Part shown: in pieces, positions 1 to 64,000 of the stretch
How the letters are laid out: each line of letters opens with the position of its first letter
Position numbering within the stretch: the first letter of the stretch is position 1
Origin: Calvatia gigantea
Lineage: Eukaryota > Basidiomycota > Agaricomycetes > Agaricales > Lycoperdaceae
Assembly: GCA_025093985.1 (NCBI GenBank)
Contig: JACAAK010000020.1
Location: 167,798-231,797 of the forward strand
Length of the DNA: 64,000 bases
Direction of reading: 5' to 3'
Notes under the pieces: generated by a model
What the model was told of the DNA's origin: nothing
Database searches by the model: none
What the model saw: only the letters and a program-made list of their open reading frames with translations
Position numbers and translations under genes: made by a program

Positions 1-2621
1 CGAGGTAATCAACAAACTTAGAAAGGCCAAGTATTTCAACAAACTTGATATCATCTGGGGATATAACAACGTTAGGATCAAGGAAGGAGACAAATGGAAA
101 GCTGCATTTCTCACCAACGAAGGGCTCTTCAAGCCAACAGTCATGTATTTTGGACTCAGCAACTCACCAGGAACCTTCTCCAGAATGATGACAAGCATCT
201 TCCATGACCTACTGCAGAATGGAGATATTGTGAACTATATGGATGACTTCGCCATTCCTGGTGACACCAAGGAGCAACTAAGAGAATGGACAGTACAGTT
301 TCTGGAGCATGCAGTACAATACAATCTGTGTTTCAAACAAACCAAATGCATCTTTGATGTAGAAGAAATCCCTATGTTAGGAGTCAAAGTAGGACATGGG
401 TGAATTGAAATGGAAGAAGAAAAGGTCAAATTGGTACAAGACTGGCCAGAGCTGAAAAACACAAAAGGAGTAGAAAGGTTTCTTGGCTTTGCCAACTACT
501 ATCGACATTTTATAATAAACTTCAGCAAGATCGCTGGACCACTAAACAAACTCAAGGGAGCAGCCACATGGGAATGGAACCAAGAACACCAAACAGCTTT
601 CGATCACCTTAAAAGATGCATCACTGAAGAACCTGTGTTAACCCTGCCACAAAGACAAGGGCAATTCAGGATAGAAGTCGACGCATCAGACTATGTGTTA
701 GGAGGTGTGCTATCCCAGTTACAGGAGGGCAAATGGCACCCAATTGCCTTCACATCACAAATGCTATCACCGGCAGAACATAATTATGAAATATACGACA
801 AGGAGCTACAGTACTAGCCATCATCCATGCCCTAAAGAAATAGAGACACTACCTGTTGGATGCGGAGGAAAAATTTGAAATCTGGACCTGACCACAAAAA
901 TTTGAAATACTACCGAGAACTGCAAAAGCTGAACGGACGACAAGCTCAATGATACCTACACCTACAGGATTACAACTTCACACTGTGACACATACCTGGG
1001 AAAACAAACACGAAGGCCAACTTATTATCATGAATCCACCTAATACCAGAGGAACAAGAAGACAAACTAGTCACTATGATCCAGGAAAGTTGGCTGCAAA
1101 AGGAGAACACTGATGACACAGTGCTCTTATGAGCAGAACTATTCCTCAAACCAACATTCCTAGAACAGATCTGAAACAAGCCCCAGTGCGAGACACAGTC
1201 CTCACCGAATTAAGAAAGCCAGAGTCCAAGCTTGCCAATGAACATGGAATCATCTACAGACAAAATAGCGCATACATCCCACCTGACCCAAAGCTACAAG
1301 AAGAAATCCTAACACAGTACCATGACATGCCAGATGTAGGCCACCTGGGCCAACACAGAATGATGGAACTAATCAGCCATGACTATTGGTGGCCAACAAT
1401 GTGAAAGGATGTGAAAAAATATATCCAAGGGTACCAAGCCTGCCAAAGGAATAAGACAAGAACAACACCACTCAAATCACTACTACACCCCCTCCCAGTC
1501 CCAAATGGACCTTGGGAAGAAATCAGCATTGATATGATCAGACCACTACTGGAGTCAAAAGGGAAAGATGCAATACTGGTTGTTGTAGACTGCTTCACAA
1601 AAATGATATGGCTTATAGTGACCACCACGGATGTTTCATCCAAGATATTGCAAAGATATATCGGGATGAAATATGGAAGCTACATGGACTACTGAGGAAA
1701 GTACTCAGTGACTGAGGACCTCAATTCACATCAGAATTCACCAAAGAACTATTCAAGGGGCTCAGCATAGAGCGCAACCTATCAACAGCATACCACCTAC
1801 AAACAGATGGCCAAACAGAATGCATCAACAGAGAAGTAGAAACATACATCCGCTTATACTGCAATTATAACCAGGACGACTGGGCAGAATGGCTCTCCAT
1901 TGCAGAATTTCAGTATAACAACAAACAGCATGGAGGAACCCAAGTAACACCATTCTTCCTAAACTACAGAAGAAACCCATGGAAAGGGAAAAACGAACTG
2001 CCAACAAACAACCCAGCAGCCACGGGTTTCCTAAAGGAGCTTCAGACTGCCTGAGATGATGCCTCATCAGCACTACAAGCATACCAAGAAAAGATGAAAC
2101 AGCAATATAACCATAATAAGACCCACACCAAAACATACCAAATAGGTGATGTAGTGTGGCTGGAGAACACAAACATCCATACCAATCAAGCATCAAAGAA
2201 GCTAGGCCAAAAATGGTATGGCCCTTTCCTTATTAAGGAGAAGATAGGAGAAGCGGCATATCGGCTAACATTGTCAGACAGATGGGCCATCCATGATGTA
2301 TTCAATGAGCAGCTCCTGTCACTAGCCCACAAGGCCAAGTTCCCAAGCCAGAAACAGCCATCAGCACCTGAACCGATCATCATCAACAATGAAGAGGAGT
2401 ATAAAGTAGAGGAAATCTATGGATAAAGGAAACATGGAAGGGGCTATCAATTCCTAGTCCACTGGAAGAGATACAGCAATGAAGAAGATACGTGGACAGT
2501 GGAATCCAACCTGGCAAATGCTCAGGACGCAATAGCAGACTACCAAAAGAGGCATCTGGAGGATACCCATAAAAAAGGGGGTAGAAGAAACAAAAAATCA
2601 TCACCAAACCAAAGAAACTAG
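1..2621 (+). pseudogene. Family A pol: RT (partial), RNase H, integrase, chromodomain
   Basis: This would encode the enzymes that copy the element RNA to DNA and insert it. Seen: RT palm with YMDD (236-247), the RT connection (LGFANYYRHF, about 480-510), RNase H with EVDASDY (about 674-696), an integrase core with ISIDMI carrying the first catalytic Asp (about 1525-1542), and GPFLIKEKIG in the integrase C-terminal region. A chromodomain lies at about 2390-2570 (FLVHWKRYSNEEDTW). The C-terminal tail is Lys/Arg-rich and the stop is at 2619-2621. At least six in-frame stops and some indels break it (for example near 402, 817 and 1404). The chromodomain assigns it to the chromovirus branch of Ty3/gypsy and would be expected to steer insertion into heterochromatin. 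Confidence 0.9.
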
Positions 2622-2627
2622 CCAAAC

Positions 2628-3618
2628 ATGCCTTCCTCCTAAGCCAACCATATCACTATTCATTCCCTCATCCACCCCAATCCAACCACAATCTCCCCCA
2701 CCCCCCTTCCAGAGCCAGGCAACAGCCAAGCACCTGCCCCTCAAGGCACTCACTATAACCTTGCCACCACGCCAGCCCCAGCACAGGGACTCCTCGAATC
2801 CTTACTAAAAGACATTGACAAGGCCACCAACAATGAAATAGAAACCATCACCACCCAAAATAAATGGCTAGTCATCAACAGGCACATTGCCCTTGCCACC
2901 ACATGCATCACTTTCACTGACATGTATGCAGGGTTCACCAATGCATCCTCATCCACCAATCAATACATCCCCACCATCTTCCAAGCCCTAGAACAATCCA
3001 CGCTGACACCCAGTGAGCAAGACCGTGTCCACAGTCTCCACAACTGTGTTGACCTCAGATTAGAAGTATTCAAACACCTTGACATCGCTGACATCTTCCT
3101 GGAGCTTGCCAACGTGGCCATGAACCTACTTAGACATGATAAGACCACCAAAGACCCAGAAATTGATGCCCTCGTTGACAGGATCCACAGCACCCTCTCT
3201 GAGCTCCACACCATGATCAACCCTGCACCACGGACCTGATCTGACATGCCCATGGATGAAGAAACAACTGTCTCTATGAAGGAAGAAGTCAACTCACTTC
3301 ACTGCTTCATAAAAACAATCACTCTGCCACAACTTGTATCGGTTTTTCTCCCTTCCACAAGATTCCACACTATGTTGCCAGGACAAGAAAAGGACCAACA
3401 CTACTGGAAATTGATAGTCAGGAACTATTGGGACAACTCCACTACAACTGACTTCCCATTCAATGGTGTCCCAGTCCCTATCTGTCAAGATGGTCAAAGC
3501 CACTTGCCTGACTTCTTCGCACAATCCAACGATAGAAAATACCTCATTGGAGCCACCAAGAAAGCCCTCACATCTGCCATAGTCAATGGCAACTTTGACA
3601 AAGCTTCCTGAGGCATGA
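2628..3618 (+). pseudogene. Family A ORF3, unknown function (sense, 3' of pol)
   Basis: The ATG lies 6 bp after the pol stop. The deduced product is about 330 residues, with a Ser/Pro-rich N-terminus, a mostly helical middle and a conserved end. The same gene is seen at 20325-21313, 38046-39037 and 63716 onward, so it is a regular part of the family. The fifth codon is TAA where another copy has CAA, further stops occur (for example about 3237), and an extra A near 3604 shifts the frame before the original stop. I recognise no domain. It sits where envelope genes sit in some gypsy elements, but I see no signal peptide, furin-like site or clear membrane anchor, so I do not call it env. Confidence 0.8.
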
Positions 3619-3636
3619 AGCCAAATTGGGGAGTAT

Positions 3637-3943
3637 TGTTATGAACTTTCACCTATTCTTACTTGCTCTGTACTTGTCTGCATTCTACTCCATCTTGTAC
3701 CTGTTTCACCTATTCTAGTCCAGTGATCTCCGGGTATTAACCCCCAGTAACTACCGCACCATTGTCATCGGACATTTCATGTAGTCATCTCCATCCATTC
3801 AACTGGATGTCTATTGTATTTAAGCATACATACATACTCTTGTATTCTGTATGCTTAACCATCTCTTGTTCTCTTTCCCTTACTTGCCCTCAAGTCTTAG
3901 CCTAAGTTGCAACCTGAGGTTTACTCAGACTAAGGTTGTAACA
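3637..3943 (+). repeat. Family A LTR A1 (3' LTR of copy 1)
   Basis: 307 bp, starting TGTTATGAAC and ending GTAACA. It shares structure with the other A LTRs: a TATTTAAG box, then about 34 nt later the predicted RNA start ATGCTTAACCA, then a CT-rich stretch and the conserved end. The left side abuts the purine tract after ORF3; the right side abuts a copia fragment. Confidence 0.93.
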
Positions 3944-5038
3944 TGGCATCTGGTGATGAAGGTTTATGCCAGGGTAATAGAGATGTGGGTGGAGAATATT
4001 TTAGTTTGGAAGGTGGAAAAGTCAGAGGTAAATGAACTGGTTCCTTAGGGGGAGGTGGAACATTTCCAGCATCATCCGGAGATGGCAGAAAAAGAGGTGG
4101 AACCTCTTTTCTTCTGTCTGACAGGTTTCTCTCTCCTCCATGATTCAGCCAGTTACTGCTATCCAGCACTGAACCGATGCATTTAGGGAAAAATCCCTTG
4201 TCAAATAAGATGTTTGGTGATATAAAGATCACATTGCCTGCCATGTACTGCATGAAGATATAGTTCTTAGAACCTTTATAACTGAGGAATATCATTATCT
4301 CAGACTTTGCAGACAATTTGTTCAGGTGGATTTCATTGGGTAGAAATATGTACATACCACATCTGAACACACAGATATGGGACAAGTCTGGCTTTTCCCT
4401 CAAATAACACTCAAAAGGTGTTTTCCACTGCAGATGCTGGACTAGCATATGATTGTATAAATGCACCACTGTATTCAACACAAATTCCCACCATGAGTCA
4501 GGTAGACATGCCTGTAGCCATATAGCTTGGGCTTTCTTGTGTAGGGTGTGGTTCAGTTGCTCTGCTTTCCCATTTTGCTGATGTGCATAGGGAGCAGTGG
4601 TCTCGTGGGTGATTCCACACACTGTGAGTCCTGCCAATAATTTCTCATTGATGTATTCTCCTCCATTATCAGTGCAAAGTCGTTTGACACACATGTCAGA
4701 GAGGTTCTCTAATGCGCTGATTAGCTCTATCAGCTTCTTAGAAGCCTCAGACTTCTTGCAAAGGGGGACTACATGTGTGTGAGAAGAGAAGTCATCTAAG
4801 AATGTCATAGCCCATTTATATTTATGGTAGCTAATGACAGGCAGTTCCAGCAAGTCTGAGTGACATAGCTCAAAGACTGCAGTGGCTCGCTTGGGGTTAA
4901 TTGGAAAGGGGTTATTATGTATTTCCCCTTGGCACAGCTGTCACAAATGTCTTTCTGAGAAGATGGGGCAGGAATCGACATAATACCCTCTATGTGCTTT
5001 GAAAGCTCAGAGAGTGCGCAATCCAAGGGATGTCCCAT
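3944..5038 (-). pseudogene. Copia-2 GAG-pre-integrase and integrase core
   Basis: The stretch 5038-4805 carries CDSCAKGK, typical of the GAG-pre-integrase zinc segment of copia. From 4853 down, FLDDFS, LCTDNGGEY and APYAHQQNGKAEQLN give the integrase core: the first Asp, the second Asp (DNGGEY) and the Glu of the DDE triad. The tail is Pro/Ser-rich, as in the linker before copia RT. The two parts are in different frames and the gene is cut by LTR A1. It cannot be functional. Confidence 0.85.
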
Positions 5039-5644
5039 TCAACAATGCCAATCAGTATAGTCAGGTAGGTGTAAAGCTAAGTATCTCACTTTCCAGCTTA
5101 GGTTCTCTAGCGGAATAAGCAAAAGATGAAGCACCACCAGTGCACTTCCAGCATACAGTATTTCACAATTTATGAAGTCTATACAACAATGTTTATGACG
5201 TAGTTCTACAGGAGGCAGACATATAGCTACATCTGCATAGGTGTTATGCCATTCTCTTTGGTGACCACCTGCTTGTCCTAGCTCATCCACGGAATTTCCA
5301 AAATGTCTTGCTCTGAGGCAGACAGACCTTGTGTCTGGATCGTCCCATCCCATCTGTTGACAGGACTGTACGTCTTCATTAATATCCTCAAAAGAGAAAT
5401 AGTCAGATGAAGTTACTGACCTGCACCCTTCATCGGATCTGTAGTTGGTATCCGAGTCACTGTCCTCAAGGATGGACTCCAGGACCAATTCCGAAACCTT
5501 TGGTGCCTGCTTCTTCTTGAGTGGCTTGGGTTTCTTGATAATTGCCAGCCTACTATACTCCAGTGCCAGCCACACGATCATGTCCTCCTCCCTTGTGACT
5601 ATGGAGGGTTTGACAGCTCCCATTGGGGTGTCAACCTCCATCAA
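5039..5644 (-). pseudogene. Copia-2 Gag-Pol linker and protease region
   Basis: A 201-codon open stretch lies between gag and the GAG-pre-integrase part. It contains an acidic Ser/Asp-rich linker (LEDSDSDTNYRSDE) and a block from about 5280 to 5110 with WHNTYADVAICLPP and CCIDFINCEILYAGS, in the position of the copia protease to GAG-pre-integrase transition. A canonical D-S/T-G active site is not evident, so the protease assignment rests on position. It is out of frame with both neighbours. Confidence 0.6.
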
Positions 5645-6905
5645 GTTGAATCACTTCCACATCTCCTCTGAACTTTTGCCCAATAAAAAAGTTGCATTGA
5701 GATGTTCATCCCACTTCTTCAGTGTGGTGACCTTAGCTTTCATTGAAGGTCTGTAATGGTGTTCGGGCTTGGGCACAGTAATGCATGATGCAAGTGGAGT
5801 GGCATTGCTGCCAGTGGCAGTGGATCCTGGAAGAAGCAGGAGACATCTTGACTCGACATGCTTCCTCCACAAGGGCATGAGTGGCTTGTGGCGGCTTTTC
5901 TCTAGCCTGTGACACAAAGTCCATGTCCTGGATATATCTGGAGGTGGCAGCATTGGCCTACACACCCTCCTTTCCCTTTTTCTTTCCCTTGCTGTGAGGG
6001 TGCCATCTATGCTTTTTGTCCTCGCCATTGTCACCAGAGGGCTTCTGCTGCTGCTGCTGCTGAGGCTACTGCTGGGGCTTTTTAGACCCTGAAGGCTGCT
6101 GCTGACCTTGTAGTTGCTGCCCACCTTGCTGCTAACCTTGGTGCTGCTGCTGCCCACCTCTTTGGTGTGGAGTAAAGTGTGCTCATTGTGCATGGGCCAT
6201 CTGGTTAGATGCATAAGTGGCAAGAATGCTGCTTTGGGCCTTGTCCCATGTCAACTCATGAAGTGACATATTCAAAGTGAGGAGTGTCTAAGCTATGTGG
6301 CTCAAAGACGGGTGGAGGGAGCGGAGAAGGATTATTGTTTCAATCTCTAGGGTGATGCCACTATTCATGGTGTCCAGCTGCCCAAAGATCTGCTGAAGCT
6401 CACTCAACTTGAGCAAGGGATCACCACCGAGTGGAATTTCAAATGTGATGGCACAAATAAATTTGTTGTACACCTATGCAGGCCCAGGTAAGCCATAAGA
6501 GCTGGCCAGCTGTAACCAGAGCATGCAAGCATTGCAAGCAGAGTGCTTCAGCATGCTATTGGGGAGAGTTGACTCAATCAACCCAAGCATGTGCATCCAG
6601 AGGTTGTTAGCCATCCTTACACTGCAGTGCTCATCCACAGTCATTGGGATTGGAGATCCCAGATGTAATGGATGGGCTGGTGAAGTGGAGGTCGCTGCAA
6701 CTGCAGGGTGGTCAGGACCATACAACTGCTCATACTATGGTGGTTCCACAGGAGCTCCAGAGAAATCCCATCTGGTCCAGGTACAGTTGTTCAAGGAGAT
6801 GCAGAAAGAGACCAGATGGTATAATTACCCATCCCAGTGAGGATGGGAAGCTACCTGCTAGGAGTTTGAACAAACCCCAGCAGAGCAGAGTTCAGCTTAG
6901 ACATA
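5645..6905 (-). pseudogene. Copia-2 gag, frameshifted
   Basis: The minus-strand reading starts near MSKLNSALLGF (about 6899), with GNYTIWSLS resembling the conserved copia Gag start where a Trp follows the substrate-like loop. LWMHMLGLIESTLPNS and FEIPLGGDPLLKLSELQQIF (6650-6400) form the capsid-like middle, followed by a Gln-rich segment encoded by CAG repeats (about 6040-6150) and a Lys-rich HSKGKKKGKE stretch. Stops and at least two frame changes interrupt it. I saw no intact zinc knuckle. Confidence 0.65.
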
Positions 6906-7085
6906 TCTAAGAAAGGGTAAACACGTGTTAGCATCATGTAGGACTGCAGTGCATATTGGTTTGCCAAACTGCTCTGAGACATCCAGAGTGCCATACTGGC
7001 CATCAGAGTGCCCACTGTCATGCCAGTTAGACTTGCATGGTGGGCACCTATTTTGTAAATGGACACTTAACATAGTGCCGTGACT

Positions 7086-7633
7086 TGTCATGACCCACAC
7101 ACATTCGCCCGCTCTCACCCACTTCCCCCGCTTGTAGTCATCGTTACCTTAGTCCGGCTGCATTGGGTTGCTCTTCATTCTTTCTGTCAGTCAGTCCGAT
7201 ATCCTGTTTTCTATATTAATCTCTATCCCCTTCAACTTCTCCACTATCGCCTTATAGTTAAAACTTGATTCCGGTGTCTTGTTAGGCGGCCGCCCTCAGT
7301 GGCCGTCCATTCTTCGTTCACCATTACTTTCGTACTTCCCGCTTTTTAGACTAGTATATAAACCTAGTCCCCACACTTGTAAATCCTTAGTCTGATTATC
7401 AACCACGATTACACCCTCTGATTCTGTTCCTCTCTGTCTCTGTTCCTCCGACCCTCTGACCCCACTCCCTCCTGAAATACGGACTTCGACGACAGCAGGA
7501 AGGCACAACACATATGTTGAAGCCGCTGAGTCCAAATCTCGTACTCGTCCGAATTCACCCGCTCCGTACGTTCTCACCCGACGTCACCTGGCGGCTAACC
7601 TTGGCCGATATCCCGCGTAACCTGATTGTAACA
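7086..7633 (+). repeat. Family B 5' LTR (B1)
   Basis: 548 bp, TGTCATGACC...TTGTAACA. It contains the TATA box TATATAAA (7355-7362) and, 34 nt after its start, AGTCTGATTAT (7389-7399), the predicted 5' end of the RNA. A U5 block with GTTGAAGCCGCTGAG resembles the U5 of family C, suggesting sister families. Confidence 0.95.
7355..7399 (+). promoter_or_regulatory. LTR promoter B: TATA box and predicted RNA start
   Basis: TATATAAA is followed 34 nt later by AGTCTGATTAT. The latter is the exact reverse complement of the segment 2 nt inside the LTR, so it should be the RNA 5' end used as self-primer. The same spacing is seen in families A, C and D. The start site is inferred, not measured. Confidence 0.75.
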
Positions 7634-7635
7634 GT

Positions 7636-7646
7636 ATAATCAGACT
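7636..7646 (+). promoter_or_regulatory. Self-priming primer-binding site, family B
   Basis: ATAATCAGACT begins 2 nt after the LTR end and pairs over all 11 nt with AGTCTGATTAT at 7389-7399. The 11-nt length equals that known for Tf1 of fission yeast. I did not notice a tRNA 3'-end complement here. Confidence 0.8.
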
Positions 7647-7688
7647 CCACTCCTCTGTCATTCCTTTGTCCCCTCACCACTGATTACT

Positions 7689-9080
7689 ATGCCTACCATG
7701 ACCACCAGGTTACAAACCGCTTCCAAAGCCCGGAAGGTTTCTGTTGCCAGAAGCCGGAAGGCCACCACACCACTTTCCTATGTCACCCCTCAACGCAAAG
7801 CTTCTCCTGTAGTAGCACTCCAAAGAACCCCCGTCAAAGAGGTCTTGCAGGAAGGGCCCGATCCTGATCATGAAAATGAGGAGGACTGGTTACCCGACCA
7901 AGGTGAGAACCAAAATCAGGACCCTTTCGATGAGGGACCCCCAGATCCTGGTGATGGTGACGATGGTGGTGACGATGGTGAAGCCCCTCCTGACAGTAAC
8001 GCCGGTGATGGCGGTGCCCCAAATCCACAACGCTGAGGATTGACAATGGCAGGATGCCATTGCGCTTTTGGCTGACAAGTTAGACGATCGGGCCCGTTCT
8101 CAGCCGCCCCAAGTACCCCGAACCCCCCGCACCAAGGCCCGTGAACCTAACATGTTCAGCGGTGCTAACCCCGAGGAACTCCATCAGTTCCTGTTCCAAT
8201 GTCAGGCTCTACTTTCGCTCCAACCCCTCGCTCTTCCCGACCGACAATAATAAGGTGAACTTCGCACTCACCTACTTGACTGATACTGCTCTCTGATGGT
8301 TCAAAACAGCTATCGACCAAGAGGAGACTCTTGGCACTGTCCACCTGTGGACCTCCGACTGGGACCTTTTTGTTCTAGAGCTGAAAACCAATTTCGGGAT
8401 TGCAGACCCGCACGGCGAATCCGCCGAGCTCCTAGACAACCTTCGGATGAAACACTCCGACAAAATCACCAACTACAACATCGAGTTCATGCGGCTGTCG
8501 TCACAGCTCAATTGGAATGACGAGGTGCTCTGCCACCAATACTACAAAGGGCTCCTGGATCGTCTCCAGGACTCCCTGTCCAGTCGCCCCACTGGTAAGC
8601 CCACCACCTTTCGTCCTAATGCGGGAGATTACTCTCCTCTTCGATAACCGTTATTGGGAGCATCAGCACGAAAAGACTTGGGCAAAGTTGGCCGCTGAAA
8701 CAGCGTCCGCTTCTATCAGCAGGAGGCCTGGCCAGAATCCCGTCCTCTTCCACCAACAACACCTACAACACCAGCAGCACCAGCAACAAGCCCAACAACA
8801 CCAGCAACAAGGGCAACAACTCCAAACCCCTGACATCCACTACTACCCCCTCTTCCACCTCGAAGTCCACTTCGTCGGCGAAGCCTGATTTGACCGACAA
8901 GCTCGGCAAGGACGGCAAGCTGACCACCGATGAGTGCAAATGGCACTTGGACAACAACCTCTGTCTGTTCTGCAGAAACACAGGACACAAGGTGAGTGAG
9001 TGCAGGAAGAAAGCTGCCTCAGGCCGTGAAGGCTGTGGCCCGACTCGCTGAGGCAGTCGATAGGAACTCTGATAAGAGTT
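7689..9080 (+). pseudogene. Family B gag
   Basis: The ATG at 7689 starts MPTMTTRLQTASKAR, then a basic N-terminus, an acidic Asp/Gly-rich stretch (about 7860-8030), a capsid-like retrotransposon Gag domain (8100-8660, with ELKTNFGIADPHGESAELL and YNIEFMRLSSQLNW), a Gln-rich stretch (8750-8820) and one CCHC zinc knuckle CLFCRNTGHKVSEC (about 8960-9005). A stop near 8034 and frame changes near 8220, 8640 and 8880 break the frame. Gag would form the particle and package RNA. Alignment with the family C gag at 48921-50499 supports the order. Confidence 0.88.
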
Positions 9081-12000
9081 TGGGAAACTAAGTAGCGGTC
9101 CTCGAGACTCTGCACTAGCTGAGGACTGCATTGTACTCACTTGTGCCACAGAGTGTTTCTGACTCAACACAGTCCGCTCTTTCTGATCCCAACTCCTTTC
9201 AACTATCTATCTCCTCCTCGCTCATCTGCTCCCCCTCCGATACCCATTTCAAGGCCCTCATTGATAGTGGCTCTACACACTGCTTCGTGGATATTGACTT
9301 TATCCACTCTCATGACCTCCCGACCTCACCCATTCCTCCTGTTGAGCTCCTGTCTTTTTGACAGGTTCTTCTAGTGCCTTTATTACTGAACTTGCGAAAA
9401 TCCCTGTCACCTTTGGCTGTGGTGAATCTATGACTCTGGACTTCTTCGTCACTCGACTCGACTCTTCTTGCTCCATGGTTCTGGGATACAACTGGCTCAC
9501 CCGCTACAATCTGTTGATTGACTGGGCCTTGGGCAGTATTACTTTCCGACCACCACAGCTCGAAATTCCTGTCACTCCTCCCTGTGTTGCGACTGCCACT
9601 GCTGCGTCCACACATTCCTCGGTGCCCATTTCGGCCGCACCCGCTCCCATAGATCCACAGTCCTCTCTGCCCTCTGGCTCCATACTGTCCCCACATTTCC
9701 CTGGTGAACGCTGTTGCATTCCTGCGCGCCACGCAGCATTCCTAGTTCAGTTCAATTCAGTCTTAACCTTCAACAACCCTGTCGATGTCAGCCACTTTGG
9801 CCACCATCAATGAGGAACCCGATGATTGGTCTAACATCCCTGAAGCATATCGCGAGTTTGCTGACGTTTTCAGTAAAGCAAAGGCCGACATACTTGCCGA
9901 ACATAGACCCTATGACCTCCAAATCAATCTGGAAGAAAGTGGCCAACCTCCCGTTGGTACCATCTACTCTCTGTCCCAGACTGAACTGGAGGCCCTCTGT
10001 GAATTCATAGAGGAAAACCTTGCCATTGGCTTCATCTGCCCTTCCAACTCCCCTCATGGAGCTCCAGTTCTTTTTGTCAAGAAGAAGGATGGCTCCCTCC
10101 GACTCTGTGTCGACTTCCGAGGTCTCAACTGTATCACGAAGAAGGATCGCTATCCTCTTCCGCTCATATCTGACCTACTCGACTCTCCACACAAAGCCCG
10201 CATTTACACCAAGATCGACCTCCTGCCATGCTTACCATCTCGTTCACGTTGCGGCTGGTGATGAATGGAAGATGGCCTTTCGGACCCACTACGGCTCGTT
10301 CGAATGGCTTGTTATGCCCTTTGGCCTCACTAACGCACCTGCTGCTTTCCAGCGGTTCATGAACGACATCTTCAAGGATCTCCTAGATGTTTGCGTTACG
10401 GTCTATCTTGACGATATCCTCATCTACTCTGACAACCTCAGCAACCACCGCAAGCAGGTTAAAGATGTATTAAAGCGGCTCTGCAAACATGGCCTCTACG
10501 CCCACGCAGATAAGTGTGAGTTCGAATCCGATACCGTTGAATACCTTGGATACTGTCCTCTCTCCCAAAGGTCTCAGAATGTCTGAGGAAAAGGTCAAGA
10601 TCATCCAGGACTGGCCCAAACCAAAGAAGGTCAAGGACATACAGTCTTTCCTCGGCTTCGCCAACTTCTACCGTCGCTTCATCTACAACTACTCTGAACA
10701 TTGTTGTCCCACTGACCCGCCTCACCCGAAAGGGCATGGTGTGGAAGTTCGGCGATGACTGTCGAGAAGCTTTCAGATCATTGAAGGACACCTTTATCTC
10801 AGCACCTGTCCTCACTCACTGGATACCCAACGCTCAGATTATTGTCGAGACAGACGCATCTGACTACGCGCTAGCAGCCATCCTCTCCATCATTACCGAG
10901 GATGGTGAAGTTCACCCCATGGCATTCCACTCCCGCACCTTCAGTCCAGGCCAAGCTGAATTATGATACCCACGACAAGGAACTCCTGGCTATATTTGAA
11001 GCTTTCAGGATTTGGCGGCACTACTTCGAAGGTGCCCCTCTTGCGATTGATGTTGTTACTGATCACAAGAATCTAGAATACTTCTGTACCACGAAAATCC
11101 TCACCCGCCGACAAGCCCGCTGGTCCGAGTTCCTCTCCCAGTTCAACCTCATGATTCGCTTTCGCCCTGGCTGACTGGGAACAAAACCCGACACTCTTAC
11201 TAGACGATGGGACATCTACCCTAAAGGGGGGAATAATGACTACTGCTACGGTCAATCCTCACAACTTCAGACCCATCTTTACTCATGAACAGCTTTCAGC
11301 CTCTGTCCATGCTACATACCTATATGCCCCTTCCCTTCGTGCAGCCACGATCATTGACCTTGAATCAACTCCACTCTGATATCCTCTCAGCTCTCCTGCT
11401 TGACCCGTCCACAGCCGCTCACATAGCTAAACCAGAAGGACGATGGTCCATCGACTTGGCTGGTTTTCTCCGCCTTGATGACAGGATCTATGTCCCTGAT
11501 GCTAACAAGTTACGACTTTGAGTCTTACAGTACAAACATGATCACATCCTCTCTGGCCACTTTGGTCAGAACAAGACTCTTGAACTCGTCCGCAGAGACT
11601 ACACTTGGCCCGACATCCAGTTGGCTGTCAAGGACTTCTGTAAGTCATGCGTCACTTGTATGCGATCTAAACCGCAGCGCCACAGGCCATACGGACTTCT
11701 CAAGCAACTCCCCATCCCTGAACGACCCTGGAACTCTATCTCTATAGACTTCATTGAGAAGCTTCCTACCTCCTCCTGAGTTCGATACTATCCTCGTTAT
11801 CGTCAACAGACTCACTAAACAATCCCTGTTCATTCCTATCCACAACACGATCACATCGGCCGAGTTGGCCCAACTATTCGTCATTCATGTATTCTTGAAG
11901 CACAGTGTTTCCCGAACACGTCACGTCTGATCGTGGTTCTGAGTTCGTCTCGCACTTCTTCTGGTTGCTTGGAAAAGCACTGGACATGAAGTTGCATTTC

Positions 12001-12831
12001 ACTTCGGGTTACCACCCGGAAGGCGACGGACAGACCGAATGGACCAACCAGACCCTCGAGCAATACATTTGTGTCTACTGCAATTATCAGCAGGACAACT
12101 GGGCAGAATTACTTCCACTAGCTGAGTTCGCTTACAACAACGCTCCTAGTGCCACGACTGGTGTTTCCCCATTCTTCGCTAACAAGGGTTATCACCTGAA
12201 CATCACAGTATACCCCGAGAGAGATTTAGCTTCTAGATGGGCCCAACAATTCGTTGTCGACCTTGACGAACTCCACGACGTGCTAAAGGCTGAGATCAAG
12301 CTTGCTCAAGGACGTTATCAGACATCTGCTGACTGCTCGCTGACTTCCTTCGCCCGACTTCACTATCGGTCAGAAAGTCTTTGTCAAGGCCAAGTTCTTC
12401 CGCACGACTCGGCCATCCAAAAAGCTCTCTGAGAAGTATCTCGGTCCTTACGAGATTATAGCACAACCCAGTTCCTGTTTCATTCACTCTCAGACTCCTC
12501 TGACTCACTTCGCGCTGTTCACCCAGTATTCCATGTCTCTATGCTAGAACCTGCCACACCCAACACCTTCGAACGGCCACTCTGAGCTGCCTCCCCCTAC
12601 CTGTCGCAGTTGAAGGTGAACCGGAGTACGAAATTGCTCAGCGTCGTTGACTCGAAAATCGACCACTGTCGAGCTTGCAAGCTTTTGTACAAAGTTATCT
12701 GGTTAGATTATGAAGACACTGAAGAAGAGTCTTTCTGGTTACCTGTTACTGAGCTAGCACATGTGGCTGAACTTCTTGCAGACTTTCATTCCTCTTATCC
12801 TTCTAAGCCTGGACCTTTGAACCCTCTATGA
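9081..12831 (+). pseudogene. Family B pol: protease, RT, RNase H, integrase, chromodomain
   Basis: Protease ALIDSGSTHCFVD with DSG at 9263-9271; RT with [32 protein letters not shown] and YLDD (10404-10415); RNase H with [10 protein letters not shown] and TDHKNLEYF; integrase zinc finger (HDHILSGHFG ... CKSCVTC), core with SIDFIEKLP, SDRGSEF and GDGQTEWTNQTLEQ; GPYEII; then a C-terminal chromodomain (about 12610-12831, YKVIWLDYEDTEEESFW). All catalytic residues I can locate are kept, but several indels and stops (for example near 9358, 10260, 10586, 10966, 11172, 11776 and 12432) prevent a full protein. The 120 bp after the stop separate it from the convergent antisense gene. Confidence 0.9.
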
Positions 12832-12952
12832 TTTTTTTTCCTTACTTAAATTTCTTTCACACTTCATTCACACAGACAAATCAGTTTATTGCACATTATC
12901 AACTATCAACAATTATGTAAAGTCCAAAATATGAGGAGAAGACGGCCGCGGA

Positions 12953-14107
12953 TCACTGGGCAGTTTCACCCGACTCAGCCGCTTCCTCCACTTCTTCCTT
13001 CTTTTCCTCTTCACTCTTGTTTCCATTGTCTTCCTCTATCTCCATTACTACCTCCATTTCCTCCTGGGTTTCACCCGGCATGTGGGCCTCCTCGTTGTCA
13101 TCCTCGTTGTCATCATCATCGTCAGCCAGCCCCAGGGCATCCATCACCTGCTGAACCATCAGTCCAATGCTGCACTGATACCCACCATTCTTGATGACTG
13201 CAGGCCTCAACATTCCTCCTGAGCTCATTCGCCTGCTCCAGCCTGCAGCAACTGCTCCTCTCCAACCTCAATCAGCCTATCCATCCTTACCCCCTGATCC
13301 TCCATAATGGACTGCAATCTGCTCCAGGATATCGTTTTGGCGAGTAAGGAGAGCCGTGAGTTGATTATTGCTGACCCAAGGTACTTGAGTGGTGACAGTG
13401 ATCGGCCGACGATGGGCGGGTGGAAGGCGACAAGCCTTCTTTGACAGCGAACATTCGAGGCACTTGGTGACCTCGCGACTAGAACGGCCATTAGCACAAT
13501 CACTGGGAAGCTAAGTGCCACTTACCTTGACGTCGACTCCCTGATTGTGCAAGGATCACCGTTGTCGAGACATCGCTCGCACTTATTATGGCCACCCATC
13601 TTGACCTTCTTTCCGTCGACTGCAGGTGGCTCGTCCTCAGCCCGATTCCCTCCAGTCCGGGTCTGGCTTGCCCCCGAAATCTGACTCTTCATCAACACGT
13701 CTCCTTTTCAATGATGGCGGCACCTTCCCAACCCACTCCTTCGTGATCCTCTGTTGACGTCGCTTCTCGGCCGTTATCTTCTTATCCACTTCATCAGCGG
13801 CCTTATGCTTTCCTTCGCGTCTGCTCGCCTGCGCCAACTCCTCACGTTGCTCCTCCTCCCGCACCGCTCGTTCCTCGCGTTCCTTCCTCTCCCACTCCTC
13901 TTGCTCCTCTTGCTCCTTCTTTTCCCGTGCTTCTCATTCCACCCGTTCTTGCCTCTCTCACTCCTCGTTCTCCTCCAATTCGCGCAGCTCGCGTTCGGCC
14001 TGCCGTTCCGCCTCCTCCTGCCTTTCCAGTTCGAGTCGCTTGCGTTCACACATGGCCTCTAACTCGACCCGTTTCTCTGTGGCAGTTTTCTTGGTAGGGC
14101 TGGACAT
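12953..14107 (-). pseudogene. Antisense gene of family B: coiled-coil, zinc-cluster protein, one intron
   Basis: Read on the minus strand from the ATG at 14107, it opposes pol. N-terminus: about 150 residues very rich in Glu, Arg, Lys and Gln, a long predicted coiled coil. Then come CERCLDNGDPC, a 47-nt intron (13479-13525, GTAAGT...CTAG), CLECSLSKKAC, a helical middle and a Glu/Asp-rich tail. The cysteine pattern is CX2CX6C-X13-CX2CX6C, near the Gal4-type Zn2Cys6 binuclear cluster (normal central loop usually shorter). Two in-frame TGA, a one-base shift near 13640 and a stop near 13225 break it. Family C carries the same gene with the intron in the same place. Its role is unknown; DNA binding or control of the element is inference. 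Confidence 0.8.
13479..13525 (-). other. Intron of the family B antisense gene
   Basis: 47 nt, donor GTAAGT and acceptor CTAG on the minus strand. It lies between the two cysteine triplets and is phase 2 (AG joined to T). Removing it puts CERCLDNGDPC and CLECSLSKKAC in one frame. The family C gene has a 47-nt intron at the same codon position, which makes chance unlikely. Confidence 0.8.
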
Positions 14108-14239
14108 GGTAGTGGTCGAGGTGGTGGTGGTTAGAGAAGAGAATGGGACCGTAAAATTTCCAAGGTGATGAAATTTACATGCACCATCAAAAGTCTAATT
14201 GGAGATTCCCACGGTCCGATTTCACGGCCTCAAGGGCTC

Positions 14240-14258
14240 AGCCCTAATGGGGGGATAC
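14240..14258 (+). promoter_or_regulatory. Polypurine tract region before 3' LTR, family B
   Basis: GCCCTAATGGGGGGATAC directly precedes the 3' LTR. Family C has GCCCTAAGGGGGGAATAC at the same place. Such G-rich tracts prime plus-strand DNA synthesis. Confidence 0.75.
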
Positions 14259-14806
14259 TGTCATGACCCGCGCACGTTCGCCCGCTCTCACCCGCTTCCC
14301 CCGCTCGTAGTCATCATTACCTTAGTCCGGCTGCATTGGGTTGCTCTTCATTCTTTCTGTCAGTCAGTCCGATATCCTGTTTTCTATATTAATCTCTATC
14401 CCCTTCAACTTCTCCACTATCGCCTTATAGTTAAAACTTGATTCCGGTGTCTTGTTAGGCGGCCGCCCTCAGCGGCCGTCCATTCTTTGTTCACCATTAC
14501 TTTCGTACTTCCCACTTTTCAGACTAGTATATAAACCTAGTCCCCACACTTGTAAATCCTTAGTCTGATTATCAACCACGATTACGCCCTCTGATTCTGT
14601 TCCTCTCTGTCTCTGTTCCTCCGACCCTCTGACCCCACTCCCTCCTGAAATACGGACTTCGACGACAGCAGGAAGGCGCAACACATATGTTGAAGCCGCT
14701 GAGTCCAAATCTCGTACTCGTCCGAATTCACCCGCTCCATACGTTCTCACCCGACGTCACCTGGCGGCTAACCTTGGCCGATATCCCGTGTAACCTGATT
14801 GTAACA
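14259..14806 (+). repeat. Family B 3' LTR (B2)
   Basis: 548 bp, matches B1 with 13 transitions. CpG at several places is kept here and lost in B1, or the reverse, so both decayed separately after insertion. Right flank CCATG is copia-1 gag. Confidence 0.95.
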
Positions 14807-15619
14807 CCATGCTGGCTTGCTTCCACCTCTGACAAACATGGTGTTGTCCACATCCAGCTTGGATGAAGATTTCCCAGAATGATTAGATCAGGTGTGCTCC
14901 TATTCATCACTGATCAGAATGATCAAGATATCTGGGTCTATAGTATGGTTAAGGGATAAGTGAAGATGGGCAGCCGAGAGCTGTCCAGATGCGAAATTTG
15001 AGAGCCAATGAGGTAGGGAAGATATGACTGTGCTTCAGTAGTCATTGTCACTAATTTGGACACCGACAGCCAACAATTCATTTCGCTTTGCACTAAGGCC
15101 ATTCAAGAAGAGTTGAACATCACTCTTGTCTGGGCAATGGGATGCCATGAAGTCGCGGTGAAGGCATGCCTGTGAGAAGGCACCCTTGTAAGTGTATTCC
15201 TGAACAATGTTGTCCCACATCATTTTGACACTGGAGCACCAAGCAATGGTTATAAGGGTTGAGTCAGGGATTTTTTGGAATAACAGGGATCTCACAACAC
15301 ACTCATTTTGGTCCCATGTGTCAATCATCTCCTGGGTGACCATAGGTGTAGAAGGTGTCAGAATGATATCAGGTGTTGGTGAAAGGGTTGTTGATCCCTC
15401 CGGTGCCTTTGGTGCACTAGAGATACTTGCAGAGGGTGAGGGCTTGGCTAGGGTGGGTCCAGGGAGCTTCATGCACTTCTTCATTCCATCAAAGTGGCCC
15501 CAAAGGCCTTTTATCTCGACTTTGGTCATGAACCTGAGTGAAAACACAGCCCAGTTCGTATCTGCCAGCTCAAGTTTGGGAACAGAAGAGGGAAGAGCAT
15601 TATTCATGGTTGAGGCCAT
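14807..15619 (-). pseudogene. Copia-1 gag, N-terminal part
   Basis: The ATG is at 15619 (MASTMNNALPSSVPKLELAD). TNWAVFSLRFMTKVEIKGLW followed by GHFDG is the typical start of fungal and plant copia Gag. The UBN2-like capsid part carries RSLLFQKIPDS and SSVKMMWDNIVQEYTYKGAF. After a stop at 15035, SLPHWLSNFASGQLSAAHLH and NHTIDPDILIILISDE continue the family pattern. It is cut by LTR B2 at 14807. It differs in sequence from the copia-2 gag, so it is a second family. Confidence 0.82.
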
Positions 15620-15663
15620 AATGTTTGCACAAGCAATAATCTGTATTAGAATAGCAACAGATT

Positions 15664-15676
15664 GGGGCCTATAACC
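15664..15676 (-). promoter_or_regulatory. Copia-1 primer-binding site, half initiator-tRNA type
   Basis: The minus strand reads GGTTATAGGCCCC just upstream of gag, close to GGTTATGGGCCC, the complement of the initiator Met-tRNA anticodon stem-loop used by copia of Drosophila and Ty5. One base differs from the ideal site. The assignment depends on the LTR edge being at 15677. Confidence 0.5.
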
Positions 15677-15910
15677 TGTAGAAACTGTATAAACTCAGTA
15701 ACTCATTATACACATGAGAACTGTATATATTAGTCACCTATATAAACTGGTGATAGAATGAGCTTGCATCTGGCTATAGAAGAAAGGATAACATACCTCA
15801 GTAACTTGTTATATGCATGAGAACTGAGGTATTCAGCTAATGAGACTATAGTACTTAAGCAATATCATAAAGCAGGGTCATACATGAAAACTTCATGTAT
15901 CTAAGAGGCA
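15677..15910 (-). repeat. Probable copia-1 5' LTR
   Basis: 234 bp between the primer site and LTR B3. On the minus strand it starts TGCCTCTTAG and ends TTTCTACA, thus TG...CA. Inside are two related blocks sharing TCAGTAACT and CATGAGAACTG. No second copy is present to confirm the ends. Confidence 0.45.
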
Positions 15911-16458
15911 TGTTACAATTGGGTTACACGGGATATCGGCCGAGGTTAGCCGCCAGGTGATGTTGGGTGAAAACATACAGAGCGGGTGAATTCGGACGAG
16001 TACGAGATTTGGACTCAGCAGCTTCAACGTATGTGTTACGCCTTCCTGCTGTTGTCGAAGTCTGTATTTCAGGAGGGAGTGGGGTCAGAGGGTCGGAGGA
16101 ACAGAGACAGAGAGGAACAGAATCAGAGGGCGTAATCGTGGTTGATAATCAGACTAAGGATTTACAAGTGTGGGGACTAGGTTTATATACTAGTCTGAAA
16201 AGTGGGAAGTACGAAAGTAATGGTGAATGAAGAATGGACGGCCGCCGAGGGCGGCCGCCTAACAAGACACTGGAATCAAGTTTTAACTATAAGGCGATAG
16301 TGGAGAAGTTGAAGGGGATAGAGATTAATATAGAAAACAGGATATCGGACCGACTGACAAAAAGAATGAAGAGCAACCCAATGCAGCCGGACTAAGGTAA
16401 CGATGACTACGAGCGGGGGAAGCAGGTGAGAGCGGGCGAACGTGTGTGGGTCATGACA
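15911..16458 (-). repeat. Family B LTR B3, inverted, without target duplication
   Basis: 548 bp, inverse orientation to B1 and B2, complete TG...CA. The left flank is AGGCA (copia-1 LTR end), the right flank ACAGA (family A gag): no duplication. It joins two unrelated elements and so marks a recombination or rearrangement junction rather than a clean solo LTR. Confidence 0.9.
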
Positions 16459-16797
16459 ACAGAAGCCATCCTTGCCATAGGACAAGGATATAAAGCATCA
16501 GAATACCAAGGAGATAAGAAAACCAACACCGGAACAACCTACAGAGGAATGGGAGAACCAATGGAGATAGGAAGCCGATGCCACATTTTCAATGCTGAAG
16601 GAAAACCTAAATGCTACAACTACAGCATTTTCGGACATATGGCCAAAGACTGCAAGAAACCCAAGGGGTTGACTTGCTACAACTGCGGGAAAACAGGCCA
16701 CATAGCAAAGGCCTGCATTGTACCAAAGAAGGTACAGGTCCGAGGAGTAGAGGAAGTTGACGAAGAGAAGAAGGATTTTTCCAAAGACTCCAAGTAG
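16459..16797 (+). pseudogene. Family A gag fragment with zinc knuckles, copy 2
   Basis: The C-terminal 113 codons of Gag. The first knuckle reads CYNYSIFGHMAKDC, with the second Cys changed to Tyr compared with CYNCGIFGHIAKDC in copy 5; the second, CYNCGKTGHIAKAC, is intact. The stop is at 16795-16797 after DFSKDSK. The pol frame follows in -1. Confidence 0.88.
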
Positions 16798-19700
16798 GCA
16801 CTACCTCGAGAGTCAGAAAGCTTGTATCTAGGATATCAGACAAATTCTATACAATTCCTAAGAGAAGAAAGCGCGAACTAAACCTAAAAGGAAAAATACA
16901 AACGGCGAAAAAGGAGATAATGGTGGACACAATTGTCAACTCAGGATGTACAACCAGCAGCATCAGCAAAAAACTGGTAGACAAGGAAAAACTTCCCACC
17001 TGAAAACTGGAACAACAGATCTTAGTACTAAACATGGACAGAACACCAAACCAGGGTGGAAAAGTAACGGAAACGGCCACAATTGACATAGACATTCAAG
17101 GACACAAAGAACAGATTGAAGTGTCAGTTGTACAACTACAAGACCATGCAGAGATCTTTCTAGGACATAACTGGCTGGTCAAACATAACCCAGAAGTAGA
17201 TTGGAATAATGGAGAAATCAAATTCACCCAGTGTCCACTGAACTGTCAATTCCCCCACCAAAACATCCCCATCACAGAGAAGATATGGAGCATGGCCACT
17301 ACAGAGGATTTATGGGAAGAAGAAGATGAACCTGACCCAACTAAACCGGAAGACCTACCAGACTACGTACAGCCGTTCACACATCTATTCAACAAAACAA
17401 CATTCAACAAGCTCCCAGAATGAACTGAATGGGACCACAAAATAATCCTAATGGAGGATGCCCCAAAAGAAATAAGTGCAAGAATGTACAACATGACGGT
17501 CAAAGAACAGGACAAACTCAAAGCATTCATCAAAGAAAACCTAGAATCAGGATGAATATGACCATCGAAATCCCCATATACAGTACCAACCTTCTTTATT
17601 CCCAAGAAAGATGGATCCAAGAGATTAATTCAGGACTATAGATGATTAAACAATGTGGTAGTCAAGGACAAAACACCACTGCCAAGAATTGGCAAGGTGA
17701 TCGATAAACTTGGGAAGGCCAAGTACTTCAACAAGCTTAATATCATCTGGGGATATAACAACGTCAGAATCAAGGAAGGAGACAAATGGAAAGTGGTGTT
17801 TCTCACCAATGAAGGGCTCTTTGAACCAACAGTCATGTATTTTGGACTCAGCAACTTGCCGGAGACCTTCTCCAGAATGATGACAAGTATCTTCCATGAT
17901 CTATTGCAAAATGGAGATATTGTAAACTATATGGATGACTTCACCATTCCTGGCAACACCAAGGAGCAACTAAAAGAATAGACAATACAGTTCCTGAAAT
18001 GCGCGGCACAATACAACCTATGCTTCAAACAAACCAAATGCATCTTTGACACGGAAGAAATCCCTATGTTAGGAGTCAAAGTCGGACATAGGCAAATAAA
18101 AATGGAAGAAGAAAAAGTCAAAGCAGTACAAGACTGGCCAGAGCCAAAAAATACAAAAGGGGTAGAAAGGTTCCTAGGCTTCGCCAACTACTACCGATGT
18201 TTCATAAAAAACTTCAGCAAGATCACAGGACCACTAAACAAACTCAAGGGAGCAACTACATGGGAATGGGGTCAAGAACATCAGATAGCCTTCGATCACC
18301 TTAAAAAGTGCATCACTGAAGAGCCTGTGTTAACCCTGCCACAAAGACAAGGACAATTCAGGGTAGAAGTCGATGCATCAGACTATGCATTAGGAGGCAT
18401 GCTATCACAGCTACAGGAGAGCAAATGGCACCCAATCGCCTTCACATCATGAACACTATCACTGGCAGAGTGTAATTATGAAATATATGACAAGGAGCTA
18501 CTAGCCATCATCCATGCCCTAAAGGAATGGAGACACTACCTGCTGGATGTGGAAGAAAAATTTGAAATCTGGACCGACCACAAAAACTTGAAATACTACT
18601 GAGAACCACAAAAACTGAACAGACGACAAGCTCGATGGTACCTACACTTACAGGACTATGACTTCACACTGTGACATATACCTGGAAAAACAAACACAAA
18701 GGCTGACCTATTGTCCCGAATCCACCAAATACCAGAGGGACAAGAAGACAAACTAGTCACCATGATCTGGGAAAGTTGGCTACAAACAAGAAACACAGAT
18801 GATACAGTGCTCTTACAAGCAGAATTATTCCTCGAACCAACATTCCTAGAACGAATCTGAAACAAGCCCCAGTGTGAGACAACAGTTCTTACCAAATTAA
18901 GAAAACTGGAGTCCAAGCTCACTGAGGAGCACAGAATTATCTACAAACAAAATAGCACATATGTCCCACCCGACCCAAAGCTATGAGAAGAAATCCTAAC
19001 ACAGTATCATGACATGCCAGACATGGGCCACCCAGGCCAACACAGAATGATGGAACTAATCAGCCGCAACTATTGGTGGCCAACAATACAAAAGGATGTG
19101 AAAAAATATATCCAAGGGTACCAAGCCTGTCAAAGGAATAAAGCAAGAACAACACCACTCAGATTGCCACTACACCCCCTCCCAGTCCCAAATGGACCTT
19201 GGGAAGAAATCAGCATCAATATGATCGGACCACTACCAGGGTCAAAAGGGAAAGACACAATACTGGTCGTTGTAGACTGCTTCACAAAAATGATATGGCT
19301 TATAGCGACTACCACAGATGTTTCATCCAAGGATATCGCAAAGATATATTGAAATGAAATATGGAAGCTACATGGATTACCAAGGAAAGTACTCAGTGAC
19401 CAAGGACCTCAATTCACATCAGAATTCACCAAAGAACTATTCAAAGGACTCAGTATAGAACACAACCTATTGACAGCATATCACCCACAAACAGACGGAC
19501 AAACAGAGTGCATCAACAGAGAAATAGAAACATACATCCACTTATACTGCAATTACAACCAAGATGACTGGGCAGAATGGCTCCCCATTGCAGAATTTCA
19601 GTATAATAACAAATGACATGGAGGAATGCAAGCAACGCCGTTCTTTCTAAACTATGGAAGAAACCCATGAAAAGGGAAAAACGAACTACCAACAAACAAT

Positions 19701-20306
19701 CCAGCAGCCACGGATTTCTTAAAGGAACTTCAGACTGCCCGAGATGATGCCTCAGCAGCACTATGAACATACCAAGAAAAGATGAAACAGCAATATGACT
19801 GTAACAAGACCCACAGCCAAACATACCAAATAGGTGATGCAGTGTGGCTGGAGAACACCAACATCCATACCAATCAAGCATCAAAGAAGCTAGGCCAAAA
19901 ATGGTATAGCCCTTTCCTTATCAAGGAAAAGATAGGAGAAGTGGCATATTGGCTAATGTTACTAGATGGATGGGCCATCCATGATGTGTTTAACAAACAA
20001 CTCTTGACACCAGCACATCAGGCCAAGTTTCCAAGCCAAAAACAGCCACTGGTGCCTGCCCCTGTGATCATAAACAATGAAGAAGAATACGAAGTGGAAG
20101 AAATCCACAGACAAAGGAAACAGGGAAGGGGATATCAATTTCTAGTCCACTGGAAGGGGTATAGCAATGAAGAAGATATGTGGACAGTGGAGTCCAATTT
20201 GGAGAACACAAAGGATGCCATACGAGACTACCTAAAAAGGCATCCAGAGGATATCCATAAAAGAGGGGGCAGAAAACACAAAAAAGCATCAAACAAGCAA
20301 CTCTGA
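16798..20306 (+). pseudogene. Family A pol, copy 2
   Basis: Full order: protease (IVNSGCTTSSIS at about 16932, catalytic Asp changed to Asn), RT with FFIPKKDGSKRLIQDYR and YMDD (17928-17939), RNase H with EVDASDYALG and [10 protein letters not shown], integrase with YQACQRNK of the zinc finger, core SINMIGPLP (first catalytic Asp changed to Asn), SDQGPQF and DGQTECINREIE. Then come GPFLIKEKIG-like residues and the chromodomain (about 20080-20260, FLVHWKGYSNEEDMW). Stops occur at about 17004, 17423, 17555, 17980, 18452 and later. It is the longest family A pol here and the best template for the domain order. Confidence 0.92.
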
Positions 20307-20324
20307 CAAAGAAACTAAAGAAAC

Positions 20325-21313
20325 ATGCCTGCCTCTCAACTAACCACATCGCTATTGACTCCCTTGTCTACCCCACTCCCACCAGAATCTCATCCCTACC
20401 ATTCCTAGAACTAGGCAGCAGCAAAGCACCAGCTCCCCAAGGAACCTGCTTCAACCTCACTAAAACACCATCCCCAGCACAAGGCCTCCTCAAAGCCCTA
20501 CTCAAGGACATTGACAAGGCAACCAACAGTGAAATCGAAAACATCACTGCCCAGAACAAACAACTAGTGGTGAACTGACACATCACCCTCGCCACCACCT
20601 GCATTACCTTTGCCAACATGTACACTGGATTCACCAATGCTTCCTCATCCACCAACCAGCACATCCCCACCATCTTCCAAGCACTAGACCAGTCCACCCT
20701 CACCCCTAATGAACGAGATCGTGTCCAAGGACTCCAAAGCCAAATTGACTTGGGCCTTGAGGTCTTTAACCACCTCGACATTGCTAACATATTCCTCAAA
20801 CTCACCAATATAGCTATGAAGTTACTTGGGAGAGACAAGTCGAATGAGGACCCTGACATCAATACCCTGGTTGACAGGATTCATATCACCCTCTCTGAAT
20901 TACATGACACCATTAACCTCATGCCATTAACCTGCGCCAACACCCCCATAGATGAAGAAACCATGGTCTTTATGAAAGAGAAAGTCAATGCCCTCCGTCG
21001 CTTCATAAAAACCATTACACCACCACAGCTTGTATTGGTTTTTCTTCTGCCCACAAGATTCTGCACTGTATTGCCAGGACAAGAAAAGAACCAACACTAT
21101 TGGAACTCAATAGTCAAGAACTACTGGGACAGCTCCACCACCACTGACTTCCCATACAATGGCATCCCAGTCCCTATCTGACAAGACAGACGAAGCTACT
21201 CACCCATCTTCTTAGCACAATCCAATGATGGAAAGTTCCTCATTGCTGCCACTAAGAAAGCACTTGCAGCCACCATAGTAAATGGAGACTTCAACAAGCT
21301 TCCTGAGGCATGA
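20325..21313 (+). pseudogene. Family A ORF3, unknown function, copy 2
   Basis: The ATG at 20325 (MPASQ) is 18 bp after the pol stop. A one-base deletion about 15 nt downstream shifts the frame relative to copy 5. The main open part is 20618-21181 (YTGFTNASSSTNQHIPTIFQ, FIKTITPPQLVLVFLLP, HYWNSIVKNYWDSSTTTDF). The end KLPEA and stop at 21311-21313 match the other copies. No known domain. The motif PPQLVLVFLLPTRF is the most hydrophobic stretch but is too short and polar-flanked for a confident membrane helix. Confidence 0.8.
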
Positions 21314-21331
21314 AGCCTAATTGGGGGGTAT

Positions 21332-21638
21332 TGTTGTGAACTTTTGTCTATTCTTACTCACTCTGTACTTGCCTGCATTCTGCTCCGTTCTGTACCTGTT
21401 TCACCTATTCCAGTCCAGCGATCTTTAGGTATTGACTCACAGTAACTACTGTGCCACTGTCATCAGACGTTTCATATAGTTACCTCCATCTGTTCAACCA
21501 GATGTCTACCATATTTAAGTGTACACACATACTCCTGTATTCAGTACACTTAACCATCTCGTATTCCTCTCCCCTTACTCGCCCTCAAGTCTTAGCCTAA
21601 GTTGCAACCTAAGGTTTACTCAGACTAAGGTCATAACA
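21332..21638 (+). repeat. Family A LTR A2 (3' LTR of copy 2)
   Basis: 307 bp, TGTTGTGAAC...TCATAACA, preceded by the purine tract TTGGGGGGTA. It carries the variant pair TTAAGTGTAC and GTACACTTAA in place of TTAAGCATAC and GTATGCTTAA found in A1. Confidence 0.93.
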
Positions 21639-21883
21639 GTACACCTGTTCCAGCTATTCCTGTTGAGTGATCTCTAGCTGTGACTCGTGTTAACTACTAT
21701 GCCAGCCTAATTGGATGTTTCATGTAGTTACCCCATCCATTCAACTGGATGTCCTCCTCTATTTAAGCATACATACATCTACTGTACTCAGTATGCTTAA
21801 CCACCTTTGTTCTCTCCCCTTACTTGCCCTTAAGACTTAGCCCAAGCTACAACCTGAGGTCCTGCCAGACTAAGGTTGTAACA
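21639..21883 (+). repeat. Family A LTR A3, lacking its first ~55 bp
   Basis: It begins GTACACCTGTTCCAGC, which corresponds to about position 56 of full LTRs such as 30715-31019, and ends GTTGTAACA. It keeps the TATA-like box and ATGCTTAACCA (21793-21803). Confidence 0.9.
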
Positions 21884-21885
21884 TT

Positions 21886-21896
21886 TGGTTAAGTGT
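21886..21896 (+). promoter_or_regulatory. Self-priming primer-binding site, family A copy 3
   Basis: TGGTTAAGTGT, 2 nt after the LTR. It pairs perfectly with ACACTTAACCA of LTR A2 and, with two G-U wobbles, with ATGCTTAACCA of its own LTR A3. Pairing is therefore kept although two bases differ from copy 5. Confidence 0.75.
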
Positions 21897-21962
21897 CCCC
21901 ACCTCACCTTGCAAGGAGTAGGCTGAAACAGGCCTGAACAAAGACAACCCAGGAGCTAGTAT

Positions 21963-22881
21963 ATGAGCTCGAACCCAGATGAATACAGAGAACCAAATCT
22001 TGAAGTCACTGACAACAAATCTGAAACATCAGACAAAGAAGAAACAGGGAACCCTGAAGTACCTGAAGAACCAACTGGAGAAACACATGACAAATCTGGA
22101 GCAAACCCAGCAGAAGAAGAAGTACTATCAGAACTTCTAAACAAACTCGACCTAGCAGAGGAAGAGTTAACCCATTAGGAGAACCCAAGACAGGAGAAAT
22201 CAGACAAATCAAGCTCAGATGAAACAGAATCAGAAACTGGCTCCAATATGACCAACAATGCAGTAGTACCCACAACAGTGCCCAGTGGGAAAGGCTTAGT
22301 GCCAGACCCTGGATTTTTTGACAGTACCTGTACCAAATTCAATGACTGGTGGAGAGCAATGACACTCTTCATGAAATTCAACAAAATAGTTTCAGCAGAT
22401 GACAAGGCTATAGCAGTCTTAGCCAGGCTGAGGGGAGGAACAGCAGGAGCCTATGTGGCCATGAAGGCCCCACAAATCCTAGATGGAGAAGACTCAGTGG
22501 ATTGGAAAGCATTCTCTGAGGACTTTAGAAAGACTTTCTCTGATGATGCCTTGAACAGCAAAGCAGAATGGCAAATTGAGAAGTTCAAACAAGGGAACAA
22601 AAACACAGCTGACTATCTAATTGAATTCCAAGTCCTAAAGAGCAAGGCAAAAACGGACAACAAACATGCAATGTTCTTGCTCAAAAAGAATGCCAGACAG
22701 GACATCATCTACACCATTACAGGCTACCTACCTAGCGCCAGACCAGATACCTATGCAGAATGGATGGAAGCCATTCTCACTGTGGAACAGAGGTATGAAG
22801 CATCAGAATACCAAGGAGATAAGGAAACCAACACTGGAATAACCTATGGAGAAATAGGAGAACCAATGGAGATAGGCAGCA
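21963..22881 (+). pseudogene. Family A gag, copy 3, interrupted
   Basis: Starts MSSNPDEYREPNLEV as in copy 5. A stop at 22176-22178 and a short insertion follow, then a long open part (22248-22881) with the capsid-like region (FDDWWRAM-type FNDWWRAMTLFMKFNKI, AEWQIEKFKQGNKNTADYLI). It ends at EPMEIGS, just before the zinc knuckles, where LTR D1 begins. CpG sites present in copy 5 are TG or CA here. Confidence 0.88.
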
Positions 22882-23429
22882 TGTTATAGTGAGATCAACT
22901 TATTACTAAGCTGACCTGATATCTATCATGCAGATGATATCAAAGGGGACTCCTTCTTGAAGGCTCAAAGAATAGACAAAGTAATACAACTACTTTGGAT
23001 ATTCTTAAGTCTTACAATCAAAGGTCTATCCTCAGAGTATAACTTCTTAATGTCTTTATAAAATACACTTAATAGTTTAGAAGCAACATCTTAAGAGTAG
23101 AGAGTAAGAGTGTGTTTAAGAGTTATAGATTGAGTCTCCACCTAACCAAGTAGAAATGATGCCATCTACTGGTCAAGTTGAAGGGTTTATATACTACAGT
23201 GGTATACTACTGTATTGTACTGTATTCATATGTTATGTGTATATATATGGTAATGAAAAGTGGTATGACTTCAAAGTGGTATGACTTTGAATTATGACAT
23301 AAGCTGTGCTATTTATGTGCATTAAGTTCTAGTTAAGTCTGGCTATGTTCTAGGTCTGTCTAGACACATGCTAGTCTTCAAGGTGTTCTAGAACCTGTAT
23401 TATCTAAGTAAATACACAAGTTCATAACA
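22882..23429 (-). repeat. Family D LTR D1, short type (3' LTR)
   Basis: 548 bp; on the minus strand TGTTATGAAC...CACTATAACA. TATA-like TATATAAA lies on the minus strand. It closely resembles the solo LTR D4 (57200-57745) and lacks about 330 bp present in D2 and D3. Confidence 0.85.
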
Positions 23430-23645
23430 TTATCCTTTTCTATCATAGATGTCTCATCTATTTTTCTTTTTAAGAAATTTTAAAGTTTTTATGTTTTATT
23501 TTATAAGTTTTTGAGCATAACATTTTTTTTTCTTTTTTTTGTAAAGAAAAATTTCTAAATACAAGTACAAGTATATAAAGTTTTCATATTTTGCTATTAT
23601 AGCGAAGTAGTGAAGTAAAATAAGAATTTATCTACAAGTGAATGT
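23430..23645 (-). other. Family D 3' untranslated region and polypurine tract
   Basis: AT-rich, no open frame. Next to LTR D1 the minus strand reads GATAGAAAAGGATAA, a purine-rich tract that would prime plus-strand synthesis. Confidence 0.55.
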
Positions 23646-24952
23646 TCAGATCATGTATCCTACTGGTTCACCTGTGATGTTGGCAATTACGTCATTGTCG
23701 AAATCAAACTCAACATCCTCTGGATAATAGCTACTCTGTCAGGATTGATATCCATTGATGATATAAGTCGGGAGGTTTGAGGGAATTGTTCAAGGACTTG
23801 AGGGTCGATGTAATTGTTTGAGGTTTCCAATGTCATTAGATTTGTTGGAGCATTTTGGAGTGAATTTTGGGGCATACTTAGGCCCAGTAGTGGTGACAGT
23901 TGTTGGAATAGAAGTGGAGGAAGGGGTGTTGGTCTTGGTATTCTAAGTTGGATCAGAAGAGGTAGTGTTGTTAGCACATCGATTGAAGGTGTTGGCATGG
24001 GAAGGTAGATTGGTGAGGGCCTTGGGGCCATGGGAGAGGGAGGTGGTAACCCTGATGAGAGGTGTACCAGTGTGGTGAAACTCCTCGTGTTGTTGGAGTT
24101 TGTAAAGGGCATCTGCAGGGAGATCCTTGTGGTCAACTCCTGGATAAGGATTTCTGGCACAAAATTTTGCAAAGTGCCTGGGGCCTTTCATTCTGCAGTG
24201 AATGCAGTAATACTTTCTGCATTGTGTCTTGAAATGGCCCATTCCAAGACATATCTCACAGTGAAGGTCTCAACGTTGAGTCAGGAGAGGTCATCAGGGG
24301 GAAGTTGCAGTAAGCTGTCAATTAGCTTGTGCAGTTGGAACAGATGAAATACTCCTGTTTGCAGGAGCCACATCTGTAGATTTGGGTAGTTGATGAGGAG
24401 TGACTGGAGTTGGGGTGGAGAAGGTTGTCGGGAGCTTCCAGGATTCATTGTAGGTCAGTCTGCAACTTGTTTACTGAGGATTAGAGTTGATTCCTCAGCA
24501 ATTTGTGTAATGGTCTTGAGCATTTGCTCGATAGCCCTAAGATGGGGGCCTATGATAAGATTGTGAGAGAGATTGTTGAGGTGGAGTTTGGTGCTCTGGA
24601 GTGCCTTGTTGTAATTGCTTCTTGCAATTCTTGCTTCATCAAAAGCAAGCCTGACCTTCTGCACTCAGTGAGCAAGTCTAGTATCCCTGCCGTAAGAGGA
24701 CACAAAGTTGGCAGTTGCTCATTCAGATGAAAGAGCAGATCAAAGGGTGGCATTCTGGGGTGTAGATGTCGTAGTTTGACTCAATTGAGTCTTAGAGTCC
24801 AAACCAGGGGTTTGTACTCTCAATGGTGGTGGCAATGATAGGATTGGAGAAGGCAGAGGTGTAGGAGTCTTGGGGATAGAGCTTTCATGAGAAGAGGAGG
24901 AGTTGTCGGGAGTGAGAGTAGGAGTGGTAGGCTTTAGGAAAACCCTAGACAT
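23646..24952 (-). pseudogene. Family D ORF3: Pro/Ser-rich protein with two zinc knuckles
   Basis: The ATG at 24952 (MSRVFLKPTTPTLTPDN) follows the pol stop by 18 bp. N-terminus Pro/Ser/Thr-rich; helical middle (about 24660-24460); then CEICLGMGHFKTQC (CX2CX4HX4C) and CIHCRMKGPRHFAKFC (CX2CX6HX4C) between 24260 and 24159; a low-complexity Pro/Thr stretch; an acidic end EDVEFDFDND. About 435 codons with several stops and frame changes. It is a second nucleic-acid-binding-like protein besides Gag, located after the chromodomain. No established function that I know. Confidence 0.7.
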
Positions 24953-24969
24953 TTGGGTTGTTGGATTTT

Positions 24970-27900
24970 CTACATCAAGTCATGGTCTCTTTTATACTCT
25001 TCAAGTTCCTCTTTTGCATTTTCTAAGTTTACTTCTGGTTCCCATGAATCCTCAGTAGGTCCATAGCCTTTCCATCAAATGAGGTATTCTCATTCAACTC
25101 CTGTATGCTTCTTTCGGAATCTATGTTTCAGAATTCCTTCTATCTGGTATTGTTCTTTGCCTTCTATTAGGTCTGGTGGTGGGTTTTCATTGTGTTTCCC
25201 ATAAATGTCATTCTCTATCATTGGTGTTAGAAGAGAAACATGGAACCTGTTGTATATCTTCTACTTCTTCAGTAGTTTTAGTTCGTAAGTTGTAGTGGAG
25301 GTTTTATGGATGATTTCAAAGGGTCCTTCTCTTCTTTGATTAAGTTTCTTTGATAGATAGGGTAGTGGTAAGTTCTGGTTGTCTAACTACACTTTATCTC
25401 CAACTTTGAATGGCTTCCATGGTCTAAGGTTCTTTTGTGCCATCTTTTGTCTTGTTAGTTTGTGTGCTTCTAAAGCCACTTCTCAGATCTTTTGTAAATA
25501 AAGGGTTGTTTCATTAATCAAGGGTACAGATGTATTCTCTTGATCTTCTAGTGTTGTAAATGCTATTGGATTTGTTCCATATAGAAGTTCATATGGAGAA
25601 TGTATTCTTCCACTATGAGGTTTCGTATTGTATATGAATTCTATCATTGGTAAAGCTCTTGTCCAAGAGTTTGTGTTCTTTGACATATATATTGCTAGAT
25701 AGAATTCTATTTCTTGATTATATCTTTCAGTCATTCCATCTGTTTGAGGATGATATGCTGTTGAAAATGCTGGTTTAATATTCAGTTTTTCATAGAGTTT
25801 TTGCATTGATTTTGCTGCAAATCTTGGATCTCTATCTGATATTATCTTTGTTGGGGTTCCAAATTTTGAAAATATTTTCTCAAATAGTATATCTGCTACT
25901 CCTTGTGCCATAATATTTTTGTTTGTTTTTGTTAGTACTATCCCCTTCATAAGTCCATGGTCCACTATGGACAGGATAGTATCATATCCATTATCTTCTG
26001 GTAAGTCAGTGATTAAATCCATTGATATTTGTGTGAATGGTTTAATTGATTTTGGTCCAGGTATTGGTTGCATTGGTAGTTTTGTTGGATGTCTATTGAT
26101 TTTATATTGTTGACATATATTGCATCCTTTTATATAGTTTTGAATATATGTATTCATTCCTGGCCAATATATTTCTTTATTGAGTTTCTTAATGGTTATT
26201 GTTACAACCTTAGTCTGAGTGAACCTCAGGTTGCAACTTAGGCTAAGACTTGAGGGCGAGTAAGGGGAGAGGAACAAGAGGTGGTTAAGCATACTGAATA
26301 CAGGAGTGTGTATGTACACTTAAATACAATGGCCATCTGGTTGAACGGATGGAGACAACTATATGAAACATCTAATGACAATGGTGCAGCAGTTACTGTG
26401 AGTCAATACCCAGAGATTGCTGGACTAGAATAGGTGAAACAGGTACAAGATGGAGTGGAATGCAGGCAAGTATGGAATGAGTAAGAATAGACGAAAGTTC
26501 ACAACAGTTATTGATATTCCTGGGTGTCCTGATGTTTCATGGTCATGTGTGTTCCTCAGGATTTTTCTTTTTATTTCTGCATTTTCAGGTATAACTATTT
26601 TATTTTGAAATAGGTATAATCTGTTTTTTTCTTTATATTTTGATTTTTCTAAAATCTGAGAATCATTTCTTTTAATTTCATTTTTTATTTCTTCAGTGAT
26701 GAAATTTATGAAATGTTCCTTTGGAATTGCAACAATATTTTCGTTGTCTTTTTCATCAATTTTATAGTCTGGTCTTCTGCTTAATGCGTCTGCTAATATA
26801 TTCTTTTTGTTCTGGTAAATGTTTTATTTGATAGTTGAATTGTGTCATGTATAATGTCCATCTTGCTTGTCTTCAATTTAGATTTTGTGGAGCTTTCTAC
26901 CTTGTTAGGTTTTCATGATTGGACCATATAGTGAATGGATATGGGGTTCCTTCTAAATAATGTTTCCATTCTTTTAATGCTCTAATTATAGCAAGGAATT
27001 CTCTATTGGAGGTATGATAATTCCGTTCTGCTGGGTTTAGGGTTTGGGAGTAGTATGCTATGGGATGTTTATCTCCATTGGTATCCCTTTGTAAAAGTAC
27101 TGCTCCTGTAGTGTTTAAGAATACATCACATTCTATTTTGAATGGTTTATTTTCATCAATCATTTGAAGTATTGGTGCTGTTAAAAAGGCTTGTTTAAGC
27201 TTTTCAAATGATTTCTGTGCTTCTGTTGTCCATAAGAAATTTGTTGTTTTTCTTAATAATGCGTTCAATGGTGTTGCTATTTCTGAATAATTCTTTATGA
27301 ATTTTATGTAGAAATTGCAAAATCCTGTAAATTGTTGAATGTGTCTTGCTGTTGTTGGTATTGGCCAATTCTTTATTCCATCCAATTTTATTGGATCCAT
27401 TTTTATTTCATCTGGTTTTATTATTACTCCTAGATATTCGAGTTCTTGTTTCTTGAATTCACATTTTTCTGTTTTTAGGAATAAATTATGATCTTGTAAT
27501 CTTTTGAGAACTTCTTTAGTTAAGAAGTCTAGATCTTTTATGTCTTTTGCATGAATGAGAATGTCGTCTATATATACAATTACTCCTCCTTTATCTATTA
27601 AATCTCTAAATATTGAATCCATCATGCTTTGAAAAGTTGCTGGAGAATTGGTCATTTTAAAGAACATAACAGTTGGTTCGAATAATCCTTCAGTTGTTCT
27701 GAAGACTGCTTTCCATTCATCACCTTCATGAATTCTTACATTATTATATCCTAGTTGTATGTCTAATTTTGTAAAATATTTCAAATTTTTAAGTTTATCC
27801 ATAATTCTTGAAATATTTGGAATAGAATGTGTGTTTTTCTTCATGTATTTGTTTAAATAAGTATAATCTTGGCATGGTCTTAAATCTGTTCCTTTCTTTG

Positions 27901-28669
27901 ATACAAAGAAAAAGAATGATGCCATAGGTGATTGCGATTCTTGAATATATCCTTTTCTAAGGTTGTCTTTAATGAATTTCTTCATTTCTTCTTTTTCTCT
28001 TGGTGTTAAGTGATATATTCCATGCATTTTTGGTTCAAATGCATTGAGTAATTCTATTTTATGATCCCATTTTCATCTAGGTGGCATTTTCTCAGATTTT
28101 TCTTTATTAAATACTTGTAAATATCTGTGAAATTTTCTTGGGACCACTTTTAATGGGTCTGATTCTCATTTGGCTTTGTTTGATTCATTGAAGAGTTTTT
28201 GTGATGTACTTTCTTTCATATTGATTTCTTCTTCATTGTCTAGAAAGTATTCATCTTCTTCAATTGTATTAATGCTTTTGTCTAATAGCATTGTTTCCAT
28301 GGAAAGAATTTGTTCTTCTTCTCTCCATTTTAAAGTTGCTTTTTCCCAGTCTATGTCCAGATTATATTTTTGTAACCATGTTATTCCTAAGAATAATGGT
28401 TTGCTTAGAATTATTATTTTGGGTTTTATTTCCATTATTTTGTTGTTTATTTTAATTTTGACTTTTGTATATTCAACACATTTTTCTGTTGAATTTCTTG
28501 TTCCATCTGCATTTGTTATTTTAACTGGTGTTTTTAGTTTGAATCTTGGTAATTTCAATTTATCAACAAATTTTGTATTAATATAGATTCTGCTTACTCC
28601 TGAATCTATTAATGTGTTGATTTCTAATTTACTTCGATTTGTATAAATTGTTGTCAGTGCTATAAGCAT
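24970..28669 (-). pseudogene. Family D pol: protease, RT, RNase H, integrase, chromodomain
   Basis: Protease LIDSGVSRIYI with DSG at 28598-28606; RT with FFFFVSKKGTDLRPCQDY, MTNSPATFQ and YIDD (27563-27574); RNase H (ECDVFLNTTGAVLLQ, NREFLAIIRALKEW; the usual TDHKNL reads SNHENL, so an Asp is lost). The open stretch 28027-26897 is 376 codons. Integrase (26900-25300) holds CNICQQYKINRHP, SMDLITDLP, SDRDPRF and TDGMTERYNQEIE. Chromodomain at about 25170-24985 (YLI-WKGYGPTEDSWEP); stop at 24970-24972. Solo LTR A4 splits integrase. A stop near 28168, a short gap, and stops near the RNase H end and chromodomain break it. Confidence 0.9.
26200..26506 (-). repeat. Solo family A LTR A4 with target duplication GTTAT
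   Basis: 307 bp, complete TG...CA, flanked on both sides by GTTAT (26195-26199 and 26507-26511). It sits in the integrase of family D. Solo form implies loss of the internal part by recombination between two LTRs. Confidence 0.95.
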
Positions 28670-28718
28670 TTTGTTCTGGATTTATGAAGATCTATTTCAT
28701 TTAGATCTTCTTTCATAC

Positions 28719-31052
28719 TTAAAAATTTCCATCATTGTCTTCTTCATCTTCTTCTAATTCATAGACCATTGCATTCAGGTCTATTTTCTTCTTGAAAGTT
28801 TTCTTTCCTTTTGCTTGTTGTAGAGTCTTTCCAGTGCTGCTTCTGCTTGCCATAAACTTCTTTCTTCTGGCATTAAGGTAAACCTTCTGCTCCTTACAAT
28901 CTCGTATGAAATGGCCCTTCTTTTGGCAGAAAAAGCATTCTCCTGCTCAGAGAGCTGCTCTTTGTTCTTCTGTGAGGACATTGTTGACAACATATTTGAG
29001 GGCTTGATGTTCTTTGTTTGTGCTTCTTTATTTAATGAGTTGGAAGATTCCTTCTTCGTCAATTCCTTCTGATTCTTTGTCTTCTGATCCATTATAGTTG
29101 ACTTCTTCTTCTTCTTGTGATTCATCATTATAGAAGTTGATTCTGCTAATGGATTTCATGATTCTGTCAACATCCATGTCATATTCACTTCGTTTAAATT
29201 GGGTGGTGAAGGGCTGGGATTTGATATTCTGATATCTGGGTTTGAAATTATTTTTTCTGGGTTTGCTTCTTTTGAATTTAGATTTGGAAGAAGTGATATA
29301 TTGCTGCTGGTCCACAATGATTCTGTAAGCTCCTCTAGCAGCATTTTTCCAATCAGCAATTGTGGTCAGATTAGATCTGAGGGCCTCATGTCTGACTGCT
29401 GGGTCCAGTCCTTGAGTGAAGTATGCTTGGATGGCAGTGTTATCTATAGTAAGTCTTGCTTGTGATGATAGAACAGAGAACTCTGAGATGTATTTCTTGA
29501 TATATTGTCTGTTCTGTTTGAGGTTTCTGAGGTTTTGTTCAGCTTCATGAGTTTGTTAAGCTGGGGTGAATCCTTGTTCCAATGCTTCTTTGAACTGATC
29601 CCAGGTATGCTGTGCTCCTGTTCAATGGATTTCGATATAATCTTGTCTCCAAGCAGAAGCTGCTCCTTCAAGTAATCCCAAGGCATAATTTCACTTTTCT
29701 CTGTCTTGGGTGACTCCAAATGAATTGAAGTAGAGATTGACACTAGATATCCAGGATCTATACTGGTTTGGATCTCCATAGTATCTTTCTGGTTTTTGAT
29801 ATTTGAGGGTGTATCCTGGTTGTACTGCAGCCATGCCTCCTGTTGTAGGTAGTTGTACTAGTGGATTAATTCCTGGTAATTGGGATGTTGTTGGAGGATG
29901 AGTATTTCTTCCTGATGGTTTGATAGTGGGAAAACTAGTTGTTCATTGGATAGGAAGGATTGTGGGGATTTATTGAGTTGTCAGCTGTTCAAGAACTGGG
30001 GTTCTTGGTCTGCTGACAAATGGGGATAATTTTCCTCTATTCTTATCAAATTTGGGGTCCAAGACATCCGAATCTTCTACTCATTGAAGTTCCCTATAAG
30101 CTCCTTCAGTAGGTGAGTTTTTTGTTTGATCTCCTGTATCACATGATAATCCTCTTGTTTCAGTTGTGGTTGGTGGATAAGGGCTAGATTGATATTGTCG
30201 ATGTTGTCCAATTCCTCTTGGATCACTTGGCTCAACTCTCAGTATGTATACGGATTGAGAAGTTGTGGCAATAGGTGGAACCGGTTATAGTTCTCTGGGT
30301 TGAGGTACTGTAATACTAGGTTTCTGACTTCTTTGAGGGTCTTTTCCCTTAGACTGTTCTCTGTCAGATCTGTATGGGGTATCTCTTCCAGAGCTTGTTC
30401 CTGCAATGATTTGTTGACATAATGTGGTGAGTTGAGTTCTCTTGATTTCTCTATATTCCTCATTGAGGAAATCTTGTCTGTGACTTGATACTCTTCTTGG
30501 TTGTCCTTCGAAATTGTATAACCAGTGGGGATCTTGTCCTTTATATCTCCAGATGGTTCTACTGAGAGGCAGACTAAAGAATTCTTCTTTCTCAGCTGTT
30601 GTAGTAATTTAATAATTTTCATCTTGATTTTCCTAGATAAATGTTTCAGTTTACCAATTTTACTTACTATTTTTGTGCTCGAACTCTTCTGAATAGCTTC
30701 TATATTCAGATATTTGTTGTGAACTTTCACTGATCATATCACGTTCCTTATCCATCTACATTCCTATCTCCTGTGTACCTGTTTCAGCTATTTCCTACTG
30801 AGCAATCTCTGAGTATGACTCCAACTAACTACAGTGCCATCCCTATTGGACGTTTCATGTAGTTCCCCATCCATTCAACTGGATGTTCCTGTAGTATTTA
30901 AGTGTACATACATGCCCCTGTATTCGGTACGCTTAACCATCTAGTTCCTCTCTCCTTATTCACCCTCAAGACTTAGCCTAAGCTGCAGCCTGAGGTCTTA
31001 TCAGACTAAGGTCATAACAATATTCTGTTTTTGCACAAGGATTATTTCTTCT
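28719..31052 (-). pseudogene. Family D gag, interrupted by a solo LTR
   Basis: The reading frame opens at about 31052, is split by LTR A5, and continues as a Lys-rich part (30714-30239), a Pro-rich linker (30200-29850), a capsid domain (29830-29300; YQKPERYYGDPNQYRSWI, EGAASAWRQDYIE, AYFTQGLDPAVRHEALRSN), a basic segment (29280-29200), an acidic linker and one zinc knuckle CFFCQKKGHFIRDC (about 28948-28907). Stop at 28719-28721 after EDEDDNGNF. A few TGA/TAA stops and frame changes occur. The start codon is uncertain. Confidence 0.82.
30715..31019 (+). repeat. Solo family A LTR A5 with target duplication ATATT
   Basis: 305 bp, TGTTGTGAAC...TCATAACA, flanked by ATATT at 30710-30714 and 31020-31024. 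It lies in the family D gag region, opposite to gag. It has the pair TTAAGTGTAC and GTACGCTTAA, still able to pair with one G-U. Confidence 0.95.
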
Positions 31053-31536
31053 TCAAGACAATAACCCAAATAGTTGCCTTTCCAGGACTTAGTACTATTC
31101 TAGAGCTTTGGTTGCCTCTTCTCTTCTAGAAGCCAGTCTTATTGTTTACCCAATTAAGTTGTTGTTCGCCCTTTTCTAATTTTAGAATCAGGTCTTATAA
31201 ACTTTGCTCAACAACTATTCCTAGCTCTACTTCTGATTTTATCTGATCAGGCAACAGACTCTTGTTACAGATTTAGCTCTATTAGGCACTTGTTTAATTT
31301 ATTCTAGTGTAGTCTACACTAGTCTCCAGTTTCCGTTGGGGTGTTAATCCTACTGAGTTACTGGAATTTAGCCAACAAGAGAAGGTGTAGGCTAATCCAC
31401 ACTAGCCTCTAATGCAAGTCTAATCTGTCATCTTCTTATGTTCCGAAGAATATAAGAAGCTTGCCCAATAGACTTCTATTTGAGCAGTTGTGGGCACTGA
31501 AACAGCAACAGTAATGACTCCTAGCCTTGGAGAAGG
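31053..31536 (-). other. Family D 5' leader
   Basis: About 480 bp between the primer site and the open part of gag. No open frame of note on either strand and no further repeat recognised. Likely untranslated leader with packaging signals, by position only. Confidence 0.4.
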
Positions 31537-31549
31537 ATTGTTTCTACTT
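31537..31549 (-). promoter_or_regulatory. Self-priming primer-binding site, family D
   Basis: On the minus strand AAGTAGAAACAAT, 2 nt inside LTR D2. It is the exact reverse complement of ATTGTTTCTACTT in D2 (plus-strand 31826-31838), which starts 33 nt after the TATATAAA start (31871-31864). LTRs D1, D3 and D4 have two changes here and would not pair fully. Confidence 0.78.
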
Positions 31550-31551
31550 AA

Positions 31552-32434
31552 TATTATAGTGAGATCAACTTATTACTAAGCTGACCTGATATCTATCATG
31601 CAGATGATATCAAAGGGGACTCCTTCTCAAAGGCTAGTCAACTATTTATAACTACTTACAATGTAGTTATAGATAGTCTATAGTCTACAATCAGTCATCT
31701 ATTAACCTTCAATATATAACCCTTATGAAGTCTTATAGAGTAAGCATGGTTATTGAGAAGAGACTTCTTATGATCAGACTATAAGAGAGGATGATAAGAG
31801 TTATAGATTGAGTCTCCACCTAACCAAGTAGAAACAATGAGGTCTACTGGTCAAGTTGAGAGGTTTATATACTACAACAGTGTACTATTGTATTGTACTG
31901 TATTGTTATGTTACTTGTCTATATATGGTATTTAAAAGTGGTATGACATTCAAAGTGGTACAACTTTAAATTATTACTTAAGCTGTACTATTAATAGTAT
32001 ATTAAAGTTCTAGGTCATTCTAGTCTTATAGACCTTTCTAGGTATTGTCTAGCTTAGTCTAGAGGTGTCTAGACTATATAGATGTTCTAGAGTTGTTGTA
32101 ACTGTATTTGTAGAACTGTATAGTATTAAGTATTAGGTTAATACTTAATCTATTGTTATTATCTTATTGTATAGAATATGCTAAGATATATTGCTGTCTT
32201 GAAGTAACTATACTAGTTGTAGTATAATCATTATTAATATGACTTGATGTTGTTTGACTGTTAATGCTAAGATGTTTACTGATTGTCTTCAGATTATACA
32301 AGTCTTTAGAGACATGGTATAAATCATTATATAATCAATATATAATATTGATCATTAGTCAGGTGATTATGATGTCATTGATTACATCATTATTCTTGTT
32401 GTTAATAATGTCATAAATATTGATATTCATAACA
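31552..32434 (-). repeat. Family D LTR D2, long type (5' LTR)
   Basis: 883 bp. The minus strand starts TGTTATGAATATC and ends CACTATAATA (the usual CA end reads TA). TATA at 31864-31871. It is nearly the inverse of D3 at 34754-35636. It provides the promoter and the self-primer of the D element. Confidence 0.85.
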
Positions 32435-33812
32435 ATGCTGGACTGTAGATTCATCCAGTTTTCTCTACCTTGACAACAGGATTTACATTCCCAATGTTGA
32501 CAATCTTCAACTTCACGTTCTACAGTACAAGTACAATCACATCCTTTTTGGACACTTTGGTCAGAACAAGACTCTGGAGTTAGTCTGATGTGATTACACT
32601 TGGCCCAAAATCTGCACAATAGTCAAAGATTTCTGCAAATCCTGTGTTACCTGCATGCACTCTAAGCCACAATGATACTGACCTTATGGAAACCTCAAGC
32701 AGCTCCCCATTCCTGAATGGCCATGGAACTCTATCTCTATGGACTTCATTGAGAAACTTCCCACATCTTCTGGCTATGACACTATCCTTGTTATCATTGA
32801 TTGCCTCACCAAGCAATCTTTGTTCATTTCCACTCACAATACCATCACCTCGGCTGAACTTGCCCACCTATTTGTCATTCATGTATTCTCAAAACATAGC
32901 ATTCCTGAACATGTTACATCTGATTGCAGCTCTGAATTTGTTTCGCACTTCTTCTACTTGCTTGGACAAGCACTGGACATGAAGTTACACTTCACCTCTG
33001 GGTATCACCCTGAGGGTGACAGACAAACCAAACAGACTAACCAGACTCTCAAGCAATACCTCCACATCTACTGCAACTACCAGCAGGACAACTGGGCTGA
33101 GTTACTGCCACTAGCTGAGTTTGCCTATAACAATGCTCCTAGTGCCACTACTGGTGTCTCCCCATTCTTCACTAATAAAGGCTATCATCCCAATATCACA
33201 GTCTACCCAGAATGTGACTTGGCATCTGCACATGCACATTAATTTGTTGTCAACCTCGATGAACTCCACACAGTGCTCAAATCCGAGATCAAGCAAGCTC
33301 AAGAACGGTACCAGTCATCTGCTGATGCCCACTGGACACCCACACCTAACTTCACAGTTGCGCAAAAGGTCTTCGTTAAGGCACAGTTCTTCCAGATGAC
33401 TTGACCATTGAAGAAACTCTCAGAGAAGTATTTGGGTCCTTATGAGATTATTGTTCAACCTGGTTCCATCTCTTATACTCTACACTTACCTGACTCAATG
33501 TGTGCTGTTCACCCAGTATTCCACATTTCAATGCTTGAATCTGCCACACCTAACCCATTTGACAGCCACTCTGACCTGCCTCCTCCGCCTGTTGAAGTTG
33601 AAGGTGAGCCAGAGTATGAAATCACCCACATTGTTGATTTGAAGATTGACTATCGACATGCCTGCAAGTTATTATACAAGGTTATTTAGTTGGGTTATGA
33701 GGATACTGAAGATTCTTGGCTGCCTGCTACTGAGTTAAAGCATGTGGCTGAACTTGTGGCAGATTTCCATACAGCTTATCCTGCTAAGCCTGATCCCTTG
33801 CATTCTTTGTAA
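32435..33812 (+). pseudogene. Family C integrase and chromodomain, copy 3
   Basis: Zinc-finger region (HFGQNKTLELV ... CKSCVTCMHSK), core with SMDFIEKLPTSSGYD, SDCSSEF (second catalytic Asp kept) and the Glu region DRQTKQTNQTLKQ, then ELLPLAEFAYNNAPSATTGV, LGPYEII and chromodomain end (33600-33812, CKLLYKVI-LGYEDTEDSW, stop TAA at 33810-33812). Stops near 32586, 32676 and 33240 break it. A few codons are missing in the chromodomain compared with copy 1. Confidence 0.88.
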
Positions 33813-33929
33813 TACTCAATAGACTTATTTTCACTCTTATTCATGGACAGACTTTTATTGGACATTCAAAATTATTATTAAACAAAGACATTATGAGGGG
33901 CAAGGGCAGCTGTGTTCATCTGCACATCC

Positions 33930-34753
33930 TCAATCCTCACGCCTTCCCTCTTCTATATCATCCTCCTTTTCCCTGCTTTCCTCCTCATTTTCTTCACTCC
34001 CTTCCTTACCACTACTACCATTTCCCTTCTCTTCCTTATCCAAGTCCATCTGCTCACCCCCTTTTCACACTGGTTGTGACAGCCCCTCACTCTGGTCTTC
34101 GATGTTGATGTCACCCACCTCATCCACATGCCTCTGGATATCTGTACCAGGCAGCCATTCTGCAATCTGCCCTGGATATTCAGCCCTTCCTGTGTGCAGA
34201 GGATACCGTTGACTCACTACCAGACCAAGAGTGTGGAACTCCTCTCCATTTGCAATGGTCTCCCTCAAGATTGTGGCCGAATTGCAGGTATCATGTTCTC
34301 GGTATTGGGACTCATTTGCCATCCACACATTCTGCTGATGCAATAAAATGATGATTTTGTTGAGGTATAGGGGTTCTCTTCAAGTGTGGGCACGAGTCAG
34401 TTGAGATGTCTTGTGAGGATGTTGGGATTCAAGACCTTGGTGCTCCCACCCAGTGGCTTATACTTTTGCTTGCCCTTGACATGAGTGATGCATTTGGTGG
34501 TAACTCGGCTAAGGACTTCTCAGCTTAATGATCAACAGGAAGAGGCCACACTTACTTGGAGCAGGTCTGTCCAGGTTGACACCTGATACCCATGTCAATG
34601 CAGTGCTTGCAGGAGTTGTCCCCATCCATGGGAACATGCACCTGCAGCTGAACCTCCTCCTCTTCCTTCTCATCCAATGACCCTGGTGCATAGTCCTCTT
34701 CATCCAAATCCTCTACCCTCAGCCATTTCCTCAATCAGCTGGGACCCGCTACC
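33930..34753 (-). pseudogene. Antisense zinc-cluster gene, family C copy 3 (truncated)
   Basis: Starts inside exon 1 (truncated by LTR D3): an acidic stretch, CKHCIDMGIRC, a 47-nt GTAAGT...TTAG intron, then the second cysteine triplet reads CITHVKGKQKY, so two cysteines are lost. The middle domain (WMANESQYREHD, ILRETIANGEEF, HTGRAEYPGQIAEWLPGTD) is uninterrupted and preserves the empty site of the Helitron found in copy 1. The tail is acidic, stop at 33930-33932. Confidence 0.8.
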
Positions 34754-35636
34754 TGTTATGAATATCAATATTTATGACATTATTAACAACAAGAATAATG
34801 ATGTAATCAATGACATCATAATCACCTGACTAATGATCAATATTATATATTGATTATATGATGATTTATACCACGTCTCTAAAGACTTGTATAATCTGAA
34901 GACAATCAGTAAACATCTTAGCATTAACAGTCAAACAACATCAAGTCATATTAATAATGATTATACTACAACTAGTATAGTTACTTCAAGACAGCAATAT
35001 ATCTTAGCATATTCTATACAATAAGATAATAACAATAGATTAAGTATTAACCTAATACTTAATACTATACAGTTCTATAAATACAGTTACAACAACTCTA
35101 GAACATCTATATAGTCTAGACACCTCTAGACTAAGCTAGACAATACCTAGAAAGGTCTATAAGACTAGAACAACCTAGAACTTTAATATACTATTAATAG
35201 TATAGCTTAAGTAATAATTTAAAGTTGTACCACTTTGAATGTCATACCACTTTTAAATACCATATATAGACAAGTAACATAACAATACAGTACAATACAA
35301 TAGTACACTGTTGTAGTATATAAACCCCTCAACTTGACCAGTAGACCTCATCATTTCTACTTGGTTAGGTGGAGACTCAATCTATAACTCTTATCATCCT
35401 CTCTTATAGTCTGATCATAAGAAGTCTCTTCTCAATAACCATGCTTACTCTATAAGACTTCATAAGGGTTATATATTGAAGGTTAATAGATGACTGATTG
35501 TAGACTATAGACTATCTATAACTACATTGTAAGTAGTTATAAATAGTTGACTAGCCTTCAAGAAGGAGTCCCCTTTGATATCATCTGTGTGATAGATATC
35601 AGGCCTGTGAAGGACAAAGCAGGTCTCACTATAATA
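34754..35636 (+). repeat. Family D LTR D3, long type, inverted relative to D2
   Basis: 883 bp, TGTTATGAATATC...CACTATAATA, same length as D2. About 25-30 bp near its end (about 35599-35628) differ from D2 while the rest is very similar. Flanks CTACC and CCTCG do not match. With D2 it forms an inverted repeat around a 2.3-kb spacer. Confidence 0.85.
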
Positions 35637-35687
35637 CCTCGGGCATCTAGACTTTGGTCATCTCACCTGCATGATCCATCCTTAACA
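35637..35687 (+). repeat. Scrap of family C LTR (last ~51 bp)
   Basis: GGGCATCTAGACTTTGGTC ... CCTTAACA equals the 3' end of the C LTRs (compare 59774-59824). It lies between LTR D3 and the family F fragment, so a C LTR inserted in family F was later cut by D3. Confidence 0.85.
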
Positions 35688-35827
35688 GTGGGGAGGGATT
35701 GGACTTTTCTGGTTGGGGAGTTATTTTTGGTAGAGAGGGAGGATATTGAAGAGAGGGAAGGAGAGGGGGATGAGGCCACTATAGTGGCCTTCTTTCCCTT
35801 TTTGTAGTTTTTCTGGGTGGGTGCCAT
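35688..35827 (-). pseudogene. Family F ORF3, first ~45 codons
   Basis: The ATG at 35827 begins MAPTQKNYKKGKKATIV followed by Ser/Pro-rich residues. It starts about 100 bp after the chromodomain stop, as ORF3 does in families A and D. Truncated by the C LTR scrap. No domain can be seen in so short a piece. Confidence 0.5.
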
Positions 35828-35930
35828 TGGTAGTTTAGTTTGTAGAAATGCTATTGAAGAAATAATGGAGAAGTTGGGGAGAATCTAGTTATTTATATCC
35901 TTTTCATTGTTTGGGTGGAGCAGCAGTTAG

Positions 35931-37719
35931 TCAGTGTTCTTGTTGGTATTTTTGTAACAATTCTTGGGCATGTGGTAAGAGTTGTGCTTCATTTTCCCAA
36001 GAGTTTTCTTCATGGTCATAACCTTTCCATTTGATGTAGTATTCCTGTGGTTTATTTTTTGTTCTATGGTTCAGGATACCTTCAATTTTGTATTCTTCTT
36101 CTCCTTCTATTATGTCAGGGAGGACTGGTTCTGGGTTCAGTCCATGGATATTGTTTTCCATGTAATTAGAGAGAAGGGTAGCATATAATATGTTGTGGAT
36201 CTTCCATGTTTCAGGTAGATCAAGTCAGTAGGAGAGTGGTAATAGTACTTCTTTGATTGTGAATGGTCCAAGGCATTTCAGTGCTATCTTGTTTGATTTG
36301 AATGGGAGTTTCAGGTTTCTCTGTTCTAGCCACACTTGTTGTCCTAGGGTAAAGGGTTTGAATTTGGACCTGATTCGTTGTTCCATACATTCCATGGCTA
36401 GCTTGTGGGCAGCAATGGCTTCTCTTTGCATATGGTCTAGGGATTCTATTCTTTCCTTGGTAGTAGTAAAGTTTGATTCTTTGAGGATCATAGATATTCC
36501 ATGGGGTTTTGTTCCATATATGAGTTCAAAAGGTGTTTGTTTACAATTGGAATATGTTCTTGAGTTATGGGAGAACTTGAGAATGGGGAGTGTTTCAGAC
36601 CAGGTAGAGGGGTTTCCTGTGCAGTAGATAGACAGGTATGCAGAGATTTCCTGGTTGAATTGTTCAGTGGTTCCATCAGATTGAGGGTAATAGGCTGATA
36701 AGAATGATTGAGTGATTCCTAAGCATTTCATGAGAACTTGCTGGAGTTTGCTCAGAATCTGGGGTCAGGGTCAGAGATTATCTTGTCCAGTAGTCCAAAT
36801 CTGGTATAGACCTTGTCTATAATTATGTCAGCAATTCCTTTGGTGGTGATTTCTTTTGTACAGGGAGTAAGAATTACCCCCTTCATAAGTCCATAGTCTA
36901 CTATGGACAGAATTGAGTTGAATCCATGGGATTTAGGAAGGTCAGTTAATAGATCTATTGCAATGTGTGCGAATGGTCTAGTAGAGGTGGGTGGTGGGAT
37001 TGGTTGTATCAGCAGATGAGCAGGGTTTTGGTTGATCTTGAACTGCTGGCAAGCACTGCATCCTTGAACATAATTTCATATGAAGGTACTCATTCCTGGC
37101 CAATATGCTTCAGCTTTGGCCATTCAGTAAGTTTCTTGTTCTCTAGGGTATCTGGTAGAAGGGTGGTCATGGTATCATTGGATAACATGTCAGCAGAGTT
37201 CCACATCTTCTGGGATAATGATTCTCCCTTCAAATGTCATAAGATGTCTAGATGACATGGGAATAATTCCGTATTTTGAATTAATTGCTTCCAGTAATTC
37301 TGATAGAAGTTGTTTCATGGCTTTCATGGTGACTTTGTCATATTTAGATAATTTCATGATCTTGTCTTGTAATTCTTGGTTGACCAGGGAAATAAATAGT
37401 TCATCAGGTAATATGATTATTGCATTGAGGAATATTTCTTCTGGAAGGACAATAACATTTTTGTTGTTATTGTCATTATTGGGGGTGTGACCTGGTCTTT
37501 GTGAGAGTGTATCTGCTGCTGGTATTTTTGTTCCAGGGATGTGTTCAATTATAAAGTCAAAGTGTGTGAGGAATCCAAGCCATTAGGCTTGTCTTCTGGA
37601 GATATTTTGATGTTTTCTCCAAAAGGTAAGGTTTTTGTGATCAGTTTATATGGTTATATGGTGTTGGGCTTCTTCTAGGTAATGTCACCATTCTTCCAAA
37701 GTGGTGATTATGGCAAGGA
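35931..37719 (-). pseudogene. Family F pol: RNase H end, integrase, chromodomain
   Basis: RNase H TDHKNLTFW (about 37640), then integrase zinc finger CSACQQFKINQNP (about 37065-37025), core AIDLLTDLPKS, SDPDPRF and QSDGTTEQFNQEI, an open stretch 36731-36225, basic linker KLPFKSNKIALKCLGPFTI, and a chromodomain 36161-35931 (YYIKWKGYDHEENSWE) with stop at 35931. Catalytic D, D and E appear kept. Frame changes near 36760-36740 and 37100, and stops, break it. Confidence 0.88.
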
Positions 37720-38027
37720 TGTTATGACCTTAGTCTGAGTTTACCTCAGGTTGCAACTTTGGGCTAAGACTTGAGGGCAATTAAGGGGAGAAGAACAAGA
37801 GGTGGTTAAGCATACCAAATACAGGAGTGTGTATGTACGCTTAAATATGAGAGACACCTGGTTGAATAGATGGAGTTAACTACATGAAACATCCAATGAT
37901 AATGGCATAGTAGTTCTACAAGTCACTACTCGGAGATCACTGGGATGAGAATAACTGAAACAAGTACAGAGGACGATTGGAATGCAGACAAGTACACAGC
38001 TGATATGATCAGTGAAAGTTCACAACA
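37720..38027 (-). repeat. Family A LTR A6 (3' LTR of copy 4)
   Basis: 308 bp, complete. Contains TTAAGCGTAC and GTATGCTTAA on the minus strand (one G-U pair in the possible stem). Confidence 0.93.
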
Positions 38028-38045
38028 ATACCCCCCAGTCAGGCT

Positions 38046-39037
38046 TCATGCCTCAGGAAGCTCGTCAAAGTCCCCATTAACTATGGCAGTGGTGAGGGCT
38101 TTCTTGGTGGCTGCAATGAGGAATTTTCCACTGTTTGATTGTGCAAAGAAGACAGGTAAATGGCTTTGGCAATCTTGGTGGATAGGGACTGGAACACCAT
38201 TGAATGGGAAGTCGGTAGTGGTGGAGCTGTCCCAGTAATTCTTGACTATTGATCTCCAGTAGTGTTGGTCCTTCTCTTGTCCTGGTAGTACAGTGTGGAA
38301 TTGTGTGGGGGGGAGAAAAACTGATATGAGTTGTGGTGGGGTAATAGTTTTTATGAAGTGTTGGAGGGAATTGACTTCTTCTTTCATGGAGACAGTGGTC
38401 TCTTCATCCATCGAGGTATTGCTATAGGGTGGTGCAGGGTTAACTGTGTCATGCAATTCAGAGAGGGTGATGTGGATCTTGTTGACTAGGGTATTAATGT
38501 CAGGATCTTTGGCTGATTTGTTCCTTCCAAGTAAATTCATGGCTACATCAGCAAGTTCAAGGAATATGTTGGCGAGGTTGAGATATTTGAAGACTTTGAG
38601 TCCTAGATCAATTCAGCTTTGGAGACTCTGGGTATGGTGTTGTTTGCTGGGGATGAGGGTGGATTGGTCTAGGGCTCTGAAGATGGCTGGGATGTGTTGG
38701 CTGGTAGAGGAGGATGCATTGGTGAATCCTACATATATGTTGGTGAAGGTGATACAGGCAGTGGTGAGAGTGATATGGTGGCTCATGACTAGCCATTTGT
38801 TTTGGGCAGTGATGGTTTCTAGTTTACTGTTGGTTGCTTGGTCAACATCCTTGATTAATGCTTCGAGGAGTCCTTGTGCTGGGGATGGTGTATTGGCAAG
38901 GTTGTAATGGGTTCCCTGGGGGGCAGATACTGTACTTTCCCATTGCCTGGTTCTGGGAATGGTAGAGAGGAGATTTTTGTTGGGGTGGGGTGGATGAGGG
39001 AGTCAATGGCAATTCGGTTGGATTGAGAGGCAGACAT
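38046..39037 (-). pseudogene. Family A ORF3, unknown function, copy 4
   Basis: The ATG at 39037 starts MSASQSNRIAIDSLIHPTPT, nearly as in copy 5. A frame change occurs after 38855. The C-terminal open part 38540-38046 (164 codons) has HFIKTITPPQLISVFLPPTQ and HYWRSIVKNYWDSSTTTDF and ends DFDELPEA with stop. This is one of the cleaner ends of the gene and shows selection-like conservation relative to copies 1, 2 and 5. Function not recognised. Confidence 0.82.
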
Positions 39038-39041
39038 GTTT

Positions 39042-40036
39042 TTAATTTCTTGGTTTGGTTGGTTTGTTCAATGCTTTTTTGTGTTTCTTGCCCCCTCTTT
39101 TATGGGCATTCTCCAGATGCCTTTTTTGGTAGTTCTGTATAGTGTCTTTTGCATTTTCCAAGTTGGACTCTGCTGTCCACATATGTATCTTCTTCATTGC
39201 TGTACTCCTTCCAATGGACTAGGAATTGATAGCCCCTTCCACGTCTCCTTCATCTGCAGATCTCCTCCACTTCATACTCTTCTTCATTGTTGATGATGAC
39301 TGGGTCAGGTGCTGATGGTTGTCTCTGGCCTGGGAACTCTGCCTTGTGAGCTGGTATTAGGAGCTGTTCATTGAATACATCATGGATGGCCCATCCTTCT
39401 GGTAATGCTAGCTGATATGCTACTTCTCCTATTCTTTCCTTAATAAGGAAAGGCCCATACCATTTCTAGCCTAGCTTCTTTGATGTTTGATTGATATGGA
39501 TGTTGGTGTTTTCCAGCCGCACTACATCACCTATCTGATATGTCTTGGTATGGGTTTTACTGCAGTCATGTTGCTGTTTCATCTTTTCTTGATACGTTTG
39601 TAGCGCTGATGCAGCATTGTCTCAGGCAGCCTGAAGGTGTTTTAGGAATTCTGTGGTGATGGGGTTGTTTATTGCTGGTTCATTCTTGCCTTTCCATGGG
39701 TTTCTTCCATAGTTTAGGAAGAATGGCATTTCCTGTGTTCCTCCGTGTCGTTTATCATTGTACTGGAATTCTGCAATGGGAAGCCATTCTACCCAGTTAT
39801 CTTGATTGTAATTGCAATATAGGTGGATGTATGTTTCCACTTCTCTGTTGATGTGTTCCATCTGTCCATCAGTTTGTGGGTGATATGCCATTGATAGATT
39901 CTGTTCTATGCCAAGTCCTTTGAATAGCTCCTTGGTGAATTCTGATGCAAATTGGGGTCCTCGGTCACTGAGTACCTTCCTTGGTAGTCTGTGCAGCTTC
40001 CATATCTCATCTCGATAAACCCTTGCAATGTCTTTG
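39042..40036 (-). pseudogene. Family A integrase end and chromodomain, copy 4
   Basis: Begins in the integrase core near the second Asp (SDRGPQF, about 39965), then MAYHPQTDGQMEHINREVE at 39891, NWVEWLPIAEFQYNDKRHGG, GPFLIKERIGEVAYQL, and chromodomain at about 39290-39100 (FLVHWKEYSNEEDTY). A few stops. The upstream part is removed by LTR C1. Confidence 0.88.
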
Positions 40037-40659
40037 TGTTAAGTGTGGGTCATGCGGATGAGATGACCAGAGTCTAGATGCCCAGGGATGATGCGTGGAT
40101 GTGGACGAAGATGGACGAAGTGGGTGAACTCAGGAAGACCATGGCTTCAATGTATGTGTTGCTCCCTCCTGCTGACAAGTGGTCCTAACTTCAGAATAAG
40201 GGACAAGGACAGAGTCAGAGATGGAGACAGAGACAGAGACAGAGGTAGAATAGAAGTAGCATGTTGCTAAGTAGATTTCAGACTGAGGATTACAGGCAAA
40301 GTAGCTATGGTTTATATACACGAGGAAGTATGGTTCTACAAAAGGAAACTACTATGACTTCAGGTGCAGGCCAGGTATGGCTGCTAGATAAAAACACCAG
40401 GAATGCAACTAGCTAAAAGGAATAAGGTGAAACAGGAACGATATGAATGGTAAAAGGAATTGCAAGGGAAATAGGAGTAGGTATGATGACTGGAGAAATG
40501 TACAAGGAGGATAATCGGAAATTAACATCAGACATAATAGTAAGAATGGAGAGTGGGGGAGACGGGGGAGAGTGGGTGAGAGCGAATGGTAAATAAAATA
40601 TAAAGTATAGTCCAGGTAAGAGCAGGTGAAGTAGGTGAGTGCATATGTGGGTTGTGACA
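40037..40659 (-). repeat. Family C LTR C1 (3' LTR)
   Basis: 623 bp; minus strand TGTCACAACC...CACTTAACA. Preceded by the purine tract CCCTAAGGGGGGAATAC. A (GACAGA)n-like hexamer run lies at about 40223-40246. Confidence 0.93.
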
Positions 40660-40796
40660 GTATTCCCCCCTTAGGGCTGAGCCCTCGAGGCCATGAAGGT
40701 GTCGTGGGAAATGGAGTTGAAAAATTTGATATGGGCATAAGATCCGCACTTTTGAAAAATTTTCCTTTGCTTGCCTCTTGACTTCCTACTACCACC

Positions 40797-41321
40797 ATGC
40801 CTTCCAAGACCGCTGCCCAACTACAAGCCAAACTTGAGGAGAAACGTGAATGCACCAGACTTCAGCACAAGCAGGAGGAAGAGGACGAGTGCAGGTTGAT
40901 TGTGGACCTCGCTGCTGCTGAAGCCAAAGAAAGAGTGGATAGGGAGAAGCACAAAGAGGAGGAGAAGAAGAGGCACAGATGAGGAGAGAAAATGAGAGGA
41001 GGTGAAGAAACATGATGAGCAGAAGAAGCGGCTTGAGGAGGCAGCATATAAGAAAAGGGAGGAGCAAGAGGAGGAGAATGTGAAGGAATGACAATGTAGG
41101 AAGGGGAAGGCCTGGGAGGAACCAGTAGTGGGTCCCAGCTGATTGAGGAAACAGCTGAGGGTGGAGGATTCAGACAAAGAGGACGATGCACCGGGGTCAT
41201 TGGACGAGGAGGAAGAGGAGGAGGTTCAGCTGCAGGTGCATGTTTCCATGGGTGGGGACAACCCCTGCAAGCACTGCATCAATATGGGTATCAGGTGTCA
41301 ACCTGGACAGACCTGCTCCAA
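40797..41321 (+). pseudogene. Antisense gene of family C copy 1, exon 1
   Basis: The ATG at 40797 starts MPSKTAAQLQAKLEEKR; the first 60 residues are Glu/Lys/Arg-rich and would form a coiled coil. A frame change between 40981 and 41143 and several stops follow, then an acidic segment (EEEEEVQLQVHVSMGGDN) and the first cysteine triplet CKHCINMGIRC, ending QPGQTCS before the intron. It runs opposite to pol, converging on it. The promoter would lie in the 137 bp between the LTR and the ATG; I saw no clear TATA box there. Confidence 0.8.
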
Positions 41322-41368
41322 GTAAGTGTGGCCTCTTCCTGTTGATTATTAAGCTGAGAAGTCCTTAG
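41322..41368 (+). other. Intron of the family C antisense gene
   Basis: 47 nt, GTAAGT...CCTTAG. AA from exon 1 plus C from exon 2 complete an Asn codon (phase 2). Same length and same position between the two cysteine triplets as in family B (13479-13525). Confidence 0.82.
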
Positions 41369-42058
41369 CCGGGTTACCACCAAATGCGCGACTTGCATCA
41401 AGGGCAAGCGAAAGTGTAAGCTGCCAGGTAGGAGTACCAAGGTCTCGAATCCCCACGTCCTCATACAACATCTCGACCAATTCGCAACCACACTTGAAGA
41501 GAACACCCTATGCCTCAACAAAATCATTGTTTTATTGTGTCAGCAGAACACGTGGATGGCAAATGAGTTCCAATACCAAGAACATGATACCCACAATTTG
41601 GCCACGATCTTGAGGGAGACCATTGCAAATGGAGAGGAGTTTTGCGCCCTCAGCCTGGTGGTGAGTCAACGGTATCCTCTACACACAGGAAGGACTGAAC
41701 ATCCAGGACAGATTGCAGAATCATTATAGAGGGGGATGATGGTGTTTCTGGGGTCCTTGCTTACAAATTTTAGTCAGCATTGGTAATCCTGTGCTACTTT
41801 TGCACAGCCTTAGTCAGAATTGGTCAGCTTTGACTAAGCAAAAGTTGTTCCCTTCTTATATTCTTTGCATCAAAAACACTGCCACCACATCAAACACTGC
41901 CACCTCGGTGCTTTGGCAGACCAACACTTAGTCTGTAACAAAATTCAACAACCTATATGGTGTAAAATCCTTCTACTCTCTAATGCCTGAGGGCTGGCCA
42001 GATTATCAAGTTGGCCAAAAAGCTGGCCAGATTATCAGGTTGGCCAAAGATTATTGAT

Positions 42059-42670
42059 AAGATAATTATACATTAACATAGACTGATAATAAGACTGAGT
42101 AGATTGGTATAGCCTGATAGTAGATAAGAATGGACTGATAGTAAGATAACAACTGATAATGAGATTAACTTGGCTAACACTAGCTGATAAGGTGATTATA
42201 CAAGTTAACATTGATTGATAATGAAGTTGAGTAGATTGATAGTAGATAAGAATGGACTGATAGTAAGATAACAACTGATAATGAGATTAACTTGGCTAAC
42301 ACTAGCTGATAAGGTGATTATACAAGTTAACATTGATTGATAATGAAGTTGAGTAGATTGATAGTAGATAAGAATGGACTGATAGTAAGATAACAACTGA
42401 TAATGAGATTAACTTGGCTAACACTAGCTGATAAGGTCAAGTTAACATTGACTAATAGTAAAGTTAACTAGATTAGCATAGACTGATAGCAAATAAGGAT
42501 ATACTGATAAAAACTGATAACAAGACTAACTCAGCTAACATTGCTGATAAGGTGACTATGAAAGTTAACATTGACTGATAATAAAGTTGAGTAGGTTGGT
42601 ATAGACTAATAGTAGATAAAGATATACTGATAACAACTGATAATAAGATTAACTTGGCTAATACTGGTGA
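42059..42670 (+). repeat. Tandem repeat, 122-bp unit, inside the Helitron
   Basis: Two almost identical 122-bp units (42181-42302, 42303-42424) flanked by diverged ones. CTAGCTGATAAGG recurs at 42180, 42302 and 42424. Within the unit the motif CTGATA recurs, suggesting growth from a shorter repeat. Not a CRISPR: units are contiguous, without unique spacers. Confidence 0.9.
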
Positions 42671-42720
42671 TTCCAACACTTCTAGAACAACTATTTGGGA
42701 AGTATCCTTAGGGACACAAT

Positions 42721-43155
42721 ATTAGGAGAAAGATACATTCATACATGCACTGGTCAGGTTACAGTTGGGGAAATTGATGACACTAAGATATGAATCTACA
42801 AGAGGAGAAATAATAGTGGAAAAAAAAAGGTAAGAGAGGGACAATGGTGTGGGACAATCTATAAGAGGAGAAATAATAGTAGAAAAAGAAGGAATAAGAG
42901 GGAAACAATAGTATAGGGTTATAGGATTAGGAGAAAGATACATTCATACATACACTGGTCAGGTTACAGTTGGGGTAATTGATGACACTAAGATATGAAT
43001 CTATAAGAGGAGAAATGATAGTAGAAAAAGGAGGAGTAAGAGGGGGACAATAGTATAGAGACACAACATTAGGAGAAAGATACATTTATATATGCACTGG
43101 TCAGGTTACAGTTGGGGTAATTGATGACACTAAGATATGAATCTATAAAGAAGGA
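42721..43155 (+). repeat. Three diverged direct repeats inside the Helitron
   Basis: ATTAGGAGAAAGATACATT begins blocks at 42721, 42926 and 43068; each continues with CACTGGTCAGGTTACAGTTG and GATGACACTAAGATATGAAT over about 100 bp. Spacing is uneven (205 and 142 bp). No coding frame. Confidence 0.85.
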
Positions 43156-44537
43156 AAATGATAGTGAAAAAGGAAGGGATAAGTGGGAGACAATAGTGTA
43201 GGCTGATAAATTTTAGTCAGAATTTGTCAGAATTGGTAATCCTGTGTTGTTTTTACATAGCCTTAGTTAAAATAGCATAGGATTGGTCAGAACTGACTAA
43301 ATATTTGTAAGCCTTCCTCCCACTCTATGATACTTTACACAGTATTTGTTAGAACTGACTAAACAAAAAAGCCCATACTATTGTTTTACTTTTTCATGCT
43401 TCAGAGATTATCACACTAATAATTTACTTAATATAACATAGGCTGATTATAAAATTGAGTAGACTGACACTGGCTAATAGCAGATAAGGATAATATAACA
43501 TAGGCTGATTATAAAAGTGAGTAGACTGATATAGACTGATAGCACATAAGGATTTACTGACAGTAAGATAACAAGTGATGATAAACTAATAATGAAATGA
43601 ACTTGGTTAACACTAGCTGATAAGGTAACTCTATACATCAATATAGGCTGATAGCAAGGTATACAAAATAAAGATACACTGATGGTAAGATAATAACTGA
43701 TAACAAGGCTAATAAGATAATTATAGAAAATAACATAAGATAATTGAAAAACAAAGTAGATTGACATAGGCTGATAACTAACTGATAACAAGGCTAATAA
43801 GGTAATTATGTTGGCATAGGCAGTACTTTAGTATAGACAGTAGTTTTGTGTTCTTAGTTACTTTTATTTGCAAAGTTATTCAAGTTATAGTCTAAGTGGA
43901 TTAATTTTTGTGTTAGTATTACATAGATCTTTAAAGTAAAATACAAGGATGAAGAAAAATAATAATTAAAAATACAATGACAAAGTATAATTCCCATGTT
44001 CAAACTAATTCTCTATGTAATTAACTTTTTATGTTTTATGTAGAATATGTACTCTGAAAATGGATGTAATACTAAGAGAAAAATTAATGAAGTTAAACTG
44101 TGAGTTAAATAATTGTAAGAATTGAAATAACTAAAAGGACTAAAGTACCACCCGTGCCGAAGGCACGGAATCTGGCCTAGTGGCTGTCTGGTGCAGATAT
44201 CCAACAACATGTGGATGAGGTAGGTGACATTGACATTGAGGACTGGGGTGAGGGGCTGTCACAACCGGTGCGAGAAGGGGGTGAGCAGATGGACTTGGAT
44301 AAGGAAGAGAAAGGAAACGGTAGTAGTGGAGAGGAAGGAAGTGAAGAAAGTGTGGAGGAGAGTGGAGAAAAAGAAGATAGTGTGGAAGAGGGTGTAGAAG
44401 GGGGCCAGCATGAGGATTGAGGGTGTGTGGGTGAACGCAGCTTTCCTTGCTCCTCATGATTTTGATGTTTAATAAAGTTGAATGTCCAATAAAAAAAGTC
44501 TGTCCATGAATAAGAGTGAAAATAAGTCCATTAAGTG

Positions 44538-47500
44538 TTACAAAGAATGCAAGGGACCAGGCTTAGCAGGATAAGCTGTATGGAAATCTACCACAAGTTC
44601 AGCTGCATGCTCTAATTCAGTAGCAGGCAGCCAAGAAGACTCTTCTTCAGTATCCTCATAACCCAACCAAATGACCTTGTATAATAACTTGCAGGCATAT
44701 TGATGGTTGATCTTCGAGTCAACAATGTGGGCGATTTTGTACTCCAGCTCGCCTTCGACTTCAATGGGCGGAGGAGGCGGGTCAGAGCGGCCGTCAAATG
44801 GGTTAGGTGTGGCAGGTTCAAGCATCAAAACATGGAATACTGGGTGAATGGCACATATTGAGTCAGGTAAGCATAGAGTATAAGAAACAGAACTGGGTTG
44901 AGCGATAATCTCATAAGGACCCAAATACTTTTCTGAGAGTTTCTTCGATGGTCGAGTCATGCGGAAGAACTGTGCCTTAATGAAAACCTTTTGCCCAACT
45001 GTGAAGTTAGGTGCGGGTGTCCGGCAGGCATCAGCAGATGACTGGTACCGTTCTTGAGCTTGCTTGATCTCAGATTTGAGTACTATGTGGAGTTCATCGA
45101 GGTTGATGACAAATTGACGTGCATGTGCGGACGCCAAGTTGCAGTTCCAGGTAGACTGTGATATTGGGATGATAGCCTTTATTAGTGAAGAATGGGGAGA
45201 CACCAGTAGTGGCACTAGGAGCATTGTTATAGGCAAACTCAGCTAGTAGCAGTAACTCAGCCCAGTTGTCCTGCTGGTAGTTGCAGTAGACGTGGAGGTA
45301 TTGCTTGAGAGTCTAGTTAGTCCATTTGGTTTGTCTGTCACCCTCAGGGTGATACCCAAAGGTGAAGTGTAACTTCATGTCCAGTGCTTGTCCAAGCAAG
45401 CAGAAGAAGTGCGAAATGAATTTGGAGCTGCGATCGGATGTAACATGTTTGGGAACACCATGTTTTGAGAATACATGAATGACAAATAGGTGGGCAAGTT
45501 TGGCTGAGGTGATGGTGTCGTGAGTGGGAATGAACAAAGATTGCTTGGTGAGGCAATCAACAATAACAAAGATAGTGTCATAGCCAGAAGATGTGGGAAG
45601 TTTCTCAATGAAGTCCATAGAGATAGAGTTCCATGGCCGTTCAGGAATGGGGAGCTGCTTGAGGTTTCCATAAGGTTGGTGTCATTGTGGCTTAGAGCAC
45701 ATGCAGGTGACGCAGGATTTGCAGAAATCTTTGACTGTTGTGCAGATTTTGGGCCAAGTGTAATCACATCAGACTAACTCCAGAGTCTTGTTCTGACCAA
45801 AGTGTTCAAAAAGGATGTGATTGTACTTGTACTGTAGAATGTGAAGTTGAAGATTGTCAACATTGGGAATGTAGATCCTGTTGTCAAGGTGGAGAAAACT
45901 GGATGAATCTACAATCCAGTGTCCTTCAGGTTTGGCTAGGTGTTGAGCCACAGTCAGGTCTTGCGGAAGAGATGAAAGGATGTTGGAATGCAGCTGATTG
46001 AGGTCAATGATCGTGGCTGCATAAAGGGAAGGGGTATAAAGATAAGTAGTGCGGACAGAAGCTGCAAGTTGTTCATGAGTAAAGACTAGACGGAAGTTGT
46101 GAGGATTGACTGTAGCATAGACATTATTCTCCCCTTTAGGGTAGATGTCCCATCATCTAGTTAAAGTGTTGGGCTTCATACCAAGTCGGCCGGGGCAAAA
46201 GCAGATAATGAGGTTGAACTGTGACAGGAATTTGGACCAGTGGGCTTGACGGCAGGTGAGGATTTTAGTGGTGCAGAAGTACTCCAGGTTCTTATGGTCA
46301 GTGACAACGTTGATGGGAAGGGGAGCACCTTTGAGGTAATGCTGCCAGATCCTAAATGCTTCGAAGATAGCCAGTAGTTCCTTGTCATGTATGTCATAGT
46401 TCAACTCAGCCAAGGTAAATGTGTGGGAATGGAAGGCCATGGGGTGAACTTCACCATCTTTAGTGACGATAGAGAGGATGGCAGCTAGCGTGTAGTCAGA
46501 TGCGTCGGTCTTGACAATGATCTGAGTGTCAGGAATCCAGTGGGTCAGGATAGGAGCGGAGGTGAAAGTGTCCTTCAATGATTGGAAAGCCTCTTGACAT
46601 TTATCATTGAAGTTCCAAGGAATACCCTTGCAGGTAAGGCGGGTGAGAGGAACTACAATGTCAGAGTAGTTATAAATGAAGCAATGATAGAAGTTGGTGA
46701 AACCTAAGAAGGACTGTATGTCCTTGACCTTCTTCGGTTCTGGCCAGTCCTGGATAATCTTGACCTTGTCCTCAGACATCTTGAGACCATCAGGGGAAAG
46801 AACGTAACCAAGATATTCAACTGTGTCAGACTCGAATTCACACTTATCCATGCGGGCGTAGAGACTGTTCTGCCTAAGCCGCTTGAGAACCTCGCAGACT
46901 TGCTTGCGGTATATGCTGATGTCATTGGAATAGATGAGTATGTCATCAAGATAGACCGTAACGCAGACATCTAAGAGATCTTTGAAGATGTCATTCATGA
47001 ACCGCTGAAAGGCGGCAGGTGTATTAGTAAGGCCGAAAAGCATAACGAGCCACTCAAACAATCCGTAGCAGGTTCGGAAGGCTGTTTTCCATTTGTCACC
47101 TTCTGCGATGCAGTGTCACAACCCGTACATGCGCTCACCCACTTCACTCACTCTTACCCAGACTATACTTTATATTTTATTTACCATTCGCTCTCACCCA
47201 CTCTCCCCTGTCTCCCCCACTCTCCATTCTTACTATTATGTCTGATGTTAATTTCTGATTATCCTCCTTGTACATTTCTCCAGTCGTCATACCTACTTCC
47301 GTTTCCCTTGCAATCCCTTTTACCGTTCATATCATTCCTGTTTCACCTTATTCCTTTTCGCTAGTTGCATTCCTGGTGTTTTTATCTAGCAGCCATACCT
47401 GGCCCGCACCTGAAGTCATAGTAGTTTCCTTTTGTAGAACTACACTTCCTCACGTATATAAACCATAGCTACTTTGCCTGTAATCCTCAGTCTGAAATCT

Positions 47501-48920
47501 ACTTAGCGATATGCTACTTCTATTCTACCTCTGTCTCTGTCTCTGTCTCCACCTCTGACTCTGCCCTCGTCCCTTATTCTGAAGTTAGGACCACTCATCA
47601 GCAGGAGGGCGCAACACATACGTTGAAGCCACGGTCCTCCCGAGTTCGCCCGCTTCGTCCATCTTCGTCCGCATCCACGCATCATTCCGGGCGTCTAGAC
47701 TCCGGTCGTCTCACCCATGTGACCCACACTTAACATGCAGATGAGGTGATAAGCATGGTATAGGTCAATCTTGGTATAGATGTGGGCTTTGCAGGGCAAA
47801 TCGAGTAGGTCGGATATGAGAGAAAGGGGGTAGTGATCCTTCTTGGTAATGTGGTTGAGACCTTGGAAGTCGACACACAAATGGAGCGAGCCATTCTTTT
47901 TCTTGACAAAGAGGACAGGGGCTCCATGAGGAGAGTTGGAGGAACAGATAAATCCGATAGCAAGGTTTTCGTTGATGAATTCATGTAGAGCCTCTAGTTC
48001 AACTTGAGATAGTGAATAGATGGTACCAACTGGTGGTTGGCCACCTTCTTCAAGATTGATCTGGAGATCATATGGCCGATGCAGGGCAAGCTTGTCAGCC
48101 TTCATTTTACTGAAGATGTCAGTGAATTCACAGTACTCTTCCAGAATATTGGACCAATTGTCCTGGAGTTCCTCAACAGTGGCTGAGAAAGCTGTTATAG
48201 ATGGGTTGTTGAGATTGAGGCTATACTGAACTGAACCAGGGAGGCAAGAGGCATGGAGGAAGGCAGTGGCATTAACCAGTGAGATGTGCAGATGAGCTAC
48301 ATCAACCGTGCCTGTAACAGAAGTGGCAGAAGAAGCAGATGGTGAAGACTGTGAGGTGACAGATGGGGCAGCTGAAGTGGATGCCGCAGAGGATGCAGGT
48401 GTGACTGGAATGGACGCACTGCGAGCAGAAGTGGCAGGAAGTTCAGGCTGAAGTGGATGGAAAGTGATATGGCCCAGAACCCAGTCAATCGATGGATTGT
48501 AGTGGGTGAGCCAGTTATATCCAAGAACCACAGAGCAGGAAGAGTCAAGCCAAGTGACGTAAAAGTCCAGAGTCATAGATTCACCACAGTCAAAGGTAAC
48601 AGGAAGCTTCACTAGTTCAGTAATGTATGTATTAGATGAGCCATCAAAGAGACAAAGTTCAATAGGAGGAATGGGCATAGTTGGAAGATCATATGAATGT
48701 ACAAAGTCAGAGTCCACGAAGCAATGGGTAGACCCACTATCAACAAGAGCCTTGAAGCAGACAAGATCAGATGAAGTGGATGAAGAAACAGAAGGGGAAG
48801 TGAGATAGAGCTGCAGGGAATTGGGGTTAGAAAGAGCAGAAGTGTTGAGTCAAAAACACTCTGTGGCACAGGTGAGTTCAATGCAGTCCTCAGCCTGTGC
48901 AGAGTCCTGAGGACTGCCAC
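44538..48920 (-). pseudogene. Family C pol, copy 1: protease to chromodomain, split by a solo LTR
   Basis: From 48717: protease ALVDSGSTHCFVD (DSG at 48733-48741), RT with FVKKKNGSLHLCVDF and, after the solo LTR, LFGLTNTPAAFQ and YLDD (46942-46953). RNase H has KTDASDYTLA and TDHKNLEYF. Integrase has the zinc finger, SMDFIEKLPTSSGYD, SDRSSKF and DRQTKWTN; the C-terminal part is 45236-44538 with LGPYEII and chromodomain (LLYKVIWLGYEDTEEESSW), stop at 44538. The open stretches 48717-47741 and 47061-46153 are long. Stops near 46150, 45770 and 45310 break it. This is the best family C pol here. Confidence 0.92.
47114..47735 (+). repeat. Solo family C LTR C2 with target duplication TGCAG
   Basis: 622 bp, TGTCACAACC...CACTTAACA, flanked by TGCAG at 47109-47113 and 47736-47740. 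It interrupts RT of the C element on the opposite strand. CpG-rich compared with C1, so probably a younger insertion of the same family. Confidence 0.96.
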
Positions 48921-50499
48921 TTATTTTTCTGAGCTTTTTTCAAAGCTCACCCCAACCACTTCAGCCTTGCAGGTGACAGTCTTTGCAGTTGAAATGGCTT
49001 TCTTCCTACACTCACTAACCTTGTGGCCGGCATTGCCACAGAACAGGCAGAGGTTGTTGTCAAGGTGGCACTTGCATTCTTTGGTAGTCAGCTTGCCATC
49101 CTTGCCAAGTTTGTCAGATAAGTTGGGTTTAGTGGGGGAGGACGATTTGGTGGGTGTGGAGGAGGATGGGGTAGTGTTGGTGGGTTTGTTTGAGGTGTTG
49201 CCCTTGCTGCTGCTGTGGTTGGGCTTGTTGCTGTTGCTGTTGTTGTTGTTGCTGTTGCTGTTGTTGCTGTTGTTGTTGTTGCTGCTGGCCTTGTTCGAGA
49301 AAGGTCCAGGGTTGTTACCCGACTTCCTATTGAGAGAAGTGGACACCGATTTGGCCGCTTCCTTCCCACAGGTCTTCTCGCATTGACATTCCCAATAGCG
49401 ATTATCGAGGATGATGGCTGCTTCACACATTTCGTTGAATGAGGTGGGCTTGCCATTGGGGCGAGAAGATAGGACATCTTGGAGACGATCAGGGAGGCCT
49501 TTGTAGTAGCAGTAGCAGAGGATGTCATTGCTCCATCAAAGTTGGGACGAGAGCCGCATGAATTTGACATTATAGGTGGTGATCTTCTCACTGTGCTTTA
49601 TCTTCAGATTCTCCAGGAGTTTGGCTGATTCGCCCTTCAGGTTGGCTACACCGAAGTTGGTCTTGAGCTCAGTGGTGAACTCATCCCAGTTGGTGGACCA
49701 GGCATGGGATATGCCTTGAGTCTCTTCCTGGTCAATGCCAGTTTCAAACCAGTGAAGAGTGATGTTAGTGAGGAAGGTGAGGGTGAAGTTGACCTTGGTG
49801 GTATCAGATGTGAATTGTGTAGGGTTGGCGCAGAAGTAGAGTCGACATTGGAAAATGAAGTGAGGAAGGTCATCGGGGTTGGCACTGCTGAATGGTTTGG
49901 GTTCGCAGGCCTTAGTATGGGGAGGTTGAGGAGGCTGGGGTGGCTGAGAGCGGGCACAATCATCTATGGCATTAGCGAGGGATCTAATAGTACAGGCCAG
50001 AGGGTGATCAAGTCCCCAATGGCCATGCAGCTCACTAGTGCTTGTTTCATCATCACCATCATCATCATCATCTGATGGTTCCTTGGGTTTGTCATCGCCT
50101 CCAGGCCCATTGCCTCCACCATCATCAGAATTGGGGTAAGAGTAATCGGCATATTCTAGACCATTGTTCTGGTCGTCGCCATAGTTGTCTTCATCATTAA
50201 TACCATAGTTACCACCTACCAGGGTAGCCAGGATCTCCAGGTGGGACTGTGCCACCTATACTGTTTCCACTACTTGGGCCCTGAGGTGGGCTGGAGCTAT
50301 GTTCAGGAAGTTCCTCCCAGATCGGCTCTGCGAAGGGGTTAGGGGAGTTTTGCGGGAAGTTGCCTGGAATGGATAGGTGAGACTATTTCAATCTCTGAGT
50401 TCTGGGGATGGATTGGGTTGATGAAGGGGTTCATTTGGGATTGTTGCGAAGGGACTGATGAACGGTTGCACCAGTCTTAGTTCTGACAAATGTAGCCAT
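48921..50499 (-). pseudogene. Family C gag, copy 1
   Basis: The probable ATG at 50499 (MATFVRTKTGATVHQ) is supported by position after the primer site. After two stops, a long open part 50255-49536 holds an acidic Asp/Gly stretch and the capsid domain (NFTLTFLTNITLHWFETG, ELKTNFGVANLKGESAKLL, YNVKFMRLSSQL). After a TGA come a Ser/Asn-rich stretch encoded by AAC/AGC repeats (about 49205-49290), and one zinc knuckle CLFCGNAGHKVSEC (about 49055-49014). Stop at 48921. Same order as family B gag. Confidence 0.88.
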
Positions 50500-50537
50500 A
50501 GTAAGTGAAGGAATAGAAATCAACAGCAGGAGTTGGG

Positions 50538-50547
50538 AGTCTGAAAT
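50538..50547 (-). promoter_or_regulatory. Self-priming primer-binding site, family C
   Basis: Minus strand ATTTCAGACT, 2 nt inside LTR C3; reverse complement AGTCTGAAAT occurs in the LTR (plus 50788-50797), 34 nt after the TATATAAA start (50831-50824). 10 of 10 nt pair. Confidence 0.78.
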
Positions 50548-50549
50548 AC

Positions 50550-51172
50550 TGTTAAGCGTAGGTCATGCGGGTGAGACGACCAGAGTCTAGATGCCCAGGG
50601 ATGATGTGTGGATGCAGATGAAGATGGACAAAGCGGGCAAACTCGGGAGGACCATGGCTTCAATGTATGTGTTGTGCCCTCCTGCTGACGAGTGGTCCTA
50701 ACTTCAGAATAAGGGACGAGGACAGAGCCAGAGGCGGAGACAGAGACAGAGACAGAAGTAGAATAGAAGTAGCATGTTGCTAAGTAGATTTCAGACTGAG
50801 GATTACAGGTGAAGTAGCTATGGTTTATATACGTGAGGAAGTGTAGTTCTACAAAAGGAAACTACTACGACTTCAGGTGTGGGCCAAGTATAGCTGCTAG
50901 ATAAAAACACCAGGAATGCAACTAGCTAAAAGGAATAAGGTGAAACAGGAATGATATGAATGGTAAAAGGGATTGCAAGGGAAACAGGAGTAGGTATGAC
51001 GACTGGAGAAATGTACAAGGAGGATAATTGGAAATTAATGTCAGACATAATAGTAAGAATGGAGAGCAGGGGAGACAGGGGAGAGCAGGTGAGAGTGAAT
51101 GGTAAATAAAATATAAAGTATAGTCTGGGTAAGAGCAGGTGAAGCAGGTGAGCACGTGTGTGGATTGTGACA
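50550..51172 (-). repeat. Family C LTR C3 (5' LTR)
   Basis: 623 bp, TGTCACAATCC...CGCTTAACA on the minus strand. TATA box 50824-50831. Right flank CATAT opens the unassigned stretch. Confidence 0.93.
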
Positions 51173-53569
51173 CATATGCTGGAATATGTATGCAGCTCAG
51201 CTACTTGTCTTTTTTGATAGTTCCAGACTTTTGCCTCAAAGCTACTGTATATAATAGTGAGGTCTCAAAGAGTAATCCAGTGACAAAGTGCGAGAGCTCA
51301 ACTATTTTATGTTGGAAGCTATTTCTGCTATTCTGAGATGTGTCATTTCTTTCTTCCTTTTAAATGAGGTGATTCACAAGATCACACTAGTGATATTTTT
51401 CTTAAGTGAAAAGAGTGATATGCTCCTGCTCTCATCTCCATATCATCCATAAAGAATGGCTCACTTGTTGTTTAGAAGCAGTGTTTAAAGCCAGCAGTGT
51501 AGAATATGTGGCATACCAGCATTCAATGCATTTTGCAAGGAGAATGAAGTCAGAAGTACTAACCCACATATCCTTCTGTCAAAACCAAGGTTCACATCAT
51601 CTCAAATAATGGCAATCACAAGGACTCCTCCAGCACCAAGCTCTGATAGGAGCAGCTATAGGATTTCTTAAAGAGTTTGTTGGCATGTTGTACCTTGGTG
51701 CTCAAACTAGAACCTCTTTCTCAATTGTAATTACTAAATGGTGCACTCAAGTCCTAATTGTAGACAGTGACTTCCATAAAGTCAAACTTCCTTAAAGCTC
51801 CCTTTGTTCTTCCCAGCCATTGGCAGACAAAGTAGTATGTACCATGCTCATTCCTGCTTTTAGTGACATAGAACATTTAAAGTCAGTGGCGGGTCTCAAG
51901 CTTGGGTGCAATAATGCACAGAACTCAAGCAGAGTAACATTGGTGCTGGAAGTAGGATGCAATATATAATGATGCAGCACCTCTACAAGAGAAATAGTAT
52001 ACTGCAGCAACCTTGTGCCAGCATAGTATTTTAACTACATCCTGAATGTTTTCTGAAAATGACATAATGGTGGAATATCCAGCTCATTATCCTTCTTCCC
52101 TTATTTCCCTGCTGCAAGAACACTTGAAGTGTTCTTCTCCTTGCCATCTCCTTTAGATAATTTGCATGTGCAGCTACTGCTGCAACTTGGGTATAATCCC
52201 CATGGTTTTATTGGTGCTGCTGACCTTGCGGCCACTGTCTACCATACCAATATAAGTGCTGCAAGTGCTGCCACCCATCACCTTAGCATGGTGTAAAGCA
52301 CTGATGCACATGGGCTATCCATAGAAGGAATAAGCAGTAGTTGAGTTGATGTGGAAGGATAAAGCATAAAGGCCTATTGAAGGAATGAATAATGGACTTT
52401 TCAAAGATATTGCGTATATCCCAGCTATAGAACTAAGCAGGACTCAGCAAGTTATAGCTGCCAACTGAGCAGATCAAAGTAGCTCAGGTTCTTGCTTATG
52501 GTGTGTTTGGGACTCAAGGAGAGATTAACTCAATCAACTTAAAACACAAGAACACAAGTCTTATGGTTTTACCTGACACTGCAGTTCTTATTGCAGTCAA
52601 CAAGATATATTATCCTGGACACAGCAGAATGACCAGTGAAGTGGAGCATAATGCTCAGTATAAATAATACAATGTATAAGCTAATTACTGAGGTGGATTT
52701 GAAGGGAACCTGGAAAGCCTGAAGAGTCATTGTCGATTAGAGAGAGAACATCAGAATGGAGGCAGAGCAACCAGAGTGGAATAGTTCTGCTACAACCCAA
52801 AAGAGTGGGGAGCAGACTGTAAGAGGCTGAACAAAACCAAAGGTAATGATTTACCAAGACTAATCCAAGAATAGGTGAACAATATATCACCATCATGTCA
52901 GACTGCTGCGCATAGTGCATATGTTCACTATATGGGTCAGATAGGATATCAAGTGGACCAAAGGTACCACTGTCTCCTAGGTTGAATATGACTGTAGCCT
53001 TCTCAAACTCTACTAGCATTACTAATGTGGTCTGAGTAAGTGGTGGTCAGGGCCCATAACCTATTGAGAGAATGAGATAACATCCCAATCATAACACTAC
53101 TATGCTAGTGTATGCATGAGCAGTGGAGGATAGTCATACTTACCCAAAGATGGTCCAAGGGAGATCCAGAGGATCCAAGAGAGGCTTACTAGCCCATCAA
53201 CTCCAAAGAGGAGGGCAAAGTATGCTTAAGAGAGAGTGGATGTTTGTAGAACCAGTAAGAGGTGTCTATACTCAAAGACATACATAATTCATACTACATA
53301 GAGGTACTTATACTAAGTTCTAGGTGATGTGACCATACAACCTGAAACAGGGAGGTAACACTATCTACCAGTAGCATAAAGGGTGTATACTGTATATGAT
53401 GCATGTACTAAAAGGTTCCATATGGAGTTATTTAACCAGCTACAGTAGTGCAGTATATTACTCTTGTATGTAGTCCATAGTTCTAGAGTCCATTATTATT
53501 GACCCTCTGAAAGTGAAGTACTTGAGACCTGTTACAGCTATAAATAGACTGAACCAACATAGTGGTATG
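51173..53569 (+). other. 2.4-kb stretch without recognisable gene
   Basis: Only short, broken open frames on both strands; the longest (53019-52681, minus, 112 codons) has no motif I know. No family LTR ends were found. The minus strand has a copia-type primer site at 53050-53061, so part may be an old copia. The sequence at 53560-53570 joins directly into family C protease. Confidence 0.5.
53050..53061 (-). promoter_or_regulatory. Possible copia primer-binding site (half initiator-tRNA type)
   Basis: Minus strand GGTTATGGGCCC, complementary to the initiator Met-tRNA anticodon stem-loop (GGGCCCATAACC). If real, a copia LTR would lie to its right (about 53064-53560) and gag to its left, but neither could be proved. 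Confidence 0.4.
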
Positions 53570-56028
53570 GATTGAGATTCAACATGTGGTTCTTGGATAT
53601 AACTGGCTCACTCACTACAATCCATTGATTGACTGGGTTTTAGGCCATATTACTTTCCATTCACTCCAGCCTGAACTTTCTGCCACTTCTGCTTGCAGTG
53701 TGTCCATTCCAGTCACACTTGTATCCTCTGCAGCATCCACTTCAGCCACCCCATCTGTCACCTTACAGCCTTCACCACCTGCTTCTTCTGCCACTTCTGT
53801 TTTGGGCACAGCCGACACTGCTTGTCTGCATGTCTCACTGGTTAATACCACTGCCTTCCTCCATGCCTCTTGCCTCCCTGGTTTAGTTCAGTATAGCCTC
53901 AATCTCAACAACCCATCTATAATAGCTTCCTCAGCCTCTGTCGAGGAATTCCAGGATGACTGGTCCAATATTCCAGAAGAGTACTGTAAATTCACTAATG
54001 TCTTCAGTAAAATGAAGGCTAACAAGCTTGCCCTGCATCAGTCATATGATCTCCAGATCAATCTTGAAGAAGGTGGCCAACCACTGGTTGGTACCATCTA
54101 TTTACTATTTCAAGTTGAACTAGAGGCTCTATACAAATTCATCAATGAAAACCTTGCTATCAGATTCATCCATCCCTCCAACTCCCCTCATGGAGCCCCT
54201 GTCCTCTTTGTCAAGAAAAAGGATGGCTTGCTCTGTTTATGCATTGATTTCTGAGGTCTCAACCATATCACCAAGAAGGATTGCTACCCCCTTCCTCTCA
54301 TATCTGACTTACTTGATTCACCCCACAAAGCCTGCATTTATACCAAGATCAACCTATGCCATGCTTATTACCTTGTCTGCATTGCAGAAGGTGACAAATG
54401 GAAAATGGCCTTCTGAATCTGCTACAGATCATTCAAGTGGCTTGTTATATCTTTCGGCCTTACCAATGCACCTGCCACCTTCCAATGGTTTATAAACAAC
54501 ATCTTTAAGGATCTCTTAGATATCTGTGTTATGGTCTACCTTGATGACATACTCATTTACTCTGATGACATCAGTGTACATTGCAAGCAAGTCCATGAGG
54601 TTCTTAGGCAGCTTAGGCAAAATGGTCTCTATGTCCGCATAGATAAGTGCAAATTCAAGTCCAACACAGTTGAATACCTTGGTTATGTTCTTTCCCCTGA
54701 TGATCTCAAGATGTCTGAGGATGGGGTCAAGATTATTCAGGACTGGCTGGAACCGAAGAAGGTCAAGGACATACAGTCCTTCTTAGGTTTCACCAACTTC
54801 TATCATCGCTTCATTTATAACTACTCTGATATTGTAATTCCTCTCATCTGCCTTATCTACAAGGGTATTTCTTGGAACTTCAATGATAAATGTCAAGAGG
54901 CTTTCCAATCATTGAAGAACGCTTTCACCTCCACTCCTATCTTGACCCATTGGATCTCTGACACTCAAATCATCATCAAGACCAATGCATCTGACTACAT
55001 GCTAGCCACCATCCTCTCTATCATCACTGAGGATAGTGAAGTTCACTCCATGGCTTTCCATTCCCATATATTTACCTCAGCCAAGTCGAACTACAACATA
55101 CATGACAAGGAACTATTGGCTATCTTTGAAGTGTTTAGGATCTGGCAGCATTACCTTGAAGGTGCTCCCCTTCCCATCGATGTTGTTACTGACTATAAGA
55201 ACCTGGAGTACTTCTGCACCACCAAAATCCTTACCTGCTGCCAAGCCCGCTAGTCTGAATTCCTGTCATAGTTCAACCTCATCATTCACTTTCACTCCAG
55301 CCAACTTGGTATAAAGCCTAATGCTTTAACTAGATGATGGGACATCTATCCTAAAGGGGGGAATAATGGCTATGCTATGGTCAATTCTCACAACTTCTGT
55401 CCAGTCTTTACTCATGAATAACTTGCAGCCTCCATCCACACTACTTATCTTTATACCTCTTCCCTTTGCACAGCCATGATCATTGACCTTGATCAGCTGT
55501 ATTCTGATATCCTTTCATCTTTTTTGCAAGACCCAACTACAGCTCAACACCTAGCCAAACCTGAAGGACACTGGACTGTAGATTCATCTGGTTTTCTCCA
55601 CCTTGACAACAGGATCTACATCCCCAACATTGACAATCTTCAACTTCACATTCTACAATACAAGCACGATCATATCCTTTCTAGACACTTTGGTCAGAAC
55701 AAGACTCTGGAGTTAGTCTGATGTGATTACACTTGGCCTGAAATTTGCATGACAGTCAAAGATTTCTGCAAATCCTGTGTCATCTGCATGTGCTCTAAGC
55801 TACAATGACACTGACCTTATGGAAACCTCAAGCAGCTCCCCATCCCTGAATGGCCATGGAACTCTATCTCTATGGACTTCATTGAGAAACTTCCCACATC
55901 TTCCAGCTATGATACTATCCTTGTTATTGTTGATTGCCTCACCAAGCAATCTTTGTTCATTCCCACTCACGACACAATCACCTTGGCTGAACTCGCCCAT
56001 CTATTCATCATTCATGTATTTTCGAAAC

Positions 56029-56338
56029 TGTTACGACCTTAGTCTGATAAGACCTTAGGTTGCAGCTTAGGCTAAGTCTTGAGGGCGAGTAAGGGGAGAG
56101 GAACTAGGTGGTTAAGCATACCGAATACATGAGTATGTATGTATGCTTAAATACTACAAGAACATCCAGTTGAATGGATGGGGAACTACATGAAATGTCC
56201 GATAGGGATGGCATTGTAGTTAGTTAGAGTCATACTCAGAGATTGCTCAGTAGGAAATACATTAGCTAAAACAGGTACACAGGAGATAAGAATGTAGATG
56301 GATAAAGAACGCAATATGATTGGTGAAAGTTCACAACA
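56029..56338 (-). repeat. Solo family A LTR A7 with target duplication GAAAC
   Basis: 310 bp, complete, flanked by GAAAC (56024-56028 and 56339-56343). Inserted in the integrase core of family C copy 2. Confidence 0.95.
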
Positions 56339-57199
56339 GAAACATGGTGTTCCCAAATATGTTATATCTGATCACAGCTCTGAATTCATTTTGCACTTCT
56401 TCCACTCACTTGGACAAGCACTGGACATGAAGTTCACTTTTGGGTATCACCCTGAGGATGACAGACAAACCAAACAGACTAACCAGACTCTCAAGCAATA
56501 CCTCCATGTCTACTGCAACTACCAGCAGGACAACTGGGCTGAGTTACTGCCACTAGCTGAGTTTGCCTATAACAATGCTCCTAGTGCCACTACTGGTGTC
56601 TCTCCATTCTTCACTAATAAAGGCTATCATCCCAATATTACAGTCTATCTGGAATGCAACTTGGCATCCACACATGCACATCAATTCATCATCAACCTCA
56701 ATGAACTCCACATAGTACTCAAATCTGAGATCAAGCAAGCTCAAGAATGGTACCAGTCATCCACTGATGCCTACTGGACATCCACATCTAACTTCACAGT
56801 TGGGCAAAAGGTCTTTGTTAAGATGCAGTTCTTCTGCACAACTCAACCATCAAAGAAACTCTTGGAGAAGTATTTGGGTCCTTATGAGATTATCACCTAA
56901 TCCAGTTCCATCTCTTATACTCTACACTTACCTGACTCAATGTGTGCTGTTCACCCAGTATTCCACATTTCAATGCTTGAACCTGCCACACCTAACCCAT
57001 TTGACAGCCACTCTGACCTGCCTCCTCTGCCTGTTGAAGTCAAAGGCAAGCTGAAGTATGAAATCACCCACATTGTTGATTTGAAGATTGACCATCAATG
57101 TACCTGCAAGTTATTATACAAGGTTATTTGGTTGGGTTATAAGGATACTGAAGAAGAGTCTTCTTGGCTACCTACTACTGAGTTAGAGCATGCAGCTGA

Positions 57200-57745
57200 T
57201 GTTATAGTGAGATCAACTTATTACTAAGCTGACCCAATATCTATCACACAGATGATATCAAAGGGGACTCCTTCTCAAAGGCTCAAAGAATAGACAAAGT
57301 AATACAACTACTTTGGATATTCTTAAGTCTAACAATCAGAGGTCTATCCTCAGAGTATAACTCCTTAACATCTTATTAAGTATGCTTAGTAGTTTAGAAG
57401 CAATGTCTTAAGAGTAGAGAGTAAGAGTGTGTTAAGAGTTATAGATTGAGTCTCCACCTAACCAAGTAGAAATGATGCCGTCTACTGGTCAAGTTGAGGG
57501 GTTTATATACTATAGCAGTGTACTACTGTATTGTACTGTATTTGTATGTTATATGTCTATATATGGTATTTAAAAGTGGTATGACTTTAAAGTGGTACAA
57601 CTTTGAATTATGACATAAGCTGTGCTATTTATGTGTATTAAGTTCTAGGTGAGTCTAGCTACATTCTAGGTCTGTCCAGATACATGCTAGTCTTCAAGGC
57701 ATTCTAGAACCTTTATTATCTAAGTAAATATGTAAGTTCATAACA
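57200..57745 (-). repeat. Solo family D LTR D4, short type, with target duplication GCTGA
   Basis: 546 bp; minus strand TGTTATGAAC...CACTATAACA, flanked by GCTGA (57195-57199 and 57746-57750). It splits the end of the family C chromodomain. It confirms the ends of the D LTR. Confidence 0.95.
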
Positions 57746-57928
57746 GCTGAACTTGTGGTGGATTTCCATACAGCTTATCCTGCTAAGCCTGGTCTCTTGC
57801 ATTCTTTGTAATACTCAATGGACTTATTTTCACCCTTATTCACAGATAGACTCTTATTGGACAATTCAAAAAATTAAACACTAAAAAAATTACAAGAAGT
57901 GAGGGCAGCTGCATTCACCTACACATCC

Positions 57929-59057
57929 TCAATCCTCATGCCTTCCCTCTTCCACATCATCCTCCTTTTCTCTACTTTCCTCCTTATTTTCTTCACTCTC
58001 TTTCTCACCACTACTACTGTTTCCCTTCTCTTCCTCATCCAAGTCCATCTGCTCACCCCTTTTTCACACCAGTCATGATGGCCCCTTACCCCAGTCTTCT
58101 ATGTTAATGTCACCCACCTCATTCACATGCCTCCAGATATCTGCACCAGGCAGATGTTCTGCAATCTGCCCTGGACATTCAGCCCTTTCTGTATGCAGAG
58201 AATACCATTGACTCACCACCAGGCCAAGGGCACAGAACTCCTCTCCATTTGCAATGGTCTCCCTCAAGATTGTGGCTGAGTTGCAGATATCATGTTCTTG
58301 GTATCAGGACTCATTCACCATCCACACATTCTGTTGACACAATAAAACAATAATTTCATTGAAGCAGAGAGTGTTTTCTTCAATTGTGGTTGCAAATCAG
58401 TTGAGATGTCATGTGAGGATGTTGGGATTTGAGACCTTGGTGCTCCCACCTGGCAGCTCACACTTTTGCTTGCCCTTGACACAAGTTGTGTATTTGGTGG
58501 TAACTCGGCTAAGGACTTCTCAGTTTAATGATTAACAGGAAGAGGCCACACTTACTTGGAGTGGGTTTGTCCAGGTTGACACCTTATACCCATGTTGATG
58601 CAGTACTTGCAGGGGTTGTCCCCACCCATGGGAACACACATCTGCAACTGAACCTCCTTCTCTTCCTCCTCACCTAATGATTCCAGTGCATCATTCTCTT
58701 TGTCTGAATCCTTTACCCTTGGCTTTTCCTCAATTGGCTGGAACCCACTACTAGTTCCTCCCAGGCCTTCCCCTTCCTACATCAACATTCCTCTGTGTTC
58801 TCCTCCTCTTTTTTCTCCCTTTTCTTATGTGCCACCTCCTCAAGCTGCTTCTTCTGCTTGTTGCATTTCTTTGCCTCCTCTCATTTCCTCTCCTCTTCTT
58901 TGTACTTCTCCCTATCTACTCTCTGTTTGGCTTCAGTGGTGGCAAGGTCCACAATCAACCTGCACTTGTCTTCTTCCTCCTGTTCATGCTGGAGCCTGGT
59001 GCATTCATGTTTCTCCTTGAGCTTGGCTTGTAGTTGAGCAGCAGTCTTAGGAGGCAT
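57929..59057 (-). pseudogene. Antisense zinc-cluster gene, family C copy 2
   Basis: The ATG at 59057 starts MPPKTAAQLQAKLKEKHEC with a Glu/Lys-rich coiled coil. The first triplet reads CKYCINMGIRC (about 58605-58573), then the GTAAGT donor (near 58556) and the same intron. The second triplet is poorly kept. The middle has ILRETIANGEEF-like residues (MRETIANGEEFCALGLV at 58267) and the uninterrupted Helitron target. Stop at 57929-57931. Stops and frame changes make it non-functional. Confidence 0.78.
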
Positions 59058-59194
59058 GGTGATAATAGGAAGTCAGGAGGCAAGTAAAGAAAAACTTTTT
59101 CAAAGTGTGGGTCTTATACCTGCATCAAATTTTTCAACTCTGCTTCCCACAATACATTTATGGCCTCAAGGGCTTGGCCCTAAGGGGGAAATAC

Positions 59195-59824
59195 TGTCAT
59201 AACCTGTATGCACACTCACCCACTTCACCTGCTCATACCCAAACTATATCCCATTTATATTTTATTTACCATTCACTCTCACCCACTCTTCCCCATCTCC
59301 CCCACACTCCATTCTTATTATTGATGTCTGACAGTAATTTCTGATTATCCTCCTTGTACATTTCTCCAGTTGTTATATCTACCCCTGTTTCTATTGCAAT
59401 TCCCTTTTTCCCATTCATGATGTTCCTGTTTTACCTTATTCCTTTTAGTTAGTTGCATGTCTGGTATTTCTATCTAGTGGCTGTACCTAGCCAGCACATG
59501 AAGTCATAGTAGTTTCCTTTTGTAGAACTACTCTCCCTCAAGTATATAAACTGTAGCTACTTTGCTTGTAATCCTCAGTCTGAAATCAACTTAGCGACAT
59601 ACTACTTCTGTTCTACCTCTACCTCTGTCTCTGTCCTTGCCTCTATCTCTGCCCTTGTCCCTTGTTCTGAAGTTAGGACCACTTGTTGGCAGGAGGGCAC
59701 AACACATACGTTGAAGCTACAGTCCTCCTAAGTTTGCCCACTTCACCCACCTTTGTCCACATTTGCACATAATCCTCAGGCATCTAGACTTTGGTCATCT
59801 CACCTGCATGACCCATGCTTAACA
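59195..59824 (+). repeat. Family C LTR C4 (3' LTR of copy 2)
   Basis: 630 bp, TGTCATAACC...TGCTTAACA, preceded by TAAGGGGGAAATAC. Slightly longer than C1 to C3, with small indels. Confidence 0.92.
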
Positions 59825-60225
59825 CTTAACCTGTATTGCTACCACCTGTCTTGTTTGCTGAAAATATGATTTCTTGGTGTGCTTGCCTAATCAGCATCTT
59901 GCAGCTGGAATGTGAGAGGAGTAATACTACAGAATACTATTTTCCATGATCATATTGGTTCCCAGAAACCACTGGTAAGTTATATTTAGGTCATGTATAA
60001 CTATGAGTGTTCTTTTGTATTTTATCCAGACCAGAAGGCCTTTATATTTTGTTTCTTTAAACTATATGTTTCTATACTAAGCCTGAAATGAATTTCACCT
60101 ACCATAGAGTCAGTAACCTGAGTATATACATACTATAATCATTTGTAAACACTATTGGGTAATTTCTCTGTACTATAAGCCTTCCCAACCTACCATACCC
60201 AAACTATGGTTGTTAAGTCTGCTGA
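59825..60225 (+). other. 400-bp spacer without recognisable feature
   Basis: AT-rich, no open frame of note, no LTR. It ends GCTGA before LTR A8. Could be old host DNA or unrecognised repeat. Confidence 0.5.
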
Positions 60226-60532
60226 TGTTGTGAACTTTCACTGATCATTTCGCTCTCTCTATATTCATCTACATTCCTACCTCCTGTACATCTGTTTCAC
60301 CTATTCCTGCCTGCACAATCTCCAAACCCTGACTCATGATTACTATGCCATAGACATCGGATGTTTCATGTAGTTACCTCCATCCATTCAACTGGATAGT
60401 CCTCCTGTATTTAAGCATACATACACCCTCCTGTATTCGGTATGCTTAACCACCTAGTTTCTCTCCCCTTACTTGCCCTCAAGTCTTAGCCTAAGTTGCA
60501 ACCTGAGGTTTACTCAGACTAAGGTCGTAACA
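60226..60532 (+). repeat. Family A LTR A8 (5' LTR of copy 5)
   Basis: 307 bp, TGTTGTGAAC...TCGTAACA. Holds TTAAGCATAC (60411-60420) and GTATGCTTAA (60440-60449) as a perfect 10-bp inverted repeat between the TATA-like box and the RNA start. Confidence 0.95.
60408..60452 (+). promoter_or_regulatory. LTR promoter A: TATTTAAG box and predicted RNA start
   Basis: TATTTAAG (60408-60415) precedes ATGCTTAACCA (60442-60452) by 34 nt start to start. The latter is the exact complement of the primer site at 60535-60545, so it should be the RNA 5' end. Inferred from pairing and spacing. Confidence 0.75.
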
Positions 60533-60534
60533 TT

Positions 60535-60545
60535 TGGTTAAGCAT
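60535..60545 (+). promoter_or_regulatory. Self-priming primer-binding site, family A copy 5
   Basis: TGGTTAAGCAT, 2 nt after the LTR, fully complementary over 11 nt to ATGCTTAACCA in the LTR. Confidence 0.82.
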
Positions 60546-60611
60546 CCCCACCTCACCTTGCAAGGAGTAGGCTGAAATAGGCCTGAACAGAAACAGCCCA
60601 GGAGCTAGTAT

Positions 60612-61727
60612 ATGAGCTCGAACCCGGACGAATACAGAGAACCAAACCTCGAAGTCACTGACGACGAATCAGAAACATCAGACGAAGAAGAAACAGGGAA
60701 CCCTGAAGTACCTGAAGAAACACACGATGAACCCGGAGTAAACCCAGCAGAAGAAGAAGTGTTATCAGAACTTCTAAATGAACTCAACCTAGCAGAGGAA
60801 GAGATAGTACACCAGGAGAAATCAGACAAATCAAGTTCAGATGAAACAGAATCAGAAACTGACTCCAACATGACTGATAACACAGTAGTACCAGCAGCAA
60901 CACCCAGTGGGAAAGGCCTAGTGCCAGACCCGGGATTTTTTGATGGTACCCACACCAAGTTCGATGATTGGTGGAGAGCGATGACGCTCTTCATGAAATT
61001 CAACAAAATAGTTTCAGCAGACGACAAAGCCATAGCAGTTTTAGCCAGACTGTGGGAGGGAACCGCAGGAGCATACACAGCCATGAGAGCACCAGCTATC
61101 CTAGAATCTGAAGATTCAGTGGACTGGAAGGTCTTCTCCGAGGAATTTAGGAGAACCTTCTCAGACGATGCCTCAAACAGCAAGGCCGAATGGCAAATCG
61201 AAAAATTCAAACAAGGAAACCAAAACACCGCCAACTACTTGATTGAATTCGAGGTGCTAAAAAGCAAAGCCAAGACCGACAGCAAACATGCTATGTTTTT
61301 ACTCAGAAAGAATGCTCGACAAGACATCATACACATGATCACAGGCTATCCACCCTCAGCCAGGCCAGACACATATGTAGAATGGAAGGAAGCCATATTG
61401 TCCGTCGGACAAGGATATGAGGCATCCAAATACCGAGGAGATAGGAAGACAAACACCGGCACCACTTACGGAGGAATGGGTGAACCCATGGAAATAGGAA
61501 GCAGACGTCATGTCTTCAATGACAAAGGAGAACCCAAATGCTACAACTGTGGCATTTTTGGCCACATCGCCAAAGATTGCAAGAAGCCCAGGGGGTTAAC
61601 ATGCTACAACTGTGGGAAAAGGGGACACATAGCCAAAGCCTGCACTGCACCTAAGAAAATCCAAGTCTGGGGAATAGAAGAAACCACCAACAAAGAGGGA
61701 AAGGATTTTTCCGAAGACTCCAAGTAG
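60612..61727 (+). CDS. gag: Family A Gag, intact
   Basis: 371 codons, the only uninterrupted gag in the window. Residues 1-80 are acidic (Glu/Asp/Ser-rich); about 85-270 form the capsid-like region (DDWWRAMTLFMKFNKI, AEWQIEKFKQGNQNTANYLI, MFLLRKNARQDIIHMI); two CCHC zinc knuckles follow at residues 310-323 (CYNCGIFGHIAKDC) and 331-344 (CYNCGKRGHIAKAC). It would build the virus-like particle and bind the RNA. The stop is at 61725-61727. The pol frame in -1 is already open before this stop, around a T5 run (61706-61710), so a -1 frameshift is possible. Copies 2 and 3 confirm the start and the knuckles. Confidence 0.93.
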   Translation: MSSNPDEYREPNLEVTDDESETSDEEETGNPEVPEETHDEPGVNPAEEEVLSELLNELNLAEEEIVHQEKSDKSSSDETESETDSNMTDNTVVPAATPSGKGLVPDPGFFDGTHTKFDDWWRAMTLFMKFNKIVSADDKAIAVLARLWEGTAGAYTAMRAPAILESEDSVDWKVFSEEFRRTFSDDASNSKAEWQIEKFKQGNQNTANYLIEFEVLKSKAKTDSKHAMFLLRKNARQDIIHMITGYPPSARPDTYVEWKEAILSVGQGYEASKYRGDRKTNTGTTYGGMGEPMEIGSRRHVFNDKGEPKCYNCGIFGHIAKDCKKPRGLTCYNCGKRGHIAKACTAPKKIQVWGIEETTNKEGKDFSEDSK

Positions 61728-63708
61728 GCGCTACCTCAAGAGTCAAAAAACTTGTATTTAGGATATCAGACAAATTCTACATGATTCCCCAGAGAAGAAA
61801 GCACGAACTAAATCTAAAAGGAAAAATACAAACGGCAGGAAAGGAGATAACAGTCAACACCATTGTAGACTCAGGGTGCACAACCAGCAGCATTAGCAAA
61901 AAACTGGTAGACGAAGAAGGACTCCCCACCCGAAAATTGGAACGACAAATCATGGTACTAAATGCAGACGGAATGCCCAATCAAGGTGGAAAAGTAACAG
62001 AAACTACGACAATCAACATCGACATCCAGGGACATAAAGAACAGATCAAGGCCTCCACCGTACAACTATAAGACAGAGTGGAGATCTTTCTAGGACATGA
62101 TTGGCTGGTCAAACACAATCCAGAGGTAGACTGGAACAATGGAGAAATCAAGTTCACCTGGTGTCCACCAGACTGCCAATTTCCCCACCAGAACATTACC
62201 ATCACCGAAAAACTGTGAAGCATAATGACCACAGAAGACCTATGGGAAGAAGAGGATGAACCAGATCCAACTAAACTGGAGGACCTGCCAGACTACGTAC
62301 AGCCATTCACACACTTATTCAACAAGACGACATTTGATAAGCTCCCAGAACGAACCGAATGGGACCACGAGATAATCCTAATGGAAGACGCCCCAAAGGA
62401 AATCAGTGCGGGAACATATAACATGATGGTTAAAGAACAGGACGAACTCAAGGCATTCATCAAGGAAAACCTAGAATCAGGAAGAATACGACCATCGAAA
62501 TCCCCTTATGCAGCGCCAACATTCTTCATCCCGAAGAAAGACGGATCAAAAAGGCTGATCCAGGACTATAGACATTTAAACATGGGCCCTGGGAAGAAAT
62601 TAGTATCAACATGATCGGACCACTGCCAGAGTCTAAAGGAAAAGATGCAATACTAGTCATTGTGGATCATTTCACAAAAATGATACGACTCTCAGCAACA
62701 ACCACGGATGCATTGTCTAAAAACATTGCAAAGATATACTGGGATGAAATATGGAAGCTACATGGACTGCCAAGGAAAGTGCTCAGTGACCGAGGACCTC
62801 AATTCGCATCAGAATTCACCAAGGAGCTGTTCAAAGGGCTCGGTATCGAATGAAATCTATCAACCACGTACCACCCACAAACAGATGGCCAAACTGAGTG
62901 CATCAACAGAGAAGTAGAAACCTATATCCACCTATACTGCAACTACGACCAGGACGACTGGGCGGAATGGCTTCCCATTGCAGAGTTTCAGTACAATGAC
63001 AAACAACATGGAGGGACACAGGAAACACTGTTTTTCCTAAATTATGGAAGGAATCCATGGAAAGGAAAAAACGAGCCAATAACAAACAACCCTGTCGCCA
63101 CAGCATTCCTGGAACAACTACAACGTGCCCAAGACAATGCCTCATCAGCACTATGGACATATCAAGAAAAGATGAAACAGCAACACGACCACAGCAGAAT
63201 CCATGCCAACATCTACCAAACAGGAGATAGAGTATGGTTAGAAAACACCAATATCCATACCAATCAATCATCAAAGAAGCTAGGCCAAAAATGGTATGGA
63301 CCTTTCCTTATTAAGGAAAAGATAGGGGAAGCAGCATATCAGCTGAAACTACCGGATGGATGGGCCATCCATGATGTATTCAATGAACAGCTCCTGACAC
63401 CAGTACACCAGGTGGAGTTCCCAAGTCAAAAACAGCCATCAGCACCCAACCCAGTGATCATCAACAATGAAGAAGAATACGAAGTCGACGAGATCCGCGG
63501 ATGACAAAAGCGAGGAAGGGGCTATCAGTTCCTGGTCCACTGGAAGGGATACAGCAATGAAGAAGATACGTGGACAGCAGAGTCCAACCTAGGAAATGCT
63601 AAAGACGCCATAAGAGACTATCTGAAAAGGCATCCAGAGGATACCCATAAAAGAGGGGGCAGAAAACACAAAAAAGCAACAAAACAAACAACCCAGACAA
63701 AGAACTAA
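61728..63708 (+). pseudogene. Family A pol, copy 5, with internal deletion of RT and RNase H
   Basis: Protease TIVDSGCTTSSIS is intact (DSG 61868-61876). TAA at about 62069 and TGA at about 62216 follow. The RT start (FFIPKKDGSKRLIQDYRHLN) runs to about 62583 and then jumps into integrase (GPWEEISINMIGPLP in another frame). About 1.5 kb covering RT, RNase H and the integrase zinc finger is missing compared with copy 2. Integrase has SINMI (first catalytic Asp is Asn), SDRGPQF, DGQTECINREVE, GPFLIKEKIG. Chromodomain at about 63470-63650 (FLVHWKGYSNEEDTW); stop at 63706-63708. Confidence 0.92.
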
Positions 63709-63715
63709 AACAAAC

Positions 63716-64000
63716 ATGCCTGCCTCCCAATCCAACCGCATTGCTATCGACTCCCTCGTCCATCCCACTCCCACCAGAATTTCCTCTCTTCCTTTCCCCG
63801 AATCAGGCAACAGCCGAGCACCCACTCCCCAGGGAACTCGTTTCAATCTCGCTAAAACACCATTCCCTGCACAAGGACTCCTCGAAGCCTTGCTCAAAGA
63901 CGTCAACAAAGCAACCAACAGTGAGATCGAGAACATTACTGCCCAGAACAAATGACTGGTAGTAAACTGACACATTACCCTCACCACCGCATGTATCACC
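63716..64000 (+). pseudogene. Family A ORF3, unknown function, copy 5 (cut by window end)
   Basis: The ATG at 63716 begins MPASQSNRIAIDSLVHPTPT, 8 bp after the pol stop. It is open for 79 codons to a TGA at 63953-63955 where copy 1 has TGG. It contains LLEALLKDVNKATNSEIENI. The continuation lies outside the window. This copy gives the best view of the original N-terminus: no signal peptide, Ser/Pro-rich then helical. Confidence 0.8.

What the first reader, a model, noticed from the sequence alone, without database searches (positions are those of the whole stretch)
40797..44420. Gypsy elements with a spliced antisense gene for a Zn2Cys6-like coiled-coil protein
Between pol and the 3' LTR, families B and C carry a gene on the opposite strand, converging on pol. 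Seen in four copies (12953-14107; 33930-34753; 40797-44420; 57929-59057): Glu/Lys-rich coiled coil, CX2CX6C, 47-nt intron, CX2CX6C, helical middle, acidic tail. Established: Gal4-type fungal regulators use CX2CX6C-X5-12-CX2CX6-8C. Here the central gap is 13, slightly longer, and the intron falls in it. Inference: an element-encoded DNA-binding regulator with an acidic activation-like tail, perhaps acting on the LTR or chromatin. I know of no description of this arrangement.
Basis: partly seen in the sequence, partly recalled or inferred. Interest (0 to 1): 0.92.

Follow-up and report, generated by a model that had tools for sequence, protein, structure and literature searches.

The report
Spliced antisense zinc gene in retrotransposons
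Two families of a fungal jumping gene carry, on their opposite strand, a real and selectively maintained spliced gene for a zinc-motif protein that may control the element's own activity; comparable antisense genes are known in plants and one other fungus, but we found none described with this protein.

Summary
In detail: all four copies lie at the stated coordinates, with a 47-nt GT-AG intron between two CX2CX6C motifs. The host is a 46-Mb fungal assembly. Exon 2 was listed at 41 places each for families C and B, some being split hits. 79 of 84 B/C-type pol-tail places have the gene on the opposite strand within 4 kb. At least 8 of 60 fetched loci keep a complete open gene of 367-372 codons. 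The gene frame is under purifying selection: pooled dN/dS 0.30 against 0.41-0.97 in the other five frames. The families share detectably only the six-cysteine core (hhalign E 1.3e-9). AATAAA follows the stop in 47 of 49 recognised copies. No intronless copy was found. It fails the tests for a Gal4-type zinc cluster (Pfam cut-off, linker length); a half-swapped cluster is only hinted at. Antisense genes between pol and the 3' LTR are known in plant Gypsy elements and in Botrytis Boty (brtn), so this is a new variant of a known kind. Most likely it is a nuclear, nucleic-acid-binding regulator of the element; that step is inferred.

The parts
40797..41321 (+). Family C copy, exon 1 of the antisense gene (frame broken between about 40980 and 41142 in this copy)
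41266..41298 (+). First CX2CX6C (C-K-H-C-I-N-M-G-I-R-C)
   Evidence: frame read
41322..41368 (+). 47-nt phase-2 intron, GTAAGT...CTTAG; retention gives an immediate TAA stop
41385..41417 (+). Second CX2CX6C (C-A-T-C-I-K-G-K-R-K-C)
   Evidence: frame read
41369..41720 (+). Exon 2, first part
41721..44180 (+). Helitron-like insert in exon 2 (TC start, hairpin, CTAG end, between A and T)
44181..44420 (+). Exon 2, rest: acidic tail and TGA stop
44471..44493 (+). Two AATAAA polyadenylation-type signals on the gene strand
40671..40692 (+). PPT-flank motif shared by families B and C
40037..40659 (-). 3' LTR of the family C element
50550..51173 (-). 5' LTR of the family C element
44538..50255 (-). gag-pol of the family C element (broken frames; gag, RT-RNase H, SH3 and chromo-like pieces)
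12953..14107 (-). Family B copy of the antisense gene, intron 13479-13525 (frames broken)
7086..7633 (+). 5' LTR of the family B element
14259..14806 (+). 3' LTR of the family B element
33930..34753 (-). Family C copy cut off at its 5' side; intron 34509-34555
57929..59057 (-). Family C copy, intron 58509-58555 (frames broken)

Best explanation
The two Ty3/Gypsy (chromovirus-type) families carry a third gene, read from the opposite strand between the polypurine tract and the 3' end of pol. Shown by sequence: tight linkage to pol, complete open copies, a conserved 47-nt intron, AATAAA after the stop, codon constraint, and a six-cysteine core shared by two families whose other parts barely align. 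Inferred: transcription starts between the 3' LTR and the ATG (a TATA-type box lies 59-61 nt before the ATG in half of the family C copies tested); the mRNA is spliced and ends before pol; the protein enters the nucleus through basic clusters, forms dimers or oligomers through its N-terminal charged stretch, binds nucleic acid (most likely the element's own DNA) with a zinc-held six-Cys core, and uses its acidic tail to change transcription of the element. The intron can persist only because the sense genomic RNA presents it backwards, so it is not spliced out before reverse transcription. Keeping or splicing the intron would switch between a product ending after the first triad and the zinc protein. 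In kind it would act like HTLV-1 HBZ, without homology.
For: Linkage: 79 of 84 pol-tail places, and 75 of 82 exon-2 places pair with a pol tail; 5 of the 7 unpaired are second pieces of split hits. Gene between pol stop and 3' LTR in all 8 fetched elements; both LTRs complete in 7 of 8 (92.8-98.6% alike), the eighth cut at the fetched edge. Intron: 57 of 60 loci aligned, 56 GT..AG; spliced-junction patterns 0 in the genome, though each family's pattern is in all its spliced models. Selection: own frame 0.30, other frames 0.41-0.97; transversions only 0.41 against 0.51-1.18; zinc region pN/pS 0.15, 0.13 without CpG transitions, on small counts. B versus C: only the six-Cys core aligns, E 1.3e-9. 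AATAAA within 110 nt of the stop in 22 of 24 (C) and 25 of 25 (B) loci whose stop was recognised, against 2.3% of random pieces. TATAA[AG] 59-61 nt before the ATG in 12 of 24 C loci and 68-69 nt before it in 6 of 26 B loci with the PPT-flank motif; in one more locus of each family the box is at the same offset but no ATG was recognised.
Against: No RNA or protein data. The segment fails Pfam's Zn_clus cut-off. The family B core has net charge 0 (family C +9), weak for a DNA binder. On the same three copy pairs the gene is less constrained than pol: 0.30 against 0.21, and with transversions only 0.38 against 0.08, on few changes. One of the 8 complete genes has lost a core Cys. No binding site is shown; the PPT-flank motif may only serve plus-strand priming. 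TATA-type boxes are missing in about half of C and most of B loci tested.
Confidence: 0.5

Rival explanations
1. A real antisense protein, but not a transcription regulator: it binds the element's RNA or cDNA, or tethers the pre-integration complex to chromatin (nucleocapsid-like, or a partner of the pol chromodomain).
For: A six-Cys core plus a long charged stretch suits RNA/DNA packaging; pol of both families ends in a chromodomain above Pfam's cut-off; the core's charge differs between families.
Against: Acidic tail and separate antisense reading point to a regulator made apart from gag-pol. Not tested directly.
Confidence: 0.2
2. A counter-silencing protein: it blocks host methylation or heterochromatin on the element, which explains fast divergence of everything but the zinc core.
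For: Copies within a family differ almost only by transitions, 75-81% of them at CpG in five pairs, as expected from methylation. Between B and C the gene's pN is 0.508 against 0.099 for the pol tail, typical of accessory genes in conflict.
Against: No domain similarity to any Pfam family; fast divergence could be relaxed constraint outside the core.
Confidence: 0.17
3. The antisense RNA is what matters (dsRNA or interference with sense RNA); the reading frame is incidental.
For: The gene would overlap the sense genomic RNA; antisense non-coding RNAs are known in other elements (PMC7264820, passages).
Against: Codon-level constraint in one frame, complete open copies, a shared core, conserved splice sites and AATAAA.
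Confidence: 0.05
4. A host zinc-cluster gene captured recently and carried as a passenger.
For: The genome holds ordinary Zn_clus genes (19 places).
Against: None of those 19 places is among the 82 listed places (compared by eye); present in both diverged families with the same intron position and phase; under constraint.
Confidence: 0.05

Closest known systems
[quoted passage not shown] PMC7264820 (passages and section 5), PMC11963269 (passages and Discussion)
   Same: Same place and orientation, present in most copies, suspected nuclear or DNA-binding regulators; Grande gene23 has its own promoter and a nuclear product; PvRetro13 and some Retand ORFs have SMC-like domains.
   Different: No zinc core and no intron met in what was read (word counts: 'intron' and 'zinc' 0 in the Retand paper, 'intron' 0 in the review). 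Retand is a non-chromovirus lineage; these elements end in a chromodomain. Sequences were not compared.
Boty-like retrotransposons of Botrytis cinerea with antisense gene brtn (Zhao et al. 2011; paper not held, known from passages of PMC7264820, PMC8365987, PMC4227169, PMC5987419)
   Same: Fungal Gypsy element with a chromodomain and an antisense gene; PMC7264820 places it between pol and the 3' LTR.
   Different: Another fungal group (ascomycete, recalled); brtn sequence and domains not seen here, so homology is untested.
Gal4-type Zn(2)-Cys(6) binuclear cluster (PF00172)
   Same: Two CX2CX6C triads; one with the Gly, one with the Lys positions of the class (recalled).
   Different: Linker 13, half order looks reversed, below Pfam cut-off, intron between the halves, no fungal transcription-factor domain found.
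HTLV-1 HBZ (recalled; mentioned in PMC11963269)
   Same: Antisense gene read from the 3' LTR side, nuclear regulator; a spliced form is known (recalled).
   Different: bZIP protein (recalled) of an animal retrovirus; analogy of arrangement only.

Membership tests
Antisense aORF of Ty3/Gypsy elements (pol to 3' LTR) | ORF antisense to gag-pol, between pol stop and 3' LTR | tested here: met
   8 of 8 fetched elements
Antisense aORF of Ty3/Gypsy elements (pol to 3' LTR) | Present in most copies of the family | tested here: met
   79 of 84 pol-tail places of this clade
Antisense aORF of Ty3/Gypsy elements (pol to 3' LTR) | Conserved about as well as other element proteins | tested here: inconclusive
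   Constrained (0.30) but less than pol (0.21 on the same pairs), and far more diverged between B and C (pN 0.508 against 0.099)
Antisense aORF of Ty3/Gypsy elements (pol to 3' LTR) | Antisense transcription and nuclear product | not testable with these tools
   No RNA or cell data; basic clusters only
Gal4-type Zn2Cys6 (PF00172) | CX2CX6C-X5-12-CX2CX6-8C | tested here: not met
   Linker 13 in 7 of 8 complete models; the eighth lacks a core Cys
Gal4-type Zn2Cys6 (PF00172) | Pfam curated score (21 bits) | tested here: not met
   16.8-18.2 bits for native two-triad segments, 18.6 for the B first triad alone; full-length C and B proteins: no family at E 0.05
Gal4-type Zn2Cys6 (PF00172) | Lys-rich triad first, Gly-bearing triad second (recalled) | tested here: inconclusive
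   In native segments the first triad aligns to the profile's second half (positions 15-37) in B and C and in B alone; C first triad alone and both second triads alone match nothing; swapped constructs mixed
Gal4-type Zn2Cys6 (PF00172) | Binds zinc and DNA | not testable with these tools
   -
Chromovirus-type Ty3/Gypsy element | LTRs, gag, RT-RNase H, IN, chromodomain | tested here: met
   Gag, RT, RNase H above cut-off in window pieces; SH3_Tf2-1 and Chromo above cut-off in a B and a C pol tail, integrase core only partial and below cut-off there (17.1 and 22.6 against 32.6); both LTRs complete in 7 of 8 elements
Chromovirus-type Ty3/Gypsy element | 5-bp target-site duplication | tested here: met
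   6 of 8 fetched elements, read by eye; one had its 5' LTR cut at the fetched edge, one showed none
brtn of Boty | Sequence similarity to brtn | not tested
   Paper not held; sequence not available

The most novel reading that the evidence does not exclude
The gene encodes a half-swapped (circularly permuted) binuclear zinc cluster, whose intron sits in the new linker, and binds the GGGCYRAGCCC element beside its own polypurine tract, so that a retrotransposon carries its own antisense, splice-switched transcription factor: a fungal counterpart of HBZ built on the fungal zinc-cluster theme.
Probability: 0.13. Interest if true: 0.82.

Novelty: new variant of a known kind. Interest (0 to 1): 0.62.

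Why it matters
The review read here says the functions of antisense genes of Gypsy elements are not known (PMC7264820). This one adds a zinc-type core that survives while the rest of the protein diverges, an intron that can persist in a retroelement only when read from the antisense strand (a natural version of the antisense-intron retrotransposition marker, recalled), and many copies open to direct test by RNA-seq. It would make the question 'do these elements encode their own regulators?' testable in a fungus.

Tried and rejected
Gal4-type membership: rejected. Half-swap: short-linker swaps scored above native (20.0 against 17.9 for C; 22.1 against 16.8 for B), but a longer-linker swap of C scored only 13.9 and of B 18.3, and swaps keeping the native linker gave 12.4 against 18.2 (C) and 18.1 against 17.6 (B). 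Three host clusters as controls fell from 38.5, 34.7 and 33.8 bits to 20.2, 27.9 and 18.0 when swapped. So half-swapping is a hint only. Sense-strand coding in the same stretch: rejected; 1 of 8 elements shows a sense open stretch of 200 codons or more there (287). The other frames have dN/dS 0.41-0.97 and 4-27 stops on average; the frame at 0.41 averages 7 stops.

Relatives elsewhere: protein collection none (E up to 0.001, E up to 1; both seeded by short words). GTDB genome contigs none, but these are bacterial and archaeal and say nothing of fungi; viral contigs none. Pfam none for the full-length C and B proteins. PDB with the B profile: six hits, all designed repeat proteins, best E 9.6e-5, over the stretch after the core; C segment: one hit at E 0.14. 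Paper searches; statements on what is not in print rest on these ten. A recombinant-looking B2 copy (L049) was kept and dropped; its pol tail was not recognised. Automated models were found for 40 of the 60 loci and not for 20; one of the 20 (L032) proved complete when read directly, so 8 of 60 complete is a lower bound.
Full report
Setting. The window is G000:C13:167798-231797 of a 45.95-Mb, 77-contig genome. Its repeats include Ty3/Gypsy elements whose pieces match Retrotrans_gag, RT, RNase H, SH3_Tf2-1 and, below cut-off in the window piece, Chromo. Pol tails from one fetched B and one fetched C element match SH3_Tf2-1 and Chromo above cut-off (Chromo 25.8 and 33.5 against 25.1) and part of the integrase core below cut-off. 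An RT query from the window finds named basidiomycete proteins among its relatives (Moniliophthora, Ganoderma), so the host is probably a basidiomycete; it is not named here.

The observation. Every window copy is damaged: the focal one by a frame break in exon 1 and by a 2460-bp insert in exon 2 (41721-44180), which starts TC, ends in a hairpin plus CTAG and sits between A and T, as Helitrons do (recalled). Its 3' end occurs 26 times in the genome (up to 2 mismatches), 0 in the reversed control.

Genome-wide. Searching the own genome with exon 2 of each family gave 41 places for C and 41 for B; at least five of these are second pieces of split hits. The two families differ: the proteins are about 30% identical, while the pol tails differ at only about 10% of nonsynonymous sites. 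A pol-tail query scored 150 of 920 candidates. 84 places have 59% identity or more, some being two pieces of one tail; 79 of them have the gene within 4 kb on the opposite strand. Of 82 exon-2 places, 75 pair with a pol tail; of the 7 that do not, 5 are second pieces. The other 66 scored places (32-39% identity) belong to more distant elements and were not examined for antisense genes.

Gene models. Among 60 fetched 3-kb loci (the best 30 places per family), 3 C and 5 B loci contain one uninterrupted two-exon gene of 371 and 367 or 372 codons; 7 of the 8 keep all six Cys. The intron is 47 nt, phase 2, in both families. It aligns without gaps in 57 of 60 loci; of these, 56 keep GT..AG and all 57 keep the TAA met if the intron is not removed. 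Patterns for the spliced junction occur nowhere in the genome, although all 8 spliced models contain them. So no copy of the antisense mRNA was found back in the genome, and the intron travels with the sense RNA, where it is backwards.

Element anatomy. Eight 9-kb stretches around complete genes were fetched. In all eight the gene lies between the pol stop and the 3' LTR. Seven have both LTRs complete (92.8-98.6% identical); in the eighth the 5' LTR is cut at the fetched edge. Six show 5-bp target-site duplications read by eye. In 2 of the 8 the sense gag and pol frames were open as well. On the gene strand AATAAA occurs within 110 nt after the stop in 22 of 24 C and 25 of 25 B loci whose stop context was recognised (of 30 each), against 2.3% of random pieces; copies are related, so this is not an independent count. 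TATAA[AG] was found in the 180 nt after the PPT-flank motif in 13 of 24 C loci, always at offset 50 and in 12 of them 59-61 nt before the ATG, and in 7 of 26 B loci, always at offset 53 and in 6 of them 68-69 nt before it; in one locus of each family no ATG was recognised after it. 7.1% of random pieces contain the box. Beside the polypurine tract (recognised by eye) a 21-nt motif, TTAGGGCYRAGCCCTYRAGGC, is common to both families: 65 sites in the genome, 0 in the reversed control. 60 of these lie upstream of a listed gene on the same strand, 2 more lie before damaged B genes, and 3 were not examined.

Selection. Between two B subfamilies (3 x 2 complete copies) pooled dN/dS is 0.30 in the gene frame and 0.97, 0.72, 0.90, 0.41 and 0.94 in the other five; with transversions only the gene frame gives 0.41 and the others 0.51-1.18. 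Leaving out a recombinant-looking copy, whole-gene pN/pS is 0.34 (0.31 without CpG transitions), and for the zinc region 0.15 (0.13), the latter on only 8 (2) nonsynonymous differences summed over three non-independent pairs; the stretch after the core is the least constrained over all changes (0.50; 0.44 without CpG transitions). On the same three pairs pol tail and gene give 0.21 and 0.30, or 0.08 and 0.38 with transversions only; within families, where decay dominates, pol gives 0.57 and 0.64 and the gene 0.41 and 0.53. Between B and C the gene's pN is 0.508 against 0.099 for the pol tail, so outside the core it evolves fast. Profile comparison of the B and C segments finds one match, 50 columns covering the six-Cys core, probability 96.4%, E 1.3e-9, 40% identity.

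Decay. Copies within a family differ almost only by transitions (for example 173 to 0 and 373 to 4); in five pairs 75-81% of the transitions are at CpG, in two B1-B2 pairs 55-59%. The TGA stops and Arg-to-Cys/His/Trp/Gln changes in the window copies fit that.

What the protein is. The full-length C and B proteins match no Pfam family at E 0.05. The two-triad segment gives 16.8-18.2 bits to Zn_clus, cut-off 21, and the match is of the first triad to the second half of the profile; the B first triad alone gives 18.6, while the C first triad and both second triads alone match nothing in Zn_clus. By eye the second triads have the Lys positions of a Gal4 first half. Swapped artificial segments gave mixed results: clearly better only with short linkers, not with native linkers. 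The native C segment matches in two stretches; so do two of three swapped host clusters and the swapped B segment, but not native B. I treat half-swapping as a lead. Basic clusters precede the core; the last 57 residues carry net charge -17 to -25; the B core is neutral and the C core +9. No relative was found in the protein collection or viral contigs.

Against the literature. Antisense ORFs between pol and the 3' LTR are established in plant elements and reported for Boty of Botrytis cinerea (PMC7264820, passages and section 5). Retand elements carry antisense TRP28 ORFs predicted to bind DNA, proposed as regulators, and often tandem repeats in the same interval (PMC11963269, passages and Discussion). 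brtn is mentioned in PMC8365987, PMC4227169 and PMC5987419 (passages); its original paper is not held. The listings of ten searches (given in Tried and rejected) showed no title or abstract start on a spliced or zinc-type antisense gene in a fungal element. I therefore call this a new variant of a known kind.

Mechanism and certainty. That it is a genuine, spliced, element-encoded antisense protein gene: about 0.93. That the product works in the nucleus on nucleic acid and regulates the element: about 0.5. Rivals are a packaging or tethering factor, a counter-silencing factor and a functional antisense RNA. Neither RNA nor protein evidence could be obtained here.

Noticed in passing
41721-44180: Helitron-like insert (TC start, 3' hairpin, CTAG end, A/T target) holding tandem arrays with periods 122, 142 and 62 nt; its 3' terminus occurs 26 times in the genome.
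   Followed up: partly
L069-L076: Copies within a family differ almost only by transitions, 75-81% of them at CpG, as expected from cytosine methylation.
   Followed up: yes
40671-40692; 14226-14247; 59162-59183: A 21-22-nt palindrome-bearing motif next to the polypurine tract is common to families B and C: 65 sites in the genome, 0 in control.
   Followed up: partly
20618-21181 and 38046-38540: A different chromodomain element family has an extra ORF on the sense strand after the chromodomain, with similar copies in the window.
   Followed up: no
L049 (G000:C34, near 4145400): One B2 gene copy carries B1-like sequence in its middle, suggesting recombination between subfamilies.
   Followed up: partly
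47114-47735: An LTR in opposite orientation sits inside the pol region of the focal element, probably a solo insertion.
   Followed up: no
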